DNA of 64,000 nt from Methylopila sp. 73B (GTDB lineage Bacteria; Pseudomonadota; Alphaproteobacteria; Rhizobiales; Methylopilaceae), in assembly GCF_000526315.1 (NCBI RefSeq), contig NZ_JAFV01000001.1:3846501-3910500 (forward strand). The letters are read 5' to 3'. Under the pieces are notes generated by a model that was not told the DNA's origin, did not search any database, and saw only the letters and a program-made list of their open reading frames with translations. Of this stretch, positions 1 to 64,000 are shown piece after piece. Numbering within the stretch: the stretch's first letter is position 1; every line of letters begins with the position of its first letter. Position numbers and translations under genes: made by a program.

Positions 1-449
1 GCCGTGCCGTTGATCGCCGGACCTTCCTCGTCGCCGGTGATGAGGAAGGCGACCGGCCCGCCGAGCTCGCCGCCGCCCTCGAGCGCGCGGGCGACCGCGG
101 CCACCATGCAGGCCACCGCGCCCTTCATGTCGACCGCGCCGCGGCCGTAGAGCTCGTCGCCGACGATCGTCCCTGAGAACGGCTCATGGCTCCAGCGGGC
201 CTCGTCGCCGGGCGGGACCACGTCGGTGTGGCCGGCGAACACGAAGGCTTCGCCGGCGCCGCGCCGGGCGTAGAGGTTCGCGATGTCCGGCGTGCCCTCG
301 TCGGAGAACACCGGGCGGTGGATCTCGAAGCCGAGCGGCGCCAGCAGCCGCTCCAGCAGGGCGTGGGCTCCGCCTTCCTCGGGCGTCACGCTCCGGCAGG
401 CGATCAGCGCCTGCGCGACCGCGACGGGATCTCGGGGGTCGATGGGCAT
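1..449 (-). CDS. dapE: Succinyl-diaminopimelate desuccinylase, partial (C-terminus beyond left edge)
   Basis: Hydrolyses N-succinyl-L,L-diaminopimelate in lysine and peptidoglycan precursor synthesis, in the cytoplasm. Only the first about 149 residues of a roughly 380-residue M20-family metallopeptidase are present. Visible motifs are GHTDVVPPG (metal His and catalytic Asp), GRGAVDMKG (bridging Asp) and GDEEGPA (catalytic Glu). The ATG at 449 gives the usual start, [13 protein letters not shown]. It lies downstream of dapD on the same strand, separated by a palindromic intergenic element. Identification is firm from the motifs and from the dapD neighbour. Confidence 0.93.
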
Positions 450-472
450 CGCGCGCGTTCTCCCGCGAGGCG

Positions 473-596
473 CCCCCTCACCCGTCATCGCTGACGCGAT
501 GCCGACCTCTCCCCGCTGGGGAGAGGTAAGGAAGCGGCTCCGTTCTTCACCTTTCCCCGGCGAGGAGAGGTCGGCCCGCAGGGCCGGGTGAGGGGG
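473..596. repeat. Palindromic intergenic repeat element between dapD and dapE
   Basis: Outer inverted ends CCCCCTCACCC (473-483) and GGGTGAGGGGG (586-596) flank an inner perfect stem, ACCTCTCCCC / GGGGAGAGGT (505-514 and 518-527, 3-nt loop). The layout resembles the dispersed palindromic units common between genes in Hyphomicrobiales. Whether it is multicopy cannot be seen from one window, though a similar G+C-rich palindromic block occurs at 1558-1715. Confidence 0.6.
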
Positions 597-605
597 CTTT
601 CGCCC

Positions 606-1448
<843 letters not shown>

Positions 1449-1557
1449 GGGTGCGGGCTCCGCGGAGAGGGATAGAGACAGGCTCGGACGTTTGGGACGC
1501 GCGGCCGGGGCTGTCAATTGGGGAGGGCGTTATGAACGTCACAGGACGAGGCGCGGG

Positions 1558-1715
1558 CGTCCCTCCCCCGGAAGGGGAGGGTGGACGGGCGAAGCCCGGC
1601 CGGGTGGGGTGGGCGCAGGATCAATCCCGACCGCCGCGCTTCACGCCCCAGGCCCCACCCGACCTCGGCCGAGCCGAGGCCACCCTCCCCGAGCTGGCGC
1701 TCGAGGAGGGATCCC
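1558..1715. repeat. G+C-rich palindromic intergenic block
   Basis: The gap 1449-1746 between dapD and the acetoacetyl-CoA synthetase gene contains CCCTCCCCC-GGAA-GGGGAGGG near 1562 and a complementary CCACCCTCCCC near 1680, with further self-complementary G-rich and C-rich stretches between. It looks like the same class of intergenic palindrome as 473-596. No gene is visible here. Confidence 0.4.
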
Positions 1716-1746
1716 CGAGTTCGTCCGGCCCGCGTATGGGGCGTCC

Positions 1747-3711
<1,965 letters not shown>

Positions 3712-3886
3712 GGGCGGGCGGCTCCGGGATGAGCGGTAGGCGGGCGTGATCGCTGCGAAAGCTACACGCTCGGCCGCGCCGCGGGGAAGAGGAGGCGGCC
3801 CGGGGGCGAGTTGGCCCTTCGGCGCGGCGGCGGTATAAGCGGCGCCCGCCCTTCCGGTCCTCCTCCGCATCATGGGAGCCGTTCCG

Positions 3887-5590
3887 ATGCGTCGCATCGT
3901 TCTCGGCCTCGCCGTCGTGGTGCTCGCGCTTGGCGCCGGCCTCGGCGCGGTCGCCGTGCGGACGCCGCCCGGAGCCATCGAGGCGGCGCTGCGGTCGAGC
4001 GTCGCGGCCGGAGGCGATCTCGTGGTCGAGGCGCGCGGCGAGAACTCCTTCGTCCTGTTTCCCAAGCCCCGGCTGCGGCTGGAGGACGTGCGGATTTCCG
4101 ACGCGCGGGGAACGCCGATCGCCGTCGTGCGGGCCGTGGTCGCCACGCCGCGGATCGGCGCCCTGCTGATGGGCCGGGTCGAGCTGGACGAGCTCGAACT
4201 GAAGACGCCCGCGATCGACGCCGAGGCGATCGACCTCAAGCGCGCCGCGGCTCTTCTGAAGGCGCGTTCCCCTGCAGACGCCCATCCGCCGCGGATCCGG
4301 CTGCGCGACGCGGTCGTCACCTGGTCGGGCGGGCGGCTCGACGACGTCGACGCCGGGGCCGTCTGGCCTCGCGCCGGCCGACCATTGTCGGTCACCGGCG
4401 CGGCCGTCTTCCGCGGCCGGCGGGTCGAGGCTCTCGCCTCGATCGGCGATCCGCTTGCGCTTCTCTCCGACGGTCGATCGGGCGCCAGACTGCGGCTTAC
4501 CGCATCAGGCGCGCGGCTCGCGTTCGAGGGCGCCGCGACGGGCGGCGCATCCCCGCGCCTCGAAGGCGGGCTCGGCGTCCGGCTCGCGTCCCTGCGCGAC
4601 GTGATCACCTGGGTCGGCTCCGCCGCGCCGGCGCTGGCCGCCCCGCTCGCCGAGGTCAGCCTCTCCGGTCGGGCGACCGTGGACCGCAACGGCGTCTCGG
4701 TCACCGGCGCGGAGCTGGTGGTGGACGACGCCACGCTGGTCGGCGCGGCGCGTTTCGGCGCCCGGAACGGCCGTCCTCTGATCGAGGCGACGCTCGACGC
4801 CGGCGCGCTGGACGTCACGCACTACGTCGACGGCTTCGCGCCGCTGTTCGGCTCCACGGACCTGTGGAGCGTCGCGCCGCTCGACGCCCGCCCGTTTCGC
4901 GCCGTCGACCTCGACCTCAGACTCTCCGCCGGCGCGGTGCGGGTCGGCGGTTTCCAGCTGGGCCCGACGGCGGCGACCGTGGGCGTGGCCGACGGCGTGC
5001 TCGACGTCGGCGTGGGCGAGGCCGCGGCCTACGGCGGCGTCGTCCGCGGCGGGGCCACGATCCGGCCGGACGGCCGAACGGTGTCGGTGAAGGTCGGCCT
5101 CACGTTGGGCGGCGTCGATTCGGAGCGGGCGCTGGGGGGCGCGGCGAGCGGAACGCGGCTGTCGGGCGTGGTCGACGGCGACCTCGCGCTCGAGGGCGCC
5201 GGCGGGTCGATCGCGGAGATCGTCGCGAGCCTCGACGGCCGCGCCTCCGCACGGCTTGTGAGCAACAAGGCGATCGGCGGATTCCGGGCCAAGGCGCTGG
5301 CGCTGTTCGGGCTGCCCAGCCGGCTGGATGTGACCTCGGCCGAGGGAACCGCGATCATCGAAAATGGCGTCGCCCGAAGCGAGGATTTGAAACTGTCCGG
5401 GCCGCTCGCTTCGCTCGCGCTCTCCGGCGCGGCGGACCTCACGACGCGCCGGCTGGCCTTGGCGGGCCAACTCGCGCCGCTCGGCGGAACACCTCTGCGC
5501 GCGCCCGTCCGGGTGGAGGGGCCGATCGCCGACCCGCGATTTCGGCTTGGTCCGCCGTCGCCCGAGCGCCGCGCTCTGGCCCCGGGCTGA
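3887..5590 (+). CDS. AsmA-family inner-membrane/periplasmic protein
   Basis: 567 residues with one N-terminal membrane anchor ([19 protein letters not shown]) followed by the repetitive beta-rich periplasmic pattern of AsmA-like proteins, rich in [11 protein letters not shown]-type and [14 protein letters not shown]-type segments. The C-terminal [10 protein letters not shown] is typical of the family. AsmA-like proteins are implicated in outer-membrane lipid homeostasis or transport. The start at 3887 has GGAG 8 nt upstream; an in-frame ATG at 3872 is the alternative. Divergent from the acetoacetyl-CoA synthetase gene. Confidence 0.8.
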
Positions 5591-5626
5591 ACGCTCCCGT
5601 AGCGCGGGGCGCGCCCGCGGGCCTGA

Positions 5627-6223
5627 TCAGCCGTGGGCGACGCCGGAGCCCTCGCGCGCGTGCCGGGCCGCCGCCTGGCTGTCGGTTTCGCCCTCGGGGT
5701 TGGGCGCGTGGCTGTCGCCCGCCTTGCCGTGGGCGTCGTCGGTCAGCCAGTCCGACAGCGCAAGGAAGACGCCCGACAGCACGAACACGACGTGGACGAT
5801 GGTCATCCAGTAGATGTCGCGATCGCTGGTCTCGCCGAGATCCATGAAAGACTTCAGCAGCTGGATGGCGGAGATCGCGACGATCGACGCGATCAGCTTC
5901 ATCTTCAGGCCGGAGAAATCGACCTTGCCCATCCACTCGGGCCGCTCGCTCTGGTCGTGCAGGTCCATGCGCGAGACGAAGTTCTCATAGCCCGAGAAGA
6001 TCACCAGCAGGATCAGGTTCGCCGTCAGCGACAGGTCGATCAGCGACAGCGCGCCCAGGATCACTTGGCTTTCGGTGGCGACGAACACGCCTTGGGCGAA
6101 GTGCACGAGCTCCTGCAGGAACTTCACCAGCAGCACCGCTAGGCCGACGACGAGGCCGACGTAGAACGGCGCCATCAGCCAGCGGCTGGCGAACAGGCCG
6201 CGCTCCAGCGTGCGTGCGATCAT
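5627..6223 (-). CDS. UPF0114 (YqhA / TIGR00645) family membrane protein
   Basis: 198 residues with about four transmembrane segments (APFYVGLVVGLAVLLVKF, ILGALSLIDLSLTANLILLVIFSGYE, KLIASIVAISAIQLL, VHVVFVLSGVFLALSDWL). The family pattern SGYENFVSRMD is present and supports UPF0114, whose function is unknown. The start at MIARTLERGLFASRW (6223) is chosen over an upstream Cys-rich extension. The hydrophilic C-terminal tail after residue 165 is variable in this family. Convergent with the AsmA-like gene. Confidence 0.85.
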   Translation of the reverse strand: MIARTLERGLFASRWLMAPFYVGLVVGLAVLLVKFLQELVHFAQGVFVATESQVILGALSLIDLSLTANLILLVIFSGYENFVSRMDLHDQSERPEWMGKVDFSGLKMKLIASIVAISAIQLLKSFMDLGETSDRDIYWMTIVHVVFVLSGVFLALSDWLTDDAHGKAGDSHAPNPEGETDSQAAARHAREGSGVAHG

Positions 6224-6361
6224 GACCCTACAAGCCCCCGTCGGCGCGCCAGGCTGTCTCCGGTCGCGCGCGCAGCCCCCAAGCCCGCATGCCACACACA
6301 AAACGACCGGGCAAGCGCGGGAGCCGCCACTCTTTCGTCAGTTCGCGCCGGCGGTCCGGCG

Positions 6362-6679
6362 TTACGGGGTGACGCCCACCAGCCGGCGCGGGCGCCGGCC
6401 GAGAAGCATCAACGCCACGCCCAGCACGACCAGCACCGCGAAGGTCGGCGCGGAGAGCAGGAAGGCGAGTATGGGGTCGGCGACCGACGCCGCGGCGCCC
6501 CCGCCGGCGGCCGCCTTGGCGCTGGACAGGCTTTCCGGCGCGAACGTCGCCCAGCTTGTCTCCAGCGACGTCAGCGTCACCACGCCGGACGCGATCGCCC
6601 GCGCGCCGTCGACGACCAATGCGACGAAGCCGGCGGCCAGCACGAGGAAGCCGAGCAGGCGAATCAGAAAGCGGATCAT
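6362..6679 (-). CDS. Small two-TM membrane protein, function unknown
   Basis: 105 residues from MIRFLIRLLGFLVLAAGFVA. A first membrane helix and arginine (RAIASG) are followed by a second helix (FAVLVVLGVALMLLG) and a basic tail. The layout is that of small conserved alphaproteobacterial membrane proteins often placed beside housekeeping genes. I do not recognise a named function. It lies between the UPF0114 gene and tRNA-Ser. Confidence 0.6.
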   Translation of the reverse strand: MIRFLIRLLGFLVLAAGFVALVVDGARAIASGVVTLTSLETSWATFAPESLSSAKAAAGGGAAASVADPILAFLLSAPTFAVLVVLGVALMLLGRRPRRLVGVTP

Positions 6680-6836
6680 GGGCGTCGGCGGCCTTTTGAC
6701 TGTCGGATCGAGCGTGCGAAGCGGCCTCTGCGGCCGCGGTGTGAACATGGGTCGGCGCGCCGTCTGCGGCAATCGCCGAAGTTTCGGTCATCCCCGCTTG
6801 TCACCGCCCCCGCGGCTTGATACTCCCCGCTGCTCC

Positions 6837-6926
6837 GGAGGGGTGGCCGAGTGGTTGAAGGCGCACGCCTGGAAAGTGTGTATACGGGAAACCGTATCGC
6901 GGGTTCGAATCCCGCTCCCTCCGCCA
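6837..6926 (+). tRNA. tRNA-Ser(GGA), phage integration target
   Basis: The cloverleaf has acceptor GGAGGGG pairing with TCCCTCC, a GTGGCCGAGTGG-type D-arm, anticodon loop with GGA (CTGGAAA), a long variable arm as expected for class II tRNAs, T-arm GCGGGTTCGAATCCCGC, discriminator G and an encoded CCA (6924-6926). Its last 14 nt are duplicated at 51368-51381, so phage integration leaves the tRNA intact. Confidence 0.97.
6913..6926 (+). repeat. attL core (3' end of tRNA-Ser)
   Basis: The 14-bp CGCTCCCTCCGCCA is identical at 51368-51381. It covers the T-stem end, 3' acceptor strand and CCA, as usual for tyrosine-integrase phages that rebuild the tRNA. Confidence 0.9.
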
Positions 6927-7040
6927 TATATTCCTATACCATCATCCACAACGGTCCAGATTGCTTAGATCTTCTAGGCGATGGGGCGAAGGTGGGTCTC
7001 TCAATCGGTCCACGGCCATACCCGACTATCCGGATCGAAA

Positions 7041-7080
7041 CCGGGTCAAAAGCCGGGTAGGGGGCACAGCGGGACCGGGT
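7041..7080 (+). repeat. Integrase arm-type repeats, left side
   Basis: CCGGGT occurs at 7041, 7053 and 7075. The first two are 12 bp apart inside an AAACCGGGT-plus-A-tract context. The same 12-bp-spaced pair occurs in the same orientation next to attR (51297 and 51309). Position and spacing suggest binding sites for the integrase arm-binding domain. The region 6927-7096 contains no other gene. Confidence 0.55.
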
Positions 7081-7096
7081 ATAGGAACCGAGCGCG

Positions 7097-8326
7097 ATGC
7101 CGCTGACTGACGTCCAGATCCGGAAGGCCAAGGCCGCCGAGAAGCCCTACAAGCTCAACGACGGGGCCGGCCTGCACCTCTACGTCTCCACCGCCGGCGG
7201 CAAATCGTGGCGCTACCGCTACGAGGTCGGGGGGAAAGAAAAGCTCCTGACGATCGGATCGTACCCGGACGTCAGCCTCGCGGAGGCGCGCGACGCCCGA
7301 GCGGCCGCGCGAGCCGCGGTGAAGGCCGGCCGCGACCCGTCCGCCGAGAAGCGCGAGGTCGCCGCCGCCGCGGAGCCGGTCGCCAATCCCTCCGAGACGT
7401 TCGAGGTCATCGCTCGGGAGTGGCACACGCTGAACGCCGGCCGCTGGACGGAGACGCATGCGAGCGACGTGCTCGTGAGCCTCGAGCGCGACGTTTTCCC
7501 CGATCTGGGGGAAAAGGCCCTGCCGGAGATCGGCGCCCCGACCCTGCTTACGACGCTGCGGAAGATCGAGGCCCGCGGAGCGAAGGAGACCGCCCGCCGC
7601 GTCAGGCAGCGCGTGTCCGCGGTGTTCGGCTTCGCCATCGCCTCGGGGCGCGCGACGCATGATCCCGCCGCCCAGGTAGAGAAGGCGATGGCTCCGCTCC
7701 CGAAGAAGGGGCGCCAGCCTGCGGTGACCGACCTGGACGAGGCGAGGCAGGTGCTGCGCGACGCGGACGCGACGCCGGCGCACCCCGTGACCAAGCTGGC
7801 CCTGCGCATCCTGGCTCTGACCGCGCTGCGGCCCGGCGAACTGCGCGGCGCCGCCTGGGGCGAGCTGCGGCTAGAGGGCGACGACCCGCAGTGGGTCGTG
7901 CCGGGGCCGCGGATGAAGATGAAGGTGGAGCACGTCGTCCCGCTCTCGATGCAGGCGGTGGAGGCTCTGAAGGTCTTGCGCTCCCAGACGGGCCGCGGCG
8001 CCTTCCTGTTCCCCAACGATCGCCACGTCTCGAAGCCGATGTCGGAGAACGCGATCGGGTATCTGCTGAACCGAGCCGGGTATCACGGCCGGCACGTGCC
8101 GCATGGCTGGCGCGCGGCGTTCTCTACGATCATGAACGAGCGCTTCAAGGCGGACCGCCAGATCATCGACCTGATGCTGGCGCACGCGCCGAAGGACAAG
8201 GTCGAGAAAGCCTATAACCGCGCCGAGCACATGGACCGCCGGCGGGAGCTGGCGCAGATCTGGGCCGACCTGCTGATGGTCGACCAGGCGCCGCTGAGCG
8301 AGATCTTCGAGGGCGCTCGGCGCTAG
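7097..8326 (+). CDS. int: Tyrosine-type phage integrase (DUF4102/P4-like N-terminus)
   Basis: 409 residues. The N-terminal domain (MPLTDVQIRKAKAAEKPYKL, then LHLYVSTAGGKSWRYRY) is the DUF4102 arm-binding type. A SAM-like core-binding domain spans about 100-190, and the catalytic domain has R near 244 (TALRPGELRG), HGWR near 336-339, H near 362 (LAHAPKD) and the nucleophile Y near 372 (KAYNRAEH). All five catalytic positions are present. It reads away from the tRNA and its start lies about 20 bp past the last arm-type repeat. Confidence 0.96.
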   Translation: MPLTDVQIRKAKAAEKPYKLNDGAGLHLYVSTAGGKSWRYRYEVGGKEKLLTIGSYPDVSLAEARDARAAARAAVKAGRDPSAEKREVAAAAEPVANPSETFEVIAREWHTLNAGRWTETHASDVLVSLERDVFPDLGEKALPEIGAPTLLTTLRKIEARGAKETARRVRQRVSAVFGFAIASGRATHDPAAQVEKAMAPLPKKGRQPAVTDLDEARQVLRDADATPAHPVTKLALRILALTALRPGELRGAAWGELRLEGDDPQWVVPGPRMKMKVEHVVPLSMQAVEALKVLRSQTGRGAFLFPNDRHVSKPMSENAIGYLLNRAGYHGRHVPHGWRAAFSTIMNERFKADRQIIDLMLAHAPKDKVEKAYNRAEHMDRRRELAQIWADLLMVDQAPLSEIFEGARR

Positions 8327-8568
8327 CGAAGGTCGCGCTCGATGCCCGCGATCACGGCCTCGGCCTGGCTGATCAAGAGCGGCACGTGAGCGGCGATCGG
8401 ATCGAACATCTTCGGCATCTCCTCGCGGCGGAGCAGGCCTTCGATGGACAGATCGTGGCGGTGAAGATCCTGGAGTAGCGCGTTCAGCGCGTCCAAGGTC
8501 TCGGAACTCAGGGTGGAGCGGTCGACGGTTTCGACAGCACGCAGGTGGTCACGAGCAGCGTCAGCCAT
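8323..8568 (-). CDS. Small protein, function unknown
   Basis: 81 residues from MADAARDHLRAVE, predicted largely helical, no membrane segment. Start at 8568 has GGAG 6 nt upstream; an in-frame ATG at 8580 is the alternative. Its end overlaps the integrase end by 4 bp in convergent orientation. It diverges from the 8680 gene across a region containing a perfect palindrome. I recognise no family. Confidence 0.55.
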   Translation of the reverse strand: MADAARDHLRAVETVDRSTLSSETLDALNALLQDLHRHDLSIEGLLRREEMPKMFDPIAAHVPLLISQAEAVIAGIERDLR

Positions 8569-8622
8569 GAAGGTCTCCATGGGACGCCTCGCCGCCCCGT
8601 TAACTGAAGCGTAAGCTACGTA

Positions 8623-8634
8623 ACATACGTATGT
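8623..8634. promoter_or_regulatory. Perfect 12-bp palindrome in divergent intergenic region
   Basis: ACATACGTATGT is fully self-complementary and lies between the divergent genes 8323-8568 and 8680-9075. It is a plausible operator, possibly for the ribbon-helix-helix-like product of the 8680 gene. Palindrome seen; the role is inferred. Confidence 0.4.
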
Positions 8635-8679
8635 CCAGCCGGTTGCGCATGCTGCGCTGGTCGGGTAGGAGTTTTCCCC

Positions 8680-9075
8680 ATGGCCGACGAACTCAAGTCC
8701 GAACGCATCCAGGTGCTTCTCAGCCCGTCAGAGCTGAAGGCGATCGATGATTGGGGTTTCTCGTGCCGCATCAGATCGCGAGGCGAGGCAATCCGTCAGT
8801 TGGTCGATATCGGCTTGCTGTCTCACAAAGATCATGAGGTGACAAAAGCCGCTCTACACCTAGCTGACGTACATTCAAAAATATTAGCTCCTTATCTTGA
8901 AGTTCCTGGCACATTTTCTAATGAAACATTGCAGGAGTTACTTGACGCGCTGGATCGTATGATTGGTCTTCAGGAAAAGCTCAACGAGGATGCGCCGGAG
9001 ATTGCTGGGAGAATCAAAGCGCGCATGGACGCGGCCTTGGCCGAAGCAAACGAAGACGGCGACGCCAAGCCTTAG
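8680..9075 (+). CDS. Putative ribbon-helix-helix-like DNA-binding protein
   Basis: 131 residues. The N-terminus (RIQVLLSPSELKAIDDW, then SRGEAIRQLVDIGLL) matches the beta strand plus two-helix pattern of ribbon-helix-helix regulators. The rest is a helical domain of unknown role. The A+T-richer codon use in the middle (about 8830-8960) differs from its neighbours and suggests a separate origin. RBS AGGAG precedes the ATG. Role could be autoregulation through the palindrome at 8623, which is inference. Confidence 0.6.
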   Translation: MADELKSERIQVLLSPSELKAIDDWGFSCRIRSRGEAIRQLVDIGLLSHKDHEVTKAALHLADVHSKILAPYLEVPGTFSNETLQELLDALDRMIGLQEKLNEDAPEIAGRIKARMDAALAEANEDGDAKP

Positions 9076-9833
9076 AACGGCCGCCTACCGCTCCCTATCC
9101 ACCCTCGGAGGAACGCGGGGCGAAGGACGGCCCTGAGGATGAATGGATCCGGGAACCCTCTCCACGTCGGACTTTCCAGAAAAGGGGGCTGTGCGCCTGC
9201 CCTGCCCTCCAGACGCGTCCGCACCTGGGCCTGCTCGATCAGGATGCGCTCGAGCTTCTGGTTCGTCTCGCGCGTGGCGGCTTCCTGCTTTTCGGCAAGC
9301 TCCTTCATGGTGCTCTGGAACAGTTCGACCACTCGGCTGATGCGCGTGTCGAGGCCCTTGATCTCCGTCGAGTTGGACTGAGACGAGAGGGCGTTGTCCC
9401 GTGTCGCCTGCATGCTCTGGTCGACCGCTTTCCGCCATTCGCGCCAGGCCAGAAGCTCCTCGCGCTGCCGGGACTCACCGGCTTCCATACGGTCGCTGAG
9501 GCGTTCGATCAGCCGCGGGAGCGGTTCGAGGATCTGAGCCTGCGCCGCGTTCGTCTTCGTGTTCGCCTCGATCGCGTTGTAGAGCCCGATGCCGCCCAAG
9601 GCGCACGACAGGATGAGCCCTGCGAGCGGGATGATGCCTGAGGGCTTGGACCACTCGGCGCGCAGGGCTCCCCAGCCTGTGGGCTGCGGTGGCTGGCTTC
9701 GACGCATGGTCTCTTGGAGGGTGTCTGAGATCGCGTCGATCTTTGCCCTGAGCTGTTCCAACGTCTGCCTCGCGATCTCGGGGTTTGTAGCGACGCCGAG
9801 CGTCGGGGCGACCTCAGGGGTATCGTCAGCCAT
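9072..9833 (-). CDS. Membrane protein with periplasmic coiled coil, possibly spanin-like
   Basis: 253 residues from MADDTPEVAPTLG. About 65 polar N-terminal residues precede one membrane helix (GIIPLAGLILSCALGGIGLY, about 67-86). A long Glu/Gln/Arg-rich coiled coil (about 95-215) follows. It is the distal gene of the lysis cassette after endolysin, lipoprotein and holin-like genes. The single TM plus coiled coil is reminiscent of an inner-membrane spanin, but the TM is not N-terminal and I see no family signature. Start chosen because upstream in-frame sequence overlaps the holin-like gene. Confidence 0.6.
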   Translation of the reverse strand: MADDTPEVAPTLGVATNPEIARQTLEQLRAKIDAISDTLQETMRRSQPPQPTGWGALRAEWSKPSGIIPLAGLILSCALGGIGLYNAIEANTKTNAAQAQILEPLPRLIERLSDRMEAGESRQREELLAWREWRKAVDQSMQATRDNALSSQSNSTEIKGLDTRISRVVELFQSTMKELAEKQEAATRETNQKLERILIEQAQVRTRLEGRAGAQPPFLESPTWRGFPDPFILRAVLRPAFLRGWIGSGRRPF

Positions 9834-9840
9834 CAATCGG

Positions 9841-10203
9841 TCAGGCCAGCGGGCGCGTGGTGGTCTCGCGGCCGTACCAGGCATAGGCGAGGCCGGCGAT
9901 CGTGATGACGGTCGTGCTCACGGTGGAAACGTCGTCGGCGTTCCACGTCGCGCCGAACCAGCCCGCCGCGATCACGATCGACTTTGCGAAGCCGGTGATC
10001 TGGAGAAGCTGCGCGGCGCCGGCCGCCGTGATGCCCTGCAGCGTCTCGGACGCCCACCGCGAGACGGGCTTCAGGGCAGGCGAGATCGCAGGATCGGTGA
10101 CGACTCGCTTGGCGACCTCGGCGGGCGTCGCGCTGTTTGGCAGATTGCGGACAGCGTCCTCGACGGCGTCGGCGAGCCGCGGCTTCGTGATCGCTTTCGA
10201 CAT
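9841..10203 (-). CDS. Holin-like small membrane protein
   Basis: 120 residues from MSKAITKPRLADAVEDAV. Hydrophobic segments lie at about 58-80 (GITAAGAAQLLQITGFAKSI, then VIAAGWFG) and about 92-110 (TVITIAGLAYAWYG), with a polar N-terminus. Size, topology and position between the endolysin/lipoprotein genes and the coiled-coil membrane protein fit a holin that permits endolysin access to the cell wall. Start at 10203 lies 5 bp after the end of the lipoprotein gene. Holin assignment is from context and topology, not sequence recognition. Confidence 0.65.
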   Translation of the reverse strand: MSKAITKPRLADAVEDAVRNLPNSATPAEVAKRVVTDPAISPALKPVSRWASETLQGITAAGAAQLLQITGFAKSIVIAAGWFGATWNADDVSTVSTTVITIAGLAYAWYGRETTTRPLA

Positions 10204-10207
10204 GGCA

Positions 10208-10528
10208 TTAACTCCGGGAGAGTTCGGCTCGGGCCGAGACGATGGTCGCGTAGGCCGCGGCGAGCGCAGCAGCGCCCTGCACGAGATCGGCGGGACGGTT
10301 GAGGCAGATGTCGGTCGCGACGGCATGCGCCGCGGCCGCGGTCGCAAGGCGTTTGGGGCTGGCGTTCCGAGCGACAGCCACGGTGACGTAGCTCGCATAC
10401 AGCGCAGGCTCAGCCGCGCAGACGCTGTCGATGGTCTTGGCGTAGGTGAGCGCTCCCGCAGAGCCGCAACCGGCGAGCGAAAGCGCGAGCAGGCCGCAGA
10501 CGGCCGCCCGTGTGAACAGGTTGATCAT
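10208..10528 (-). CDS. Phage lipoprotein of the lysis cassette
   Basis: 106 residues with a lipoprotein signal peptide ending in the lipobox LSLAGC, so it is predicted to be processed and lipidated at Cys21. The mature part is Ala-rich and helical, with further Cys residues (VCAAEP, DICLN). It could act at the outer membrane during lysis (o-spanin-like) or be a superinfection-exclusion lipoprotein. It is not Pro-rich like classical o-spanins. It lies between the 26-aa ORF and the holin-like gene. Confidence 0.65.
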   Translation of the reverse strand: MINLFTRAAVCGLLALSLAGCGSAGALTYAKTIDSVCAAEPALYASYVTVAVARNASPKRLATAAAAHAVATDICLNRPADLVQGAAALAAAYATIVSARAELSRS

Positions 10529-10529
10529 G

Positions 10530-10610
10530 TCAGGCTCCGATGAGCGCGCAGGCCAGCGCGAGCGCGAAGGGGGATGCGAGGGTGGCGAGGATTATGGCGC
10601 GGGAGGTCAC
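10530..10610 (-). CDS. 26-residue hydrophobic peptide, translationally coupled to endolysin
   Basis: A GTG at 10610 overlaps the endolysin stop (GTGA, 10610-10607) and opens a 26-codon frame. It reads MTSRAIILATLASPF and continues ALALACALIGA, essentially one membrane helix, and ends at 10530 just before the lipoprotein gene. Overlap, topology and cassette position suggest a real small lysis-related peptide such as a pinholin-size or antiholin-size regulator. No homology can be claimed. Confidence 0.45.
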   Translation of the reverse strand: MTSRAIILATLASPFALALACALIGA

Positions 10611-11329
10611 GAGCCCCGCGCCGTTTCGAGGATCTCGACGCGGCGCTTCAGGTCCTGCACCTCGATCGTGAGGCTCGCGATGATCGACTGTCCCACGGTG
10701 CCGATAGCGGGGTCAGGAGCTGTCGGGAGAGGCGCGGGCTTGGGTGTAGGCTCAGGCGACGGAACGGCCTTCGTGGCGGCTCTAATCGCGGCTGCGAAGC
10801 TCTCCGCATAGCCGGCGATGAGCGGGGCCTTGTCGGTGCCGTTGATGACACGGCGGGCGTTGGGGAAATCGACCTTCGAGCCACCGATGTAGTCGCCGAG
10901 CTTCTTGCCGGTGAATGTGCCGAGCATGCAGCCCTGGGCGAGGATGCGAGCCGCAAGCGGGCGCTCCTTCACGAGGTCTGGATTGGCGACGATGTCGATC
11001 CCGGTCCGCTGCGCCCAATCGGTATAGTTCCGCCGGCCCGTAAGCTGCACGAAGCCGCGGCCCTTGAAGCGCTTCCCGTCCCCAGCGACCGTGTTCCCGA
11101 GGTCCTTACGACCCTCATAGGCCGCGCCCGATGCGTACTCGGTCATGGTCTTGAAGCGGTCGCTCTCGTGCCAAGCGGTCGCCAACAGGTACGCGAGCTT
11201 GTTCGCGTCGCCGTCCCCGTAGGTTTCCCATGCGTCGAGGATGGCGTCGCAGCCGTCGACAGCGCTCTGTGAGAGCGAACCGCCGAACGGCTTCGCACGC
11301 GCCGCCGCGAAGAACGCAGCACGGTTCAT
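10607..11329 (-). CDS. Endolysin, glycoside hydrolase family 19 (chitinase-like)
   Basis: 240 residues. The GH19 catalytic domain spans about 1-165 with ATAWHESDRFKTMTEY (catalytic Glu in WHES) and GRGFVQLTGRRNYTDW, the characteristic family motif. A Pro-rich linker (PSPEPTPKPAPLPTAP, about 190-205) leads to a short helical C-terminus. It cuts the peptidoglycan glycan strand at lysis. It has no signal peptide, consistent with holin-dependent release. It is first in the leftward cassette endolysin, small peptide, lipoprotein, holin-like, coiled-coil protein, and lies just past an intrinsic terminator. Confidence 0.93.
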   Translation of the reverse strand: MNRAAFFAAARAKPFGGSLSQSAVDGCDAILDAWETYGDGDANKLAYLLATAWHESDRFKTMTEYASGAAYEGRKDLGNTVAGDGKRFKGRGFVQLTGRRNYTDWAQRTGIDIVANPDLVKERPLAARILAQGCMLGTFTGKKLGDYIGGSKVDFPNARRVINGTDKAPLIAGYAESFAAAIRAATKAVPSPEPTPKPAPLPTAPDPAIGTVGQSIIASLTIEVQDLKRRVEILETARGS

Positions 11330-11353
11330 GGCAGTCTCCGATGTTTGGGCATG

Positions 11354-11378
11354 AAAAAGCCCCGCGCGAGGGCGGGGC
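11354..11378 (-). terminator. Intrinsic terminator upstream of endolysin
   Basis: On the minus strand a 7-bp stem GCCCCGC/GCGGGGC (11378-11372 with 11365-11359) is followed directly by TTTTT (11358-11354). It would stop leftward transcription about 25 bp before the endolysin start. Confidence 0.8.
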
Positions 11379-11417
11379 GATGTGTGTTATCTTGCGCCAG
11401 TCAGGATGGGGATCGAG

Positions 11418-11699
11418 ATGGCGAAGTTTACTGACGGCCCATGGCGTTACGTGCCTTATGGCATTGTAGAATTAGGAGCGCCTGACCGGCTCCTTTACGG
11501 TGACGGCGACGCATCCAATGAAGATATGCACCTGATCGCCGCGTCACTTGACCTTTATGAGGTAGTAAAACACGCATTGGCCTGCGAGCCTGAAAACTCT
11601 GATGCGCCTTGGGTGCCAGCGGCGCGTGCAGCTCTCGCCAAAGCCGAGGCCGGCTTAAGTGATGAGGCGCAAAGAGAATTTGCCGAACTCAGTCGTTGA
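11418..11699 (+). CDS. Small phage protein, function unknown
   Basis: 93 residues from MAKFTDGPWRYVPYGIVE. It has the look of small phage accessory proteins with a C-terminal helical part (SLDLYEVVKHAL, then PAARAALAKAEAGL). The sequence is A+T-richer than its neighbours. Start at 11418 has GGGG about 12 nt upstream; 11406 is an alternative. It is on the opposite strand to the lysis and tail genes, between two leftward terminators, which suggests a separately expressed accessory gene. Confidence 0.6.
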   Translation: MAKFTDGPWRYVPYGIVELGAPDRLLYGDGDASNEDMHLIAASLDLYEVVKHALACEPENSDAPWVPAARAALAKAEAGLSDEAQREFAELSR

Positions 11700-11753
11700 C
11701 GAAGCCATCGTCGGGCAGCGTCTCGGTGTAGGGGTCCATGTCTGGGCTCCAAC

Positions 11754-11777
11754 AAAAAAGCCGCCCCGGAGGGCGGC
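11754..11777 (-). terminator. Intrinsic terminator at end of late tail operon
   Basis: On the minus strand GCCGCCC pairs with GGGCGGC (11777-11771 with 11766-11760), followed by TTTTTT (11759-11754). It lies about 25 bp past the GSCFA gene and would end the leftward late transcript. Confidence 0.85.
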
Positions 11778-11801
11778 TTTGATGGCGACTATGATTTGCC
11801 C

Positions 11802-13004
11802 TTAAGGCTGCGCGGCGCTCGCGCGCTTCGCGATCCGCGCCTCCCGAGAGGCAATACGTTCGGCCTTGGTGGAGGTCTTCGTTTTGACCCTAGTGAAGCG
11901 GTCCGACTTGTCAGCGCCACTCTTCTTCCGAGCGATCAAGGCCGCGCGCTTGGTCGCCTTGGCCTCGCGCATCTCTTTGAGCTTTATGCTCGCGGTATCG
12001 CCCCCAAGCTCTTTGTCGAGCGTGATCGCGGCGGTGTAGACCTTCGATAGCCGCGCGTCGTCCAATTCAGTCTTGCAGAAGTAGCGCTCAAAAGCCTTCA
12101 TGTTGAGGTCGAGCACATGCGAGTGCAGATGCCGGCGGTCCGCGCCAAACTGATGCCGGAATGCCTCGGTGACGATCTCGTAAGACGGGAAGTAAAAGAG
12201 CTTGTCGTCGTCCGCCTGCCGCTCGCGCAGCATCTTGCCGAGCGCGGCCCGCAGGATGGCTTTCGATTCCGTGTTCGCGACGATGCACGGGATCGCGCGG
12301 AAGGTCGCCGCCAGCGCGATCGGCGACACCGTGAACACGATGTGCGCCTCGGGCTTCCTCTCCCGGATCAGGGAGTGGATCGCTTTCAGGTTTTCGTAGC
12401 TCTCGTCAAACTCGGCGAGACGGAACTTGTGGCGCGTAGGGTCCAGCTTGTCGTCCGGCGGGGTGCGCCAGAACACTTCGCCGGTGACCTCGTCGTACCA
12501 GATCTCCGACAGCCCAAGCGTGATGATGAACACGTCCGCAGCGTCGAACAGCTCGGCTGTCTTAAGCCGGACGGCCTCGTCGTAGCCGAACTCCTCCGCG
12601 TTGTAGCCGCGCCAGAGGTCGGCCTTAGGAACGACATTGTTCCAAGCCCACTCGAACTGTTGACGGATGGCGAAAGTGTTCACCATGCCGTCGCCCATCT
12701 TCGAGATGTAGGCGATCGTGTCACGCTTCGTCGCGACGTTGAAGCCGAGATCGTTCAGATAGTTGCTGATGTTGTTTGCGAAACAGCTTCCGAAGGCGAC
12801 GATCGTGGTGTCGGCGCCGATGAACCGCTCGGAAGGCATAAGCCCGTTGAGCAGATACCTTTGGAGCCCCTGCGGCCCGCGCAGGCGGACGGCGGAGGGG
12901 CCGAAGGTCGCGTCGGCTCCCCGATTGTAGGACTTTCCGACCCTGACCTCGCGACCCTCGACAAACCCCGAGACGCGCCCTGCGCTGTTCGGTTCCTTCG
13001 CCAT
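11802..13004 (-). CDS. GSCFA-domain protein (SGNH-hydrolase-like), last gene of the tail region
   Basis: 400 residues. The eponymous motif FGSCFANNIS lies near residue 70 and is followed by conserved LGLSEIWYD, FTVSPIALAAT, YFPSYEIVTE and HLHSHVLDLNM, matching the GSCFA family, which is related to SGNH/GDSL acyl hydrolases. The Ser in GSCFA and the His in HLHSHV could be catalytic. The last about 60 residues are a Lys/Arg-rich tail. Family function is unproven; in bacteria it is often linked to glycan or acyl modification. In a phage tail cluster it may act on the host surface polysaccharide. It lies directly before the operon terminator. Confidence 0.8.
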   Translation of the reverse strand: MAKEPNSAGRVSGFVEGREVRVGKSYNRGADATFGPSAVRLRGPQGLQRYLLNGLMPSERFIGADTTIVAFGSCFANNISNYLNDLGFNVATKRDTIAYISKMGDGMVNTFAIRQQFEWAWNNVVPKADLWRGYNAEEFGYDEAVRLKTAELFDAADVFIITLGLSEIWYDEVTGEVFWRTPPDDKLDPTRHKFRLAEFDESYENLKAIHSLIRERKPEAHIVFTVSPIALAATFRAIPCIVANTESKAILRAALGKMLRERQADDDKLFYFPSYEIVTEAFRHQFGADRRHLHSHVLDLNMKAFERYFCKTELDDARLSKVYTAAITLDKELGGDTASIKLKEMREAKATKRAALIARKKSGADKSDRFTRVKTKTSTKAERIASREARIAKRASAAQP

Positions 13005-13069
13005 CCGCCTACCCCGCTGCCTGACTGACGCCGCACGTTGCAGCAGTCAGGCGCGGACGTGCAAGCGTT

Positions 13070-13204
13070 TTACGCCGCCTGCGCCACCTGCCACTCCCAG
13101 CCGCCGGTCGCGTCGGCGGGCCAGTTGCCGTCAGCGATCACGTGGCCGATCGCGAGCAACTCGGCCGAAGCGCTCGTCAGGCAGTGCTTCGTCGCAGGGG
13201 TCAT
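13070..13204 (-). CDS. 44-residue ORF coupled to the upstream virion gene
   Basis: An ATG at 13204 overlaps the preceding stop as TGATG and opens 44 codons (MTPATKHCLTSASAELL, with GGWEWQVAQ near the end), stopping at 13070. Translational coupling is the same style as used elsewhere in this operon, so it is probably expressed. No function is recognisable. The remaining 65 bp to the GSCFA gene contain nothing evident. Confidence 0.45.
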   Translation of the reverse strand: MTPATKHCLTSASAELLAIGHVIADGNWPADATGGWEWQVAQAA

Positions 13205-13809
13205 CACTCGTCGTTCCCCGCGAGCACGCGACCGTGGAACATCATGACGAAGCTGAGCGGGCCCGCGTTGGGCGTGGTGACGTTGAGGTAAAGGTGTTCG
13301 CTCTCCACCGGCGCATCGAGGCCGGCGAAGGTCTTGCGACTCCGCAGCTCGCCGGTCAGCCCCGCGAGCGTCGTTCCCGCCGGCAGCACCGCCCGCCCGC
13401 CGCCCGCGGCCCCGCCCTCCTTCGTGTAGACGCCGAAGGTGAGCGCGCCCGGCGTCGCGGTCGCGTCAATCACGTCGATCCTTTCGATTACATAGCGCCG
13501 ATATGGCCCCATGTAGATCACTTGATCGCCGGCTACAGCGCCGTTGAGCGCCTGCAGCGGCGTGTCAGGCCGCCAGCGCGGCCCCATCAGCGTCGGCGGC
13601 GCCATGACGAAGCGCGGCGTGCCAAGGCCGCCGTCAGGATCGGTGATGTCGAGAGGATAGATACCCCGCGGGATCGCGGCGAACGGCACACCGTTCTTCA
13701 TGAACATCATGCCGTCGCCCATCGCGGCGAGCGCCGAATAGGTCACGACGTCGGCCGACGGAACGCCGCCTCCGCCGCCGGGAACCAGCACGAAACCGAA
13801 CTTCGCCAT
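13204..13809 (-). CDS. Virion-associated protein, tail-fibre region
   Basis: 201 residues from MAKFGFVLVPGGGGG. Gly/Pro-rich and predominantly beta in appearance (IYMGPYRRYVIERIDVIDA, GALTFGVYTKEGG), like distal tail or fibre accessory proteins. It lies between the FAD-oxidoreductase gene and the 44-aa ORF. I recognise no family. The start at 13809 is preferred because the extension to 13869 overlaps the upstream gene and is Ser/Pro-rich. Confidence 0.55.
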   Translation of the reverse strand: MAKFGFVLVPGGGGGVPSADVVTYSALAAMGDGMMFMKNGVPFAAIPRGIYPLDITDPDGGLGTPRFVMAPPTLMGPRWRPDTPLQALNGAVAGDQVIYMGPYRRYVIERIDVIDATATPGALTFGVYTKEGGAAGGGRAVLPAGTTLAGLTGELRSRKTFAGLDAPVESEHLYLNVTTPNAGPLSFVMMFHGRVLAGNDE

Positions 13810-13819
13810 CAGGGTCTCC

Positions 13820-15400
13820 TCAGGACAGGACGAAGCCGGCGGCGAGCAGCCGCGGGCGGACTTCGGCATAGGTGACGTCGCCGGCGTCCTTGCCGGTTTC
13901 GAGCGCCTCGAGCACGATGTGACCGGCGATCTCGCCGACCATCCCCATCACGGTCTCGATACGCAAATCCGACTCCATGACCGCGCTCGCGGAGCCGATC
14001 CAGCCGAACAGGCCGTTTACCGAGTGCCTCGGATGAGGCTTTAGCCCACTCATGGGGTACTGCCACGTGCCGGTGAGGTGCGGCTCCGTCTCGCCCTCCT
14101 TGAAGGTCAGGCCAGACACGGGGTCATGGTAGATGTGGTTGTAGTGGATGTCGCAGTTGTAGCCGAGCGGGCCGCAAGCGTCCGGCTTCGGCTGGTTGAA
14201 GTTGTCCCAGGTAATCCGCTCCGGTCCGATTGGGCGACGCACCGTCCGTCGATAGGGCTGCGGCGGGATGCCGGGCGCCCGCCAGAAGTGGGTCTGGTAG
14301 ATCTGCGACGGCAGGGCGTAGACGTCCATCTTCTGCTTGAGCAGCGGGTTCAGCTCGGTCGAGTTGTAGGCCGTGTAGATCTTGCCGAAGGTCGTCAGGA
14401 ACATCTCGTCGAAATAGGCGCGGGCGGCGTCCGGGGTCCGGATCCGCGGGTATTTCCGCGCCATCAGCGGCTCGTTGAGATTGGTCGGGTTTGTGGTGTG
14501 AAGCCCGTTGAGCTCCTCGCCCTCGAAGGGGTGGCTCGACGAGATGTAGCCGATGTTGTTCGCGCCGCGCTGCTTCAGCTCGCTGATGTAGTCGGCGAAC
14601 ATCGCCGGCCGGTAGCCGAGATCCTCCAGCGGCCCGGCGAGCGAGGACCAGGAGACCCGGTCGGGCATCGTCGACATCACGAAGCGCCAGCTGTGGCCCA
14701 TGGAGGTGAGCGAGCCCCGGAAGTCGCCTTGCGTCGGCGCGAAGGTGCGCTGTCGATGCACGTCGCCCTCGACCGTGCGGACGGGGAAATCGACGATGTC
14801 GTTGCCGTGCACGTTCCAGGTGGAGACGCCGGCGTTCGGCTCGCCGTGCAGCAGCCGGTCGGTGCGGCCATATTCGTGGGGGATCCCGGCCAGCATCTGC
14901 AGCCAGCCCTCATAGGAGGCGTCGACCCACTGCGAGAAGGTGACCGTGTCGCCGTTCGACAGCTGCAGGCTGGTGTGCCGCGTCGCGCCGTCGGCGCGGG
15001 TCGTCTTCTGAACGTCGACGATGTCGACCGCGCGCAGCAGCGTGATGTTCGGGTGAGCCCCGTACATCGTATCGATGACGTGGGTCACCCACAGCGGCGA
15101 GATGTTCTTCGGCAGGCCGCTGATCTTGTGCAGCGCGAGATCGTGGTTCGGGTCCGGGTTCCACACCCGCCCGAGCGCCTCCGCGCGCGCCTGCACCGCG
15201 CGAAAGAACGCAAGCGTCAGGCCCGAGGCGTTGTTGCTGGAATAGTCGACCTGAAGCACGCCTGCCACCAGCATGCCGCCGAACTCGTTGGTCCACTCGC
15301 CCACGACCACCTTGTAGCCGGCGTTCGCGATGACGAGCGCGGCGTTGAGGCCGGCAAGTTGCGCGCCGCAGACGTAGAAATCAGCCTGGATCGTCGCCAT
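13820..15400 (-). CDS. FAD-dependent oxidoreductase-like protein in the tail-fibre cluster
   Basis: 526 residues. The N-terminus has a Rossmann beta-alpha-beta dinucleotide-binding fold (FYVCGAQLAGLNAALVIA, then GYKVVVGEW and NEFGGML, residues about 8-45). The C-terminus (about 468-508, SASAVMESDLRIETVMGMV then GEIAGHIVLEAL) matches the FAD-contacting end of the FAD_oxidored family. No secretion signal is visible. It is 3 bp downstream of the big fibre gene and on the same transcript, so it is expressed with virion proteins. Substrate is unknown. It could be a virion enzyme acting on the cell envelope or a structural protein that co-opted the fold. Confidence 0.82.
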   Translation of the reverse strand: MATIQADFYVCGAQLAGLNAALVIANAGYKVVVGEWTNEFGGMLVAGVLQVDYSSNNASGLTLAFFRAVQARAEALGRVWNPDPNHDLALHKISGLPKNISPLWVTHVIDTMYGAHPNITLLRAVDIVDVQKTTRADGATRHTSLQLSNGDTVTFSQWVDASYEGWLQMLAGIPHEYGRTDRLLHGEPNAGVSTWNVHGNDIVDFPVRTVEGDVHRQRTFAPTQGDFRGSLTSMGHSWRFVMSTMPDRVSWSSLAGPLEDLGYRPAMFADYISELKQRGANNIGYISSSHPFEGEELNGLHTTNPTNLNEPLMARKYPRIRTPDAARAYFDEMFLTTFGKIYTAYNSTELNPLLKQKMDVYALPSQIYQTHFWRAPGIPPQPYRRTVRRPIGPERITWDNFNQPKPDACGPLGYNCDIHYNHIYHDPVSGLTFKEGETEPHLTGTWQYPMSGLKPHPRHSVNGLFGWIGSASAVMESDLRIETVMGMVGEIAGHIVLEALETGKDAGDVTYAEVRPRLLAAGFVLS

Positions 15401-15403
15401 GGT

Positions 15404-18022
15404 TCAGACCCCCGCTGCGATGGCGGCGGCGAAGGCCGCGTCGGTGTCGACGATGAGGTCGCGCTGCGCCTTGGTGAGGAATGGCGCCACGCCGGCGCCG
15501 TAGATCGCGCCGGGGAAGAAGTTCGCTGGCGCGTTTCCGGTCGACGACCCACAGCCGATTTTGACCGTGAAGCCAGCGTTGTCGGCGTTGCCGACAACGG
15601 ACGGAATCTCGATGTCGGTCTTGATATAGCTGGCGATGGTCTTCTCTGCGGCGTTGCGCGAGACAAAGTGATGGCCGCCCGTCGCGGGCGTCGCCGGGTA
15701 AGCCTCGTCGGAGTATTGGAGGCCGCTGCCCCGCACGCTGTCGCCGAAGTCGGTCACACGGAACTTCGTGCTGCTCAGCAGGTTCACCGCGAGCCGCAGA
15801 CGCTGCGAGCCGATCAGCGTGTTGTTGCTGGCCTTGGCGCCCGCCGGCGCGATCGCCCAAGCCGTGTGGTTCGTGACGGTGATGCCCGCGGAGCCAGAAG
15901 CGAGCACGCCGATCCCGGTCTCAAAGCCGTCGTCGACGCCGTCGAAGATCCAATTCGACCAGGCGGTGTGTCCCGGAGCGCCCAACGGATTCAGGGTGTG
16001 ATGCGCGCCTGCCCAATTGATCCGGCTGTCGGCGAGGTTCGGCGCGCGCGGCGTATAGAAGCCGCCGCCAGCGGCGTCGATGGCCTGAAGGACACCGCCG
16101 TACCAGAGCGCGCGGAAGGCATCCGTGATCTTCGTCCGCGCCGCCGTTGAAAGGGTCGCAGTGTAACGCGCCAGGTGCGCCGCCAGCGCGGCCTCATAGC
16201 CCCCGGTGACGTTCGGATCGGCGATCGACGTGCTGCCGAAGGCGACCGAGAACGCCGCGTCGGCCTGATCGGCGATCACATAGATATCGCCGAGGAGGAA
16301 GTCCCCATCGGTGTAAACAAGCGTCTCGCCGCCCAGCGGCGGGAAAATGTACTTGCAGTCCGCAAGCGAGGCCGGGGTCCGGCCGCCGTCCAGCAGACCG
16401 ACCATCGGCCCGCTCGGGTCGGTCGATTTGTTCTGGATGGTCATGCGGCGCAGGCCCGCGTCGCTGTAAATCGCGCGCTTCGCCTGCGTGCCGACGGTTG
16501 ACATGACCTCGTAGGGATTGAGCTTCTCTGGCGCCATGTCGATGATCTCAGCCTGGAGGGTTGCGAGGGCGGTTTCGGCCGCGGTCATCCGCGTCTGGAG
16601 GGCGGCGACGTCTGACTTTTTGGGAATGGGGCCGCCGACGCCGAAGACGCGGTAACGCTGCCCCTCGGCGAAGAGGTAGTAGTCTGTCCCCGGTTGAAAG
16701 GCGCCCTCCGGCAGCGCGTTGTTGTCCATGTCGCGCACCGGCCGATCGACAGGATCGCCGTTGAAGCGAGCGTAGACCGCGTCGGTGTTAGGGACCGTTG
16801 GCCGGTAGACGACGATCGCGTTGTTGAGCCGGAGATCGTCCGGGCTAATTGCCGGACCGGAGGTCGTGCCGACAATAAGGTTTCCGGTGGATCCCTCGTG
16901 CAGCTCGAGCCGCCTCGTCATGGCGAAGCTTGGCGCCTTGGCCGTGTAGAAGCCGATCACCCCGCTGATCATCCGCCAGCGCGAATTTTGCGCGGAGTAA
17001 CGCGCGCCGTAGACGCGGGGCGGCTGCAAGTCGCCTTCGAGGTTGGCGGTGTCGCCCTGGCCACGGAACTCGACTAGCCCAAGGCCGCTGACGTTGAGCC
17101 GCGTCGGACCAGCGCTGGCGATCTGCACCTGGAACCAGACCTCAGCGCCCTCCACGAGGGCGGCAAGCGGCGGCGTCGGGTTGACGATAATGTCGTTCGC
17201 CGTACTGACCGCGTCGGCGACGGCGAAACGCGCCTTGCCCGAGAGCAGCTCCAAGGCGGTCACGCGGGCGGCGAGCAGCAGGTAGGCCTCGACGCCGACG
17301 AGCGTCTTGAGCAACGTCGACCCGTTGACGCCACGGACGCGGATGTCGATCGCGTTCTCTGCGGCTGTCGCCACGACGCTGAAGACGTCGCCGGTCGAGG
17401 TCGCCGCCTCGCCTTCCGCCACGGAGACGTAAAGGTTGCTCGCCGACGCAGCCGCGGAGGCCGACGCGTCGGCGCGGTCGGCCGCCTGCTGGCTCGCGGT
17501 CGCAGATACCCCCGCTGCGCTCGCGGAAGCCGCCGCCGCGGAACGATCCGCCAAGGTCGCAACACGGTCGGCCGCCGCCGCCGCCTGCGCCGTCTCCGCG
17601 GCGGCGGCATGCCCGCCGGCGGTTGCCGCGCTCGCCGAGGCGTCGCCTGCGCTCGTCTCGGCGGCGGTGGCGGAAGCCGCCACGTCGTCGACCATTCCGG
17701 CGACAGCCTCCCGATCCGCCGCTGCGCTGTCGCGAGAGTCGCCAGCAGATTCAGCCGCCTGCGACGCGCTATCCGCCGCGGCCTCCGCAGCCGCCCGCGC
17801 CGCCGTCGCGCCATCGAACGCCTCGAAATTGGGCCTGAGGTCGAACAGCGCGCGCCAGTCAGGCGATGTGTCGCTCGGAACCGCGCTCGTGGCCCTCAGG
17901 GCGAACCAGTACTTCCCGTCGTGATAGACGCCCGACCGCGGACAGACGCACTCGCCCGGCGCATAGGATGCGCGCGGGGTGACGCCAGCAACGCCCGGAA
18001 ATCGGGATGCAGTGATAGCCAT
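15404..18022 (-). CDS. Tail fibre protein with long Ala-rich coiled coil
   Basis: 872 residues. An N-terminal attachment-like segment (about 1-65, GVYHDGKYWFALRATSAV) resembles carbohydrate-binding or fibre-attachment motifs. It is followed by a long Ala/Ser-rich heptad region (about 68-205) and a beta-rich shaft. The C-terminal part (about 640-872) includes WSNWIFDGVDDGFETGIG, resembling a jelly-roll or lectin-like receptor domain. It probably forms trimers at the tail tip and binds the host surface. It lies downstream of the tail-tip genes, in the usual fibre position. Confidence 0.8.
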   Translation of the reverse strand: MAITASRFPGVAGVTPRASYAPGECVCPRSGVYHDGKYWFALRATSAVPSDTSPDWRALFDLRPNFEAFDGATAARAAAEAAADSASQAAESAGDSRDSAAADREAVAGMVDDVAASATAAETSAGDASASAATAGGHAAAAETAQAAAAADRVATLADRSAAAASASAAGVSATASQQAADRADASASAAASASNLYVSVAEGEAATSTGDVFSVVATAAENAIDIRVRGVNGSTLLKTLVGVEAYLLLAARVTALELLSGKARFAVADAVSTANDIIVNPTPPLAALVEGAEVWFQVQIASAGPTRLNVSGLGLVEFRGQGDTANLEGDLQPPRVYGARYSAQNSRWRMISGVIGFYTAKAPSFAMTRRLELHEGSTGNLIVGTTSGPAISPDDLRLNNAIVVYRPTVPNTDAVYARFNGDPVDRPVRDMDNNALPEGAFQPGTDYYLFAEGQRYRVFGVGGPIPKKSDVAALQTRMTAAETALATLQAEIIDMAPEKLNPYEVMSTVGTQAKRAIYSDAGLRRMTIQNKSTDPSGPMVGLLDGGRTPASLADCKYIFPPLGGETLVYTDGDFLLGDIYVIADQADAAFSVAFGSTSIADPNVTGGYEAALAAHLARYTATLSTAARTKITDAFRALWYGGVLQAIDAAGGGFYTPRAPNLADSRINWAGAHHTLNPLGAPGHTAWSNWIFDGVDDGFETGIGVLASGSAGITVTNHTAWAIAPAGAKASNNTLIGSQRLRLAVNLLSSTKFRVTDFGDSVRGSGLQYSDEAYPATPATGGHHFVSRNAAEKTIASYIKTDIEIPSVVGNADNAGFTVKIGCGSSTGNAPANFFPGAIYGAGVAPFLTKAQRDLIVDTDAAFAAAIAAGV

Positions 18023-18025
18023 TTC

Positions 18026-18403
18026 TTACTCCCGGAATTGTCGGACGCCGGACGCGAAACAGCCGGTTTGGCCGTCAGCGGTGGCGAAGAGGTCGAGGCG
18101 GTAGTCGTGGGGGCGCAGCGCATCGGCGACGGCGGACGCGGGCACGCGCAGGAACAGATCGACGTCGCCATTCGTGGCGCGCGACCCGATCTCAAGGCGG
18201 ACGGGAGGAGGGTCGTTAACCGCGTCCACGAGGGGGATCACCAACGCGACCTCATCGGGGCGATAAAGATCGACAAGCCGCGCCTCGAGCGTCACTCCAA
18301 CGAGGTCGACCGCTTCTGGCGTTGCGGTCAGCGTGACGCTCTCGATCCAGTCCTCGCGCAAGCGCAAGGCTGCCGTCCCGAGAGTTCGGGTCAGTCGGAG
18401 CAT
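18026..18403 (-). CDS. Tail-tip accessory protein, function unknown
   Basis: 125 residues, beta-rich (WIESVTLTATPEAVDLVGVTL, VDLFLRVPASAVADAL). A small domain of this type between the tail-tip protein and the fibre often serves as a baseplate or fibre connector. It is not recognised at family level. It ends 3 bp before the fibre gene. Confidence 0.55.
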   Translation of the reverse strand: MLRLTRTLGTAALRLREDWIESVTLTATPEAVDLVGVTLEARLVDLYRPDEVALVIPLVDAVNDPPPVRLEIGSRATNGDVDLFLRVPASAVADALRPHDYRLDLFATADGQTGCFASGVRQFRE

Positions 18404-18431
18404 GTCGGGATCTTTCAGGAGAGGAGGAGCG

Positions 18432-18812
18432 TCAGGCGGTCCGAAGAGCGATGACGCGGGCCTTGAGCGTCACCGTTCCCGCAAGCGCAAGCGTGATGAC
18501 GGGCACGATAAGCCTGGCTTCAATGCGTCCCGCCGAGGTCACGAAAGCGTAGTTCGTGGGCGCGAAGCCGGCCGCCCACGTCGCCGCCGGGCGCAACGTC
18601 AGCATGTCGCCGACCTTGGCGCCTGCAAGCGGCGCGTTGATGGAGACGATCCCGGTCTGAACCGAAACCGTGAGGTTGAGCGACAGGTCGACCTCGCCAA
18701 GATCGACGCGGGTCATGACGCTTGAGGCCGTCGTGCGGGCGATCTGCTCGGCGTCCGCCGCCATCTTGCCGACCATCTTCACACGGTCGCGATAGTCGCT
18801 CACGGGGCTCAT
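18432..18812 (-). CDS. Tail-tip accessory protein, function unknown
   Basis: 126 residues from MSPVSDYRDRVKMVGKMAAD. A helical N-terminus (about 1-30) is followed by beta-rich sequence (LSLNLTVSVQTGIVSINAPL). The start overlaps the stop of the tail-tip protein gene by 4 bp (ATGA), implying coupled translation and a role in the same assembly. No family recognised. Confidence 0.55.
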   Translation of the reverse strand: MSPVSDYRDRVKMVGKMAADAEQIARTTASSVMTRVDLGEVDLSLNLTVSVQTGIVSINAPLAGAKVGDMLTLRPAATWAAGFAPTNYAFVTSAGRIEARLIVPVITLALAGTVTLKARVIALRTA

Positions 18813-21394
18813 GGCGTGAGAAGCCCCGCCTTGTAGTCGTTCAACAGCGCGCCTTCGTTCTTCCCGATGAACAGGCCGACCTTCGTGCCGGTCGCGAGGA
18901 TGCCGCCGAGGGAGGTCCAGCCGATGACCTCGACGCCGCCCACAAGCGCCCGCACCTGATTGCCCTTCGCCTCAAGCCGGTACCGCGTTCCGGCGGCGGC
19001 GAGCGCCATCGCGGCGGAGCTGACGAGCGTCGTGAAGGACCCGCCGTTGCGATATTCGATCCGCCACACGCCCCCGACGTAGCGGATACCGATGTGGTGC
19101 GTCGTGTCGGAGTAGCGAACCAAAAGCGCGCGGGAGAGCGTCGCCGCCGTGAAGGCGATCTCGCCTTCGGCGTAGTGGTCGGGGTCGAAAAGATCGGCCG
19201 CCACGTACCAGGTCGATGTGTCCGACACTCCATGCAGCACGTTCGAGACGATGGTGGCGGCGCCGTCCGCGCCGGTCGCCTTGATATAAGGGCTCCCGAG
19301 CGGTCCGCCGGCGCGGTTGTAATCGTCGGCGAAGACCTCGCCCGCGATCCGCGCGAAGGTCGCCCCCGTGTCCACGTCCGCCGCGTAGGCCTCCGGCGAC
19401 CGCAGCCCCGACGAGTTCAGCGCGAACCAGGGGTAGCGCCAGACGCCGGGGCCGGGGCTGTCGGTGTAGCTTTTCGGCTCGTTCGGCTGCGTGATCTGCG
19501 GCGCGCCAAGGGCGACGCCGGCGAGCGCGGCCTGATCCGGCCGGCAGCGCCGGACCTCGAGCGAGCGGATATGCGTGTCGTTCGGCGCGCTCTTGGCGCT
19601 CGTGAAAACCGACGCTCCGGTGATGTCGAGCTGCGCAGTGATGGGCGCCTGCGGCGGCGTGGCGTCGGCCACCGCGACGATGTTCTCGATCATCGCCCAG
19701 TCTCCCGGCGCCTGACTGGAGCCGATGAACCGCACCCGCATGTCGTAGGACTCGCCGTCGACCAGCGGGAAGGCCTCGGCCTTGCGCTGGCTGTCGGCGA
19801 CCGACATCGGCTTCCAGACGTTCTGATCCGCGACCGAGATCTGCGCCTCCGCGTCGAGATCGTCGTCCTCCGGCTCGTCCCACGCGAGCTCCATACCGAC
19901 GACCACGCCCGATCCGGAGTTGCGCCGCAGGACGGTCGCCGACAGTCCATCCGGCGTCTCAATCGCGTCCGGCGCGTCGTCCTCGGGCGACACGGGGGCG
20001 ACGCCCTCCTCCGTCGCGAAGTCGAAGGCGAAGGCTTCCTCCGTCATGCTCGCGACTTCCAGGGTGACGCTCATATCGCTGTCGTCGAGCCGGATCGACT
20101 GCACCTCGAAGCTCTCGTTGTCGATGTCGAGGTCTTCGATCGAGATCCGGATGAAGCGTTGATCCCAGGCCTTCATGCCGTAGAGGTTCGTGGTGATCGT
20201 GCCGGACCAGCGCGGGTTGAGCCGGCGGTCGAAGAACTTCGCCACCCGCCGGGCGTGGTGGTGGTTCTGGATCTCGTAGGCCTCGATCGTCGTCGACTTG
20301 ACCTGGCCGGTGGCGGTGATCAGCGCTTCGTTGCGCCACTTCTGGGCGTCGGCCTCGGAGTATTTGGCGTCCGGGTTCGTCCACTTGACCAGAACTTCGT
20401 TCGTCTCGCGAAGCGGCCCTGTGCGGTCCTCCAGCCGGTAGTGCGAGATCATCCGGTCTTCGATGAAGACCGTTGGCTCCTCCCATTCCCCGACCTTGAA
20501 GCCGATCTTCCCCTCCGGGCGGAGGTAGAGCCGCCCGAGCATCGCGGTCATCAGCCGGCGCAGATTGTCTTCATGCGCGGTGTCGAAGACGTGGGTGAAC
20601 TCGCCGTGGTAGCGGCGGACGGTCTTCCCATCCTTCGCCGGCAGGATCTCGTCGGCCTTGTTCGCGGCGACGACAAAGTCGGGGTCGTGGACCAGCGAAG
20701 CCGGGATCTGCATCGCATCGGCGTGGGTCAGATAGTCCCGCAGAATCAACGGCAGGTTCGGCGTGAAGATCGTCGTCGCCGACCGCGGGTCGTAGACGAG
20801 CGCGCAGTCCGCGACGCCGTTCCACTGCGGTATGCGGTTGGGGTAGGTTTCCTGGAAGTTCTTGGCTTTGACGCCGCTGGTGTAGAGCTCGACGAGCACG
20901 CATCCCAGGCCGCGGTGGTCGTCGGTGACGCGGTCGGAGAACCGGCGCTTCCAGCCGGCGAAGACGATTTGATCCTGCGTCCCCATCCGGCGCCGGATCT
21001 CGACCTCCGTCGCGAAGGGGTCGTTGGTGGCGTCGCCCTCGCTGTCCGTGTAGCAGATGCGGTCGTCGATGTAGTCCTCGTAGAAGGCGCTGTAGGGACC
21101 TTCCCCGACGTAGAGGATCTGCGTCAGGTTGCCGTTGCGCTGCTTGATGAACAGACGTTTCGCCCCGAGACGCTTGCGTCCGTAGTGCCGGACGCGCGGA
21201 GGCGTCGACTGCTGGAACAGGGCCTTGCCCGTGTCCGGCTTCGGCGGGCGCGGAGCCAGCAGGGCGGGCAACAGCGACAGCCCCAGGCCGATGGCGCCGG
21301 CGACGATGTTGCCGAGCAACGTCAGCGAACCGCCCGCCGCGAGCGCCCCGCCGAACGCCGGCGCTATGGCGAGAACGAGCGCCTGCGGGTTCAC
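18809..21394 (-). CDS. Tail tip protein (host-specificity J / TipJ type)
   Basis: 861 residues starting with a GTG at 21394 that overlaps the upstream stop (GTGA). The N-terminus has a hydrophobic segment (VAGAIGLGLSLLPALLA). Central segments (AKNFQETYPNRIPQWNGVADC, LTHADAMQIPASLV, KFFDRRLNPRWSGTIT) resemble the baseplate hub part of J-like central tail proteins. A fibronectin-like module (about 510-600) and a C-terminal lectin-like beta domain (SPYIKATGADGAATIVSNVL) follow. It forms the tail tip and contacts the fibre and receptor. Confidence 0.8.
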   Translation of the reverse strand: MNPQALVLAIAPAFGGALAAGGSLTLLGNIVAGAIGLGLSLLPALLAPRPPKPDTGKALFQQSTPPRVRHYGRKRLGAKRLFIKQRNGNLTQILYVGEGPYSAFYEDYIDDRICYTDSEGDATNDPFATEVEIRRRMGTQDQIVFAGWKRRFSDRVTDDHRGLGCVLVELYTSGVKAKNFQETYPNRIPQWNGVADCALVYDPRSATTIFTPNLPLILRDYLTHADAMQIPASLVHDPDFVVAANKADEILPAKDGKTVRRYHGEFTHVFDTAHEDNLRRLMTAMLGRLYLRPEGKIGFKVGEWEEPTVFIEDRMISHYRLEDRTGPLRETNEVLVKWTNPDAKYSEADAQKWRNEALITATGQVKSTTIEAYEIQNHHHARRVAKFFDRRLNPRWSGTITTNLYGMKAWDQRFIRISIEDLDIDNESFEVQSIRLDDSDMSVTLEVASMTEEAFAFDFATEEGVAPVSPEDDAPDAIETPDGLSATVLRRNSGSGVVVGMELAWDEPEDDDLDAEAQISVADQNVWKPMSVADSQRKAEAFPLVDGESYDMRVRFIGSSQAPGDWAMIENIVAVADATPPQAPITAQLDITGASVFTSAKSAPNDTHIRSLEVRRCRPDQAALAGVALGAPQITQPNEPKSYTDSPGPGVWRYPWFALNSSGLRSPEAYAADVDTGATFARIAGEVFADDYNRAGGPLGSPYIKATGADGAATIVSNVLHGVSDTSTWYVAADLFDPDHYAEGEIAFTAATLSRALLVRYSDTTHHIGIRYVGGVWRIEYRNGGSFTTLVSSAAMALAAAGTRYRLEAKGNQVRALVGGVEVIGWTSLGGILATGTKVGLFIGKNEGALLNDYKAGLLTP

Positions 21395-21798
21395 GCGAAG
21401 CTCCAGGCCGCGACCACGCGGACGTCGCGCGCGTCGCGGACGCTCAAGCCGTCCGCGCACTTGATCGCCCAACGTCCGGCAGGGGTCATGATCGCTCCGA
21501 ACCAGGTGGACGAGCCGTCAGGCAGGAAGGCGCGCACCACGGCGACGTCGCCGGGGTTCGGGTCGCGGGCGCGGCGCGCGCCGGCCGCCGCCATCCGGCG
21601 GGCGACGAGGCGCGGCAGACAGCCCTCGCGGAAGAACAGAAGCTCGGCGTCGGCCTCGGAAGCGTAGGCGCCGCGCAGATCGCCGGCCGGGTCGCAGCCG
21701 GTGTTCATGAGCCACCAGTCCGCCGGCGCGAGGACGCAGTCCACCGCGCCCCACCCGAAGCGCGTCCGGGCGAGGCCTTTCAGGAAGTCGGCGAGCAT
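21391..21798 (-). CDS. DUF6950/NlpC-P60-like tail assembly protein
   Basis: 135 residues. The motif TRFGWGAVDCVLAPADWW (Cys21) matches the N-terminal catalytic-Cys motif of NlpC/P60-like phage tail proteins. PNPGDVAVVRAF and STWFGAIMTPAGRWAIKC follow in family order. The usual catalytic His of the HVGI motif appears replaced (WFGAIM), so peptidase activity may be lost. Position directly before the tail-tip gene is standard for this family. Confidence 0.65.
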   Translation of the reverse strand: MLADFLKGLARTRFGWGAVDCVLAPADWWLMNTGCDPAGDLRGAYASEADAELLFFREGCLPRLVARRMAAAGARRARDPNPGDVAVVRAFLPDGSSTWFGAIMTPAGRWAIKCADGLSVRDARDVRVVAAWSFA

Positions 21799-21801
21799 CG
21801 G

Positions 21802-22392
21802 CTACTTCGGGAACTTGACGTAGACGCTCTCGATCCCGGCGATGAACTCGGCGATCCGGTCGCCGGGATGGCGCGCCTTCTGATCGGGGTCGCTCATGTA
21901 GGCGGCGCGCGTCCGTTTCTTGCTGGCGAAGGGCGTCTCGGCGGTCAGCGTAACCGTGCGCTCGAAGCCGTTGGCGGTCGTTTTCTTCTCCGGGATCAGG
22001 CTGTGCATCAGCCCCCAGGTTTCGGCCCACGGCGCGCCGAGCAGCTGCCAGGGGCCGTTCATGTGCTCGTCGCCGGTGAAAAACTGCGAGAACACGAACA
22101 CCGGGCGATTGACGTATTCGGCGGTCTCGGCCTTCGCCATGGCGGCGAACCGGGCGTAGACGCCGGACAGCGAGAACCGGAGCTCAGGCGCCGCGCCGTC
22201 GATTGATTGCGCGACGCCCTCGATCCGGCCGAGACCGCGCAGACCCAGCCACTTGCGGCCGTCCGAGGTCGTCAGCGGTCGCGCGCCGTTCCACACCCCC
22301 AGGGGGTCGGACGCGAAGTCGAACCACACCAAGCGCGCCCGGCGCACGGCTTCGCCGCGGAGCTGCGCCTCGATCGCGGGGCCAAAGTCCAT
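21802..22392 (-). CDS. Tail assembly protein (DUF2163-like position)
   Basis: 196 residues. The N-terminal region (ARLVWFDFASDPLGVWNG, then RPLTTSDGRKWLGLRGLGRIEG) is like minor tail proteins that recognise loaded tail or cell-wall components. It lies between the tape-measure-proximal minor tail gene and the NlpC-like gene, the place where DUF2163/L-type proteins occur. The start codon overlaps the upstream stop (TGATG). Family assignment is by position more than sequence. Confidence 0.55.
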   Translation of the reverse strand: MDFGPAIEAQLRGEAVRRARLVWFDFASDPLGVWNGARPLTTSDGRKWLGLRGLGRIEGVAQSIDGAAPELRFSLSGVYARFAAMAKAETAEYVNRPVFVFSQFFTGDEHMNGPWQLLGAPWAETWGLMHSLIPEKKTTANGFERTVTLTAETPFASKKRTRAAYMSDPDQKARHPGDRIAEFIAGIESVYVKFPK

Positions 22393-23024
22393 CAGACGCC
22401 CAACCCGTAGAAGTCTTCCTCGAGCTCCAGCGCGCCCTCGCCCTGCCAGTTGCGGGTGAGGTCGAGCGGGCCCGCCGCAGGGTTCGTGGGCCGCGCGATG
22501 AAGGTGGGATTCTCGAACTCGACGGCCGCGTTGATGAGGGCGCCCTCACGCGCCGGCGGCAGAAACACGACATCGCTGCGCGCGCCGCTGACGACGTTCG
22601 GCGCGCGGATGATCTGGTGCAGCCGGTCGTTGATCGAGAAGAACATGCCGCGCTTCAGCGGCCCGACGTTGGTCGTGGTGAAGCTTGCCGTGGTCGCGCC
22701 CTCGTTCAGCGCCGTCCGCAAGGTCACGTTGATCGCGCCCGTCGCCGGTTTCGGAACCCATCGCTCCCCGAAGATCGGGCAGACGAAGGGATTGAGGCCG
22801 CCCTGGATCGCGGTGACGAAGCCCATCCACTCCAGCTGCTCGGCGAGCAGGCTGACGTCGACCGCGATCCTGAGCGTCCAGTAGCCGGCGTCAGGCGCGC
22901 CGATCTGCGAGCGTCCGTCAAAGGTGCGCGGACCCATCTGCAGCATCGGCTTTAGGAACGGCGGCTGCAGCGTCTTCGGCTTGCGGATCAGCGCTGGGAA
23001 CGTCTCAAGCTCGGGATGCGCCAC
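22392..23024 (-). CDS. Minor tail protein
   Basis: 210 residues, beta-rich with Pro/Gly turns (KTLQPPFLKPMLQMGPRTF, IAVDVSLLAEQLEWMGFV, PFVCPIFGERWV). It is immediately downstream of the tape measure (3-bp gap) and coupled to the next gene (TGATG), matching the distal tail (Dit)-like position in siphovirus tail operons. Dit identity is inferred from gene order, not recognised motifs. Confidence 0.6.
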   Translation of the reverse strand: MAHPELETFPALIRKPKTLQPPFLKPMLQMGPRTFDGRSQIGAPDAGYWTLRIAVDVSLLAEQLEWMGFVTAIQGGLNPFVCPIFGERWVPKPATGAINVTLRTALNEGATTASFTTTNVGPLKRGMFFSINDRLHQIIRAPNVVSGARSDVVFLPPAREGALINAAVEFENPTFIARPTNPAAGPLDLTRNWQGEGALELEEDFYGLGV

Positions 23025-23027
23025 GGC

Positions 23028-26000
23028 TCAGGCCGCCCGCCAGGCGTTGTCGCGCTGGTAGGCCCAGGCGCGGTCGCGCGCGTCCAGTTCGCGCTTGAAC
23101 TCGGCGAGCACGCGGTCGTCGGCGCTGCCCTGGATGGTGATGTTCGTGTCGCCGAAGCGATTGACGCGCGCGGCGGAGGCCGGGGGCGGCGTGATCGGCA
23201 TCGGCATGTTCATCTCGACCGGAATGCGGCCCGAGGGGACCGGGACGTAGGCTTCCGGCACGCCGCCCTCGGCGAAGATCGCCGCCTGCGGCGAGGTGGC
23301 GACGCCGCCGGCGGAATAGGCCCGGATCGGGATCGGCCCGTTCGGGCCCATGATCCCGCCGCCGGCGAAGAAGCTGAAGCCGCCGCCGGCCCCGCCCGCA
23401 GCGCCGGCGCCGCCCCCGAAGAGCGACGACAGCCAGCCGCCGGACTGCATGCCGGCGCCGACGACCTTCCCCAGCAGCATGCCGACCATGCCCCCCATGG
23501 CGCCGTTTTTCTTGCCGCCGAGCGCCATCCCCAGCATGCCGCCGAGGCCCTGCGCGAGGTCGCCGAAGATGTTGCCGGCGTTCCCGGCGGTCTGCGCCAC
23601 GTTGCCCAGCGCCGGGGCGGCCTGCGCGGCCGTCTGGTTCAGGTTTCGGATGCTGGCCGTGGTCTCCGCCATCGCCTGCGATTGCGCCGTGAGCGCCGCC
23701 GTGGTGGTGGACCCCGCCGCGCTCGCGCCGCCGGGCGAGGCGTAAGCGCTCCGGAGCCATCCCGGGGCGTTCGCCCCCTCTCCGCCCGCGCCCCAGACGC
23801 CCGGCGCGCCATAGCCGACGTGCATGCTGCCCGGCTGCATGTAGCCGGGGCCGGCGCCGAAGCCGGTGACGCCGTTCGCGCGCGCCTGGCGCACGATGTC
23901 CTGATAGACCGGCACGTCCGCCGGGTTGTTCCAGTCCAGCCGGCGGCCGTTCTGCGAGAAGAACACGTCCGCGGCGTTGCCGTGGTCGTGGCGCGTCGAG
24001 CCCACCCGGGCGCCGCCCTCCCCGATCCCCGGCTGTCCGCCGGAGAACACCTCCATCTTGATCCCCTTCTCGGCGAGGAAGGAGAAGTCCTTGACGAGCT
24101 TCGGGTCGAGCGGCTGATTCCGGGTCGCGCCCTGATTGAGATAGCTCAGCCAGTTGGTCCCGCCCGCGGTCGCGGCCTGCGCCGCATTATCGTTCGCGAT
24201 CGGCGCGAGCGCGTTGCGAGCGATGTTCCCGGGGACGGCGACCGGCAGGGCGGCCGCCGGCGCGCCAGCGCCCCACACCACATAGAACGGCCGCGTGGAC
24301 GAGCCGTCCGGCTTTCCGCCGAGCCCGACGTCCTTCAGGCCGGGGATGCTGTCGCCGAGCGACGACCAGATGTTGTCGTAGGCGTTGGTCCAGGCCTTTT
24401 TGGACGCATCGTCGAGGGCCTTGAGCCCCGCGTTTGCGAAGGACTTGCCGACGCCGTCGTCGGAGCGCAGCCCCTCGCCCAGCGTCTCCCAGGCCGAGGC
24501 GCCGGCCTCTTTCATTTCCTGAAGCGCGTCGGTCATCCGCGCCGTCTGGTCGATCCAGCGACCATATTCGCTCTCGGGCGTCACGCCGGCTTGGCGCTGC
24601 ATGCCCGCGATCTGGCTGTCGAGCGGCGTGCGGAACAGGTCCGCGCGACGGTCCTGAAGGTCGCGCTGCAGGTTCGCCAGGCGCGCGGCCTCGCCGAGCT
24701 GCGACAGCGCGGTCGCCTCGCGGGAGATCTGCGCGATTGTGGCGGCAGAGACGGCGTTGTAGTCGCCCGTCAGGTCGTAGGCGCGCTGCCGCTCCTGGTT
24801 CGTGCGCTCCATGACGATGCGCAGGCGCTCGTTCTCCGTCACCGAGAGGCCGGCCGACTGCGCCTCGAGCGCGGCGGAGGCCACACGCTGACGGACTCCC
24901 TCCTCCAGCGTGGCCGCGTACTCCTGCCCCTCGCGCACCGCCTGCGCGTAGACGAGGTTCGACGCGCGCTGCGCCTCAGCGTCTGCGACGTGTGCGCGCG
25001 TGCTGTCCTGCAGGGCGTCAGCCCTCGCCCGGTCCGCGGCGAGCGCGGCGCGCTGCGCAACGGTGCGCGCCGTGATGGCGCGGAGGTCGAAGTCGTAGGA
25101 CTGCGAGGCGCGAGCGGCGCTTTCACCCCGCCCGGCCTGCTCGTCGGCGTAAGCGCCCCGCTGCCGGGAAAGGAAGGCGTCCCACTCGGGAGTGCCGACC
25201 CGGCGCGCGCCGCCTTGATCGATCAACTGCGCGGCTCGCTCGGCGAGCTCGACCGTCCGCTGAAGCTTGATCCCCTCGCTGTTCAGCTTGGAGACGTCTT
25301 CGTAAAGTTTTGCGACCCGGGAGTCGTTCGGAGCGGCAACGTAGAGGCCAGCGACCGCGGCCTGGAGCGCATCGAAATCCGGCTTACCCCTCGCCGCTTC
25401 CTCTCGAAACTTCTCGACCTGCGCACGGATCGGTTCGAACTGATTATTGACGGCGAAGACTGTCCCCGTGGGGCCGGTATCAAGGTCGGTCCCAAGCCCC
25501 GCGAGCACGGTTTTGCTCTGCGACTGCATCTGGGCGCGCAGAACGGCCGCGTTCAAACGTGCATCGGCGAGGTTGACGTTGAGCCCACCCCCGTCGAAGC
25601 GTTCTCGCGCTGTTGCCGCCTTGCCATAGGCATCTTCAATGCGCCGCAGGATGTCAGCGTGGCGTTCGTAAGCGTCGCTGAGCTTGTCAGCTCCAGACGT
25701 CCCGCTGCTGGTGAAATACGCCGCGGCGCTCGCGACGGCCGCCAGCCCAGCGACGGTCAGCGTCAGCGGGTTGAGCAGGAACGATCCGATCGCTGCGCCG
25801 GTCGCCTTCAAAGCCGCGGCGACGCCGACGCCAGGGCCGAAAATCTGCGCCATCTGCATGCCCTGCTGCATGATGACGGTGAACGGGGACTGGCCCGACG
25901 CCAGCGAGACCATGATGTCGTTGAGCTGAAACGACATGTTCTGGACTTCGCCGGCCGCGAGCTTCACGCCGCCGGCGGCGGTCTTGCCGCTTGCGCCCAT

Positions 26001-26438
26001 GTTGGCGAGGCGCTGCGACGCGTTGTCGTTCGCGAGCGCCTTCAACCCCTGCGTCGAGAAGTACTGCCAGCCCGCCGCGGCCTCGCGCGCCGCATGGCCG
26101 CTTTGGGTGGCCGCGACGGCGGCCTGCCCGTATCGCACCGCGGCCATGGTCAGCAGCTCGTTCACGCGCTCGGCCGTCACCAGCCCCTGCGCCTGAGCGC
26201 GCTGAAGGTCCTGCGTCACCTGCGCGAGCTTCTGGGAGGAGCGATAGCTGCCGTCGAGCGCCGCCGAATGGCGGTCGAGCGCGCGCCCGGCGCTGAGCGT
26301 CTGGCGCTCGAGCTGCGGCATCGCGGCGGACAGGCCCCCCGTCGCCGCGCCCATCTCGCGCAGCTTCGCGGTGTCCTGATCGACGCCCTGAAGCTTCGAC
26401 TGTACCGTGACCGTCTTGACGACGTTCAGAGCGACCAT
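23028..26438 (-). CDS. Tail tape measure protein with M15-type peptidase domain
   Basis: 1136 residues. The N-terminal half is helical and coiled-coil. A hydrophobic segment (ATGAAIGSFLLNPLTLTVAG) lies near 210-240, typical of tape measures. At about residues 810-875 the motifs GSTRHDHGNAAD and MHVGYG match the zinc-binding SxHxxGxAxD and HxxY-type signature of LAS (M15) peptidoglycan peptidases. The C-terminus is Gly-rich with FFAGGGIMGPNG. It sets tail length and probably cleaves peptidoglycan crosslinks during DNA entry. Confidence 0.9.
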   Translation of the reverse strand: MVALNVVKTVTVQSKLQGVDQDTAKLREMGAATGGLSAAMPQLERQTLSAGRALDRHSAALDGSYRSSQKLAQVTQDLQRAQAQGLVTAERVNELLTMAAVRYGQAAVAATQSGHAAREAAAGWQYFSTQGLKALANDNASQRLANMGASGKTAAGGVKLAAGEVQNMSFQLNDIMVSLASGQSPFTVIMQQGMQMAQIFGPGVGVAAALKATGAAIGSFLLNPLTLTVAGLAAVASAAAYFTSSGTSGADKLSDAYERHADILRRIEDAYGKAATARERFDGGGLNVNLADARLNAAVLRAQMQSQSKTVLAGLGTDLDTGPTGTVFAVNNQFEPIRAQVEKFREEAARGKPDFDALQAAVAGLYVAAPNDSRVAKLYEDVSKLNSEGIKLQRTVELAERAAQLIDQGGARRVGTPEWDAFLSRQRGAYADEQAGRGESAARASQSYDFDLRAITARTVAQRAALAADRARADALQDSTRAHVADAEAQRASNLVYAQAVREGQEYAATLEEGVRQRVASAALEAQSAGLSVTENERLRIVMERTNQERQRAYDLTGDYNAVSAATIAQISREATALSQLGEAARLANLQRDLQDRRADLFRTPLDSQIAGMQRQAGVTPESEYGRWIDQTARMTDALQEMKEAGASAWETLGEGLRSDDGVGKSFANAGLKALDDASKKAWTNAYDNIWSSLGDSIPGLKDVGLGGKPDGSSTRPFYVVWGAGAPAAALPVAVPGNIARNALAPIANDNAAQAATAGGTNWLSYLNQGATRNQPLDPKLVKDFSFLAEKGIKMEVFSGGQPGIGEGGARVGSTRHDHGNAADVFFSQNGRRLDWNNPADVPVYQDIVRQARANGVTGFGAGPGYMQPGSMHVGYGAPGVWGAGGEGANAPGWLRSAYASPGGASAAGSTTTAALTAQSQAMAETTASIRNLNQTAAQAAPALGNVAQTAGNAGNIFGDLAQGLGGMLGMALGGKKNGAMGGMVGMLLGKVVGAGMQSGGWLSSLFGGGAGAAGGAGGGFSFFAGGGIMGPNGPIPIRAYSAGGVATSPQAAIFAEGGVPEAYVPVPSGRIPVEMNMPMPITPPPASAARVNRFGDTNITIQGSADDRVLAEFKRELDARDRAWAYQRDNAWRAA

Positions 26439-26504
26439 GCGGGCCTCGGACGACTATTGGGAAAATGACGCGGCGGACTAAGCCGTCGTGCCACGGGGAC
26501 GCAG

Positions 26505-27020
26505 ATGGCCACTTGCCAAGAATGCGGAAAGAAAACCGGCCTATTTGATCTCAACCGCGGCAAGTGTTTCGATTGCCGCATGAGACTTGAGTACGAAAAA
26601 GCAGATGCACCCTCTGCATCTCCAGCCCAGATAAAGGCCGAACAGGAGCGGGAAGACGCCGTCGCCTTGCAGGCTGCCGCGGAAGCGATCGTCGTCACCA
26701 CCGGCCCGGCACTTCCCGGCGCGGCGGACTACGAGATTCTCGACGTCATCTCCGCGGAGGCCGCGATGGCGATGAACATCTTCAAGGACATCGCGACCGC
26801 CTGGCGCGACACGTTCGGCGGACGCGCCAAAAGCCTGCAGGGCGCCCTTCGAGAGGCCCGCGTGCTCTGTCTGTCCGAGCTCCGCGTCGAGGCGCTGAAG
26901 CTCGGCGCCGACGCCGTGATCGCCGTCGATCTCGACTACAGCGAGTTCAACTCGGCGAACGCCAGCGGCAGCATGCTGTTCGTGGTCGCCACCGGGACCG
27001 CGGTCCGCTTCGTTCGATAG
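26505..27020 (+). CDS. YbjQ/UPF0145-like heavy-metal-binding-domain protein with N-terminal zinc ribbon
   Basis: 171 residues. The N-terminus has [10 protein letters not shown] and KCFDCRM, a CxxC-CxxC zinc ribbon (residues about 4-25). A charged linker follows. Then [45 protein letters not shown] and [10 protein letters not shown] match the YbjQ family, a homopentameric fold of unclear role. It is antisense inside the tail operon, between the tail chaperones and the tape measure, and thus is probably a moron with its own promoter. Codon use is similar to its neighbours except for an A+T-richer start. Confidence 0.8.
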
Positions 27021-27024
27021 GTCG

Positions 27025-27776
27025 TCACCGCCGCGCGGCCTTCATGCGGCGGTCAACGTCCTCGATCCACACCCCGTCCATCGCCTTCACCAGGCGCACG
27101 ATCCGGTCGAAGGTTTCGCCCTCGACGCCGTGATCGCGCGCCCATTGGCTGAGCGCCGTGTAGGGGATCTGCGTCACGCCGCCCATGTAGACCTGCCGGT
27201 CGTGGGCGAGCGCCATGAAGGCGTTCCACGCCAGCAGCAGGCTCGACGGCAGCTTCGGCTTGTTCAGGAGCGGGGCCGGGAGGGGCCGGCCCGTTTCCTT
27301 GTGCACCTCCCGAAGCCAGTCCTCATCCGCGCTGTACTGCAGGTGCCAGCGAAGCGCGGCCGTCAGTTTCCCGCGGCGGCCTTGAGGTCGAGCTCGCCCT
27401 GATCGGCCACCACCATCGCCGCATAGTTCACGGCGTTGCGGAACGCCGGCTCGTCGGGATCGAGCAGCAGCTCCTCCGCGACCTCGCGGCTGTAGGGAAC
27501 GGGATTCTTGTCGTCGTCCGTCAGGTTCGCCCAGTCGACGAGCACCGTGTCCGCCAGCAGGATCGCGTCGTGCCGGCGGGCCGCCTCCTTCGTCAGCACG
27601 CCGTCCGGCTTGTTCGCCGGCTCCTCCGCCGCGACGAGCTCTTCCTGCCGGTGGAGATAGTCGGTGTTGAACCGGGCGCGGACCTTGAGCTGCAGGTCCT
27701 CCATGCCGGGGAGCGTCCGCACCCAAGCGCCCTTCTCGATCTTCTGGCCGAGCGCCTTAACCGAGCTGATCTTCAA
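27025..27776 (-). CDS. Tail assembly chaperone long form (G-T-like) made by -1 frameshift
   Basis: The upstream frame (27776 to 27363) reaches the heptamer G-GGA-AAC (27372-27366) just before its TGA. A -1 shift there continues into a second frame, KLTAALRWHLQYSADEDWL onward, to a stop at 27025, giving about 250 residues. Lambda G/GT works the same way. The long form bridges tape measure and tail tube during tail assembly. The second frame has no good start of its own and is conserved-looking to its end. Confidence 0.85.
27363..27776 (-). CDS. Tail assembly chaperone short form (G-like)
   Basis: 137 residues (MKISSVKALGQKIEKGAW, WANLTDDDKNPVPYSREVAE, ending in AAMVVADQGELDL and KAAAGN). It is the zero-frame product at the frameshift site. 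Its start overlaps the upstream 74-aa gene by 4 bp (ATGA). It coats the tape measure in excess before tube polymerisation, by analogy with lambda gpG. Confidence 0.85.
   Translation of the reverse strand: MKISSVKALGQKIEKGAWVRTLPGMEDLQLKVRARFNTDYLHRQEELVAAEEPANKPDGVLTKEAARRHDAILLADTVLVDWANLTDDDKNPVPYSREVAEELLLDPDEPAFRNAVNYAAMVVADQGELDLKAAAGN
27366..27372 (-). promoter_or_regulatory. Canonical -1 slippery heptamer GGGAAAC
   Basis: Read in the zero frame as G GGA AAC, it exactly fits X XXY YYZ, with the zero-frame TGA immediately after it. Shifting re-pairs as GGG AAA and opens the tail-chaperone extension. Lambda uses the near-identical GGGAAAG. Confidence 0.88.
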
Positions 27777-27997
27777 GACTTGCCTCCGTCCTGCTTGTTC
27801 GACGCCTCAGCCGGCGTCTTGGCCACCGGCGGCGACGCCTTTTCGTCCGGAATCTCGTGGGCCAGCCGCTTCTCCGGGCTGGTGATCAGCTCCGCGTAGT
27901 CGTCGCGGAGATCGAGTTCTTCGCCCTCGACGAACGAGCGCTTTGTCCCGCCGGGATAGCCGGTATGACTGACGTCGATGCGGACCCGCTTCATCAC
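27773..27997 (-). CDS. Small protein between tail tube and tail chaperone
   Basis: 74 residues (MMKRVRIDVSHTGYPGGTKRS, then FVEGEELDLRDDYAELI). A beta-strand N-terminus with RVRIDVSHTGYPGGT resembles small head-tail or tail proteins with a compact SH3-like opening. The C-terminus is charged and disordered. It overlaps both neighbours by 4 bp (ATGA). Function unknown; position suggests tail assembly. Confidence 0.6.
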   Translation of the reverse strand: MMKRVRIDVSHTGYPGGTKRSFVEGEELDLRDDYAELITSPEKRLAHEIPDEKASPPVAKTPAEASNKQDGGKS

Positions 27998-28917
27998 GCC
28001 ACCGCCCGGGTGATCTGGATCGAGCAGGCGGACGCCACGTCCAGCTTGGCGCGGAACGGGACGTTGAGCATGACGTCGTCGGTCTTGCCGCCCGCCGGCA
28101 CCGTTCCGTCGAGGAACACGGTGTTCGGCATCCGGAACGTGTACTTCTTGTTCGCCGTCGCGCCGATGGTGAACACCAGTTCACCGCCGCCATGGTCCAA
28201 GACCATCTGGTAGAGCCCAGCCGCAAAGTAGGCCGAGAACGACCCGGTGACGTTGCATTCACCGGCGCCGAACTCGTCGGAGTAGAGAGAACCGACAAGC
28301 GGGCGGACCCGAAGTGTGTTGGTGACGCTGAAGCTGAGACTTTTGATCGGCGGGCCCGCCACTCCGGCAATCGAAAGCGACGCGACGCTGGCGGCGGTCA
28401 TCATCGGCTCGGTGCTGGCCGCGGCGTAGGTCGCGCCGGTGACGATCGCAGACACCAGCGCCTCCTTCTGCCCCATCAGGCCGAAAGTGCAGAGCGCCTT
28501 CTCGCGGGCGTTCACCGAGAACTCGCCGCGGTTGACCATGACGCCGGTGAACCGGGAAAAGCTGTCCGTCGCGCCGAGCTCGCGGGTCTCCTCCACGGTG
28601 AAGGACTTCCGCGCGATGCCGTTCTTGAGGACGTTCGTGGTCCAGGCGCCCATCAGCAGCGCCTCGAGGAAGTCGTCGAACGACCCGTAAGACAGCTCGA
28701 CGGGGTAGTCGCCGGAGGCGTCCTGGCCGAGCTGCGCCTCGTCGACGACGTTGCGGTCGGCGCGGATCTCGTCGGAGACGGCCGTAGTCTTCCGCGTCGA
28801 GAGACCCGACGCGCGGGTGGTGCGGAAGGTCTTGAAGCTCGGCGTCGCCGGCGTCACGCCATAGGTCGCCTCGGCGACATACGCCACGCGCGTGCCGCTG
28901 TGGTCCGGAAGGGCCAT
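27994..28917 (-). CDS. Major tail tube protein (Phage_tube_2-like)
   Basis: 307 residues. The N-terminal motif RVAYVAEATYGVTPATPSF followed by RTTRASGLSTRKTTAVSDEI is characteristic of the tail-tube family in phages of alpha- and betaproteobacteria. A second half (SLSFSVTNTLRVRPLVGSL, ECNVTGSFSAYFAAGLYQ) repeats the tube fold. It forms the hexameric tube through which DNA passes. It lies immediately upstream of the chaperone genes, as expected. Confidence 0.85.
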   Translation of the reverse strand: MALPDHSGTRVAYVAEATYGVTPATPSFKTFRTTRASGLSTRKTTAVSDEIRADRNVVDEAQLGQDASGDYPVELSYGSFDDFLEALLMGAWTTNVLKNGIARKSFTVEETRELGATDSFSRFTGVMVNRGEFSVNAREKALCTFGLMGQKEALVSAIVTGATYAAASTEPMMTAASVASLSIAGVAGPPIKSLSFSVTNTLRVRPLVGSLYSDEFGAGECNVTGSFSAYFAAGLYQMVLDHGGGELVFTIGATANKKYTFRMPNTVFLDGTVPAGGKTDDVMLNVPFRAKLDVASACSIQITRAVA

Positions 28918-28949
28918 GGGTCAGTCTCCAGGATGTCAGGGGGCGGCGG

Positions 28950-29357
28950 TCAGCCGAAGTGGTCGAAGTCGTAGGGCACGACGACGCTGGTCACGTAGAA
29001 CAGGCCGTTGTCGTTCTCGTCGTCGAGCGGACCCTCCGACGAGCCCCAGCACTGCACGCCGCCGATCGTCTTCCCGAGGAAGAGCGCGGCGATCTCGCTC
29101 GACTGCCGGGCCGCGAGCTGAGCCTTCGCCTTCGGCTGGTGGACGCGGATGCGGAACGTCCCCTCGTCGCGCCAGACGTTGTTGCCGGGCGCGCCGAGCG
29201 TCTTCATTTCCGTGTTCGTGACGGGGTAATCGACGACAAGGAACGGCGCAGGCGCCTGCGGGCGGGGCGTGTCCGTCAGCACGCCGATGACCGGCGTCGC
29301 CGTCCAGACGGAGGCGAGGTAGGTCTCAATCGCGGTGATTGCGTCGATATGGGCCAT
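28950..29357 (-). CDS. Tail terminator-like protein
   Basis: 135 residues from MAHIDAITAIETYLASVW. The pattern of an N-terminal helix, then PVIGVLTDTPRPQAPAPFLVVDYPV and TFRIRVHQPKAKAQL, fits the tail terminator family (DUF4128-like), which caps the tail tube. Its start overlaps the upstream stop (TGATG). Assigned by length, order between connectors and tube, and fold-like pattern. Confidence 0.65.
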   Translation of the reverse strand: MAHIDAITAIETYLASVWTATPVIGVLTDTPRPQAPAPFLVVDYPVTNTEMKTLGAPGNNVWRDEGTFRIRVHQPKAKAQLAARQSSEIAALFLGKTIGGVQCWGSSEGPLDDENDNGLFYVTSVVVPYDFDHFG

Positions 29358-30007
29358 CAGCGGGGGGTCACCACGATCGCGGGCTGACGCGTCAGCCAGT
29401 CCGTCCGGCGCGCGCCCGGCCGGTTTCGGCTTGGCGCATGCGACTTGAGCTTGCTCGTCGCCGCCCACTTGCCGACCGCGCCGCCGGGCAGCGAGCGATA
29501 GCCGAAGCGAACCATGGCGACGTTGTTGAACCGCCGCGAGGCGAGTTTCGCGACCGACTGGAACACGCCGTCCGGCGCCTGTTTTGACAGTCCGCGCTCA
29601 ATCTTCCGGGCGTAGGGCTGCGCGTTGATGAAGGCGAACTCCTTCGCCGGACGAACCCCGTCGCTCGGCAGATACTCGACGTTGTCGGCGAAGAGCATGA
29701 AGCTGTCGGCGAAGCGGCCCGTCAGACGCGGCGCGTGCTCCAGAAGCTGCTGCGAGATCCAGATCAGCGCCTCGTTGACGATCTCGACCTCAAACACGAA
29801 GACGATAGCGCCGCCGGGCCGGACGCTATCGATCGGGGCGCCACGCTGGCCGTTGACCACCGTCTCATGAGGCGGCACACGGCCGAGCGCGCGGGCGTTG
29901 ATCTCCTGCGCAGCCGCCAGTTCTTCACGCGCCACCTGCGCCACCGCCCGACTGATCGCCGCAGGCGAAACCTCGTCGTCGAGCAGGAACGCGATGTCGT
30001 CGGCCAT
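29357..30007 (-). CDS. HK97 gp10-like neck/head-tail joining protein
   Basis: 216 residues from MADDIAFLLDDEVSPAAI. Helical N-terminus followed by PRLTGRFADSFMLFADNVEYL and EFAFINAQPYARKIERGL, the kind of LtGrLr...pYa.yve pattern found in gp10-like proteins. The C-terminus is basic (RNRPGARRTDWLTRQP). It probably joins the head connector and tail. The start codon overlaps the upstream stop (TGATG). Confidence 0.68.
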   Translation of the reverse strand: MADDIAFLLDDEVSPAAISRAVAQVAREELAAAQEINARALGRVPPHETVVNGQRGAPIDSVRPGGAIVFVFEVEIVNEALIWISQQLLEHAPRLTGRFADSFMLFADNVEYLPSDGVRPAKEFAFINAQPYARKIERGLSKQAPDGVFQSVAKLASRRFNNVAMVRFGYRSLPGGAVGKWAATSKLKSHAPSRNRPGARRTDWLTRQPAIVVTPR

Positions 30008-30390
30008 CAGCCGATCGCTTCGATCACATAGGCGATCAGCACGCCGCCGACGCGCCGCGTGTCGCTGTCGACCCGATCGACGTTCAACGGAGCCCCGCGG
30101 ACGACGATGTGATCGTTCTTCACGATGGCGTCGGCGCCGGGCGCGGGCTCTGGCCAAAGACCTTCGTCGATCGCCGCCTCGACGTCCTCCGCGAGGAGGA
30201 TAATGGTCCGGCGGCGCTGATCCATGCCGGAGGCCAGTTCGTCGGTCGTGCCGCCCTTAACCCGTGCGCGGAGATCCGCAGCTTCAGGTTCGGAATCGAG
30301 CGCCGGCCGCCGCAGCGCCACCAGCTCGCCCGTCTCGCCGAGCGATCGGCGGTAATCGGCGCGCGCCTGGTCAGGCCTCAGACCGCCCAT
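30007..30390 (-). CDS. Head-tail joining protein, provisional
   Basis: 127 residues (GLRPDQARADYRRSLGETGE, then VALRRPALDS and RRTIILLAEDVEAA), beta-rich. RRTIILLAEDVEAAIDEGL and KNDHIVVRGAPLNVDRVD look like the small beta-barrel head-tail adaptors (gp9-like) that follow gp6-like connectors. It overlaps the upstream gene by 13 bp. Assignment rests on position and pattern. Confidence 0.6.
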   Translation of the reverse strand: MGGLRPDQARADYRRSLGETGELVALRRPALDSEPEAADLRARVKGGTTDELASGMDQRRRTIILLAEDVEAAIDEGLWPEPAPGADAIVKNDHIVVRGAPLNVDRVDSDTRRVGGVLIAYVIEAIG

Positions 30391-31025
30391 TGCTGATACC
30401 CCGACAGGAGCCCGTCGACGGCGTTCTTGATCAGCTTTTCGGCGGCGTCGGACACCGTGTAGGTCCGGGTATCGACGTCGTCCACCACCACCGACCGCAG
30501 CGAGAGATCGTCGGTCGAGAGCGAGCGAAGTTGAACCACCGACAGGACGATCGCCTGCTTGACCGGGGCCAAGCGGATGTCGTCACGCGGGAAGCCAGCG
30601 ATGTAGCGGATGCGGACGCTGTCGGTTCCGAGCCTCACGCCCGGCCAGTTCTTGCCCGCCATCAACGCCAGCGAGGCGTTCTCGGTGTCCTTGCCGGAGA
30701 TCCGATAGACCGCCGGCGAGATCTCCCCCTCGGCTCCGTCGACGCCATCGTACGTCACGCTGACGATCGATCGAACGGGGCCGAAAGGGAGGTCAATCGG
30801 CGCATAGCCGAAGCCGCGGCAGTGGCCGAAGCCCTCGGTGCGCAGCTCGAGCGTCTGCAGGCCGAGAGACGAGCGCAGCCAGGACGGCGGCTCGAGCACC
30901 GCCTGAGCGGCCGCCAGCAGCTCCCGCACGCGAACGTAGCCGTCTTGCGCCAGCACCGGGGCCATCATCTGCGCCTCTTCAGGCGTCAGAAGAGGCTTCG
31001 GCGGCTCGACGACCACGATCGACAT
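30378..31025 (-). CDS. Head-tail connector (gp6-like)
   Basis: 215 residues. The helical N-terminus (TPEEAQMMAPVLAQDGYVR) and RVRELLAAAQAVLEPPSWL, the central GPVRSIVSVTYDG and YRISGKD, and the C-terminal AVKQAIVLSVVQLR-type helix with DVDTRTYTVSDAAEKLIKNAV match the gp6-like adaptor pattern. It forms the ring below the portal. It lies between the capsid and tail genes as in HK97-type operons. Confidence 0.72.
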   Translation of the reverse strand: MSIVVVEPPKPLLTPEEAQMMAPVLAQDGYVRVRELLAAAQAVLEPPSWLRSSLGLQTLELRTEGFGHCRGFGYAPIDLPFGPVRSIVSVTYDGVDGAEGEISPAVYRISGKDTENASLALMAGKNWPGVRLGTDSVRIRYIAGFPRDDIRLAPVKQAIVLSVVQLRSLSTDDLSLRSVVVDDVDTRTYTVSDAAEKLIKNAVDGLLSGYQQWAV

Positions 31026-31028
31026 GGA

Positions 31029-31307
31029 TCAGGCGCTCTTGTCGGCTTCGGTCTTGTAGCCGAGCTGCTCGGCGACGACCTGGGCGCCGGACTTGGTCGG
31101 GTCGTTGAAGTCGACCTTGTTCTGATCGACCGACGTGCCGGCCCGCGGATCCGCGTCCACACCGGGGTGCGAGGGGTCGACATCCGGAACGACCTGGTCG
31201 GGCGCGCCAGACGGCGCGAAATCGGTCGCCGCGGGGATGTTCGCCGGCTTGGAGCCGGCGTCGTCGGTTGCGGGCTTTGCGCCCACGTCAGAGGTCTTAA
31301 CGGCCAT
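31029..31307 (-). CDS. Small acidic disordered protein after capsid gene
   Basis: 92 residues, rich in Pro, Asp, Ala and Lys without hydrophobic core (MAVKTSDVGAKPATDD, ending AQVVAEQLGYKTEADKSA). It sits between major capsid and gp6-like genes, where small head-associated proteins are common. The short C-terminal helix may be the only folded part. Function unknown. Confidence 0.55.
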   Translation of the reverse strand: MAVKTSDVGAKPATDDAGSKPANIPAATDFAPSGAPDQVVPDVDPSHPGVDADPRAGTSVDQNKVDFNDPTKSGAQVVAEQLGYKTEADKSA

Positions 31308-31361
31308 GGTGGCCTCCTATGGTCGAGGAGAAGCGGCGGGCGCGGACGCCCGCCGTCGTCA

Positions 31362-32627
31362 TCACGCGGCGATCTTGAGAGCCCGCATGGCCTCGGGGTT
31401 GTCGACGCCGCCGCCGACGCGCTTCGTCGTGTAGAAGTGGACGAAGGGCTTGTTGGTGAACGGGTCGCGCAGAACGCGGATGCCGAGGCGGTCCACGATC
31501 AGGTAGCCGCGGCCCATGTCGCCGTAGAGCGCGGAGATCGCGTTCGCGGCGACCGCCGGCATGTCAGGCACTTCCACCAGCGGCTCGCCGAGGATGGTCG
31601 CCGGCGCGCCGCCCTGGAACGAAGGCTGCCAGATGTAGTTGCCTTGGCCATCCTTCAGCTTGCGGACCGAGCCCTGCGACAGCCGGTTCATGAAGAACTT
31701 GGCGTTCGCGCGGTAGGAGGCCGGCAGGCTGTAGATCAGGTCGATCAGGCCATCGGTGGTGATCGCCGCGGCTGCGCCGCTGTTCACGACCTCGATCGCC
31801 CCCCAGGGGTGCTTGGCGGCGTTCGCAGCGCCGGTCACATAGGTCAGCATGCCGAACGGCTTGTTGACCCCGTTTCCGGAGATGAACGCGATGCCTTCCT
31901 GGCGGGCGAACTCGGTGTCGACCTCGTCGCCAAGCCACTGCTCGATGTCGATCGCGGCGTCGTCCAGCGCGCCCTGCGAGATCGCAGGGTTCGCGTAGAT
32001 TTCGCCCGGCACGAAGTCGAGCTGGCCGAACTGCGGCGTGGACGTCGCAGCGCGCGTCGCGACCTCACCGACCCAGCCGGAGCCGACCGCGCGATCGGTG
32101 TAGTTCCGCTTGAAGCCGGCGGTGGTGATCGTCACGACACGCGCGTGGGCGCGGATCGGAGAGACCTCCTTCAGCTTGCCGGTGATGCTGCGGTCCCACT
32201 CGATCGGCGCGAGATAGCCGCCGTCCGCGTCGGTGCCCTTGGTGATCGCAGCCTGGACGTCGCCCTTTCGCATGTGCGCCTTAAAGGCCTTCACATACTC
32301 GGGGTCGCTCGCCGGGAGATCGCCGACCGTGCCGGCGCCGCCGATCGCGGCGGTGGCGAGCTTGGCGTTCATCTCGTCGATGGCAGCCTGGAAGTTGCCG
32401 ACCGCAGCGTCGATGCGCTCGACCTTTTCAGCCACGACGACGTCGGCCTTGCCGCTCAGCTTCTCGTCGTGCGCGGCCTTGAACTCCGCGAACGCGCGCT
32501 GGAGGTTCGCGATCATGGCCTTGGGGTCGTCCGTCGCTTCAGCGCGCGGACGAGCGATGAAACCGCGCGGCGGATTGGCGAGCGCGGTCGAGGCCGCGAG
32601 GAACGCGGCCGACGGGGTGTGCTTCAT
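31362..32627 (-). CDS. HK97-type major capsid protein
   Basis: 421 residues. The first about 120 are an Ala/Lys/Glu-rich coiled delta domain (ANLQRAFAEFKAAHDEKLSG), normally removed by the protease. The coat domain starts around DADGGYLAPIEWDRSITGKL. It contains the E-loop and spine pattern (SPIRAHARVVTITTAGFKR), with LPASYRANAKFFMNRLSQGS and IRVLRDPFTNKPFVHFYTTKR near the end, typical of the Phage_capsid family. The preceding gene encodes the maturation protease. Confidence 0.95.
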   Translation of the reverse strand: MKHTPSAAFLAASTALANPPRGFIARPRAEATDDPKAMIANLQRAFAEFKAAHDEKLSGKADVVVAEKVERIDAAVGNFQAAIDEMNAKLATAAIGGAGTVGDLPASDPEYVKAFKAHMRKGDVQAAITKGTDADGGYLAPIEWDRSITGKLKEVSPIRAHARVVTITTAGFKRNYTDRAVGSGWVGEVATRAATSTPQFGQLDFVPGEIYANPAISQGALDDAAIDIEQWLGDEVDTEFARQEGIAFISGNGVNKPFGMLTYVTGAANAAKHPWGAIEVVNSGAAAAITTDGLIDLIYSLPASYRANAKFFMNRLSQGSVRKLKDGQGNYIWQPSFQGGAPATILGEPLVEVPDMPAVAANAISALYGDMGRGYLIVDRLGIRVLRDPFTNKPFVHFYTTKRVGGGVDNPEAMRALKIAA

Positions 32628-32636
32628 GATGTCCTC

Positions 32637-33560
32637 CTAGGACCGAAGCGTTTCAATGAGCCCGGACAGGCCGGACCAGTCGGCGGCGCCAGCGTTCGGC
32701 ATGGCGGAGTCTGAGGCAGCGTTCGGCATGCCTCGAAGCTCGCGGACCATCGCCCGCGCGTCGGCGCGGGTGTGGCCCTGGGCGATAAGGGCGTGGACGG
32801 CGGCGCGCGCGGGCTTGGCGTCCCGCTCGCGGGCCTGCGCGCCCTCGTCGAAGGTCAGTCGGTCCGCCGGCAGCAACGCGTCGGCGAAGCCCTGCGAGAT
32901 GGCGGTGGAGCCCGACATGTACGTCTCGTCGTCCAGCCACTTCGCGATGTCCGCGGGCTTCTGGCCTGTCCGCTTGGCGTAGACGTCGACGAGCGCCTGG
33001 TCGAAGGGCTCGAGCCAATCCGCCATGTCGCGGAGGTCGTTGCGGTTGCCCATCGTGAGGATCCAGCAATTGTGGATCATCAAGAAGGACGCTGCGCCGA
33101 TCTCGACGGTGTTGCCGGCCATGGCGATGATGGACGCGGCGGAGGCGGCGATGCCCATGATCTTCACGTTCACGGACTGCGGGTGCTCGCGCAGCACGTT
33201 GTAGATCGCCATCCCCTCGAACACGTCGCCGCCGGGAGAGTTGATCTGCACCTCAACCGGCCGATCGCCGATGGCGCGAAGCTGGGACGCGACCTTCTTC
33301 GCAGTGACGCCCGTCCCGGTCCAAAAGTCCTCACCGATGATGTCGAACATGGTGATGACGTTGTCGCCGACCGCGAGCGCGCTGGGGCGCACACCGGCCA
33401 CATCCTCTGACCACCGATCGAGGGCGTCCGGCTTCGCGAGGGAATGGACCTCGCGCTTTGCCGGGACGGGGAGCGCCCCGGGCATGTCGCGCGCGTAGAC
33501 CGGGAACGCCGGCCGGCGCGCGATCAGCTTACGCAGCCGATCGCTGTTCATCTGGGTCAT
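32637..33560 (-). CDS. Head maturation protease, ClpP-related (S14/S49-like)
   Basis: About 307 residues from MTQMNSDRLRKL. The ClpP-like core has EVQINSPGGDVFEGMAIYN, the nucleophile Ser in VKIMGIAASAASIIAMAG, and the His in ASFLMIHNCW. It cleaves capsid delta domains before DNA packaging. Its 5' end overlaps the portal gene. Candidate starts are 33575, 33560 and 33551, and 33560 is chosen for spacing to GAGAG upstream. The C-terminal 60 residues are disordered. Confidence 0.9.
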   Translation of the reverse strand: MTQMNSDRLRKLIARRPAFPVYARDMPGALPVPAKREVHSLAKPDALDRWSEDVAGVRPSALAVGDNVITMFDIIGEDFWTGTGVTAKKVASQLRAIGDRPVEVQINSPGGDVFEGMAIYNVLREHPQSVNVKIMGIAASAASIIAMAGNTVEIGAASFLMIHNCWILTMGNRNDLRDMADWLEPFDQALVDVYAKRTGQKPADIAKWLDDETYMSGSTAISQGFADALLPADRLTFDEGAQARERDAKPARAAVHALIAQGHTRADARAMVRELRGMPNAASDSAMPNAGAADWSGLSGLIETLRS

Positions 33561-34845
33561 CTTTGCTCTCGTCATCCTCAAGCGGCGGACCGCCGTTGTG
33601 GCCGATGCTGGCGCTGGCGGACCCCTGAGAGATCCGATCGCTTTCGGGGTCGGGATCGGCAGGAAGGTCCAGCGAGCGGCGAACCCCGTTGGGGGTCTCC
33701 CAGCCCTTGCCGCCGCCGGCACCGAGCGCGCGGGACAGGAACTCGGCCTGCTCCTTGAGCGTGCCGCGCAGCAACCCCGCGGGGTTGAACTTGATCTCGT
33801 ACTTTTCGGCGTCCTGCTCGGTCAGAAGCGACCGCTCGCCAGCCTGCTGCCAGGCCTCGAACCAAGGGCTGAGCGTGTACTGGACGAAGAAATTGCCAAG
33901 CGCCGAGATGCCGGAGCCCCAAGAGGTCTCGTCGACCATCAGGAGCGGCCGCGGCACGCCGGTCGCGCGCCCGATTTCCTCAATCTGCATCTTCCGGATC
34001 TCGAGAAGCTGCGCGTCGCGCGCGGTCTTGCCCAGCTCCTGGAACTCCAGGCCTTCCTCGAGCAGCAGGTACTCGCCGGCGTTCATCGCGCCGCGCTTCT
34101 CGTTCAGGCTCTTCATGAGCCGTTCGCGAGCCGGGTCGCTCATCCGCTTGCCGACCGGCATCTTCAGAGCGCTGTCGACGAACGATCCGTTCTTGAAGTA
34201 GCGGGCCGCGGCCAGCTCGGCGGCGAGCGCCAGGCCGATCGCCTCGGCCGCCTGCTCGACGACGGAGATGCCGTTCACGCCGTCCAGCGACATGCCGCGC
34301 AGGTGGAACACGTCGCGCGCCGCGAGGCGCCGGACGCCGCCTTCGGGCGGGCTGTAGTCGTAGGACGTCGTCCAGTCGAGGTTGAGCTTCGTCGTCACCC
34401 GGTCGGTGTCGAGCGGCCGCAGCTCGATCACGCGCTCCCGGCCGGTTCGGAGGTCCTTGGACCGGATGATCTGCGCATAGGCGTTGCGCTTCACCAGCGC
34501 CCGGAGCTGCATCATCGCGCGGAAGTCGAAGCCGCTCTGAGACGCGTTCGGGCGCCGGTGCAGAACCTTGTAGAGGTCGTGGCCGACCGCCTTTTCCTTC
34601 GTCTCCTTGTCGATCAGGTGCACCGGCAGCATCCCGATCGAGTTCGAGATGATGCTGACGGCCCGCAGCATGGTCGTGTTCTTCAGCGCCTTCTCGACGC
34701 TGACGTTGAAGCCCGTCGCGGTCATCGAGCCGAAGCGAAGAAGCTCCACGACGCGGGGGTCGGAAAGGGCGTAGGTCGGGCCCTCCGCCCGTGGGGACGG
34801 CTGGCCCAGGCCGCCAATCCAGCGGGCAAGGTCACGGATGGCCAT
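33529..34845 (-). CDS. HK97-family portal protein
   Basis: 438 residues. Family pattern KNTTMLRAVSIISNSIGMLPVHL, FRAMMQLRALVKRNAYAQI, DVFHLRGMSLDGVNGISVVEQA, EIGRATGVPRPLLMVDETSWG and LSPWFEAWQQAGERSLL is clear. Twelve subunits form the DNA entry ring of the head. The C-terminus after 395 is polar. It starts 6 bp after terL ends. Confidence 0.95.
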   Translation of the reverse strand: MAIRDLARWIGGLGQPSPRAEGPTYALSDPRVVELLRFGSMTATGFNVSVEKALKNTTMLRAVSIISNSIGMLPVHLIDKETKEKAVGHDLYKVLHRRPNASQSGFDFRAMMQLRALVKRNAYAQIIRSKDLRTGRERVIELRPLDTDRVTTKLNLDWTTSYDYSPPEGGVRRLAARDVFHLRGMSLDGVNGISVVEQAAEAIGLALAAELAAARYFKNGSFVDSALKMPVGKRMSDPARERLMKSLNEKRGAMNAGEYLLLEEGLEFQELGKTARDAQLLEIRKMQIEEIGRATGVPRPLLMVDETSWGSGISALGNFFVQYTLSPWFEAWQQAGERSLLTEQDAEKYEIKFNPAGLLRGTLKEQAEFLSRALGAGGGKGWETPNGVRRSLDLPADPDPESDRISQGSASASIGHNGGPPLEDDESKDDPDEQRSAA

Positions 34846-34851
34846 TCGACA

Positions 34852-36546
34852 TCACACCACCAGTACGCCGCGGTCCTCGTAGATTGAGCGAGGGTTTACG
34901 GGCTCGGGGTTCGTCTGCATGACGAAGGCCGCGTCGAAGGCCGCGATGGCGGGGTCCACCTTCGCGTCGCCGACGTTCTGCTTCGTCGCTCGGATTGCGG
35001 TCGCCATCGGCTCGACCTTCAGGTTGCCGACGCACCAGTTCATGAGCGCCGTGCCCGCGTGGAAGAACGTGCCGTTCACCAGCTTGCGTTCGATCGTCTT
35101 CATGGCGTCCATCAGCCGGATGCCTTGGGGGACGCCGACCAGCAGGCCGTTGTCCTGCGTGACGTCGATCGCCTCCATCTCGTCCTGGAACTCGCCAAGG
35201 CCGGCAGGGTCGACGCCGACGCCGCCCAACAGGCCGGCGTCCAGCACCTGCTGGACCACCGCGACGATCTCGGAGATGTCGTCGAGCTTGTCGTCGACGA
35301 TCCGCAGCTCGCCCGCCCGCTCGAAGTCCTTCAGGCGCGACGCGATCGACTTTCGACGCTTCAGCACGCTCGTGTGGCACCAGGCCTTGGACCATGAGAG
35401 CCAGCGTTTGGTCTCGCGCTCGCGGCCCAGGACGCAGACGCCGAACAGATCGTCGAGGCCGCCGCCGTCGATTCCGACCGTCACCACCTCGCAGCGCTTT
35501 AGTAGCTCCGCGAGGTCCTTCAGCGTCTCGTCGACCCGACCTTCCCAGAACTCGGCGCCGGGCCAGCGGTTGTTCGCCAGCCGCAAGCCGATCTCGACGT
35601 TCAGGTGCTTCGCGAGGAAGACCTGCAGTTCGCCGCCGGTGGCGTTCCGGACCTTCTCAAGCTCGGCCAGCAGCCATTCGGCGTCGACGGAGCGTCCCAT
35701 GTTGGGGTTGGTGACGTAGAAGTTCGCCGGGTCGAGGAACGCTTGGGTTTCGACCATTTCCTCCGGGAACTCGTAGAGCACCGGCAGACTGCGAGGATCG
35801 ACCTTCTTGCCGTCCCGAACCTCGCGGAAATAGTCCGTCTTCGCCTTGAAGACGCCCGCCGGCTGCTCGTCGGACTGGGTCGAGAGGTAGATCACGAAGC
35901 CTTCGGGACGGCTCACCATGCCGCCGGTGGCTTCGCGCAACATCGCATCGGCCTTCGGACGCTTTCCGAAGATCCAAAGCTCGTCGATCAGGACAAACGC
36001 CGCCTTCTTGCCCGACACGGTGTCGGTGTCCGCGGCGACGACCTTCAGCACCGCGCCGGTCGTCTTGTGGGTGATCGTCCGGATGTGCTCCTGGACGTGC
36101 AGGAAGCCGCCCTGGTTGTAATCGAACTCCGGATCCTCGCGGATCATGTCGCGCGCCGGCTGGAAGGCGTTGTTCGCGACCTCGATCGTCGGCGCCAGGA
36201 TCAGCAGCTCGGCGGAATGCCGCCAGTTCCGGATCAGCGCCGTCACCATGATGCCGGCGGCGATGGTGCTCTTGCTGTTCTTCTTCGAGATCAGCAGGAA
36301 GAATTCGCGGATCAGCCTCCGCCCGGTGTCAGCGTCATAGGCGCCGAAGATCGCGGCGACGAACTCGAAAACCCAAGGCTCGCAGGCCTCGCCGAACGTC
36401 GGCTTACCCGGCGCGTCCACGATCCGGAGTGACTTGAACACGTCGAGCGCGGCGCCGGCCTCGTCGGGGAACAGCGGCGGCGGAATGAGCGACTGGCCGG
36501 CGACGATCTTCTCGCGCCAGCCAGGGCAAGCGGTGCTCCACTCCAT
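34852..36546 (-). CDS. terL: Terminase large subunit
   Basis: 564 residues. ATPase domain: Walker-A-like SKKNSKST at 87-94, Walker B KAAFVLIDELW (Asp188, Glu189) and coupling region STQSDEQPAG. Nuclease domain: VVTVGIDGGGLDDLFGV near 350-365 with the acidic residues for metal binding. It translocates and cuts phage DNA at the portal. The start overlaps the terS stop (1 bp). Belongs to the HK97-type terminase group with Terminase_1-like motifs. Confidence 0.95.
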   Translation of the reverse strand: MEWSTACPGWREKIVAGQSLIPPPLFPDEAGAALDVFKSLRIVDAPGKPTFGEACEPWVFEFVAAIFGAYDADTGRRLIREFFLLISKKNSKSTIAAGIMVTALIRNWRHSAELLILAPTIEVANNAFQPARDMIREDPEFDYNQGGFLHVQEHIRTITHKTTGAVLKVVAADTDTVSGKKAAFVLIDELWIFGKRPKADAMLREATGGMVSRPEGFVIYLSTQSDEQPAGVFKAKTDYFREVRDGKKVDPRSLPVLYEFPEEMVETQAFLDPANFYVTNPNMGRSVDAEWLLAELEKVRNATGGELQVFLAKHLNVEIGLRLANNRWPGAEFWEGRVDETLKDLAELLKRCEVVTVGIDGGGLDDLFGVCVLGRERETKRWLSWSKAWCHTSVLKRRKSIASRLKDFERAGELRIVDDKLDDISEIVAVVQQVLDAGLLGGVGVDPAGLGEFQDEMEAIDVTQDNGLLVGVPQGIRLMDAMKTIERKLVNGTFFHAGTALMNWCVGNLKVEPMATAIRATKQNVGDAKVDPAIAAFDAAFVMQTNPEPVNPRSIYEDRGVLVV

Positions 36547-37133
36547 CAGCGGGTGTTGTCGACCACGACCTTAGGCGGCGCAGGCGGAGCATATCGCCCG
36601 CCAGAACCTGCCGCGCGTTCGGCCGCCGCCTGGCGCTCAGCCTTCTTGCCGGCCGGTGCCGCCGCGCCGCTCTCGGACAACGTCTTCGCCGCGGTGGCCA
36701 GCGCCTTCAGAACCTCCGACCGCTGCTTGAGCGAGACGGCCTGCATCAGCGTCTCTCGCTGGCGGCCGCCGTCGCCCTCGTCGGTCGCCATGTCGATCAT
36801 GGTCTCCAACTCGCCAAGCCGCATCGTCGTCGCATCGAGTTCATCGAGCATGCGGAGCGTGAGGTTGCGTCCGCGGCCAATGATGGCGTCGGCGCTCGTC
36901 GTCTCCGGCGTCGCGCGGGTGAACTCCACCGGCGTTCGCGGCGCAGGGTTCGCAGGTTCGCGGTGCGAACTGGCCTGCGGTTCAGGCTGAAGCCAGGCCT
37001 CCTTTTTCGCGCGCTTCCGGATCGCGGTGTCCGAGATGCTGTACCAGCGCGACAACTCCCTGATGCTCATGGAGCCGGAGCCGTAGTCGCGCTTGATCGC
37101 CTCCCAGTCGATCGGGGCTTTTTCGTCGATCAT
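36546..37133 (-). CDS. terS: Terminase small subunit
   Basis: 195 residues. The N-terminal DNA-recognition domain (IDWEAIKRDYGSGSMSIREL followed by SRWYSISDTAIRKRAKKEAW) is a helix-turn-helix typical of small terminases. The central helical oligomerisation region spans about 90-150 (LTLRMLDELDATTMRLGELE). The C-terminus is Ala/Pro-rich and ends VVVDNTR. It recognises the packaging site and regulates TerL. Confidence 0.88.
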   Translation of the reverse strand: MIDEKAPIDWEAIKRDYGSGSMSIRELSRWYSISDTAIRKRAKKEAWLQPEPQASSHREPANPAPRTPVEFTRATPETTSADAIIGRGRNLTLRMLDELDATTMRLGELETMIDMATDEGDGGRQRETLMQAVSLKQRSEVLKALATAAKTLSESGAAAPAGKKAERQAAAERAAGSGGRYAPPAPPKVVVDNTR

Positions 37134-37360
37134 CGGAGCCTCTTGCGAGCGGTTCGCATCAGCCGAAACGCCGGGAGGGGAAAAATTCTGCGAATGGCTC
37201 CCCGTGCGGTTGACGCCCCTACCGCCCCCAGACTTTCGAGGGGGGTGGGGGTCGACCCGGTTTTTCGAGGTCCAGACAGGGTTAGGCCCTGTAACTTTCC
37301 CATGTTTCCGCCGTGCCGAGGGTTAGGCCGGGCGGCTTGGATACTGGTCCCTGCCTGCCC
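37134..37360. other. Non-coding region upstream of terS, candidate packaging (cos) region
   Basis: 227 bp without a convincing gene. It holds a C-run and G-run inverted pair (CCCCTACCGCCCCC near 37214 and GGGGGGTGGGGG near 37240) separated by AGACTTTCGA. HNH-terS-terL phages commonly have cos next to terS. The location is inferred; the cleavage point cannot be seen. Confidence 0.4.
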
Positions 37361-37846
37361 TCAGGCCTTGGCGAGCGCGGCGAGGGCGCCTCGGCAGCGC
37401 TGCATCACCTGCCGCCCGACCTTCATCGCCTCGTCAAACGTGGCCTCGCGGCCTGCCTCACCTCCAACGTTGGGCGTGAGGATGCCGTCCCGCGCTGGGG
37501 CCATGGACTTGAGGCCTAGCCCTTTGCCGTTCCCCAGCACGGTGACCTTCGCGTCCTGGTCCAGCACCATGACGGCGACGCCGCGCTCTTTCAGGTTCAG
37601 CGGTGGACCGTCCAAAGCGGCGCGCATGGCGGCCACGGCGTTCGCCGGCATAGGACGCGGCATGGTCAGCGCGATGATGTCGCCGGGCTGAAGCTGCATG
37701 CGCTGCACCTGAGAAAGCGCGTACTCGTCGACAGTGCGCAGGCGGGCGATCAGCTCGCCCATGATGGACGCCGCGCTGTGGTCGTTCTCGTCGGTAAGGC
37801 GCTGCACCTCGCGCTCGGCGAGGCCGATCAGTTCGCTGCGGGTCAT
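37361..37846 (-). CDS. Phage protein, function unknown
   Basis: 161 residues (MTRSELIGLAEREVQRLTDE, then NDHSAASIMGELIARLRTVDE). The helical N-terminus is followed by a beta part (PGDIIALTMPRPMPANAV, GVAVMVLDQDAKVTVLGNG). The N-terminal half resembles small phage proteins found beside HNH genes. It overlaps the HNH stop by 4 bp (ATGA). No function recognised. Confidence 0.6.
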   Translation of the reverse strand: MTRSELIGLAEREVQRLTDENDHSAASIMGELIARLRTVDEYALSQVQRMQLQPGDIIALTMPRPMPANAVAAMRAALDGPPLNLKERGVAVMVLDQDAKVTVLGNGKGLGLKSMAPARDGILTPNVGGEAGREATFDEAMKVGRQVMQRCRGALAALAKA

Positions 37847-38154
37847 GCCTTCGCCCTCTTCGCGCGCTCGCGCATCGTCTTCACGGTGTGGTGCTTGCCG
37901 CAGAGCGCTTGCCCGTTCTCAGGATCCAGCGCGGCGCCCCCGTCCTTCAGCTCGACGATGTGGTCGGCGAACAGGCGCGCCGTGTAGGCGGTCGCCGTGC
38001 AGCCGGGGTGCTGACAGCAGAACATCGCGCGGCGGAGCACCTCGGCGCGCCAAGCCCGATGCTCGGGCGTCTGGTAGTGCTCGGCGGCGGTCTTCGGGGC
38101 CGGCTTGAGCCTGCGGCCCTCGGCCGTCTTCAGCCGGTAGCCCGCTAGCTTCAT
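37843..38154 (-). CDS. HNH endonuclease of the packaging module
   Basis: 103 residues. The motif CCQHPGC, then ADHIVELKDGG, ALDPENGQALCGKHH is a complete HNH fold with zinc-binding Cys pairs, the metal His of ADHI, Asn in PENGQAL and His in GKHH. In many cos phages such a protein is required with terminase for specific cleavage. Being next to terS and terL supports that role. First gene of the leftward block after the DUF pair. Confidence 0.88.
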   Translation of the reverse strand: MKLAGYRLKTAEGRRLKPAPKTAAEHYQTPEHRAWRAEVLRRAMFCCQHPGCTATAYTARLFADHIVELKDGGAALDPENGQALCGKHHTVKTMRERAKRAKA

Positions 38155-38187
38155 ATTTTTCGAGCCCTTTTGCCCGTCCTCAAAAAA

Positions 38188-38223
38188 TAGTCCTTTACAA
38201 CCGTCCGCAATGAGGACTAGTAT
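38188..38223 (+). promoter_or_regulatory. Promoter and overlapping operator of the DUF4160/DUF2442 pair
   Basis: TTTACA (38194-38199) and TAGTAT (38218-38223) are spaced 18 bp and read rightward. An inverted repeat TAGTCCT (38188-38194) / AGGACTA (38213-38219) spans both boxes. This layout suggests autorepression by the HTH-bearing second gene. The region is also A+T-richer than its surroundings. Confidence 0.55.
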
Positions 38224-38245
38224 AAGGACATCAACGGGGGCGGAA

Positions 38246-38488
38246 ATGGCACGGCTTCATCAGGACGGCAACATCACGGTTCGGGTCTACGCGAACGACC
38301 ACCTGCCGCCTCACTTCCATGTCGTGACGCCGAACGCCGAAGCGCTGGTGCTGATCGACGGCCTCACCATCCTGCGCGGCGAGATCGACACCGCGACGCG
38401 CCGCAAGGTGTGGGGCTGGGTCGAGGCCAACGTCGCCGTCATCGCCGCCGAATGGAACCGTATCAACCCCCGCTTCCCCATCGCCTGA
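38246..38488 (+). CDS. DUF4160-family protein, first of a probable toxin-antitoxin-like pair
   Basis: 80 residues from MARLHQDGNITVRVYANDH. The pattern LPPHFHVV followed by AEALVLIDGLTILRGEI and RKVWGWVEAN is diagnostic of DUF4160. Members usually precede a DUF2442 gene, and the pair is suspected to be a toxin-antitoxin-type module, though the biochemistry is not established. It is on the plus strand inside a leftward phage region, with its own promoter. Confidence 0.85.
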   Translation: MARLHQDGNITVRVYANDHLPPHFHVVTPNAEALVLIDGLTILRGEIDTATRRKVWGWVEANVAVIAAEWNRINPRFPIA

Positions 38489-38498
38489 GGAGGGCGCC

Positions 38499-39092
38499 AT
38501 GACTGAACCGCTCCGCATCAAGTCCGTCTCCGCCACCGAGGGTTCGCCGCACCTGCTGGTGACGTGGGCCAACGACATGAACCCCAGTCTGGTCCGCCTC
38601 TCCGGCTGGATCGCCAGCGGCGGCGAAGTTCTCGCCCCCCTGATGGACCGAACCGTTTTCGAGAAGCCCCGCGTGGCGGAGCACGGCGCCGCGGTCGAAT
38701 GGGGCGACGATGGCGGCGATCTCGCGATCGATGCGATCCACCTCTACGGCATCGCATACGAACAACAGTCGTTTACGGGCCGCGACCTCGGCGCCTGGCA
38801 AGAGCGCCTCGGCCTATCTAACGTTGAGGCGGCGGAGGCGCTCGGCCTGAGCCGCTCGAAGTACATGGCGCTTCGGGCCGACCTCAACGAAGCGGTTCCG
38901 ACCACTATCGCCATCGCTTGCCGCGCCATGCTGAACGACCCGACCGTTCTGCAGGCTCATTATCGGCCGACGCCTCGCTCCCGCGGCCCTCGCCGCGCAT
39001 ACGTGGGTTCGGCGTTCGCCAGGGCCGCGACAGGGAAACCCGACCCGGCGGGCTCATACCTGGGAAGCGTCGCGAAAGGCGAGCGCGGCTGA
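38499..39092 (+). CDS. DUF2442 protein with C-terminal helix-turn-helix
   Basis: 197 residues. The N-terminal part (LRIKSVSATEGSPHLLVTWA, then VRLSGWIASGGEVLAPLMD) is DUF2442-like. The C-terminal part contains an XRE-like HTH (LGAWQERLGLSNVEAAEALGL then SRSKYMALRADL, about 97-130). The tail is basic. It follows DUF4160 by 10 bp. The HTH makes it the likely DNA-binding, autoregulating partner acting at the 38188-38223 inverted repeat. Confidence 0.78.
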   Translation: MTEPLRIKSVSATEGSPHLLVTWANDMNPSLVRLSGWIASGGEVLAPLMDRTVFEKPRVAEHGAAVEWGDDGGDLAIDAIHLYGIAYEQQSFTGRDLGAWQERLGLSNVEAAEALGLSRSKYMALRADLNEAVPTTIAIACRAMLNDPTVLQAHYRPTPRSRGPRRAYVGSAFARAATGKPDPAGSYLGSVAKGERG

Positions 39093-39172
39093 AGATGATC
39101 GACGCGGCCCCGATCGGCTTAACCGGGCATCCGAGGGGCAGGCTGCGAGGCCTCGCCTGCCGCGTCGATCTG

Positions 39173-39249
39173 TGGAAGCAGAGGTCGGACTTGAACCGAC
39201 GACCTTCAGGGTATGAACCTGACGAGCTACCGGGCTGCTCTACTCTGCT
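39173..39249 (-). tRNA. Initiator-type tRNA (CAU) with altered acceptor stem
   Basis: A full cloverleaf on the minus strand: acceptor AGCAGAG/CTCTGCT, D-arm GAGC-AGCCCGGTA-GCTC, anticodon arm TCAGG-TTCATAC-CCTGA, T-arm GTCGG-TTCAAGT-CCGAC, discriminator U and encoded CCA. The body closely matches alphaproteobacterial initiator tRNA, including the A11-U24 pair and the D-loop sequence. The acceptor stem differs: A1 pairs with U72 instead of a C1-A72 mismatch, and base 73 is U. It could also function as elongator Met or Ile(CAU). Confidence 0.88.
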
Positions 39250-39266
39250 GAAGAGGGGCGCGCCGT

Positions 39267-39292
39267 CATAAGCGAAGCGACGGGCGCTTATG
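39267..39292. other. Hairpin between terminator and initiator-type tRNA
   Basis: CATAAGCG (39267-39274) pairs perfectly with CGCTTATG (39285-39292), loop of 10 nt. No T-tract follows, so it may be a processing signal for the tRNA transcript rather than a terminator. Confidence 0.4.
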
Positions 39293-39306
39293 GCTCGGGA
39301 GCAATG

Positions 39307-39339
39307 AAAAAGCCGCTCGACCCTATCGGGGAGCGGCTT
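39307..39339 (-). terminator. Strong intrinsic terminator closing the permuted tRNA-like transcript
   Basis: On the minus strand AAGCCGCTC (39339-39331) pairs with GAGCGGCTT (39318-39310) around a 12-nt loop, with a T-run at 39311-39307. It ends the short RNA that starts near 39431, and separates it from the initiator-type tRNA and the late genes. Confidence 0.85.
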
Positions 39340-39431
39340 AAACAATTCCGGCGTATTACCACTATAACGACGGCCCCTCATTGGTGGAACCGGCGAGAAT
39401 CGAACTCGCGTCTCACGGATGTCTCTTAAAC
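39337..39431 (-). ncRNA. Circularly permuted tRNA-like RNA with alanine-type acceptor stem
   Basis: Order on the minus strand: leader GTTTAAG (39431-39425), T-arm GCGAG-TTCGATT-CTCGC (39409-39393), 3' acceptor CGGTTCC (39392-39386), discriminator A (39385), CCA (39384-39382), spacer ATGA (39381-39378), 5' acceptor GGGGCCG (39377-39371), D-arm-like segment with TAGTGG (near 39364-39359), then GTTTAAG again (39343-39337) running into the terminator. The strands pair fully, with G3-U70 and G4-U69 wobbles. G3-U70 plus A73 is the known alanyl-tRNA synthetase identity. The permuted order resembles two-piece tmRNA genes of alphaproteobacteria. Promoter and terminator frame it exactly. No CDS fits here. 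Confidence 0.7.
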
Positions 39432-39438
39432 TCGGCGA

Positions 39439-39467
39439 ATACTACTCGATCTCGCCGAGGATGTCAA
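39439..39467 (-). promoter_or_regulatory. Strong sigma70-type promoter TTGACA-N17-TAGTAT
   Basis: On the minus strand the -35 is TTGACA (39467-39462), spacer 17 (39461-39445), and the -10 is TAGTAT (39444-39439). The predicted start is near 39432-39431, at the leader of the permuted RNA. An inverted repeat CTCGGCGA (39431-39438) / TCGCCGAG (39452-39459) overlaps it and may be an operator. It is among the best promoter matches in the prophage. Confidence 0.75.
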
Positions 39468-39568
39468 GATCAGGACAATAGAAGGCCGTCGTGCGCAAAC
39501 CTGATCGCCGGGGCGGCGACGGTAAGGCTGGGCTCCCGGAATGCTACATCGGTCGTCCTGTTCACGTT

Positions 39569-40228
39569 TTAGGCTGCTTTGCGCAGCAGGTCAACGGAGA
39601 CGATCGGCATCGCGCTCAGCCATCCGAGGTCGACCTTGTAGCCGCCGTCGATCTTCTTCGAGCAGATCAGCCCGGTGAGCCCGCGGAGCAGCGGGTGCAG
39701 GATCTCCACGTGCTGGCCGTGGTCGTAGCGCGTCGGGTTCTTCCCGAAGTCCATCGCGCCAGCTTCCTGCGCCTCGCGCAGCGCCGCGATCTGCGCGCCC
39801 GTGATCAGGACGGGAATGCGCTCGACGCCGTTCCCCATGCCCAGCACGCCCATGACGCCGTCCACCTTCGGATCGGGCCGCTTGGCGTCGGGGAAGCCGA
39901 CGAACATGTATCGCGGGAAGGCGACGCGGACGCGCTCGATGTAGGCGACGCCCTTCATCGGCCGGCGCGGGCGGAACCAGCGCTTCCCTTCCGGCAGGTA
40001 GACGCAGAGCCCGAGGCTGATCAGCGCCAGCTCGACACGACGCTCGCAAAGGGGCGCGGTCTGCAGGACGAACCACGGCATGCCGTCCACCTCGCGGTCG
40101 CGGGACAGCTTTCGCGCGGCGGAGCGCCGCGCCTTGTCCGCCTCGAGCGCGGCGCGGCGCTGCTCCACCGTCAGGGACCGGCGCGAGCGGCGAATGGTGG
40201 CGGAGAAGAGGGGGGCGGCGTCGGTCAT
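39569..40228 (-). CDS. NusG-like (NGN-domain) transcription antitermination protein
   Basis: 219 residues. After a basic N-terminal extension (about 1-48), the NGN core starts at MPWFVLQTAPLCERRVELAL, with YIERVRVAFPRYMFVGF as the typical strand. KOW-like sequence HGQHVEILHPLLRGLTGLI is at about 170-190. RfaH- and NusG-type paralogues bind RNA polymerase and suppress termination. It sits about 100 bp upstream of the promoter-leader-terminator unit and before the late genes, which suggests late antitermination. Its start overlaps the preceding gene's end by 4 bp. Confidence 0.82.
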   Translation of the reverse strand: MTDAAPLFSATIRRSRRSLTVEQRRAALEADKARRSAARKLSRDREVDGMPWFVLQTAPLCERRVELALISLGLCVYLPEGKRWFRPRRPMKGVAYIERVRVAFPRYMFVGFPDAKRPDPKVDGVMGVLGMGNGVERIPVLITGAQIAALREAQEAGAMDFGKNPTRYDHGQHVEILHPLLRGLTGLICSKKIDGGYKVDLGWLSAMPIVSVDLLRKAA

Positions 40229-40488
40229 GCGGCGCCTCCGACGACCCGACCGTCGACAGTGACCTCGCCCCAGACCTCGTCGACGCGCCTGACGGAGACG
40301 CCGGTGTGGTTCGTGACGAGGCAGACGAAATCGCCGATCTCGGCGTCGATCCCGATCACCGCCGCCTTGATCAACTCCGCCTCAAGGCGCCCAGTCGTCG
40401 GATCAATCCATTTCTCGCAGATATCAACGTCGCCGCTGGCCTTGATGATCACGCTGCCGTCCTCCGGTCCATGAGCACGCCGTTCCAA
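40225..40488 (-). CDS. Small phage protein, function unknown
   Basis: 87 residues (VIIKASGDVDICEKWIDPTTG, then VCLVTNHTGVSVRRVDEVWG). Compact beta-rich sequence with no membrane segment. Coupled to the NusG-like gene by ATGA overlap, so it may be a partner in the same control step. In-frame start could be later than 40488. Family not recognised. Confidence 0.5.
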   Translation of the reverse strand: MERRAHGPEDGSVIIKASGDVDICEKWIDPTTGRLEAELIKAAVIGIDAEIGDFVCLVTNHTGVSVRRVDEVWGEVTVDGRVVGGAA

Positions 40489-40505
40489 GCCCCGGCGGCC
40501 GCCTC

Positions 40506-40795
40506 TTTGGTCAGTTTGGTCATTTCAGAAAGAAGAATGACCAAAGCCCACCCCAAGAGACTGAGGGGTTTGGTCAGTTTGGTCAGTTTGGTCACTCTCT
40601 GAAGGGGGTATTCTCGCGCGCGCAATCTCACGACGGATCGAGAACCCCGCATCACGCGTCCGCGCATCGATTTCGCGTGACGTGCATCGATCACCTGACC
40701 AAACTGACCAAACTGACCAATGCCAAGAGGCTCTTGGGAAAAACGTTGGTCAGAGTACGGACCGAACTGACCAAACTGACCAAAATCGCTGACCA
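40506..40795. repeat. Iteron-like array of TTTGGTCAG 9-mers, candidate replication origin
   Basis: Forward copies: 40506-40523 (2) and 40569-40595 (3). Reverse copies (CTGACCAAA): 40695-40721 (3) and 40767-40784 (2). Singles lie at 40538-40545, 40745-40753 and 40789-40795. The 9-bp repeats are tandem and the two halves face each other around a centre near 40645. They lie at the 3' side of the primase-helicase gene. A frame through them gives only repetitive peptide (GQFGQFG and TKLTKLTK) and is not believed. P4-type primases bind iterons at ori, so an origin is the best reading. Confidence 0.75.
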
Positions 40796-43700
40796 TCACG
40801 CGCCCCACGGAAGGTCGTCATCGAGGTCTCCGCGGTAGGGATCCGCCGGACCATTGATGGCGACGACCGGCGCGAGTTCTCGGTCTTCCATGAAGGCGCC
40901 GAGCCCGAAGCTCTGGCGGCTCAGGGCGTAGGCGTTGATCCGCAAACCGCCCGGGATGTACTGGATGTACCGCCGGGTCGCGTCTTTCCTGCGGTGGAGC
41001 CCCTGCGTCCGCTCGAGCATCTCGGCGAGCGCCTGTTCCTTCATCACGTTGCCGGCGGCTTCCCGGAGCGCGCCCTTTGGGATGTAGACAGCGTCGCTGT
41101 CGTACCAGCCCTCCGCCTCCCGAGACGGGTTGCCGCCCGCGCCTGGCGTCACGTGCTTGATGCTGACGTTCCAGCGAGAGACGATCCAAGTCCGCAGGTT
41201 GTTCGTCGCCTGCGCGTCAGGGTCCAGCGCCTCGGCGTTAGTCGACGTCTGGAACCTTCCCCAGGCCCAACCGATTGCCCTCTGCACGTTGACCTCAGGA
41301 CAGATCAAGCCAGCCTCGCGCGCCAGCTCGCCGGCGACCTGAAGGACGGCGAGCGGCGTTGCGGCCCGGACGGTCGCAGCATCGGCGTCGCCCGCGAGGG
41401 CCTCGCCTACGCGCATGATCCGCTCGCGAACTTCGGACGCCTTCTTGTGCAGCCCGGTCTTCACGAGGTGCTCGACGAATGCAGGTCCGGCATGGCCGTA
41501 GTTGGCGCGCACGCCGCCGATCTGACGCAGGCGCTCGGCGTCAACGCGGCGGTTCACGCCGGTCACGTCCACGTCGAGGATGCGGACGCTCATCCCGGCG
41601 AACCATTCGCCGCCGTCCGAGGTCACCTTCTCTTCAAGGGCCTGCTCGCCGGAAAGCACGGCGAAAGTGCGCCACGTGTGGACCGGCCTGACGCCGGCCG
41701 AGGCGTTCATGCGAGCCTTACCCGCCCCGCCTGCGATCATGTAGATGATCTTGGCGACGTCCTTGCCCCGCACGTGGGCCATCTCGTCGAGCGACAGGAC
41801 AGTGCCGGTGGAGCGCGTCGCGGCGGCCTCTAGCGCGTTGTCGGTTGAGCGCGCGGACTGGAACAGCGACTTGTCGCGCGTGCCGTCCGGCACGCACCAC
41901 GCTGACGTCGCGATCCGTTGCGCGGTGGACTTGCCCGCCGACGACATTCCGGTGAAGTCGATCCCGCAAGTGTCGATCGCCGTCAGGTCGACCAACACGC
42001 CGGCGAACCCAGCCAGCAGGCCGATCGTCCAGTGCTCGCAGCCGGGCGTGGTCGCGGCGAGCGTGGCGGCCTTCTTCCAGCCCTCCAGCGTCCCGCCGGT
42101 GGCGACCGCCGGCGACATGCGCGCCGAGATCGCGAGTTCGACCGTTGAATTCGCGGGCGCCCCGATCGCGACGCCGGATGGCGTCATGAACATAGGGGTC
42201 GGAATGCTCTCGATGTGATGCCAGCCAGGACGGGACACCACCGCGATCTCTTTCTCCGGATCCGCGCCGCGTAGGACGCTGATGACCGTGAGATGTCCGT
42301 CGCCTTCCGTCCGCAACCCAGCCGCCGCGAGCTGCGCACGGAGTTCGTCTCCGCCGCGAGCCATCGTTCCAGAGCGTTCGACGTCGATCGTCTGGGGCGC
42401 GCCGTTCATCCCCTGAACCACAAGCCGCAGGCCGTAAGTGTCTTCCTTGTCGAGCTGGCGGAGTCGGGCGAGCACACCGAACGGTGAGCACACCGGCAAG
42501 GTGGTCACGCTGCCCTTATCGTCGGCCTCAATCCTCAGGACGCGGAGCTTGCCGGTCGCGGTGTGGCCGTAGTGCAGGCTGATCAGGTCGAGTTCGGGCA
42601 GCGGATACATCTCCGCGGCTCGCTCGGCCTCGCTCTTGCGCTCGTGCGCGGTCTGCTTCTCGTCGATCTCGGCCTGTGTCGGCACGAACGGCGTCGCAGC
42701 CCGCAAACCTTCCGCGACCGCCACCTCGCCATACTCGTTCATGACATCGAGCCAGTCGAGCGTCTGGCCCGTAGAGCCCGGCAACGCAATCTTGACCCTG
42801 ATCCTGTCGGCCAGCCGCATACCTAGCTTACGGGCCGCTCGCTCTCCTGCCCTCGATGGCGGACGCCCGTTCTTTCCCGCCTCGTCACGGTCGGCGGCGG
42901 CGACGACGAGATCGCAAGCCGGCCAAGGCTCGAACGCTTGAAGCCCGCCGGCGGAGATAGCGGCCGCAACGACAAGCGTTCCCTCGGCGACCTTCGCGGC
43001 GAGGCTGTAAGCGACCGCGGCGCCGGTCTCTATGCCTTCGGTGACGATGGTCGTCTTTGCGGTCTCCGGGTCCCCCCACAGAACGCTGAGCCCCGCCGTG
43101 CTCTCGACGCCCGACGCCTTGGACGCCGATTTCTTGGCGTCGCGGGGCTCGCCCTTCTTGTCCTTCGGGATGTCGGCCTTACCGACGCCGCGCTCACCCA
43201 GATAGATCCGGTGGGCGTGCGACCGCCCATCCGGCCCGACCATCTTGAACACGGCGCATGGGTAAGTTCCGATCGTGTCGAATGCGATTTCCTTACCCGG
43301 AGACCGCTTCGCCTCGACGTAGGACAGCCGCTCGATGCCGACGAACTTGGTCGTAGGCATCGAGACATCGGCCGGGTCGATGCGAAGCCGGCTGGCGAGA
43401 TAGGCCCGAACGAGTTCATCGTCGCGGTTGTCCGGCGGCGGGCTGAGCAGCGCGGTCGCCGTCGTCTGCATGCGCCCAGGGTCGCGGGGCGCGCGCTCCA
43501 TGATCAGGTCGGAGGCGCCGAGCAGCTCGGCGACACGCAGCTTCTGATCGTCGAAGCTCGGAAGACCCTCGCACTTGCCCACGACGCCGAAGATGTCTTC
43601 GCCCTTGGCGCAGGTGCAGTAGGACCGCGCCCGCTTCTCATCCCAGCGCCAGTCGTTGGTCGGGTCGCCAGGGTGGTCCGGGAACGGGCAGTTGATGTGC

Positions 43701-43849
43701 GTGCCGCGGGAGTTGCTCCACGGCACGCCGATCGCGCCCAGCACATCGATCTCGCGCCCGCGGACACGCTGCCGGATTTCGCCGGTCTTTACGAACCGGG
43801 CCTTCTCTTCGGCGGGAAGTGCAAACGGCTTACTGGACGATCGTGACAC
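40796..43849 (-). CDS. Primase-helicase: zinc-finger, TOPRIM and DUF927-type ATPase domains
   Basis: 1017 residues. N-terminus has a CHC2-like zinc finger (INCPFPDHPGDPTNDWRW, then SYCTCAKGEDIFG, about 53-88). TOPRIM spans about 265-330 (TTIVTEGIETGAAVAYSLA, VVAAADRDEAGKNG). The DUF927 helicase-like domain has Walker A GMSSAGKST near 634-642 and VLSLDEMAHVRGKD. It probably primes and unwinds phage DNA at the adjacent iteron array. Start overlaps the RecD-like gene by about 20 bp. Confidence 0.9.
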   Translation of the reverse strand: MSRSSSKPFALPAEEKARFVKTGEIRQRVRGREIDVLGAIGVPWSNSRGTHINCPFPDHPGDPTNDWRWDEKRARSYCTCAKGEDIFGVVGKCEGLPSFDDQKLRVAELLGASDLIMERAPRDPGRMQTTATALLSPPPDNRDDELVRAYLASRLRIDPADVSMPTTKFVGIERLSYVEAKRSPGKEIAFDTIGTYPCAVFKMVGPDGRSHAHRIYLGERGVGKADIPKDKKGEPRDAKKSASKASGVESTAGLSVLWGDPETAKTTIVTEGIETGAAVAYSLAAKVAEGTLVVAAAISAGGLQAFEPWPACDLVVAAADRDEAGKNGRPPSRAGERAARKLGMRLADRIRVKIALPGSTGQTLDWLDVMNEYGEVAVAEGLRAATPFVPTQAEIDEKQTAHERKSEAERAAEMYPLPELDLISLHYGHTATGKLRVLRIEADDKGSVTTLPVCSPFGVLARLRQLDKEDTYGLRLVVQGMNGAPQTIDVERSGTMARGGDELRAQLAAAGLRTEGDGHLTVISVLRGADPEKEIAVVSRPGWHHIESIPTPMFMTPSGVAIGAPANSTVELAISARMSPAVATGGTLEGWKKAATLAATTPGCEHWTIGLLAGFAGVLVDLTAIDTCGIDFTGMSSAGKSTAQRIATSAWCVPDGTRDKSLFQSARSTDNALEAAATRSTGTVLSLDEMAHVRGKDVAKIIYMIAGGAGKARMNASAGVRPVHTWRTFAVLSGEQALEEKVTSDGGEWFAGMSVRILDVDVTGVNRRVDAERLRQIGGVRANYGHAGPAFVEHLVKTGLHKKASEVRERIMRVGEALAGDADAATVRAATPLAVLQVAGELAREAGLICPEVNVQRAIGWAWGRFQTSTNAEALDPDAQATNNLRTWIVSRWNVSIKHVTPGAGGNPSREAEGWYDSDAVYIPKGALREAAGNVMKEQALAEMLERTQGLHRRKDATRRYIQYIPGGLRINAYALSRQSFGLGAFMEDRELAPVVAINGPADPYRGDLDDDLPWGA

Positions 43850-44912
43850 GCTTCGCGGCCCTCGTCAGTGCGGTGTAGAGGTGCGCCGTCGCGTGCTCGC
43901 GGAAGAACGAACTCTCGTCGAAGACGACGACGTCGTCCCACTGCGAGCCCTGCGATTTGTGGACGGTGAGCGCGTACCCGTAGGTGAACTCGTCGATCCG
44001 CTTCCGGGCGCGCCAGTCGAGCTTGGCTTCCTCGCCCGTGAAGAACTCGTTCGGGACCACGATGTCGGCGGCGGCGGCTTCGTCCTCCGACGTCACCTTC
44101 ATGCGGTGGACGCCGGACACGTCGTGCATCGCGCGGTCGACCCGCCAGAGCCCGCCGTTCAGCAGGCCGCGGTCGCGCTTGTTCTTCAGGCAGACCAGCT
44201 TGTCGCCCGTAGTTGGCGCGGAGGGGCGGCCGAGCAGCCCCCGGAACTTCGTGTTGATCTGCTGCCGCGTCACGTTGCGCCCGACCAGCACCTGGTCGGC
44301 CTGCAGCACGTCCTCCTCGGTCAGGTCGGCGCGGCGGATCACCCGGCTCTGGCCGTATTGCCCCAGCGCGAGCCGGCGACCCTCGCGGATGTCGATCGAC
44401 ATGCGGATGATCGGGTTCCCGGCAAGCTGGCGGTGGATCTCCGTCAGCATCGTGTCCGGCTCAGCGTCGGTGAAGTAACCGGCCCCGCTTACGGGCGGGA
44501 GCTGCGCCGGGTCGCCCAGGGCGAGGATCGGCACGTTGAAGCTGAGGAGGTCGCGCGCGAGGTCTTCGTCGACCATCGAGCACTCGTCGATGACCAGCAG
44601 CGTCGCGTCGCGCAGCGGGCCGTTCGTGTTCAGCTCGTACTCAACCGAGCCATCGCGCTTCTCCACCGGCCGGTAGATCAGCGAATGGATGGTACTGGCG
44701 TCGGTGCAGCCGCGGCGCTTGAGCATCAGCGCGGCCTTGCCGGTAAACGCCGCATAGCGCGTCGAGTAGGACACGCTCTCGGCGAGCTGCTTCGCCAGCG
44801 TGGTCTTGCCGGTGCCGGCGTAGCCGAACAGGCGGTAGACGGGAGAGCTTGGGGAACGAAACCACCGGGTGAAGTCGGCGGCCGCAATCTCTTGCTGGGG
44901 CGACAGGATCAA
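43830..44912 (-). CDS. SF1B DNA helicase (RecD/Dda-like)
   Basis: 360 residues. Walker A GYAGTGKTTLAKQL (about 30-43), motif Ia FTGKAALML, motif II LLVIDECSMVDE, motif III LALGDPAQLPPV, and C-terminal YALTVHKSQGSQWDDVVV with LYTALTRAAKRVTIV (motifs V-VI). Single-domain length matches Dda-type phage helicases. It works in phage replication or recombination and precedes the primase-helicase in the same leftward operon. Confidence 0.93.
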   Translation of the reverse strand: MILSPQQEIAAADFTRWFRSPSSPVYRLFGYAGTGKTTLAKQLAESVSYSTRYAAFTGKAALMLKRRGCTDASTIHSLIYRPVEKRDGSVEYELNTNGPLRDATLLVIDECSMVDEDLARDLLSFNVPILALGDPAQLPPVSGAGYFTDAEPDTMLTEIHRQLAGNPIIRMSIDIREGRRLALGQYGQSRVIRRADLTEEDVLQADQVLVGRNVTRQQINTKFRGLLGRPSAPTTGDKLVCLKNKRDRGLLNGGLWRVDRAMHDVSGVHRMKVTSEDEAAAADIVVPNEFFTGEEAKLDWRARKRIDEFTYGYALTVHKSQGSQWDDVVVFDESSFFREHATAHLYTALTRAAKRVTIVQ

Positions 44913-45193
44913 CCGCGCCTCCTTTGGTTCTCGAGGTCGCGGAAAAAGGGCTTGGCCCTGCCTTCATGCCGGGCGAACAGCGCGGTGAGCTTTTCGATCG
45001 CGTCCCACACCACGAGGGCGCGGATCTGGCCGGGATCGGGCTCCGACCGCATGCCGGCGTCGATCAATCCGGCCTGGACGATCTCGATCCGCGCGGCCTC
45101 GGCGCGCGCGGTCTCGAACATCTCGGTGATGCTCGGCTTGTCTTTGCCTGCCTCCAGAAAGGCGGCGTGCACGAGGGCCTGGCCGTCAGCCAT
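44909..45193 (-). CDS. Early phage protein, function unknown
   Basis: 94 residues from MADGQALVHAAFLEAGKDK. Helical throughout (SITEMFETARAEAARIEIVQ, VVWDAIEKLTALFARHEGR). The start at 45193 overlaps the preceding gene; an upstream extension is low complexity. It ends with a 4-bp overlap (ATGA) into the helicase start, so it is co-expressed with replication genes. No known family. Confidence 0.55.
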   Translation of the reverse strand: MADGQALVHAAFLEAGKDKPSITEMFETARAEAARIEIVQAGLIDAGMRSEPDPGQIRALVVWDAIEKLTALFARHEGRAKPFFRDLENQRRRG

Positions 45194-45452
45194 GGTCGAC
45201 CCTCGCGCTACCGAAAAAGCACCAGCCGTCAGCGGCGACGAACCGCCGCCGTCGCGGAAGCTGGATCGATCCGATCTCATGCCGCCGCGAGGGCTTGGGC
45301 GCCTCGAACACGCGGAACCGCGGCTCGCGCGGCTCGACCATGTTCGGGAAGCCCGCGGCGTGATGGGTGATCAAGTCGGCGAGGTGCCGGAAGGATGCGG
45401 AGGCGCTCGCGGACGTGCAGACCGCCGCGCGGTTCGCCATCCGCAACGCCAT
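45186..45452 (-). CDS. Early phage protein, function unknown
   Basis: 88 residues from MALRMANRAAVCTSASASASF. Middle part ITHHAAGFPNMVEPREPRF and RFRVFEAPKPSRRHEIGSI are conserved-looking, the C-terminus is basic and aromatic. It lies between the Cro-like gene and the 94-aa gene in the leftward early operon, with a 15-bp downstream gap to the Cro stop. Not recognised. Confidence 0.5.
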   Translation of the reverse strand: MALRMANRAAVCTSASASASFRHLADLITHHAAGFPNMVEPREPRFRVFEAPKPSRRHEIGSIQLPRRRRFVAADGWCFFGSARVDHG

Positions 45453-45466
45453 GTCGGCGCGCCGGC

Positions 45467-45721
45467 TCACGCGGCGTTCGCCTGCGGGGAGGGCGGTGCC
45501 GGATAGAGATCCGGACGCAAGCAATGTCGAGAGACGCCAGTCTCACGCTCGATCGCGAGCACGAATTCGGCGGGCGGCCCGATCTGGCGCTTCTTCACCC
45601 AGTAGAAGACGTTCTGCTGGATAGTGCCGATCTTCCGCGCCAAGGCTGTCTGACCTCGGGCTCGGTCGATCGCCAGCAGGAGGGCTTCCGTGGGCGTTTG
45701 GGGAGCTTTGGTGTCGATCAT
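45467..45721 (-). CDS. Cro/YdaS-like repressor
   Basis: 84 residues. HTH in ALLLAIDRARGQTALARKI then GTIQQNVFYWVKKRQIGPP (about 13-50), matching the YdaS/Cro class that recognises one operator half with a QQNVFYW helix. It is the first leftward gene divergent from the CI-like repressor, the expected Cro position, and its upstream sequence holds the operator pair. Probably represses the repressor promoter in the lytic cycle. Confidence 0.82.
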   Translation of the reverse strand: MIDTKAPQTPTEALLLAIDRARGQTALARKIGTIQQNVFYWVKKRQIGPPAEFVLAIERETGVSRHCLRPDLYPAPPSPQANAA

Positions 45722-45733
45722 CGGCAGGCACCC

Positions 45734-45807
45734 TAACAGAGAGGCCTGTTAACCTACAATCTAATTTGTCCGGCGTCCACAATCGCTTTCCACAGAATTT
45801 TCTGTTA
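45734..45807. promoter_or_regulatory. Two repressor operators in the cro/cI intergenic region
   Basis: O1 is TAACAG-N6-CTGTTA (45734-45751), a perfect inverted repeat. O2 has the same layout, CCACAG-N6-CTGTTA (45790-45807), one half imperfect. Centres are 56 bp apart. They flank the divergent promoters, although -10/-35 boxes are not clear enough to annotate. Confidence 0.7.
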
Positions 45808-45841
45808 GAACGCGAGCATTCAACGAGATGGCGGACGGGAA

Positions 45842-46570
45842 ATGGCGAAGCTGACGACCCTGGCGGATAAGGTCAGGCACATCCGAACGGTGAGGGGGAT
45901 GAGCCAGCAGTCTCTCGGCGTTTTTGCGGGCGTCACCCAACAATCGATCGAGGCCATCGAGTCCGGGCGCACAAAGCAGCCTCGGTCCATCGTAGAAATC
46001 GCCGGAGCGCTCGGCGTTAATCCTGCGATGTTGGTGAACGATCAGGTCGTCCTGGACACCGAGGCGTTGACCTTCGAGCCTGTTCCGCTCTCGCGGGCTT
46101 CAAAGCCTTCGGAGATTGAGCCGGCCGAACACGCCCCCGATCATGCGAGCCTCCGGCAGGCGCCGCAGGACGTGCCGGTACTTGGGACAGCGGAAGGCGG
46201 CGCCGTAGGCGACTTCACGCTGAATGGCGAGACGATCGACTACGTACGGAGGCCGCCCGGCATCGCGAGGGCGAAGGATGTCTTCGCGCTCTACATCACC
46301 GGGCAGAGCATGTACCCCCGCTTTAACGAAGGTGAGCTAGTCTACGTCTCGACAGCCCGTCCGCCCGCGATCGGGGATGACGTGATCGTTGAGCTTCATC
46401 CAGAGAACGGCGACGCCGCCGGTCCTGGGTTCATTAAGCGGCTTGCGAAGCGGACCCCGACGAAGATCATCGTGGAGCAGTTCAATCCGCCGGCTCAGGT
46501 GGAGTTCGATCGCGCGGAGGTGAGGTCGCTCTTCCGGATCATCCCATGGCCAGAGGTCCTAGGGATCTGA
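45842..46570 (+). CDS. CI-like repressor (XRE HTH plus S24 peptidase)
   Basis: 242 residues. HTH at about 8-60 (GMSQQSLGVFAGVTQQSIEA). A linker of about 45 residues follows. The S24 domain has the catalytic Ser156 in GQSMYPRF and the Lys199 in FIKRLAK. A likely self-cleavage site lies near TAEGGAVGDF (about 116-125). It maintains lysogeny and should be inactivated by RecA-stimulated cleavage after DNA damage. It diverges from the Cro-like gene across two operators. Confidence 0.93.
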   Translation: MAKLTTLADKVRHIRTVRGMSQQSLGVFAGVTQQSIEAIESGRTKQPRSIVEIAGALGVNPAMLVNDQVVLDTEALTFEPVPLSRASKPSEIEPAEHAPDHASLRQAPQDVPVLGTAEGGAVGDFTLNGETIDYVRRPPGIARAKDVFALYITGQSMYPRFNEGELVYVSTARPPAIGDDVIVELHPENGDAAGPGFIKRLAKRTPTKIIVEQFNPPAQVEFDRAEVRSLFRIIPWPEVLGI

Positions 46571-46622
46571 CAAAGTCGATTAACCAAAAAAACTGTTGCA
46601 TCACAATTTAGCCTGTGAGATC

Positions 46623-46650
46623 GTGACCTCGTTCCCGCCGACGAGGTCAC
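46623..46650 (+). promoter_or_regulatory. Perfect 10-bp hairpin just before the start of the 46657 gene
   Basis: GTGACCTCGT (46623-46632) and ACGAGGTCAC (46641-46650) with an 8-nt loop. The ATG follows 6 bp later, so the hairpin covers where a ribosome-binding site would be. It is either an operator or a translation-control element. Confidence 0.5.
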
Positions 46651-46656
46651 CGACCG

Positions 46657-46971
46657 ATGCACACCGCTTCTGAAGTTCTCGACATTGCCCGCGACGCCGC
46701 CGCCGAGGCTGGCATCGCGATGTTTGACCAGGTCGGCGACCGTGCCGACTGCGGCCTCGCCGTCGTAATCCTTCCCGGCCGCTCGCCGCTGGTGAAGGCC
46801 GCCAAGGCTGAAGGCATTCGTCTGCAGAAGCAGACCGGCGGATACGCCATGTCGCTCTGCACCGGCCTGCGCACCCAGTCCCGCATCGTCTTCGAGAAGG
46901 CTTGCGACGCGTTCGTCGCGACGGCCGCCGCGCACGGCTACGAGGCGCGCACCCACTCTTGGGCCGACTGA
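46657..46971 (+). CDS. Small phage protein, function unknown
   Basis: 104 residues (MHTASEVLDIARDAAAEAGIA, GGYAMSLCTGLRTQSRIVF, then EKACDAFVATAAAHGYEART). Alternating helix and strand, no membrane segment, no motif recognised. It is downstream of the repressor, with a strong hairpin and no clear Shine-Dalgarno in front of the ATG, suggesting regulated translation. Followed by a G+C-rich 7-bp hairpin around 46981-47002. Confidence 0.55.
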   Translation: MHTASEVLDIARDAAAEAGIAMFDQVGDRADCGLAVVILPGRSPLVKAAKAEGIRLQKQTGGYAMSLCTGLRTQSRIVFEKACDAFVATAAAHGYEARTHSWAD

Positions 46972-47073
46972 GGTCTTCGCCGAGCCCGTCGCCGGCGGGC
47001 TCCACGAAGGCCTCGAGCCTTATCGCTTCCACCGTTTCGACCTTCGCACCTTCGTCAGAGGGAACGACCCGTC

Positions 47074-47481
47074 ATGTCCAAAATCGCCGCTGTGAACTTC
47101 GACGCACCGGAGCCAAACGTCCTTGAAACCGCCGTTTCCCCGCTCGCCGTCGGATGGAATGCCGCCGACGGCGAGCCCATCCAGCAGCGGGAAGGGTTCG
47201 ACCGGCTCCTCGCCGCTTGGCGGCGCGAGATCATGGACTACTCGAGCCCCGACACCGACAACACGCGCATCAGGCAGATCGAGAACGGCAACCGAGATCT
47301 CGAACTCGCCGCTCTGATCATGGCGTACCCGATCCCGTACGACTGGCAGATCGGACTGAAGCTTGAGGTGCTGGCCCACTATGCCGTCCTCGGCGGCGCC
47401 GGAGCGCTTCCGGGGGTGCGCCTCGTGAACCAGGCCGTTCATTTGCTGCGCGCCGACGTCGCTCAGTTGATCGACGCGTGA
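47074..47481 (+). CDS. Phage protein, function unknown; first gene of the rightward early operon
   Basis: 135 residues (NAADGEPIQQREGFDRLLAAW, then RREIMDYSSPDTDNTRIRQI, LELAALIMAYPIPYDWQIG). Helical, soluble. GAGGGAACG 5' of the ATG is a fair Shine-Dalgarno. It starts a chain of genes overlapping by 4-8 bp up to the attR side. No family recognised. Confidence 0.55.
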   Translation: MSKIAAVNFDAPEPNVLETAVSPLAVGWNAADGEPIQQREGFDRLLAAWRREIMDYSSPDTDNTRIRQIENGNRDLELAALIMAYPIPYDWQIGLKLEVLAHYAVLGGAGALPGVRLVNQAVHLLRADVAQLIDA

Positions 47482-47918
47482 TGCCGGCCATGACAACCAT
47501 GACCGCCGAATACCGCGCCCTGACGCTCTACAGCGAGCCCCCGGCCGGCTGCATCGTCTTCCCCATCACCCGTGAAGGCTTTGAGCCGCACCTGCGCCTC
47601 GGCGAGATCGCGATCGTCGACAAGTCCGACAAGGATCTGGTCAACGGCGAGCTGTACGTGGTCGGCGTCCGATCGCCGATGGTGCCGGATGGCGTTGCGA
47701 AGCACCTCGCTCAGGTCTGGGCGCGTGAGTACCGCGGCCTCGACGGCGAGCCTTTCACCGGCTGGTGGTGGGGAGACCTGAACCGCGAGGGCCGGCTGCG
47801 ACTATCCGAAGGGCCGATGTTGGCCGAAGGTCTCGCCCGGATGATCGTAGGCCGCGTGATCGGCCTCTACGCCCCGGCGGTCGAAGGGCCGAAGCGGCTG
47901 GCGGGAGCTGCGTCGTGA
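47478..47918 (+). CDS. S24-fold-like protein without evident catalytic residues
   Basis: 146 residues. PPAGCIVFPITREGF, LRLGEIAIVDKSDKDLVNGEL and YVVGVRSP resemble the beta layout of LexA/S24 C-terminal domains (the GdiAivdks-nGely pattern). The nucleophile Ser and the Lys are not evident. Perhaps a modified regulatory domain that interferes with repressor cleavage, which is speculation. Overlaps the upstream gene by 4 bp. Confidence 0.45.
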   Translation: MMPAMTTMTAEYRALTLYSEPPAGCIVFPITREGFEPHLRLGEIAIVDKSDKDLVNGELYVVGVRSPMVPDGVAKHLAQVWAREYRGLDGEPFTGWWWGDLNREGRLRLSEGPMLAEGLARMIVGRVIGLYAPAVEGPKRLAGAAS

Positions 47919-48160
47919 CCGCTGCCGAGTGGATCGCGGCGGCGCGCGCGAGCGGCGTCAGCGTCTATCTCGATCCGCGCCCTAACGCGAGGCATCGGGC
48001 TTGGCTCTCCTACCCGGTGCATTGCCCAGGACTTTCAGATCCAGAGCCTTATCACCCCGAACGTTGGGACGATCTGGACGTAGAGCGCGCGGCGATCCCG
48101 GATGAGGAGCTGATCGCTGCGCTCAGGCTCGAAAGCTGCGCGGCGGTCCCCGATGGCTGA
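47915..48160 (+). CDS. Small phage protein, function unknown (GTG start)
   Basis: 81 residues from a GTG overlapping the upstream stop (GTGA). It reads VTAAEWIAAARASGVSVYLDP, then PNARHRAWLSYPVHCPGLSD. The opening resembles small phage proteins that begin with a helix followed by a short beta hairpin. Ends 8 bp inside the next gene. Not recognised. Confidence 0.5.
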   Translation: MTAAEWIAAARASGVSVYLDPRPNARHRAWLSYPVHCPGLSDPEPYHPERWDDLDVERAAIPDEELIAALRLESCAAVPDG

Positions 48161-48398
48161 CGTCATCCCGTTCCCCGCGCGCCCGCGCCTCGTGTACGCG
48201 CGCCCCGCGCATGCAGGCTCGCGAGGCTCCGTCGAAAAGTGGCAGGAGCCCGGCGGCGCCTGGGTCGTCGACCACACCTCGTCGTCCGGAGACAGCCACG
48301 GCGTTCTCGCCCGGTTCAACGCCGAGTTCGACGCCGACCGCTTCATCCGGGAATGGAACCGCAAACACGGGGGCGATGGCCCCAAGGGAGCAGCATGA
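48153..48398 (+). CDS. Small phage protein, function unknown
   Basis: 81 residues (MADVIPFPARPRLVYARPAHA, WQEPGGAWVVDHTSSSGDSHG, then FDADRFIREWNRKHG). Begins with the proline-rich VIPFPARP seen in many small alphaproteobacterial regulators and phage proteins. The C-terminal part is a compact alpha-beta unit. Overlaps both neighbours. Confidence 0.5.
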   Translation: MADVIPFPARPRLVYARPAHAGSRGSVEKWQEPGGAWVVDHTSSSGDSHGVLARFNAEFDADRFIREWNRKHGGDGPKGAA

Positions 48399-48649
48399 CC
48401 GTCCGCGAAGAGACCAAGAGGGCCGTGCTCGCCCAGATCATCACCGTGATGGAGGCCGCGGACGCCCAAGGGGTCGACCCTTGGATGGCAGCGGAGGGCG
48501 TCTATCCCACGGTCCCGACCGACGTCATCGCCGAGGCGTGGTGTCAGTTCGAAGCCGCCAAAACGGACGCGTGGTGGCGTTCCATGGAGCAGACGATCGA
48601 CGGCGAGATCGTGAAGCGCGCGCTCAAGGCGCCGGGCGGCGCGGCATGA
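48395..48649 (+). CDS. Small phage protein, function unknown
   Basis: 84 residues from MTVREETKRAVLAQIITVME. Helical (AADAQGVDPWMAAEGVYPTV, then VIAEAWCQFEAAKTDAWW). ATGA overlap with the previous gene. Hydrophobic/aromatic pattern suggests a small helical dimer. No family known to me. Confidence 0.5.
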   Translation: MTVREETKRAVLAQIITVMEAADAQGVDPWMAAEGVYPTVPTDVIAEAWCQFEAAKTDAWWRSMEQTIDGEIVKRALKAPGGAA

Positions 48650-48936
48650 CCGGGCTCAGCTCCTACGACGCCGGGATCGCTGCCGCGACTGAGGCCGGCC
48701 GCGAGATGGCTGAAAACGGCCGCGCAGTCGTGGCCGAGCGCCTTCGGCAGCTGCTGGCCGCAACGAACCTTTCTCCGCCGACCGACGAAGAGATCGATCG
48801 CGGCTTCGATGTGCGGATCAGCGTCGCCTACGTCGAGGTGCGCGAGGTCGCCCTTGTTCGCGGGTTGTCGCCGGAGCAGGCCGACGACGTCAGTTCGGCC
48901 TTCCTAGTCGCCGCGACCGCGGGGAGGACGCAGTGA
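48646..48936 (+). CDS. Small phage protein, function unknown
   Basis: 96 residues from MTGLSSYDAGIAAATEAGREM. Helical, with VAERLRQLLAATNLSPPTDEE and VRGLSPEQADDVSSAFLVA. ATGA overlap with its neighbour upstream and GTGA downstream. Function not recognised. Confidence 0.5.
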   Translation: MTGLSSYDAGIAAATEAGREMAENGRAVVAERLRQLLAATNLSPPTDEEIDRGFDVRISVAYVEVREVALVRGLSPEQADDVSSAFLVAATAGRTQ

Positions 48937-49139
48937 AGTCCACCAGCGAAATCAGGAAGCTGTGTTCCGCAGAGGCCAAGGCCCGCCTCAAAGCCGAAAC
49001 TCGCCTTGCCGAAGAGGTCATGCGCGCGGACACCGCCGAGCGCGACCTGAGGAACATGACGTTGGAGATGCGCCGGCTCAAGGAACGCTGCGAGCGCGCC
49101 GAGGCCGAGGTCGCCAGTCTCCGGAGGATCCCGGCATGA
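48933..49139 (+). CDS. Short coiled-coil protein
   Basis: 68 residues from a GTG at 48933 overlapping the preceding stop. Nearly all is a heptad-rich helix (AKARLKAETRLAEEVMRADT, then LEMRRLKERCERAEAEVASL), predicting a dimeric coiled coil. No DNA-binding module visible. Function unknown. Confidence 0.5.
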   Translation: MKSTSEIRKLCSAEAKARLKAETRLAEEVMRADTAERDLRNMTLEMRRLKERCERAEAEVASLRRIPA

Positions 49140-49561
49140 CCGCGCTCTTCCTTGACGCCCGCTTCGACCAGTGCCGCACGCCGAGGTGGACCGCCGCGAC
49201 GCCTGTGCTCGAGCGCGAGGTCTGCGGCGACCGCGTCATCCCTGGCCGCACCTACTGCGCCGCCTGCCGGGAGACGTTGATCGCCGGCCAGATGGTGAAG
49301 GGCAAGGTAGAGTGGTTCAACCGCGTCGGCGGGCGGCCGCCTCAGGACGTCGAACGGGACGTCGCGGAGGCTGATTTGCTGGCCCCAGATTTGGGGAGTG
49401 CAAGAGGATCAGCCGTTATGGGAAATCCCATGACGGACACCGATGCGGACAGCCCCTCCGAAAGAGGGCCTGTGGACGAGGAGGCCGAGCCCGAGGGCGA
49501 CCGCCCTTTGCTGCTGGACGTCCTGAGCCTCAGGTCGGCGGGCTGGGGGATGGCGGCATGA
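49136..49561 (+). CDS. GcrA-like C-terminal Cys-motif protein
   Basis: 141 residues from MTALFLDARFDQCRTPRWTAA. Residues about 8-45 contain C-x-P-x-W, then EVCGDRVIPGRTYCAACRE, which resembles the Cys-rich C-terminal motif of the alphaproteobacterial cell-cycle regulator GcrA (C-W-P ... FCG ... G-x-YC-xxH). The rest is polar and disordered with an acidic end. The similarity suggests sigma-factor or transcription-complex contact, but the full GcrA HTH is missing. ATGA overlap with the upstream gene. Confidence 0.45.
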   Translation: MTALFLDARFDQCRTPRWTAATPVLEREVCGDRVIPGRTYCAACRETLIAGQMVKGKVEWFNRVGGRPPQDVERDVAEADLLAPDLGSARGSAVMGNPMTDTDADSPSERGPVDEEAEPEGDRPLLLDVLSLRSAGWGMAA

Positions 49562-50475
49562 GCAGCTTCCCTCAATCTGAGGAAACCTCCGCCAAGGGTT
49601 CGCACACTTTGCGAACCCTTCCCGACCATACGTCGTTGAGACGTCCTGTCCGCGCCCTCGACCTCGGCGCCGTCGCCCCGAACGAGGTGACGTCCACCGG
49701 GCCGATCTTCGAGAACGTCGACCCCGCGACGCTGCTGGTCGACGAGCGCTACCAGCGCGAGCTGTCGGCGAAGGGCAGGGCGCTGATCGCGAAGATCGTC
49801 GCGGGCTGGGATTGGCGGCGCTTCAAGCCGCCGGTCGCCGTCATGGTGGACGACGGCCTGGAGCTGATCGACGGCCAGCACACCGCGATTGCGGCGGCGA
49901 CGCATCCTGCGGTCACGACCATCCCCGTGATGATCGTCGAGGCGGAGGAGATCGCCGACCGGGCCAAGGCCTTCATCGGCCACAACCGGGACCGGGTCGC
50001 GGTGTCCGCGATGGATCTCCATCACGCCGCGGTCGCTGCCGGCGACGAGGACGCGCTGACAATGGCCCAGGTGTGTGAGCGGGCACGCGTGGTCGTCCGT
50101 CGCCAGCCGCCCTACGCGGGCGCTTACCTGCCGCGCGAGACGGTCGCCATCGGCGCGATCCGGACGCTGATCGACAAGCGCGGCGCGCTGCGGGCTCGGC
50201 AGATCCTCGGGGCGCTGGCGGACGCGAACCTCGCGCCGATCACGTCCGGCGCGATCAAGGCCGCCGACTTCATCGTCCACGATGCCGAGATGGCCCCGGA
50301 GATCGATCTGCCGGGCCTATCGGCGGCGATCGTCGCCGCGGGGCCGACCGTCGAGCACGAAACCAAGATCACAGCGACGACGCTTTGCGTGCCCGCGTGG
50401 CGCGCGATGGCGATCGTCTGGTTCAAGGCGCGGCCCAAGCGGAGGAAGTCCGCCGCCGCCGAGGAGGCAGCATGA
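49558..50475 (+). CDS. ParB-like N-terminal domain protein (DUF6551-like)
   Basis: 305 residues. The core ATLLVDERYQRELSAKGRALI, then WRRFKPPVAVMVDDG and LELIDGQHTAIAAAT, is a ParB/sulfiredoxin-type nuclease-like fold with the DGQHT box. The C-terminal half is helical and ends basic (ARPKRRKSAAAEEAA). Such phage proteins are often annotated as ParB-N or DUF6551. May bind DNA or nucleotides; its role here is open. Overlaps neighbours by ATGA. Confidence 0.7.
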   Translation: MSSFPQSEETSAKGSHTLRTLPDHTSLRRPVRALDLGAVAPNEVTSTGPIFENVDPATLLVDERYQRELSAKGRALIAKIVAGWDWRRFKPPVAVMVDDGLELIDGQHTAIAAATHPAVTTIPVMIVEAEEIADRAKAFIGHNRDRVAVSAMDLHHAAVAAGDEDALTMAQVCERARVVVRRQPPYAGAYLPRETVAIGAIRTLIDKRGALRARQILGALADANLAPITSGAIKAADFIVHDAEMAPEIDLPGLSAAIVAAGPTVEHETKITATTLCVPAWRAMAIVWFKARPKRRKSAAAEEAA

Positions 50476-50846
50476 CCATGTCCCGACAGGGCCTTGATGG
50501 CCTATGCGCTGCCCAGGCGGCCGAGCTGCAGAAGCTGCACGCGCGTGTGGCCGATCTGGAGCGAGAGCAGAAAGAGACGCGGCGGCCCGCGGTTGCGGGT
50601 GACGCCTTGCGGGAGAAGGTCAAGGACATCGTCGAAAGATCCGGGTTCGTGAACCCTGGCGTGGAGGAAGAGGCTGCCGACGACATCTTCGCGCTCTTCG
50701 CGGCTCGGGAGGCCGCGGCCGCGGCGGCGCTCCACGAAGCCGAAGCCTTCATGTCGATCGTCGAGCCCCGGAGCGATAAGGCGGAGTGTCTTCGCATCTT
50801 GGCAGTGATCCGGAACGCCATCACCGTGCTGGAGCGAGCCCGATGA
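50472..50846 (+). CDS. Small helical phage protein, function unknown
   Basis: 124 residues from MTMSRQGLDGLCAAQAAELQ. Begins with a coiled coil (KLHARVADLEREQKETRRP), continues with REKVKDIVERSGFVNPGVEEE and a helical C-terminus. ATGA overlap at both ends. It may be an accessory oligomer of the ParB-like product; inferred only from neighbourhood. Confidence 0.5.
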   Translation: MTMSRQGLDGLCAAQAAELQKLHARVADLEREQKETRRPAVAGDALREKVKDIVERSGFVNPGVEEEAADDIFALFAAREAAAAAALHEAEAFMSIVEPRSDKAECLRILAVIRNAITVLERAR

Positions 50847-51082
50847 CCGCCCGCCGCAAGACGCCGGCCGAAGCCCGCGCCGCCGCCGAGGCGATCAAGG
50901 CGCATCGGGGCCGCTGGACCCGCAAGGGCCAGAAGCCCGACGCCCTCCCGATCCGCGTCATGGACATCGTCGAGGGCTACGTCGTCGCGCGCTGCAAGGG
51001 CGCCGCGCCGTTCCTCACCCACGTGACCGACTGGCCGAAGCAATTCGAGCCGATCGGGGAAGGGGAGGGCGTCCAGCCGTGA
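50843..51082 (+). CDS. Small phage protein, function unknown
   Basis: 79 residues from MTARRKTPAEARAAAEAIKAH. Basic N-terminus, then MDIVEGYVVARCKGAAPFLTH, like a short beta-hairpin domain seen in phage proteins adjacent to excisionases. Overlaps the upstream gene and the AlpA-like gene by 4 bp each. No confident function. Confidence 0.5.
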   Translation: MTARRKTPAEARAAAEAIKAHRGRWTRKGQKPDALPIRVMDIVEGYVVARCKGAAPFLTHVTDWPKQFEPIGEGEGVQP

Positions 51083-51279
51083 GCGCGACGATCGATCTCG
51101 AGAACGACCGGTTGCTGAAGATCGCCGAGGTGTCGCACCGGACCGGCCTTGCCCCGTCGACCATCTACAAGAAGATGGACACCGCGGGCTTCCCGAAGCC
51201 CGTCAAGCTGGGCACGCGCACCGTGCGCTGGTGGCAATCCGCTGTCGTCGCCTGGCTGTCGAAGCAGATCGGCGACTGA
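51079..51279 (+). CDS. AlpA-family excisionase/regulator
   Basis: 66 residues from a GTG. Winged-helix motif RLLKIAEVSHRTGLAPSTIYK then DTAGFPKPVKLGTRTVRWWQS and VVAWLSKQI is typical of AlpA/MerR-like excisionases. It is the last prophage gene, about 15 bp from the right arm-type repeats and 90 bp from attR, so it is probably the recombination directionality factor that works with the integrase. Confidence 0.88.
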   Translation: MSATIDLENDRLLKIAEVSHRTGLAPSTIYKKMDTAGFPKPVKLGTRTVRWWQSAVVAWLSKQIGD

Positions 51280-51296
51280 CTCAAGCCTTTAACAAA

Positions 51297-51314
51297 CCGG
51301 GTACAAAACCGGGT
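51297..51314 (+). repeat. Integrase arm-type repeats, right side
   Basis: CCGGGT at 51297 and 51309, 12 bp apart and in the same orientation as the left pair (7041, 7053), each with A-tracts (ACAAAA, AAAATT). Supports a shared integrase arm-binding site. Confidence 0.55.
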
Positions 51315-51367
51315 AAAATTGGCGTGGAGCGCGATCTTAACCAAGAAAACCAACGGTTCTTGACTGA

Positions 51368-51381
51368 CGCTCCCTCCGCCA
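51368..51381 (+). repeat. attR core
   Basis: CGCTCCCTCCGCCA, identical to the 3' end of tRNA-Ser at 6913-6926. Marks the right end of the prophage. Confidence 0.9.
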
Positions 51382-51654
51382 CGACATAAGCTATTGTAGT
51401 AACTACGATTTTTGCCTTTAATGGCGCAAATCTCCTCGACTTTCCCGACCGTTTCGGTCGCCTCGGCTTAGCCTCGCTCATCAGAGACGGTTTCATGGAG
51501 ATTTCGGCGAATTTCAGCGCCGAAGTCTCGCGTGCGCCTTTCAGTGGTACGGCGATCTCACGGATATCTCGCTCTGGCGCACAGTCATCGAACCGTAATG
51601 GGGAACAATAGAAGCCGCCCCGCAGGCGGCTTCGATGGGCAAGATGTTGTCCGA
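51382..51654. other. Host intergenic stretch beyond attR, no intact gene
   Basis: A+T-richer sequence without a supported gene. A hairpin GAAGCCGCC (51611-51619) / GGCGGCTTC (51625-51633) is visible but has no T-tract, so it is at most a weak terminator. The stretch borders two decayed gene fragments. Confidence 0.4.
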
Positions 51655-51892
51655 TCAGGCTAAGCGAAACGCCTCGCGCTGACTCCGCCAGTCGAGCGGA
51701 AAGCGCGTGTCGGCCATCAGCCTGCTGGCGGCCAGATCGGGATAACGCCCTCGAGCAGTCCTGCGATGATGTCCGGAGCGAGGAAGATGATGCGGACCAG
51801 GCGGGTGACGTAGGAGGCAGGAACGTATGGGTCTTGCCGTCATACTTAAAACCCTCCTCGATCACCGTCACCGTGTGGCTGCGGCCGCCCAT
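51655..51892 (-). pseudogene. Decayed DUF2924/recombinase-type fragment
   Basis: On the minus strand GRSHTVTVIEEGFKYDGKTH (DUF2924-like end) is followed, one frame over, by SYVTRLVRIIFLAPDIIAGLL and then, another frame over, by LMADTRFPLDWRSQREAFRL, ending at 51655. These match the C-terminal pattern of resolvase-associated recombinase proteins. Two frame changes and truncation show it is a remnant of an older mobile element. Confidence 0.6.
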
Positions 51893-52103
51893 TCCCGAAC
51901 CAGCCTCGCGCCGGGTCGAAGGCGTGCGCGAGGTTCAGGCCGGTCAGGATCCTCCGCCCGGCGAACGCGTGACGTGCGTCTCGGTGGGCGGCGGGGGCTA
52001 CGGCGATCCTCGATCACGCTTGACCGAAGCGGTCTTTCGAGACGTGGCCTTCGGGTACGTCTCCCGCGAGGCGGCCTTCGCCGTCTATGGCGTGAAGGTC
52101 TGA
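51834..52103 (+). pseudogene. C-terminal fragment of a hydantoinase B-like gene
   Basis: In the plus frame, about 51920-52103 reads GERVTCVSVGGGGYGDPRSR then EAVFRDVAFGYVSREAAFAVYG, the C-terminal signature of hydantoinase/oxoprolinase B subunits (compare GGYGAPSERDPEAVRLDL in the intact copy at 62620). No N-terminal part remains. An in-frame ATG exists at 51834 but is unrelated to the family start. A remnant of a second locus copy or of an operon broken by rearrangement. Confidence 0.6.
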
Positions 52104-52123
52104 CGATGATGTGACGGCCGGCC

Positions 52124-52897
52124 TTACGCCTCGCGCGGGTTCTGTTGCACCACGTAGTTGATGTGGAAGTCCTCGCGGTAGAACGACTCGCCCCTCACCA
52201 AAGGGCGTCGATCCGCGCTCAGCAACACGTAATCGCGGATCAGCAGCGGGCTGCCGCGCTTCACGGCCAGTTGGGTCGCCACCGCGCCTTTTGCGATGCC
52301 CGCGCGGATGGCGCCTTCGACTCGCAGCACCGGCAGCCGCAGGTCCTCGTCCAGAATCCGGTGGATCGATTTGGTCCGGATCACCTCCTGCGACATACGA
52401 CGTCCGAGTTCCCCCGGGATGACGCGCCGCTCGAGGCTCATCCGCTCCCCGCCGACCAGGCGCAAGCGGTCCAACCGGTAGACCTGCTCGCCTTCGTCGA
52501 GATGCAGCGCCTCGATCTCGATCGGGCTCGGCCTGTCGCTCGCGAACCCCAGAACCTCGTAGTCGATCACGGCGCCCTTCGCCGCGAGCTGCTCCTCGAA
52601 CGAACGGACGCGGCTCAGGTCGATCGGCGCGCTGATCGGCGGACGGGCGACGAAGGTGCCGCTGCCTGCGCGGCGCACGATTACTCCCTCATAGACAAGC
52701 TGCTGGAAGGCCTTGGCGACCGTCGCCCGCGTGGTCGAAAACTGCGACGCAAGCTCGGGCTCGGACGGCGTGCGGTCGCCCTCGACCAGCCGGCCCGCAG
52801 CGATCTCCGCCCTAAGGAAGCGCTGGATTCGGACATAAAGCGGCACGAAGTCCGGCTGCGACAAATCATGCTCCCGCGAATAAAGCTGCATAGTCAA
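52124..52897 (-). CDS. GntR-family regulator, HutC subfamily (UTRA domain)
   Basis: 257 residues. The N-terminal winged helix (VPLYVRIQRFLRAEIAAGRL, PSEPELASQFSTTRATVAKAF, then RRAGSGTFVA) and the C-terminal UTRA effector domain (LDEGEQVYRLDRLRLVGGERM, SFYREDFHINY). It diverges from the ABC transporter/catabolic cluster and is its probable ligand-responsive repressor. Confidence 0.92.
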   Translation of the reverse strand: MTMQLYSREHDLSQPDFVPLYVRIQRFLRAEIAAGRLVEGDRTPSEPELASQFSTTRATVAKAFQQLVYEGVIVRRAGSGTFVARPPISAPIDLSRVRSFEEQLAAKGAVIDYEVLGFASDRPSPIEIEALHLDEGEQVYRLDRLRLVGGERMSLERRVIPGELGRRMSQEVIRTKSIHRILDEDLRLPVLRVEGAIRAGIAKGAVATQLAVKRGSPLLIRDYVLLSADRRPLVRGESFYREDFHINYVVQQNPREA

Positions 52898-52913
52898 CTA
52901 GACATGTCCAAGC
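52893..52913. promoter_or_regulatory. Candidate GntR operator between the regulator and the transporter cluster
   Basis: TAGTCAACTA and, overlapping, GACATGTC lie just upstream of the gntR start. Both are short inverted repeats of the kind HutC-type regulators bind. Exact site uncertain. Confidence 0.4.
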
Positions 52914-53007
52914 TTCGGCTTATAGGATCACGACGCGTCGGGAAAGGGCCCGCAGCGCACCCCCGAGGCGGATTGCCCATGATCCTCCCCTTTCCGAATA
53001 CGGCGCG

Positions 53008-53820
53008 ATGACGGACGTGGCGGCGCCCGCCCTGACGGCGAAGCCGGTTCGGCGCAGGGAGGCCCGACGCCGGTCCCACACGCTGCTCTATCTCGCCTCG
53101 ATCGTCGTCGGGCTGGCGCTCTGGCACATCGTCGCAAGCGGCTACTCCAGCTTCGTGCTGGCGTCTCCCCTCAAGGTGCTTGTCCGCCTCGGCGAACTGA
53201 CCTGGAGCCTTGAGCTGCCCCGCGCGCTCGGCGGCGCGCTGCAGCACATGGCGCTGGGTTACGTCATCGCCTGCGCGATCGCGCTTCCGATCGGAATGCT
53301 GATGGGTCGCGTGCGGTTCATCAACGACCTGCTCGATCCGATCGTGAACCTCATCTATGCGGTGCCGAGCGTCGCCTGGGCGCCGTTCATCATGATCTGG
53401 TGCGGCCTCTACTTCGAGGCGCGGGTCGCGCTCGTCGTCATGATGTGCGCCTTCGATATGATTATCGTCGTGAGCGCGGGCGCGCACAATGCCGAGAAGC
53501 GCCTGCTCGACGTCGGCCGGTCTTTCGGAGCGAGCGGCTGGCAACGTTTCCGGCTCATCCTGCTGCCGGAGAGCCTGCCCTTCCTGTTCACCGCCTTGCG
53601 CATCGGCGCGGTGCGCGCGGTGAACGCCATGATCACCGCCGAACTGTTCCTCGCGGCCGTCAACCTCGGCTCGATCATGAAGCAGTCCGCCGTGCGGCTC
53701 GACAGCGCCGCCGTGCTCGGCGTGCTGGCCGTGCTCTGCCTTCTCGGGCTCGCGCTGCAGGAACTGCTGCTGCTGATCGAGCGCCGGATCTGCGTGTGGC
53801 GTCCGGGGAGGTCGTCATGA
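53008..53820 (+). CDS. ABC transporter permease (SsuC/TauC/ThiX-like)
   Basis: 270 residues, about six membrane helices. The EAA-like loop is at RLLDVGRSFGASGWQRFRLIL. Motifs (PSVAWAPFIMIWCGLYFEAR, LPIGMLMGR) fit the BPD_transp_1 permeases of taurine/sulfonate/nitrate type. It is the first gene downstream of the regulatory region, with the second permease overlapping by 4 bp. Substrate unknown. Confidence 0.93.
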   Translation: MTDVAAPALTAKPVRRREARRRSHTLLYLASIVVGLALWHIVASGYSSFVLASPLKVLVRLGELTWSLELPRALGGALQHMALGYVIACAIALPIGMLMGRVRFINDLLDPIVNLIYAVPSVAWAPFIMIWCGLYFEARVALVVMMCAFDMIIVVSAGAHNAEKRLLDVGRSFGASGWQRFRLILLPESLPFLFTALRIGAVRAVNAMITAELFLAAVNLGSIMKQSAVRLDSAAVLGVLAVLCLLGLALQELLLLIERRICVWRPGRSS

Positions 53821-54572
53821 GGGTCCCTCGTCTCGCCGTGAACGCGCTCGGCGTCGGGCTCGCGCTCGCCGGCTGGCAGATCGCCGGAAGCGGATTAGGA
53901 GACGCGCTGGTCGCGACGCCGGTGCAGGTGGCGGAGGCGCTCGTCGACACGATCCGCGACGGGTCGCTCTGGCCGGCGCTGTGGTCGATGGGCTGGCAGA
54001 TGATGGCCGGCTACCTCGCCGCGATGGCGGTGGGCGTTCCGCTCGGGGTCGCCATGGGCCGGTCCGACGTGGTGTTGAGCGTCGTGAAGCCTTGGGCGCA
54101 GATGTTCATCGTCGTGTCGGCCGCGGCCATCGTCCCGCTGTTCATCATCCTGATGGGCCGGGGCGTGCTGTTCTGCACGTCGATCGTGTTCGTCGCGACC
54201 GTCTGGTACGTGGTGGCGACGATGACCGAAGCCGCGCGCGGGGTCCCGCCGAAGCTGCTGAACGTCGCCCGCTCCTTCGCCGCCAGCGATTTTCAGCGCT
54301 TCCGCTACGTCATCCTCCCGGCGCTGCATCCCTTCGTGCTGATCGCCGCCCGCATCGGCCTGGTCCACGCCCTGCGGGCGATGATCACCGCGGAGATGTT
54401 CATCAGCGCGGGCTTCGGCGGCCTGCTGAACAACGCCGGCCTCGACCTTTCGACCGCGCCGCTGTTCGGCCTGATCGTGATCCTCATGGCGCTCAGCGTG
54501 GGGGCCACGAGCCTGCTGCGCTGGACGGCCCACCGCTCGGCGCCCTGGTACGCAAGCCGGACCAATGGCTGA
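53817..54572 (+). CDS. ABC transporter permease, second subunit
   Basis: 251 residues from MRVPRLAVNALGVGLALAGW. Typical helices and EAA loop KLLNVARSFAASDFQRFRYVI. Similar fold to the first permease, so the transporter is probably a heterodimer. ATGA overlap with the upstream gene. AMITAEMFISAGFGG is the conserved region near the last helices. Confidence 0.93.
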   Translation: MRVPRLAVNALGVGLALAGWQIAGSGLGDALVATPVQVAEALVDTIRDGSLWPALWSMGWQMMAGYLAAMAVGVPLGVAMGRSDVVLSVVKPWAQMFIVVSAAAIVPLFIILMGRGVLFCTSIVFVATVWYVVATMTEAARGVPPKLLNVARSFAASDFQRFRYVILPALHPFVLIAARIGLVHALRAMITAEMFISAGFGGLLNNAGLDLSTAPLFGLIVILMALSVGATSLLRWTAHRSAPWYASRTNG

Positions 54573-54600
54573 CCACCCACAGAACGCAGGGGAACTGACG

Positions 54601-55647
54601 ATGTTCGAGAGCATGAACCGCCGTGATCTCCTAAAAGTCGGCGCTGGCGGACTGGGCGTCCTGGCGCTGGGCGGAGGCGCCGGCGGGGCCTTCGCCGCCG
54701 AAGCGCGCACGCTGAAGATCAACACTTTGGCCTCGGCCGCCGCCGTTAACGTGCCGATGCAGTCGGCCTTGCGGGCCGGCCTCGGCAAGATCGCCGGCTT
54801 CACGGCCGCCGAGGTGCGCCCGACCGCCAAGATTCCGCAGATCGCGCAGGAGGTGATCGCAGGCTCCGCCGATCTCGGCGACGCCGACGTCGCCTCGACG
54901 CTGGCGGCCGCGGAGGCCGGCGCGGACCTGAAGATCATCGGCCTGTCCTACAGCAACACCTCGCAGGTCATCGTCGTCAACGCCGACAAGACGAAGAGCC
55001 TGGAAGACGTCGCCAAGGCGGGCGGCACCATCGCCGTCAACAGCATCGGCGACTTCATGTACGTGATGCTGATCGGCGTGCTGCAGAAGCGGAAGATCGA
55101 CGCGAAGAGCGTCAACTTCATCGAGATGGGCTCGTCCGGCGACCGCGCCCGCGCGTTGCTCGCCGGCCGCGTCGACGCCGTGCCGATGCACGTGGAGCAG
55201 GCCTCGCAGCTCGCGCAGAAGGGCAATTTTCAGATCCTCGTCCGCCCCTGGCAGGAGTACGACAACTGGTTCAGCGCGGTGGTCATGACGACCGGCGCCT
55301 GGCTCAAGGACGACGCCAACAAGGCGGCCGCCGTCGCCGTGCTCAAGTCGATCCTGACCTCCTTCCGCCAGACCGACGACGACTACGCCTGGTACAAGGC
55401 GCAGGTCGCCGAGTACGCCTCCTCCAAGGAGCTGAAGGGCGCGGACGACGCCTTCCTCAAGCCGGTCTGGAGCACGTTGACGACGGAGATCAAGGCGTTC
55501 CCGAAGAGGATGGACGAACTGAACGCCGATCAGTTCGCCAAGGTGATCCCCGTCTACAAGGAGGCGGGGGCCCTCAAGGGCACGGTCGATCTCAGCAAGC
55601 TGATCGACCGCACCTACCTTGAACAGGCGCTCAAAGAGCTCGCTTGA
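54601..55647 (+). CDS. ABC transporter substrate-binding protein (NMT1/THI5-like)
   Basis: 348 residues from MFESMNRRDLLKVGAGGLGV. A Tat-like signal (NRRDLLKVG plus a hydrophobic stretch, ending AFAAEA) suggests export of a folded protein. The core (ADLGDADVASTLAAAEAGADL, GDRARALLAGRVDAVPMHVEQ) fits NMT1-type periplasmic binding proteins for aromatic or amine substrates. RBS GGGGAA precedes the start. An in-frame start at 54565 overlaps the upstream permease. Confidence 0.9.
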   Translation: MFESMNRRDLLKVGAGGLGVLALGGGAGGAFAAEARTLKINTLASAAAVNVPMQSALRAGLGKIAGFTAAEVRPTAKIPQIAQEVIAGSADLGDADVASTLAAAEAGADLKIIGLSYSNTSQVIVVNADKTKSLEDVAKAGGTIAVNSIGDFMYVMLIGVLQKRKIDAKSVNFIEMGSSGDRARALLAGRVDAVPMHVEQASQLAQKGNFQILVRPWQEYDNWFSAVVMTTGAWLKDDANKAAAVAVLKSILTSFRQTDDDYAWYKAQVAEYASSKELKGADDAFLKPVWSTLTTEIKAFPKRMDELNADQFAKVIPVYKEAGALKGTVDLSKLIDRTYLEQALKELA

Positions 55648-55648
55648 G

Positions 55649-56404
55649 ATGGCGCGCCTATCGGTTTCCAACGTCTCGAAGTCGTTTGGAGACGTCCCCG
55701 TCCTGATCGATCAGTCGATCGAGGTCGCGGACGGCGAGTTCGTGGCCCTGCTCGGCCCTTCGGGCTGCGGGAAGTCAACCCTGCTGCAGATCATCAACGG
55801 CCTCACGTCCGTCGACTCCGGCCGGGTCGTGCTCGACGGGCAGGACGTGACCGGCAAGTCGGGGTCCGGCCGCGGCATGGTCTTCCAGGGCGCCGACCTG
55901 TTCCCTTGGCGCAGCGCCATCGAGAACGTCGCCTTCGGTCTTGAAGTCATGGGCGTCGGCAAGGCGGAGCGCCTCTCCCGCGCGCGGGAGTACCTGCATC
56001 TCGTCGGCCTCGGCGGCTTCGAAGACTCGTGGCCGCATCAGCTCTCCGGCGGCATGCAGCAGCGCGTCGGGATCGCCCGCGCCTTCTGCGTCCGCCCCAA
56101 GCTGCTGCTGATGGACGAGCCCTTTGGCGCGCTCGACGTCCAGACCCGCGACATCCTCCAGGACGAGTTGGTCCGGATCTGGGAAGCGGAGCGCAAGATG
56201 GTGCTGTTCGTCACCCATGGCATCGAGGAGGCGCTCTACCTCGCGGATCGCATCCTCGTCTTCAGCAAACGCCCGGCGCACGTGCTCAAGGAAATTGTGG
56301 TGCCGTTCGAACGGCCGCGCCGCGAGACCATGAAGCTCGAGCCGGAGTTCCTGCAGCTCCGGCGCGAGATCTCGGACCTGCTCCGCCACGACATCACGGC
56401 CTGA
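55649..56404 (+). CDS. ABC transporter ATP-binding protein
   Basis: 251 residues from MARLSVSNVSKSFGDVPVL. Walker A GPSGCGKST, Q-loop FQGADLFPWRSA, signature LSGGMQQR, Walker B LLLMDEPFGALD, H-loop VTHGIEEALY. Nitrate/sulfonate/taurine subfamily. It begins 1 bp after the substrate-binding protein stop, so it is co-translated. Confidence 0.95.
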   Translation: MARLSVSNVSKSFGDVPVLIDQSIEVADGEFVALLGPSGCGKSTLLQIINGLTSVDSGRVVLDGQDVTGKSGSGRGMVFQGADLFPWRSAIENVAFGLEVMGVGKAERLSRAREYLHLVGLGGFEDSWPHQLSGGMQQRVGIARAFCVRPKLLLMDEPFGALDVQTRDILQDELVRIWEAERKMVLFVTHGIEEALYLADRILVFSKRPAHVLKEIVVPFERPRRETMKLEPEFLQLRREISDLLRHDITA

Positions 56405-56408
56405 CCCC

Positions 56409-57818
56409 ATGACCTCGACGAACGCCGCCCCCTCGCTGGGCCGGGAGATTGCGAGCACGCTCGCAGCCCTCCGCCATGCTGATCTTCCCGATGACGTGGT
56501 CGGCGTCGTCAAGCTGTTCACGCTCGACACCCTGGGCGTGATCGGGGGCGCGGCCCGCGCGCCGGGCATGTCGGAACTGCTCGCGGCGCTCACCGAGTGG
56601 GAAACCTCCGGCAAAGCCACCCTGCTTCTGAGCGGCGCCGGCGCGAACCCCGCCACCGCCGCGCTCGCGAACGGCGCCGCCGCCCACAGCCTCGACTTCG
56701 ACGACCAGCACGACCAGGCGCGCATCCACGCCTTCTGCGTGGTGCTTCCGGCGGTGCTCGCGGCGATCGAGGCCAAGCGCGACGTGTCGGGCCGCGAGGC
56801 GCTGACGGCGCTTGCGGTGGGCGTCGAGCTGTTCTGCCGGCTGGGCCTCGCCTGCTACAACTCGCTGGGCAAGGGCTGGCACCCGACGACCGCGCTCGGT
56901 TCGATCTCGGCCGCTGCCGCCGCCGCCAAGATCTTCGGGCTCGACGCCGAGAAGACGCTCCACGCGCTCGCGCTCGCCTTCGTGCAGCTCAGCGGCACCA
57001 CCCAGTTCATCGCCGATGGCGCCCTCGCCAAGCGCGTCGGCCCGGGCTTCGCCGCACGCTCGGGTCTGCTCGCGGCGCAGATGGCGAAGCACGGCGTCAC
57101 CGGTCCCTATCGCTTCCTCGAAGGTCAGGCCGGTTTGTTCGAGCTCTATGAGCGCGGCGAGGTCCGGCCGGACCTCCTCACGGAGGGGCTGGGCGAGACC
57201 TGGCGGATCCGTGAACTCAGCATGAAGCCCTATCCCTGCTGCCGCTGCGTGCACACGGTGATTCAGCTCGCGCTCGACCTTCGCGCCGAAGGGATAAAGC
57301 CCGCGGACGTCGCGCACGGCGTGATCGAACTCGGCAAGGTCAACCGGAAGATCGTCGGCTCGGCGTTCGACCGAACGCACCCCAGCCCAGTCGTCCACGC
57401 GCAGTTCAACGCGGCCTACGCCTTCGCCGCGGCGCTGGTCGACGGCAAGGTCGACATCGCGACCTTCACGCCGGACCGCATCCGCGCGGATGACGTCGCC
57501 TTCGCAGCGCTGTTCGAGAGCGTCGACGCTCTCGACATGGAGCCGACCGCGGTGCCCCCCGCCCGCGTTCGGCTGCAACTGACGAGCGGCCGCGCCGTTG
57601 AGGTCGTCCGGTGGACCATGAAGGGCGCGCCGGACGATCCGATGAGCCTCGAGGAGACCGTCGCCAAGTTCCGTTCCTGTCTGCGCTGGGGCATGAACGC
57701 CCGCGACGCCGACATGAGCGCGCTCGAGCGGGCCATCATGTCGCTGGACGCCCAGCCCGACGCGGAGGTTCTCATCAGCCTGTTCCGCGGATGCCAGCGG
57801 GAGCGGCGGGCGGCATGA
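56409..57818 (+). CDS. MmgE/PrpD-family protein
   Basis: 469 residues. FTLDTLGVIGGAARAPGMSEL, LANGAAAHSLDFDDQHDQA, FCVVLPAVLAAIEAKRDVSG and STTQFIAD-like sequences match the MmgE/PrpD (2-methylcitrate dehydratase) superfamily. In catabolic clusters members catalyse dehydration or isomerisation, or have unknown roles. LDFDDQHD near 95-102 is the family's conserved acidic motif. Downstream gene overlaps by 4 bp. Confidence 0.9.
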   Translation: MTSTNAAPSLGREIASTLAALRHADLPDDVVGVVKLFTLDTLGVIGGAARAPGMSELLAALTEWETSGKATLLLSGAGANPATAALANGAAAHSLDFDDQHDQARIHAFCVVLPAVLAAIEAKRDVSGREALTALAVGVELFCRLGLACYNSLGKGWHPTTALGSISAAAAAAKIFGLDAEKTLHALALAFVQLSGTTQFIADGALAKRVGPGFAARSGLLAAQMAKHGVTGPYRFLEGQAGLFELYERGEVRPDLLTEGLGETWRIRELSMKPYPCCRCVHTVIQLALDLRAEGIKPADVAHGVIELGKVNRKIVGSAFDRTHPSPVVHAQFNAAYAFAAALVDGKVDIATFTPDRIRADDVAFAALFESVDALDMEPTAVPPARVRLQLTSGRAVEVVRWTMKGAPDDPMSLEETVAKFRSCLRWGMNARDADMSALERAIMSLDAQPDAEVLISLFRGCQRERRAA

Positions 57819-58918
57819 CCGACCCCGCCGCTCTGATCGGGTCGGAGGTCGCGGCGCTCGACACGCCGTCGTTGGTCGTCGACCTCGACGTCATGGAGGC
57901 GAACCTCGCGCGCATCGCAACCAGCTGCGCGGCGGGCGGGGTGGCGTGGCGGCCTCATTGCAAGACGCACAAGTCGCCGGAGATCGCGAAGCTCCAGATC
58001 GCCGCCGGCGCGGTCGGCGTGACCTGCGCCAAGCTCGCCGAGGCCGAGGTCATGGCGGACGCGGGGATCGCGGACATCTTGATCGCGAACCAGATCGTGG
58101 GCCCGATTAAGATCGAACGGCTCATGGCGCTGCTGGCGCGCGCCCAGGTTACGGTCGCGGTCGACGGGACCGACAACGCCGAGGCGCTGTCGCAGGCGGC
58201 CGTGCGGAGCGGGATGACGCTCGACGTGGTCATCGAGGTCGACACCGGCACACGGCGCGCCGGCGTGTCGCCCGGCCTTCCCGTTCTGGAGCTCGCCCGT
58301 CGGATCGCCGCGCTTCCCGGCCTCCGCCTCGCGGGGGTGATGACCTGGGAAGGCCATACGACCAAGATCTCCGATCCCAGGGAGAAGCGCGCCGCGATCG
58401 AAGACGCGGTCGGAGCGCTGGTGGCCAGCGCTGACCTCTGCCGAGAAAACGGGATCGCGATCGAGATCGTCAGCTGCGGCGGCACCGGCACGTTCGGGAC
58501 CGCCGCAGCGATCGCCGGCGTGACGGAGATCCAGGCCGGCGGCGGCGTGTTCGGGGACGTGCGCTACCGCACGATCTACCATGTGCCGCTCGCCTACGGT
58601 TTGACCGTGCACGCTACGGTGACCAGCCGGCCGACCCTGCGCCGCATCATCTGCGACGCCGGCAAAAAGGCGATGAGCGTCGATTCCGGCGTTCCGCTCC
58701 CGCTCGATCTGCCGCCGGTCGCGTCCGTCTCCTTCTCCGCCGAGCACGGCAAGATTGAGCTTCACTCCGACGCAGATTGTCCGCGCGTGGGCGACCGCAT
58801 CCGGTTCGTGGTCGGCTACGCCGACACCACCGTCCACCTGCACGACGCGATCTTCGCCGCGCGCGCCGGGCGGATCGAACACGTCTGGCCGGTCTCGCCC
58901 GCCGCGAAGCTGCGATGA
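57815..58918 (+). CDS. D-threonine aldolase-like PLP enzyme (alanine racemase N-terminal fold)
   Basis: 367 residues. Fold type III: LDTPSLVVDLDVMEANLARIA, then the PLP lysine in RPHCKTHKSPE (Lys50). CSGGTGTF-like sequence (IVSCGGTGTFGTAAAI) and C-terminal TVHLHDAIFAARAGRIEHVWP match D-threonine/D-3-hydroxyaspartate aldolases, with the His and Asp of a metal site. Cleaves or dehydrates a D-amino-acid-like compound; exact substrate unknown. Confidence 0.87.
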   Translation: MTDPAALIGSEVAALDTPSLVVDLDVMEANLARIATSCAAGGVAWRPHCKTHKSPEIAKLQIAAGAVGVTCAKLAEAEVMADAGIADILIANQIVGPIKIERLMALLARAQVTVAVDGTDNAEALSQAAVRSGMTLDVVIEVDTGTRRAGVSPGLPVLELARRIAALPGLRLAGVMTWEGHTTKISDPREKRAAIEDAVGALVASADLCRENGIAIEIVSCGGTGTFGTAAAIAGVTEIQAGGGVFGDVRYRTIYHVPLAYGLTVHATVTSRPTLRRIICDAGKKAMSVDSGVPLPLDLPPVASVSFSAEHGKIELHSDADCPRVGDRIRFVVGYADTTVHLHDAIFAARAGRIEHVWPVSPAAKLR

Positions 58919-58963
58919 CCCTCAGCCTCCACGTCCTCGAACGTCACGATCGCGAGTTCTGAC

Positions 58964-61048
58964 ATGTCCGCATCTTATCGCCTTGGCGTCGACATCGGCG
59001 GCACGTTCACCGACGTCGTATTGATGAGCGCCGACGGCGTGATTTTCAGCAAGAAGGTGTTGTCGACCCCGCAAGATTACAGTCGGGGCATCGAGGCCGG
59101 CGTCTCCGCGTTGCTGGAGGAGCTCGGGATAGAAGCCTCGGATATCGGAGAGTTCGTTCATGCGACGACTGTCGCGACAAACACGATCATCGAACGCAAG
59201 GGCGCCAAGTCCGGCCTGCTGACGACCAAGGGCTTTCGCGACGTTCTGGAGATCGCCCGGTTCCGCACGCCGCGGCTCTATGACATCCATTACAAGAAGC
59301 AGGACGCGCTGGTGGAGCGCCGCCTCCGTCTCGAGGCGGACGAGCGGATCGCCGCGGACGGTTCGGTAACGCGCGCGCTCGACGACGCCGATCTTGAGGC
59401 GGCGGCCGCCGTGTTCGAGGCCGAAGGCGTGGAAGCGGTCTCGATCGCCTTCATCAACTCCTACGTCAACGGCGAGCACGAACGTCGCGCGGCGGCCTAC
59501 CTCTCGCGCCGCCTGCCGGGCGTTCCCGTGACGGCCTCCGTCGATCTTCTGCCGCAGCTTGGCGAGTACGAGAGGACCAGCACGACGGTGGTGAACTCCT
59601 ACATCCGCCCTGTCGTCGAGCGCTACGTCTCGTCCCTGAAGGCCCGGCTCGACCGCCTCGGCGTCAAGGCGCCGCTGATGATCATGCAGTCCAGCGGGGG
59701 GGTCGCGCCGGGCGACGCGGTCGCGCGTCAGCCGATCGACATCATCGAAAGCGGCCCCGCCGCAGGCGTGTTGGGCGGTCAGCGGCTCGGCGAGAAGATC
59801 GGCGTCGGCGACATGCTGGTGTTCGACATGGGGGGCACCACCGCCAAGGCCACCGTCATCGAGAACCACGCCTACGCGATCTGCCCGGAGACCGAGGTCG
59901 GCGGCGGCGCGGCGCTTGGCGCCCGAATGATCAAGGGCGCGGGCTACCCCGTGCAGTCGCCGACGATCGACATCGCCGAAGTCGGGGCCGGCGGCGGCAG
60001 CATCGCCGCGACCGACGCCGCCGGCGGGCTGATCGTCGGCCCGCGGAGCGCCGGCGCCGAACCCGGCCCGGTCGCCTACGGGCGCGGCGGGACCCATCCA
60101 ACCGTGACCGACGCCAACATCGTGCTTGGCTATCTCAACCCGGGCGCGCTGGTCAGCGGCGAACTCACGCTCGACGTGAAAGCGGCGATGACGGCGATCT
60201 CCTCCCTTGGCGAGAAAGTGGGGTTGTCCTCCACCGACACCGCCTACGGCATCCATGCGATCGCCGACGCCACCATGCTGCGCGCGCTGCGGGGCGTCTC
60301 GTCCGAGAAGGGCCGCGATCCCTCGCAGTACACGATGCTGGCGATCGGCGGGAACGGCTCGGTGCACGCCTGCTCGCTGGCCGAAGCCGCCGGCATGGCG
60401 CGCATCGTGGCGCCGCCGGTCGCTGGTCTCTTTTCCGCGCTCGGCATGCTGTTCGCCGACGTCGAGCATCAATTGGTCGCGGCGTTCTACCGGCGCCTTG
60501 ACGAGGTGGACGCGGCGGCCCTTCGCGAAGCCGTGGCGCCGTTGATCGATCGCGGTCTCGGCATGCTGCGCGGAGAAGGCTTCGTCGCGCCGGAAAGCCA
60601 GGCCGTCACCGTGTTCGCTGACCTGCGGTACGTCGGCCAGACGTCGCCCCTTACCCTCCCGATCCCCGCGGGAGATGACGGGCTCGCGGCGCTGCTTGCG
60701 GCCTTCCATGCCGAGCATCAGGCCGTCTTCGGCTACGCCTCGCCCGGGGAGGCCGTCCAGTTCGTGGCGCTGAAGCTTGTATGCCGCGGCGTGTCGCCGA
60801 CGCCGCGCATGCCCGCCAGCGCCCGCCGCGGCGCGGAAAAGACCGTCGCCCGCCATGTCCGGCGCGCCTTCTTCGGCGAGGCCGGATGGATCGACACGCC
60901 CGTGGCGCCCCGGTCCGACCTCACGGAGACCCCGGTCTTAGGTCCGATGATCATCGAGGAATACGACACCACCATCGTGGTTCGCCCGGGATGGTTCGCG
61001 GCGCGCGACACCTGGAACAACGTCGTCCTCACGCGCGGCGCGGCCTGA
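58964..61048 (+). CDS. Hydantoinase/oxoprolinase subunit A (HyuA-like)
   Basis: 694 residues. Starts with YRLGVDIGGTFTDVVLM, has FVHATTVATNTIIERKGAKSG, MQSSGGV and FDMGGTTAKATVIE, the ATP-binding signature of the HyuA family. Together with the B subunit it makes an ATP-dependent amidohydrolase acting on hydantoins, 5-oxoproline or related cyclic amides, or a carboxylase of acetophenone/acetone type. The operon context favours a cyclic amide or imide. Confidence 0.93.
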   Translation: MSASYRLGVDIGGTFTDVVLMSADGVIFSKKVLSTPQDYSRGIEAGVSALLEELGIEASDIGEFVHATTVATNTIIERKGAKSGLLTTKGFRDVLEIARFRTPRLYDIHYKKQDALVERRLRLEADERIAADGSVTRALDDADLEAAAAVFEAEGVEAVSIAFINSYVNGEHERRAAAYLSRRLPGVPVTASVDLLPQLGEYERTSTTVVNSYIRPVVERYVSSLKARLDRLGVKAPLMIMQSSGGVAPGDAVARQPIDIIESGPAAGVLGGQRLGEKIGVGDMLVFDMGGTTAKATVIENHAYAICPETEVGGGAALGARMIKGAGYPVQSPTIDIAEVGAGGGSIAATDAAGGLIVGPRSAGAEPGPVAYGRGGTHPTVTDANIVLGYLNPGALVSGELTLDVKAAMTAISSLGEKVGLSSTDTAYGIHAIADATMLRALRGVSSEKGRDPSQYTMLAIGGNGSVHACSLAEAAGMARIVAPPVAGLFSALGMLFADVEHQLVAAFYRRLDEVDAAALREAVAPLIDRGLGMLRGEGFVAPESQAVTVFADLRYVGQTSPLTLPIPAGDDGLAALLAAFHAEHQAVFGYASPGEAVQFVALKLVCRGVSPTPRMPASARRGAEKTVARHVRRAFFGEAGWIDTPVAPRSDLTETPVLGPMIIEEYDTTIVVRPGWFAARDTWNNVVLTRGAA

Positions 61049-61062
61049 AGGAGCTTATCGAG

Positions 61063-62751
61063 ATGATCACGATCGATCCCGTTCGGCGCGAGCTTCTGAA
61101 GAACGCGCTGGTCACCACCGCCGACAACGCGCTGGTCATGGTGATGCGCACGGCCCGCACCTCCAACGTCAAGAACAGCATGGACTTCTCCGCCGCCGTC
61201 TGCGACGGCGGCGGCCGGCTGGTGGCGCAGGGCGTAGCGGTGCCGGTGCATCTCGGCGTGGTGATGCCGGCGCTGGAGGCCTGCCTCGCGCATTTCGGCG
61301 ACGACGTTTGCGAAGGCGACGTGCTGGCGAGCAACGACCCCTATTCCGGCTGCAGCCATCTGAACGACATTTTCACGTTCAAGCCGGTGTTCGTCGACGG
61401 CCAGCGGGTGGCCTTCGTCAGCCTGATCCTGCACCACAGCGACCTGGGAGGCCGGGTGCCCGGCGGCAACGCCGCCGACAGCATGGAGATCTTCGAAGAG
61501 GGGCTCCGGATCCCGCCGCTGAAGATCGTCGAAAGCGGAACGACCAACCAGACGCTGATGCGCATCATCGAATTCAACACCCGCGTGCCGGACCGGGTGA
61601 TGGGCGACGTACGCGCTCAGCTCGCCGCGCTCGACCAGGCGGCGGCCGAGGTCGAGAAGCTCGCGCGCGCGTGGAAGCCGGACGTCCTCGCCGCCTATCT
61701 CGACGACCTCATCGACTATGCCGAGAAGCTGACCCGGTCGGAACTGGCGAAGCTGCCCGACGGCGTTGTCGAGTTCGAGGAGTGGAACGACGACGACGGC
61801 GTCGGCAACGGCCCGATCCGCATCCACCTCAAGCTCACCAAGTCCGGCGACGAGATCGAGGCCGACTTCACCGGCACGGACGACGACCTCGGCGGCGCCG
61901 TGCACTGCAACCGCGCCTTCACCGTCTCCTGCGCCTACGCCGCGATCCGCACGGTGCTCAGCGCCGGCATCCCCAACAACGCCGGGCTCTACCGCGCGAT
62001 CACCGTGAAGACGAAGCCCGGGACCTTCGTCGACGTGTCGTTCCCGGCGGCCGTCGGCTCGCGGGGACAAGTCGGCTTCAGGCTCCGGTCGATCGTGCTC
62101 GGCGCGCTCGCGACGCTGCTTCCGGACACGCTTCCCGCTTGCGCCGGCGGCTCGGAGTTCGCGATCGCGGCGTCGGGCCGGGACGTCGACGGCCGCCGCT
62201 TCCTCCACCTCGAATTCCACAATAACACCGGGCTTGGCGGCAACCCGGACTCCGACGGCCAGGACGCCGGCCCGTACTGCATCGGCAATCTCGCCAATGT
62301 GCCGGTGGAGTTGATCGAGGCCGAGAACCCTATCGTGATTGAAGAATACGGGTTCTTGCCCGACACCGGCGGCGCCGGCCGCTACCGGGGCGCCCTTGGC
62401 CTCGTGCGGCAGTATCGGTTCCTCACCGACGACATCCAGGTTCAGGTGCGCGCCGACCGCTTTAAGTCGAGGCCGTGGGGGCTCTTCGGCGGCGGTCCGG
62501 GCTCGAGCGCTTCCAACACCCTTAATCCCGGGACTGAACGCCAGTCAGCACTGCCTTCGAAGTTTACGCGTCGTTTCAAAGCCGGTGACGTGCTGCGCGT
62601 GGAGATGGCCGGGGCAGGAGGATACGGAGCGCCAAGCGAGCGCGATCCGGAGGCCGTGCGGCTTGACCTTATACAAGGCAAGGTCAGTACTGCTCATGCG
62701 CGCGACGTCTACGGACACGAAGAACGCGCAGGTGGCCAGCCCCGTTGCTAG
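61063..62751 (+). CDS. Hydantoinase/oxoprolinase subunit B (HyuB-like)
   Basis: 562 residues from MITIDPVRRELLKNALVTTAD, with AAGGAG just before it. Motifs NSMDFSAAVCDGGGRLVAQG, SNDPYSGCSHLNDIFTFKPVF, GNAADSMEIFEEGLRIPPLKI and GGAGRYRGALGLVRQYRFL are typical. The terminal GGYGAPSERDPEAVRLDL is intact. It pairs with the A subunit and ends the operon, followed by a hairpin near 62835. Confidence 0.93.
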   Translation: MITIDPVRRELLKNALVTTADNALVMVMRTARTSNVKNSMDFSAAVCDGGGRLVAQGVAVPVHLGVVMPALEACLAHFGDDVCEGDVLASNDPYSGCSHLNDIFTFKPVFVDGQRVAFVSLILHHSDLGGRVPGGNAADSMEIFEEGLRIPPLKIVESGTTNQTLMRIIEFNTRVPDRVMGDVRAQLAALDQAAAEVEKLARAWKPDVLAAYLDDLIDYAEKLTRSELAKLPDGVVEFEEWNDDDGVGNGPIRIHLKLTKSGDEIEADFTGTDDDLGGAVHCNRAFTVSCAYAAIRTVLSAGIPNNAGLYRAITVKTKPGTFVDVSFPAAVGSRGQVGFRLRSIVLGALATLLPDTLPACAGGSEFAIAASGRDVDGRRFLHLEFHNNTGLGGNPDSDGQDAGPYCIGNLANVPVELIEAENPIVIEEYGFLPDTGGAGRYRGALGLVRQYRFLTDDIQVQVRADRFKSRPWGLFGGGPGSSASNTLNPGTERQSALPSKFTRRFKAGDVLRVEMAGAGGYGAPSERDPEAVRLDLIQGKVSTAHARDVYGHEERAGGQPRC

Positions 62752-62834
62752 TTTTCAAGGCAGGCCTAGGCTCTCCTCCGACGCTCTAATGATATTTCGG
62801 CTCACTTCCATCTCCCCTTGTGTTTTAAAGGAAT

Positions 62835-62865
62835 GCGGGACCTTGGCGCTATCGCCAGGTCCCGC
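62835..62865 (+). terminator. Strong hairpin after the hydantoinase operon
   Basis: GCGGGACC (62835-62842) with GGTCCCGC (62858-62865) and an inner TGGCG/CGCCA, loop CTAT. Only TTATC follows in the plus direction, so the T-tract is poor. It lies between the operon end and a remnant on the opposite strand and could end either. Confidence 0.5.
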
Positions 62866-62880
62866 TTATCCCTTCGCCAT

Positions 62881-63121
62881 TCAGTGAAGCGCGAGATCCG
62901 CCGCATGCTTAGCCGCCTGGGCGGCATCGGCACGAGCGTCACGCTCGGCGGCGATCCGTAGCCGCGCAGCCGTCCAGCCTTCGACGGCCGCGGCCCCGCG
63001 GCGCTGCACGATGAGCGCATGGATCGCAGTCTTCGTCGCAAGGCCCGACGTCGCCGTCGATCGCGCCGGCGTAAAGGCGCTCAGCCGCAAGCGCTCGCTG
63101 GATTGAGCGGTCGCCGATCAT
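62881..63121 (-). pseudogene. Frameshifted peptidoglycan-binding-domain gene, phage remnant
   Basis: On the minus strand MIGDRSIQRALAAERLYAGA then IDGDVG is the start of a PG_binding domain. One frame over, GLATKTAIHALIVQRRGAAAV and EGWTAARLRIAAERDARADAA continue it. The break is near 63036-63040 at GGG where GG would keep the frame, so a single-base insertion inactivated it. The minus-strand terminator in front of it mimics the one ahead of the prophage endolysin. Confidence 0.65.
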
Positions 63122-63138
63122 ATTTGGTCTCCGGAAAC

Positions 63139-63166
63139 AAAAAGGCCCCGCTCGATGACGGGGGGC
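63139..63166 (-). terminator. Intrinsic terminator upstream of the PG-binding remnant
   Basis: Minus strand CCCCG (63163-63159) pairs with CGGGG (63150-63146), followed by CC and TTTTT (63143-63139). Short stem, clear T-run. Confidence 0.5.
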
Positions 63167-63523
63167 GACGATCCGCGGAACTACGGATGACGGGATGCCG
63201 CGGAGGCTATGAATACTGCTCGCTTTAAGTGGCGATCACGACGAAGGGCGCCATGGCTTCGACCGTTCAGTGCAGGCGCGGCGCCCCCTTGGGGCATAGG
63301 TTTTTGTTCTGGAATCAGGCGGAGCGCCGTCTTGGAAAATGGCCAAGGATCGATGAAAGCGGTCGGTGTCACGCGTCCTAAGCCGACAGTATGCGGGGCG
63401 CAAAGCCATCCTTTGCTTGCATCGGGGTACACCTAAAAGCAGAAATTTCTGCGGCATGCGTTGACCGAATTTTCCTCTGTCTGTACGACAAAAAGCGTCA
63501 TCCTCCTCGCAGGAGCAAAAATC
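63167..63523. other. Intergenic region, no supported gene
   Basis: Frames on both strands here are short and unlike known proteins. A+T content rises toward 63430-63520, upstream of the glycosyltransferase. AGGAG at 63511-63515 serves the next gene. Confidence 0.4.
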
Positions 63524-64000
63524 TTGGATCTAGATAGAATGCTCCAGGAGATCGAAAAATTAGACGGCACGACGCCTCGCGCGGATGCATTGAAATTATT
63601 AGAAGAGTGCCTAAAAGTTGGCGCTGATAATTTGGTGCAGTTGGCTGCGTCAAAACTTGCGAATATCCCGGTGTCTGGTTCTATCCGAACCTCCGCAATG
63701 CTTCCGTATAAAGAGCATGGCCGAAAGCTTAAGGACGCTCGTGCGTCTGAAGATACTTTCGAAGCTCTAGGCCTTGCTTCGACGATGACGCCACATCGAG
63801 ACGATCTCCGCTTAGCCCCCATCACCCGAGAGATGATGGTTGAAGCTGGGCGGCATGCACAAATGCCGATCCCGCGCATCATTCATCAAATATGGATTGG
63901 ACCGAAGCCTGCCCCACTCGGCCCCCCGGAACGTTGGAAGAAGTGGTGTGACAAGTATGGATATGAGTACCGCCTCTGGAGAGAGAATGATGTCAAGAAT
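63524..64000 (+). CDS. Glycosyltransferase (GT32-like), partial at right edge
   Basis: First 159 codons from a TTG at 63524 (AGGAG 8 nt upstream); the ATG at 63539 is an alternative start. A helical N-terminal region (LDRMLQEIEKLDGTTPRADAL) precedes PIPRIIHQIWIGPKP, then RWKKWCDKYGYEYRLWREND, the opening of the capsular/initiation alpha-1,6-mannosyl or GT32-type sugar transferases. The DXD site lies beyond the window. The A+T-rich codon use contrasts with its neighbours, which suggests acquisition. It probably decorates a surface glycan. Confidence 0.78.
   Translation, partial: MDLDRMLQEIEKLDGTTPRADALKLLEECLKVGADNLVQLAASKLANIPVSGSIRTSAMLPYKEHGRKLKDARASEDTFEALGLASTMTPHRDDLRLAPITREMMVEAGRHAQMPIPRIIHQIWIGPKPAPLGPPERWKKWCDKYGYEYRLWRENDVKN

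Follow-up and report, generated by a model that had tools for sequence, protein, structure and literature searches.

The window, i.e., the 64,000-nucleotide stretch of Methylopila sp. 73B DNA analysed here, carries within a prophage, on its minus strand at 39305-39467, a putative small-RNA gene in which the two parts of a tRNA-like molecule are in swapped order. The permuted arrangement is real, small and well delimited, the element is probably a gene, and its product appears to be an orphan among permuted tRNA mimics, with neither Ro60 nor a tag, for which we infer a function. The order proposed in a sequence-only reading is confirmed. The T-arm, GCGAG-TTCGATT-CTCGC (39409-39393), is followed by the 3′ acceptor strand CGGTTCC (39392-39386), A73 (39385) and CCA (39384-39382), and then, after a linker of only 4 nt, ATGA (39381-39378), comes the 5′ acceptor strand GGGGCCG (39377-39371), all seven bases of which pair with 39392-39386. 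Two of those seven pairs are G-U, with G3-U70 among them, and as A73 and CCA are also present the alanine type of the acceptor claimed at that time is borne out. U8, C9 and the D-arm with its loop AGTGGTA occupy 39370-39353, the D-arm itself being GTTATAGTGGTAATAC at 39368-39353, where full pairing of the stem requires one bulged U. Three features can be added to the anatomy then described: a TCCG/CGGA stem, an AGACA/TGTTT helix, and GTTTAAG at both outer ends. The first GTTTAAG (39431-39425) is near the predicted transcription start and is succeeded by the 5′ strand of the outer helix, AGACA (39424-39420), and the anticodon-stem equivalent TCCG (39419-39416); their 3′ partners are CGGA (39350-39347) and, across a 2-nt bulge, TGTTT (39344-39340), with the second GTTTAAG (39343-39337) overlapping the start of the terminator. 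The RNA has a C27-U43 mismatch and, as the earlier reading also had it, no tag reading frame is seen in its sequence before the terminator.

The swapped order of the halves is not due to chance. A T-arm with 5/5 pairs, CCA and a 7/7 acceptor occur together once in the real window and in none of 60 Markov-randomised windows, and from 100 shuffles of the window the search pattern is expected 0.00 times. The fetched loci contain 273 places where a T-arm with CCA has a D-arm close behind it, of which 227 precede an ordinary tRNA; with these ordinary neighbours 7/7 pairing is found in none of the 227, and 6/7 in 14, and among the remaining 46 places 21 pair 7/7, the window's own copy counted.

One real source of false matches is tandem copies of the same tRNA, whose outer halves are absent in the window. 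Could the RNA nevertheless be what is left of such a pair, a tRNA-like gene having been duplicated in tandem, both outer halves lost, and the remainder without function? Tandem copies of one tRNA do reproduce the 7/7 pattern (L346, L347, L362, L370 and L373), tandem duplication is the route taken by the published model for the origin of permuted genes, to go by the available part of PMC3978253, and the GTTTAAG copies at the two ends are consistent with a single repeated site at which the outer halves were lost, a 7-mer shared in this way between the two 20-mers being found in 0.95% of shuffles. The imperfect D-stem, the C27-U43 mismatch and the lack of any homologue found also favour a relic, and yet nothing is missing from the T-arm, acceptor or CCA, the RNA has a near-consensus promoter at one end and a terminator of 9 bp at the other, and outside it there is no tRNA remnant by eye, nor any called by Rfam or ARAGORN, so that this origin is unlikely. 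The permuted tRNA genes of algae and archaea are alike in that the 3′ half is encoded ahead of the 5′ half, with the difference that their transcripts are cut and religated into decoding tRNA (both points from the available part of PMC3978253), whereas joining the ends of the window RNA would give a loop of 15 nt and not an anticodon loop of seven bases. When the halves are joined ARAGORN makes no call in three settings, and a single weak Leu call once an intron is permitted and the threshold lowered. A prophage attachment site inside a tRNA was considered and rejected: the swapped halves are only 4 nt apart and no element lies between them.

Matches to the claimed promoter and terminator are both there on the minus strand. 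The promoter match, TTGACA (39467-39462), 17 nt and TAGTAT (39444-39439), is the sole sigma-70-like match in the 2.1 kb from 38200 to 40300, where 0.2 would be expected. A perfect dyad, CTCGGCGA-N13-TCGCCGAG (39431-39459), overlaps its -10 region and the predicted start, and is a possible operator; the idea that it is a repeated operator was discarded, the perfect copy occurring once in the window and weaker copies at chance frequency. The strong intrinsic terminator (39339-39305), downstream of the D-arm, has a stem with inner CCC/GGG, and five T; its arms (39339-39331/39318-39310) form 9 bp with 12 nt between them, and as the terminator scan permits loops of at most 8 it is missing from the list which that scan produced. 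Directly upstream of the promoter, and on the same strand, is a gene for a NusG-like antiterminator (39569-40228; PF02357, 30 bits; phrog_6386), and downstream of the RNA is an ordinary tRNA-Met(CAT) (39173-39249, minus strand; ARAGORN/Rfam). Two frames on the opposite strand at 38210-39092, one for a DUF4160 protein and the other of 197 aa, separate the RNA from the packaging genes.

That neighbourhood brings to mind a late-switch leader RNA, for which lambda Q/pR′/6S RNA and HK022 put RNA are the models: a promoter, a short structured RNA and a terminator before the packaging genes, opened by the NusG-like antiterminator. The minus-strand order, NusG-like antiterminator gene, promoter, RNA, strong terminator, HNH-like gene (by eye), TerL and portal genes, is as such a switch would have it. 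However, the two opposite-strand frames and a tRNA intervene, and a homologous nusG-like gene was found at two other loci, L070, which lacks both promoter and terminator, and L091, which has a terminator only; as the tRNA-likeness would also be left unexplained, a leader is improbable. Just past the nusG-like gene the three elements have, by eye, a similar GC-rich stretch, CAGGA...CGGA/GATG...CCGG...GCCCAG (about 39510-39563 in the window, 2175-2225 in L091 and 3620-3680 in L070), which may be the antitermination site of that gene.

Without the terminator the predicted fold does not stand out from shuffles in stability (z -0.76, with 43 of 200 equally good), with it z is -2.88, and the minimum-energy fold favours a competitor of the T-arm. 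In YrlA-type Y RNAs a long basal stem is the part to which Ro60 binds. The longest ungapped Watson-Crick run of the window RNA's outer pairing is 5, a length reached in 183 of 200 shuffles, but the test is a crude one, by which no more than 8 of 23 relatives exceed their own shuffles. At gathering thresholds ARAGORN and Rfam make no call at the RNA, and elsewhere in the window they call only tRNA-Ser and tRNA-Met.

Is the design new? The initial statement that no phage-borne RNA of this design came to mind is overtaken by YrlA-type Y RNAs, which are both bacterial and phage and have a permuted tRNA-like core, and the design is also in print as a phage two-piece tmRNA in the available part of PMC9004378. 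The permuted layout itself is not a new design, being known from Y RNAs and two-piece tmRNAs. A weak BLAST match, L007, led to RNAs flanked on one side by a gene whose product has a Ro60 vWA domain (PF25045, 73.2 bits) and on the other by an RtcB-like gene (by eye), and one of these RNAs is Rfam YrlA (92.5 bits), which is permuted in that the T-arm comes first, then a loop-closed acceptor hairpin, then the D-arm. Phage Y RNAs were reportedly described by Chen et al. (2014) in a study of tRNA mimicry by Y RNAs.

Scans of viral contigs and genomes yielded, besides the window, at least 19 distinct permuted RNAs that have CCA and pair in all seven acceptor positions, and at least four without CCA. 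These 23, of which 22 come from viral contigs and one from a Rufibacter genome, make up alignment A1. Covariation in the relatives is 0.713 compared to 0.198 when shuffled, the acceptor and T helices having been partly selected for in finding them; the anticodon-equivalent helix was unselected, and it has 83 of 120 possible pairs, the window's row counted in the 120, where shuffles average 43.5. In a scan that did not specify CCA all 12 matches were permuted with 7/7 acceptors, with NCCA in four and none in eight, and from the latter it follows that a closed loop is usual; G3-U70 is not a feature of the class as it occurs in 3 of the 23. The upstream motifs CAGCA (8/23) and GTTACTTC (5/23), both absent from the window, were dismissed as conserved elements, no 6-mer being clearly above shuffles. 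In a permissive scan two phage RNAs located beside Ro60-like genes have Rfam YrlA as their best match, at 40.9 and 40.1 bits versus 11 and 12 for permuted tmRNA, which is short of the YrlA gathering score, and that score is reached by none of the six loci scanned (L112, L117, L158, L214, L220 and L321).

Closer relatives of the window RNA were sought without success: none over most of its length was found in phages or plasmids, nor in 61 genomes including its own. The Ala-type pattern has one match in genome contigs, the permuted RNA near a Ro60-like gene in Rufibacter, and the window's type of D-arm is found in its own prophage only among viral contigs, and in its own genome only among 385 genomes of the class, all three patterns demanding a pyrimidine at position 37 so that any relatives with a purine there would be missed. 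At the same place in phages with a related TerL (79 loci besides its own prophage, from the best 80 of 109) a strict scan finds none. Relaxed-scan matches in L040, L058, L063, L075, L076, L078 and L086 have T-loops or D-arms that are not those of a tRNA and were judged to be chance; covariance matches in L075, L053 and L043 are ordinary tandem tRNAs (ARAGORN), that in L076 has the same score as L075, that in L045 consists by eye of tRNA fragments and tRNA-Met, and that in L087 has 20.5 bits. L017 has only tRNA-Met in common with the window. That these searches gave no homologue, and with it no sign of conservation, counts against the window RNA being a mimic. In titles and abstract openings of the open-licence literature no Ro60-free permuted tRNA-like phage RNA was found.

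What partners do the relatives have? In a set of 23 loci besides the window, 19 with CCA and four with 6/7 pairing, at least seven have a related gene within about 1.6 kb, a lower bound given the unequal lengths of the stretches examined. The query from L007, a Ro60, has matches in L220 and L321, and that from L117, a DUF2828/DUF7788 protein, has them in L117, L120, L160, L182 and L214; the four RNAs without CCA have no partner gene in the stretch examined. In phages KP13-26 and PhiImVa-1 permuted RNAs with 6/7 acceptors adjoin DUF2828/DUF7788 proteins. These score 18.0 and 15.4 bits with vWA_Ro60, below the cut-off of 27.7, the one from KP13-26 being in PHROG 850, 'RNA-binding protein', and the Ro60-like proteins of L220 and L218 are similar at E 4e-5; on these weak grounds of sequence similarity the DUF2828/DUF7788 proteins may be Ro60-like. 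In the host's order a Ro60 gene lies within about 1.5 kb in 17 of the 30 best permuted-model loci. None of 18 genomes of the family has a TROVE match above cut-off, and the window's own genome has no TROVE match at all, nor one to vWA_Ro60; the sister species G009 has a sub-threshold TROVE match of 19.2 bits beside three YrlA matches of 33.6-40.2 bits. None of the window's frames of at least 60 aa matches the Ro60-like queries at E 0.1.

The window RNA and YrlA-type Y RNAs (RF02553) have in common the order T-arm, loop-closed acceptor hairpin, D-arm, and occurrence in phages, and the size of the former falls within the 90-150 nt range given for the latter in the available part of PMC8394870. 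It differs in that no Ro60 gene was found in the window or the host, and in its low score with Rfam YrlA, 13.4 bits where the gathering score is 69; nor is it among the 10 YrlA matches listed for its own genome. It retains CCA and G3-U70, as do some of the relatives. A covariance model of the 23 relatives, built without the window, gives the window RNA 45.5 bits and three permuted phage tmRNAs 20.8-22.5 bits, which argues that its core is of the tRNA/Y-RNA kind. As proof of membership the covariance score was rejected: an ordinary Thr-Asn tandem pair reaches 50.7 bits, and the score is so unspecific that 393 of 397 genomes of the order match at E 0.01 or better.

Rfam ranks the RNA in the reverse order to that custom model, with permuted tmRNA at 27.5 bits ahead of YrlA at 13.4. 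A covariance comparison had been suggested with the proposal of a minimal tmRNA-like factor, and its outcome is divided, as the 27.5 bits extend over the T-arm and acceptor only and the gathering score of 47 is missed. What is shared with permuted two-piece tmRNA (RF04321) is the succession of acceptor piece, CCA, linker and 5′ acceptor strand, together with alanine identity, and for one phage tmRNA the T-arm and 3′ acceptor are near-identical: the 3′ part of the window RNA is 96.8% identical over 31 nt to a site in phage Tunturi_5 (the best E-value among the 20 of 143 matches listed), and that site proves to belong to a permuted tmRNA (86.4 bits), of which it encodes the acceptor piece. Tunturi_5, Axy11 and JWDelta have permuted tmRNA genes (L383, L384 and L385, near 2000; 86.4-97.6 bits) that are unannotated in the stretches fetched. 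Unlike permuted tmRNA the window RNA has a stemmed tRNA D-arm with the loop AGTGGTA, no tag frame, and a 4-nt linker, 19 positions fewer than in the Rfam permuted-tmRNA model. A tmRNA D-loop comes without a D-stem, and the stem of the window's D-arm therefore makes its RNA tRNA/Y-RNA-like rather than tmRNA-like. With the Tunturi_5 match on one side and the tRNA D-arm on the other, the RNA brings together an alanine acceptor of the tmRNA type and the D-arm of a tRNA. The host's own permuted tmRNA (137.7 bits) was rejected as the source of the window RNA, its acceptor and T-arm being different.

The relationship with tmRNA opens an alternative in which the RNA, cut before G1 and after CCA, becomes a two-piece alanine-accepting molecule with paired halves and a charged 3′ end, a tag-less tmRNA-like factor. 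G3-U70, A73, CCA, the 7-bp acceptor and the T-arm are all exact, and since these identity elements are present a processed, alanine-charged form is possible; the loop ACCAATGA would need two cuts for it. As the host has a permuted tmRNA, enzymes that cut such a layout should exist, and together with the identity to the Tunturi_5 acceptor piece and the Rfam score this favours the alternative, as does loss of the mRNA-like region already in a mitochondrial permuted-type tmRNA, a case cited in the available part of PMC10085705. Set against these are the stemmed D-arm in place of a tmRNA D-loop, the absence of a tag frame, the short linker, and the relatives themselves, eight of 12 similar RNAs retaining a loop without CCA and only 3 of 23 having G3-U70, so that a two-piece factor is on the unlikely side. 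Unlikely too is the fuller version according to which a phage RNA that is neither tRNA, tmRNA nor Ro60-bound Y RNA is trimmed on both sides of ATGA, leaving two pieces that remain paired, and receives alanine from the host synthetase; it would then be a minimal effector of the aminoacyl-RNA kind, or would act as a decoy against defences that target tRNA.

The best explanation, quite possible and tentatively held, is instead a one-piece, Ro60-independent tRNA mimic that works like the tRNA-like module of YrlA-type RNAs. It draws on the occurrence of the same core in 23 other RNAs, on their partner genes and on the 45.5-bit model score; the Rfam order of tmRNA over YrlA, the lack of specificity of the covariance score and the fold stability count against it. 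A dedicated prophage small-RNA gene would give a transcript of about 125 nt, comprising a permuted tRNA-like module with its acceptor stem closed by the 8-nt loop, a short outer helix that would replace the anticodon arm, and the terminator hairpin at its end. The RNA would stay in one piece and act in trans by occupying a tRNA-handling enzyme, the candidates being a host-defence nuclease that cleaves tRNA, PNPase or a modifying enzyme; it is perhaps a decoy for such enzymes. Precedents are at hand, each from the available part of the source named: the tRNA-modifying enzymes DusA and TruB act on YrlA, whose tRNA-like domain binds PNPase and serves as a tether for it (PMC8394870); the tRNA-like domain of Salmonella YrlA has been suggested to inhibit an anticodon nuclease by competition (PMC7790460); and phage TROVE proteins are known, whose cellular kin act with a tRNA-like partner (PMC7824862). 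If expressed, the window RNA would mean that a Y-RNA-type tRNA mimic is usable by a phage without Ro60, and that the mimic's own function is separable from that of its protein partner.

There is a wider aspect, a broad phage set of permuted tRNA-like RNAs that, at the loci tested, are missed by ARAGORN and by Rfam at gathering thresholds, and that are omitted from records or labelled suppressor tRNA. Permuted RNAs are in many phage contigs (L111, L112, L117, L120, L152, L160, L182, L191, L214, L234, L309, L338, L340, L341, L343 and others), some within tRNA arrays and some beside DUF2828/DUF7788 Ro60-like genes, and that of PhiImVa-1 is overlapped in GenBank by 'tRNA-TERM'. In Vibrio phage KVP40 (L376, 2504-2580) two annotated pseudo-tRNAs overlap a permuted-model match of 50.7 bits, where acceptor pairing of at least 6/7 was not found. 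The permuted RNA at 1140-1290 of L158 has in its 3′ part a complete Thr(UGU)-type anticodon arm (by eye), broken near position 26, and an outer run of 18 pairs, longer than in any shuffle; it is a candidate phage tRNA gene of genuinely permuted layout. Ruegeria phage RpAliso (L380, 2364-2588) has two tandem permuted RNAs, the first with a window-like D-arm, TCGTCCAGTGGTAGGAC, and these adjoin a 718-aa protein that has no Pfam match and is weakly similar (E 2.7e-5) to a 731-aa neighbour in L112, the two proteins being perhaps an undescribed partner family. Finally, the contig L117, in which a permuted RNA and a Ro60-like gene are both found, also encodes a GOLLD RNA (8382-8832, 171.8 bits).
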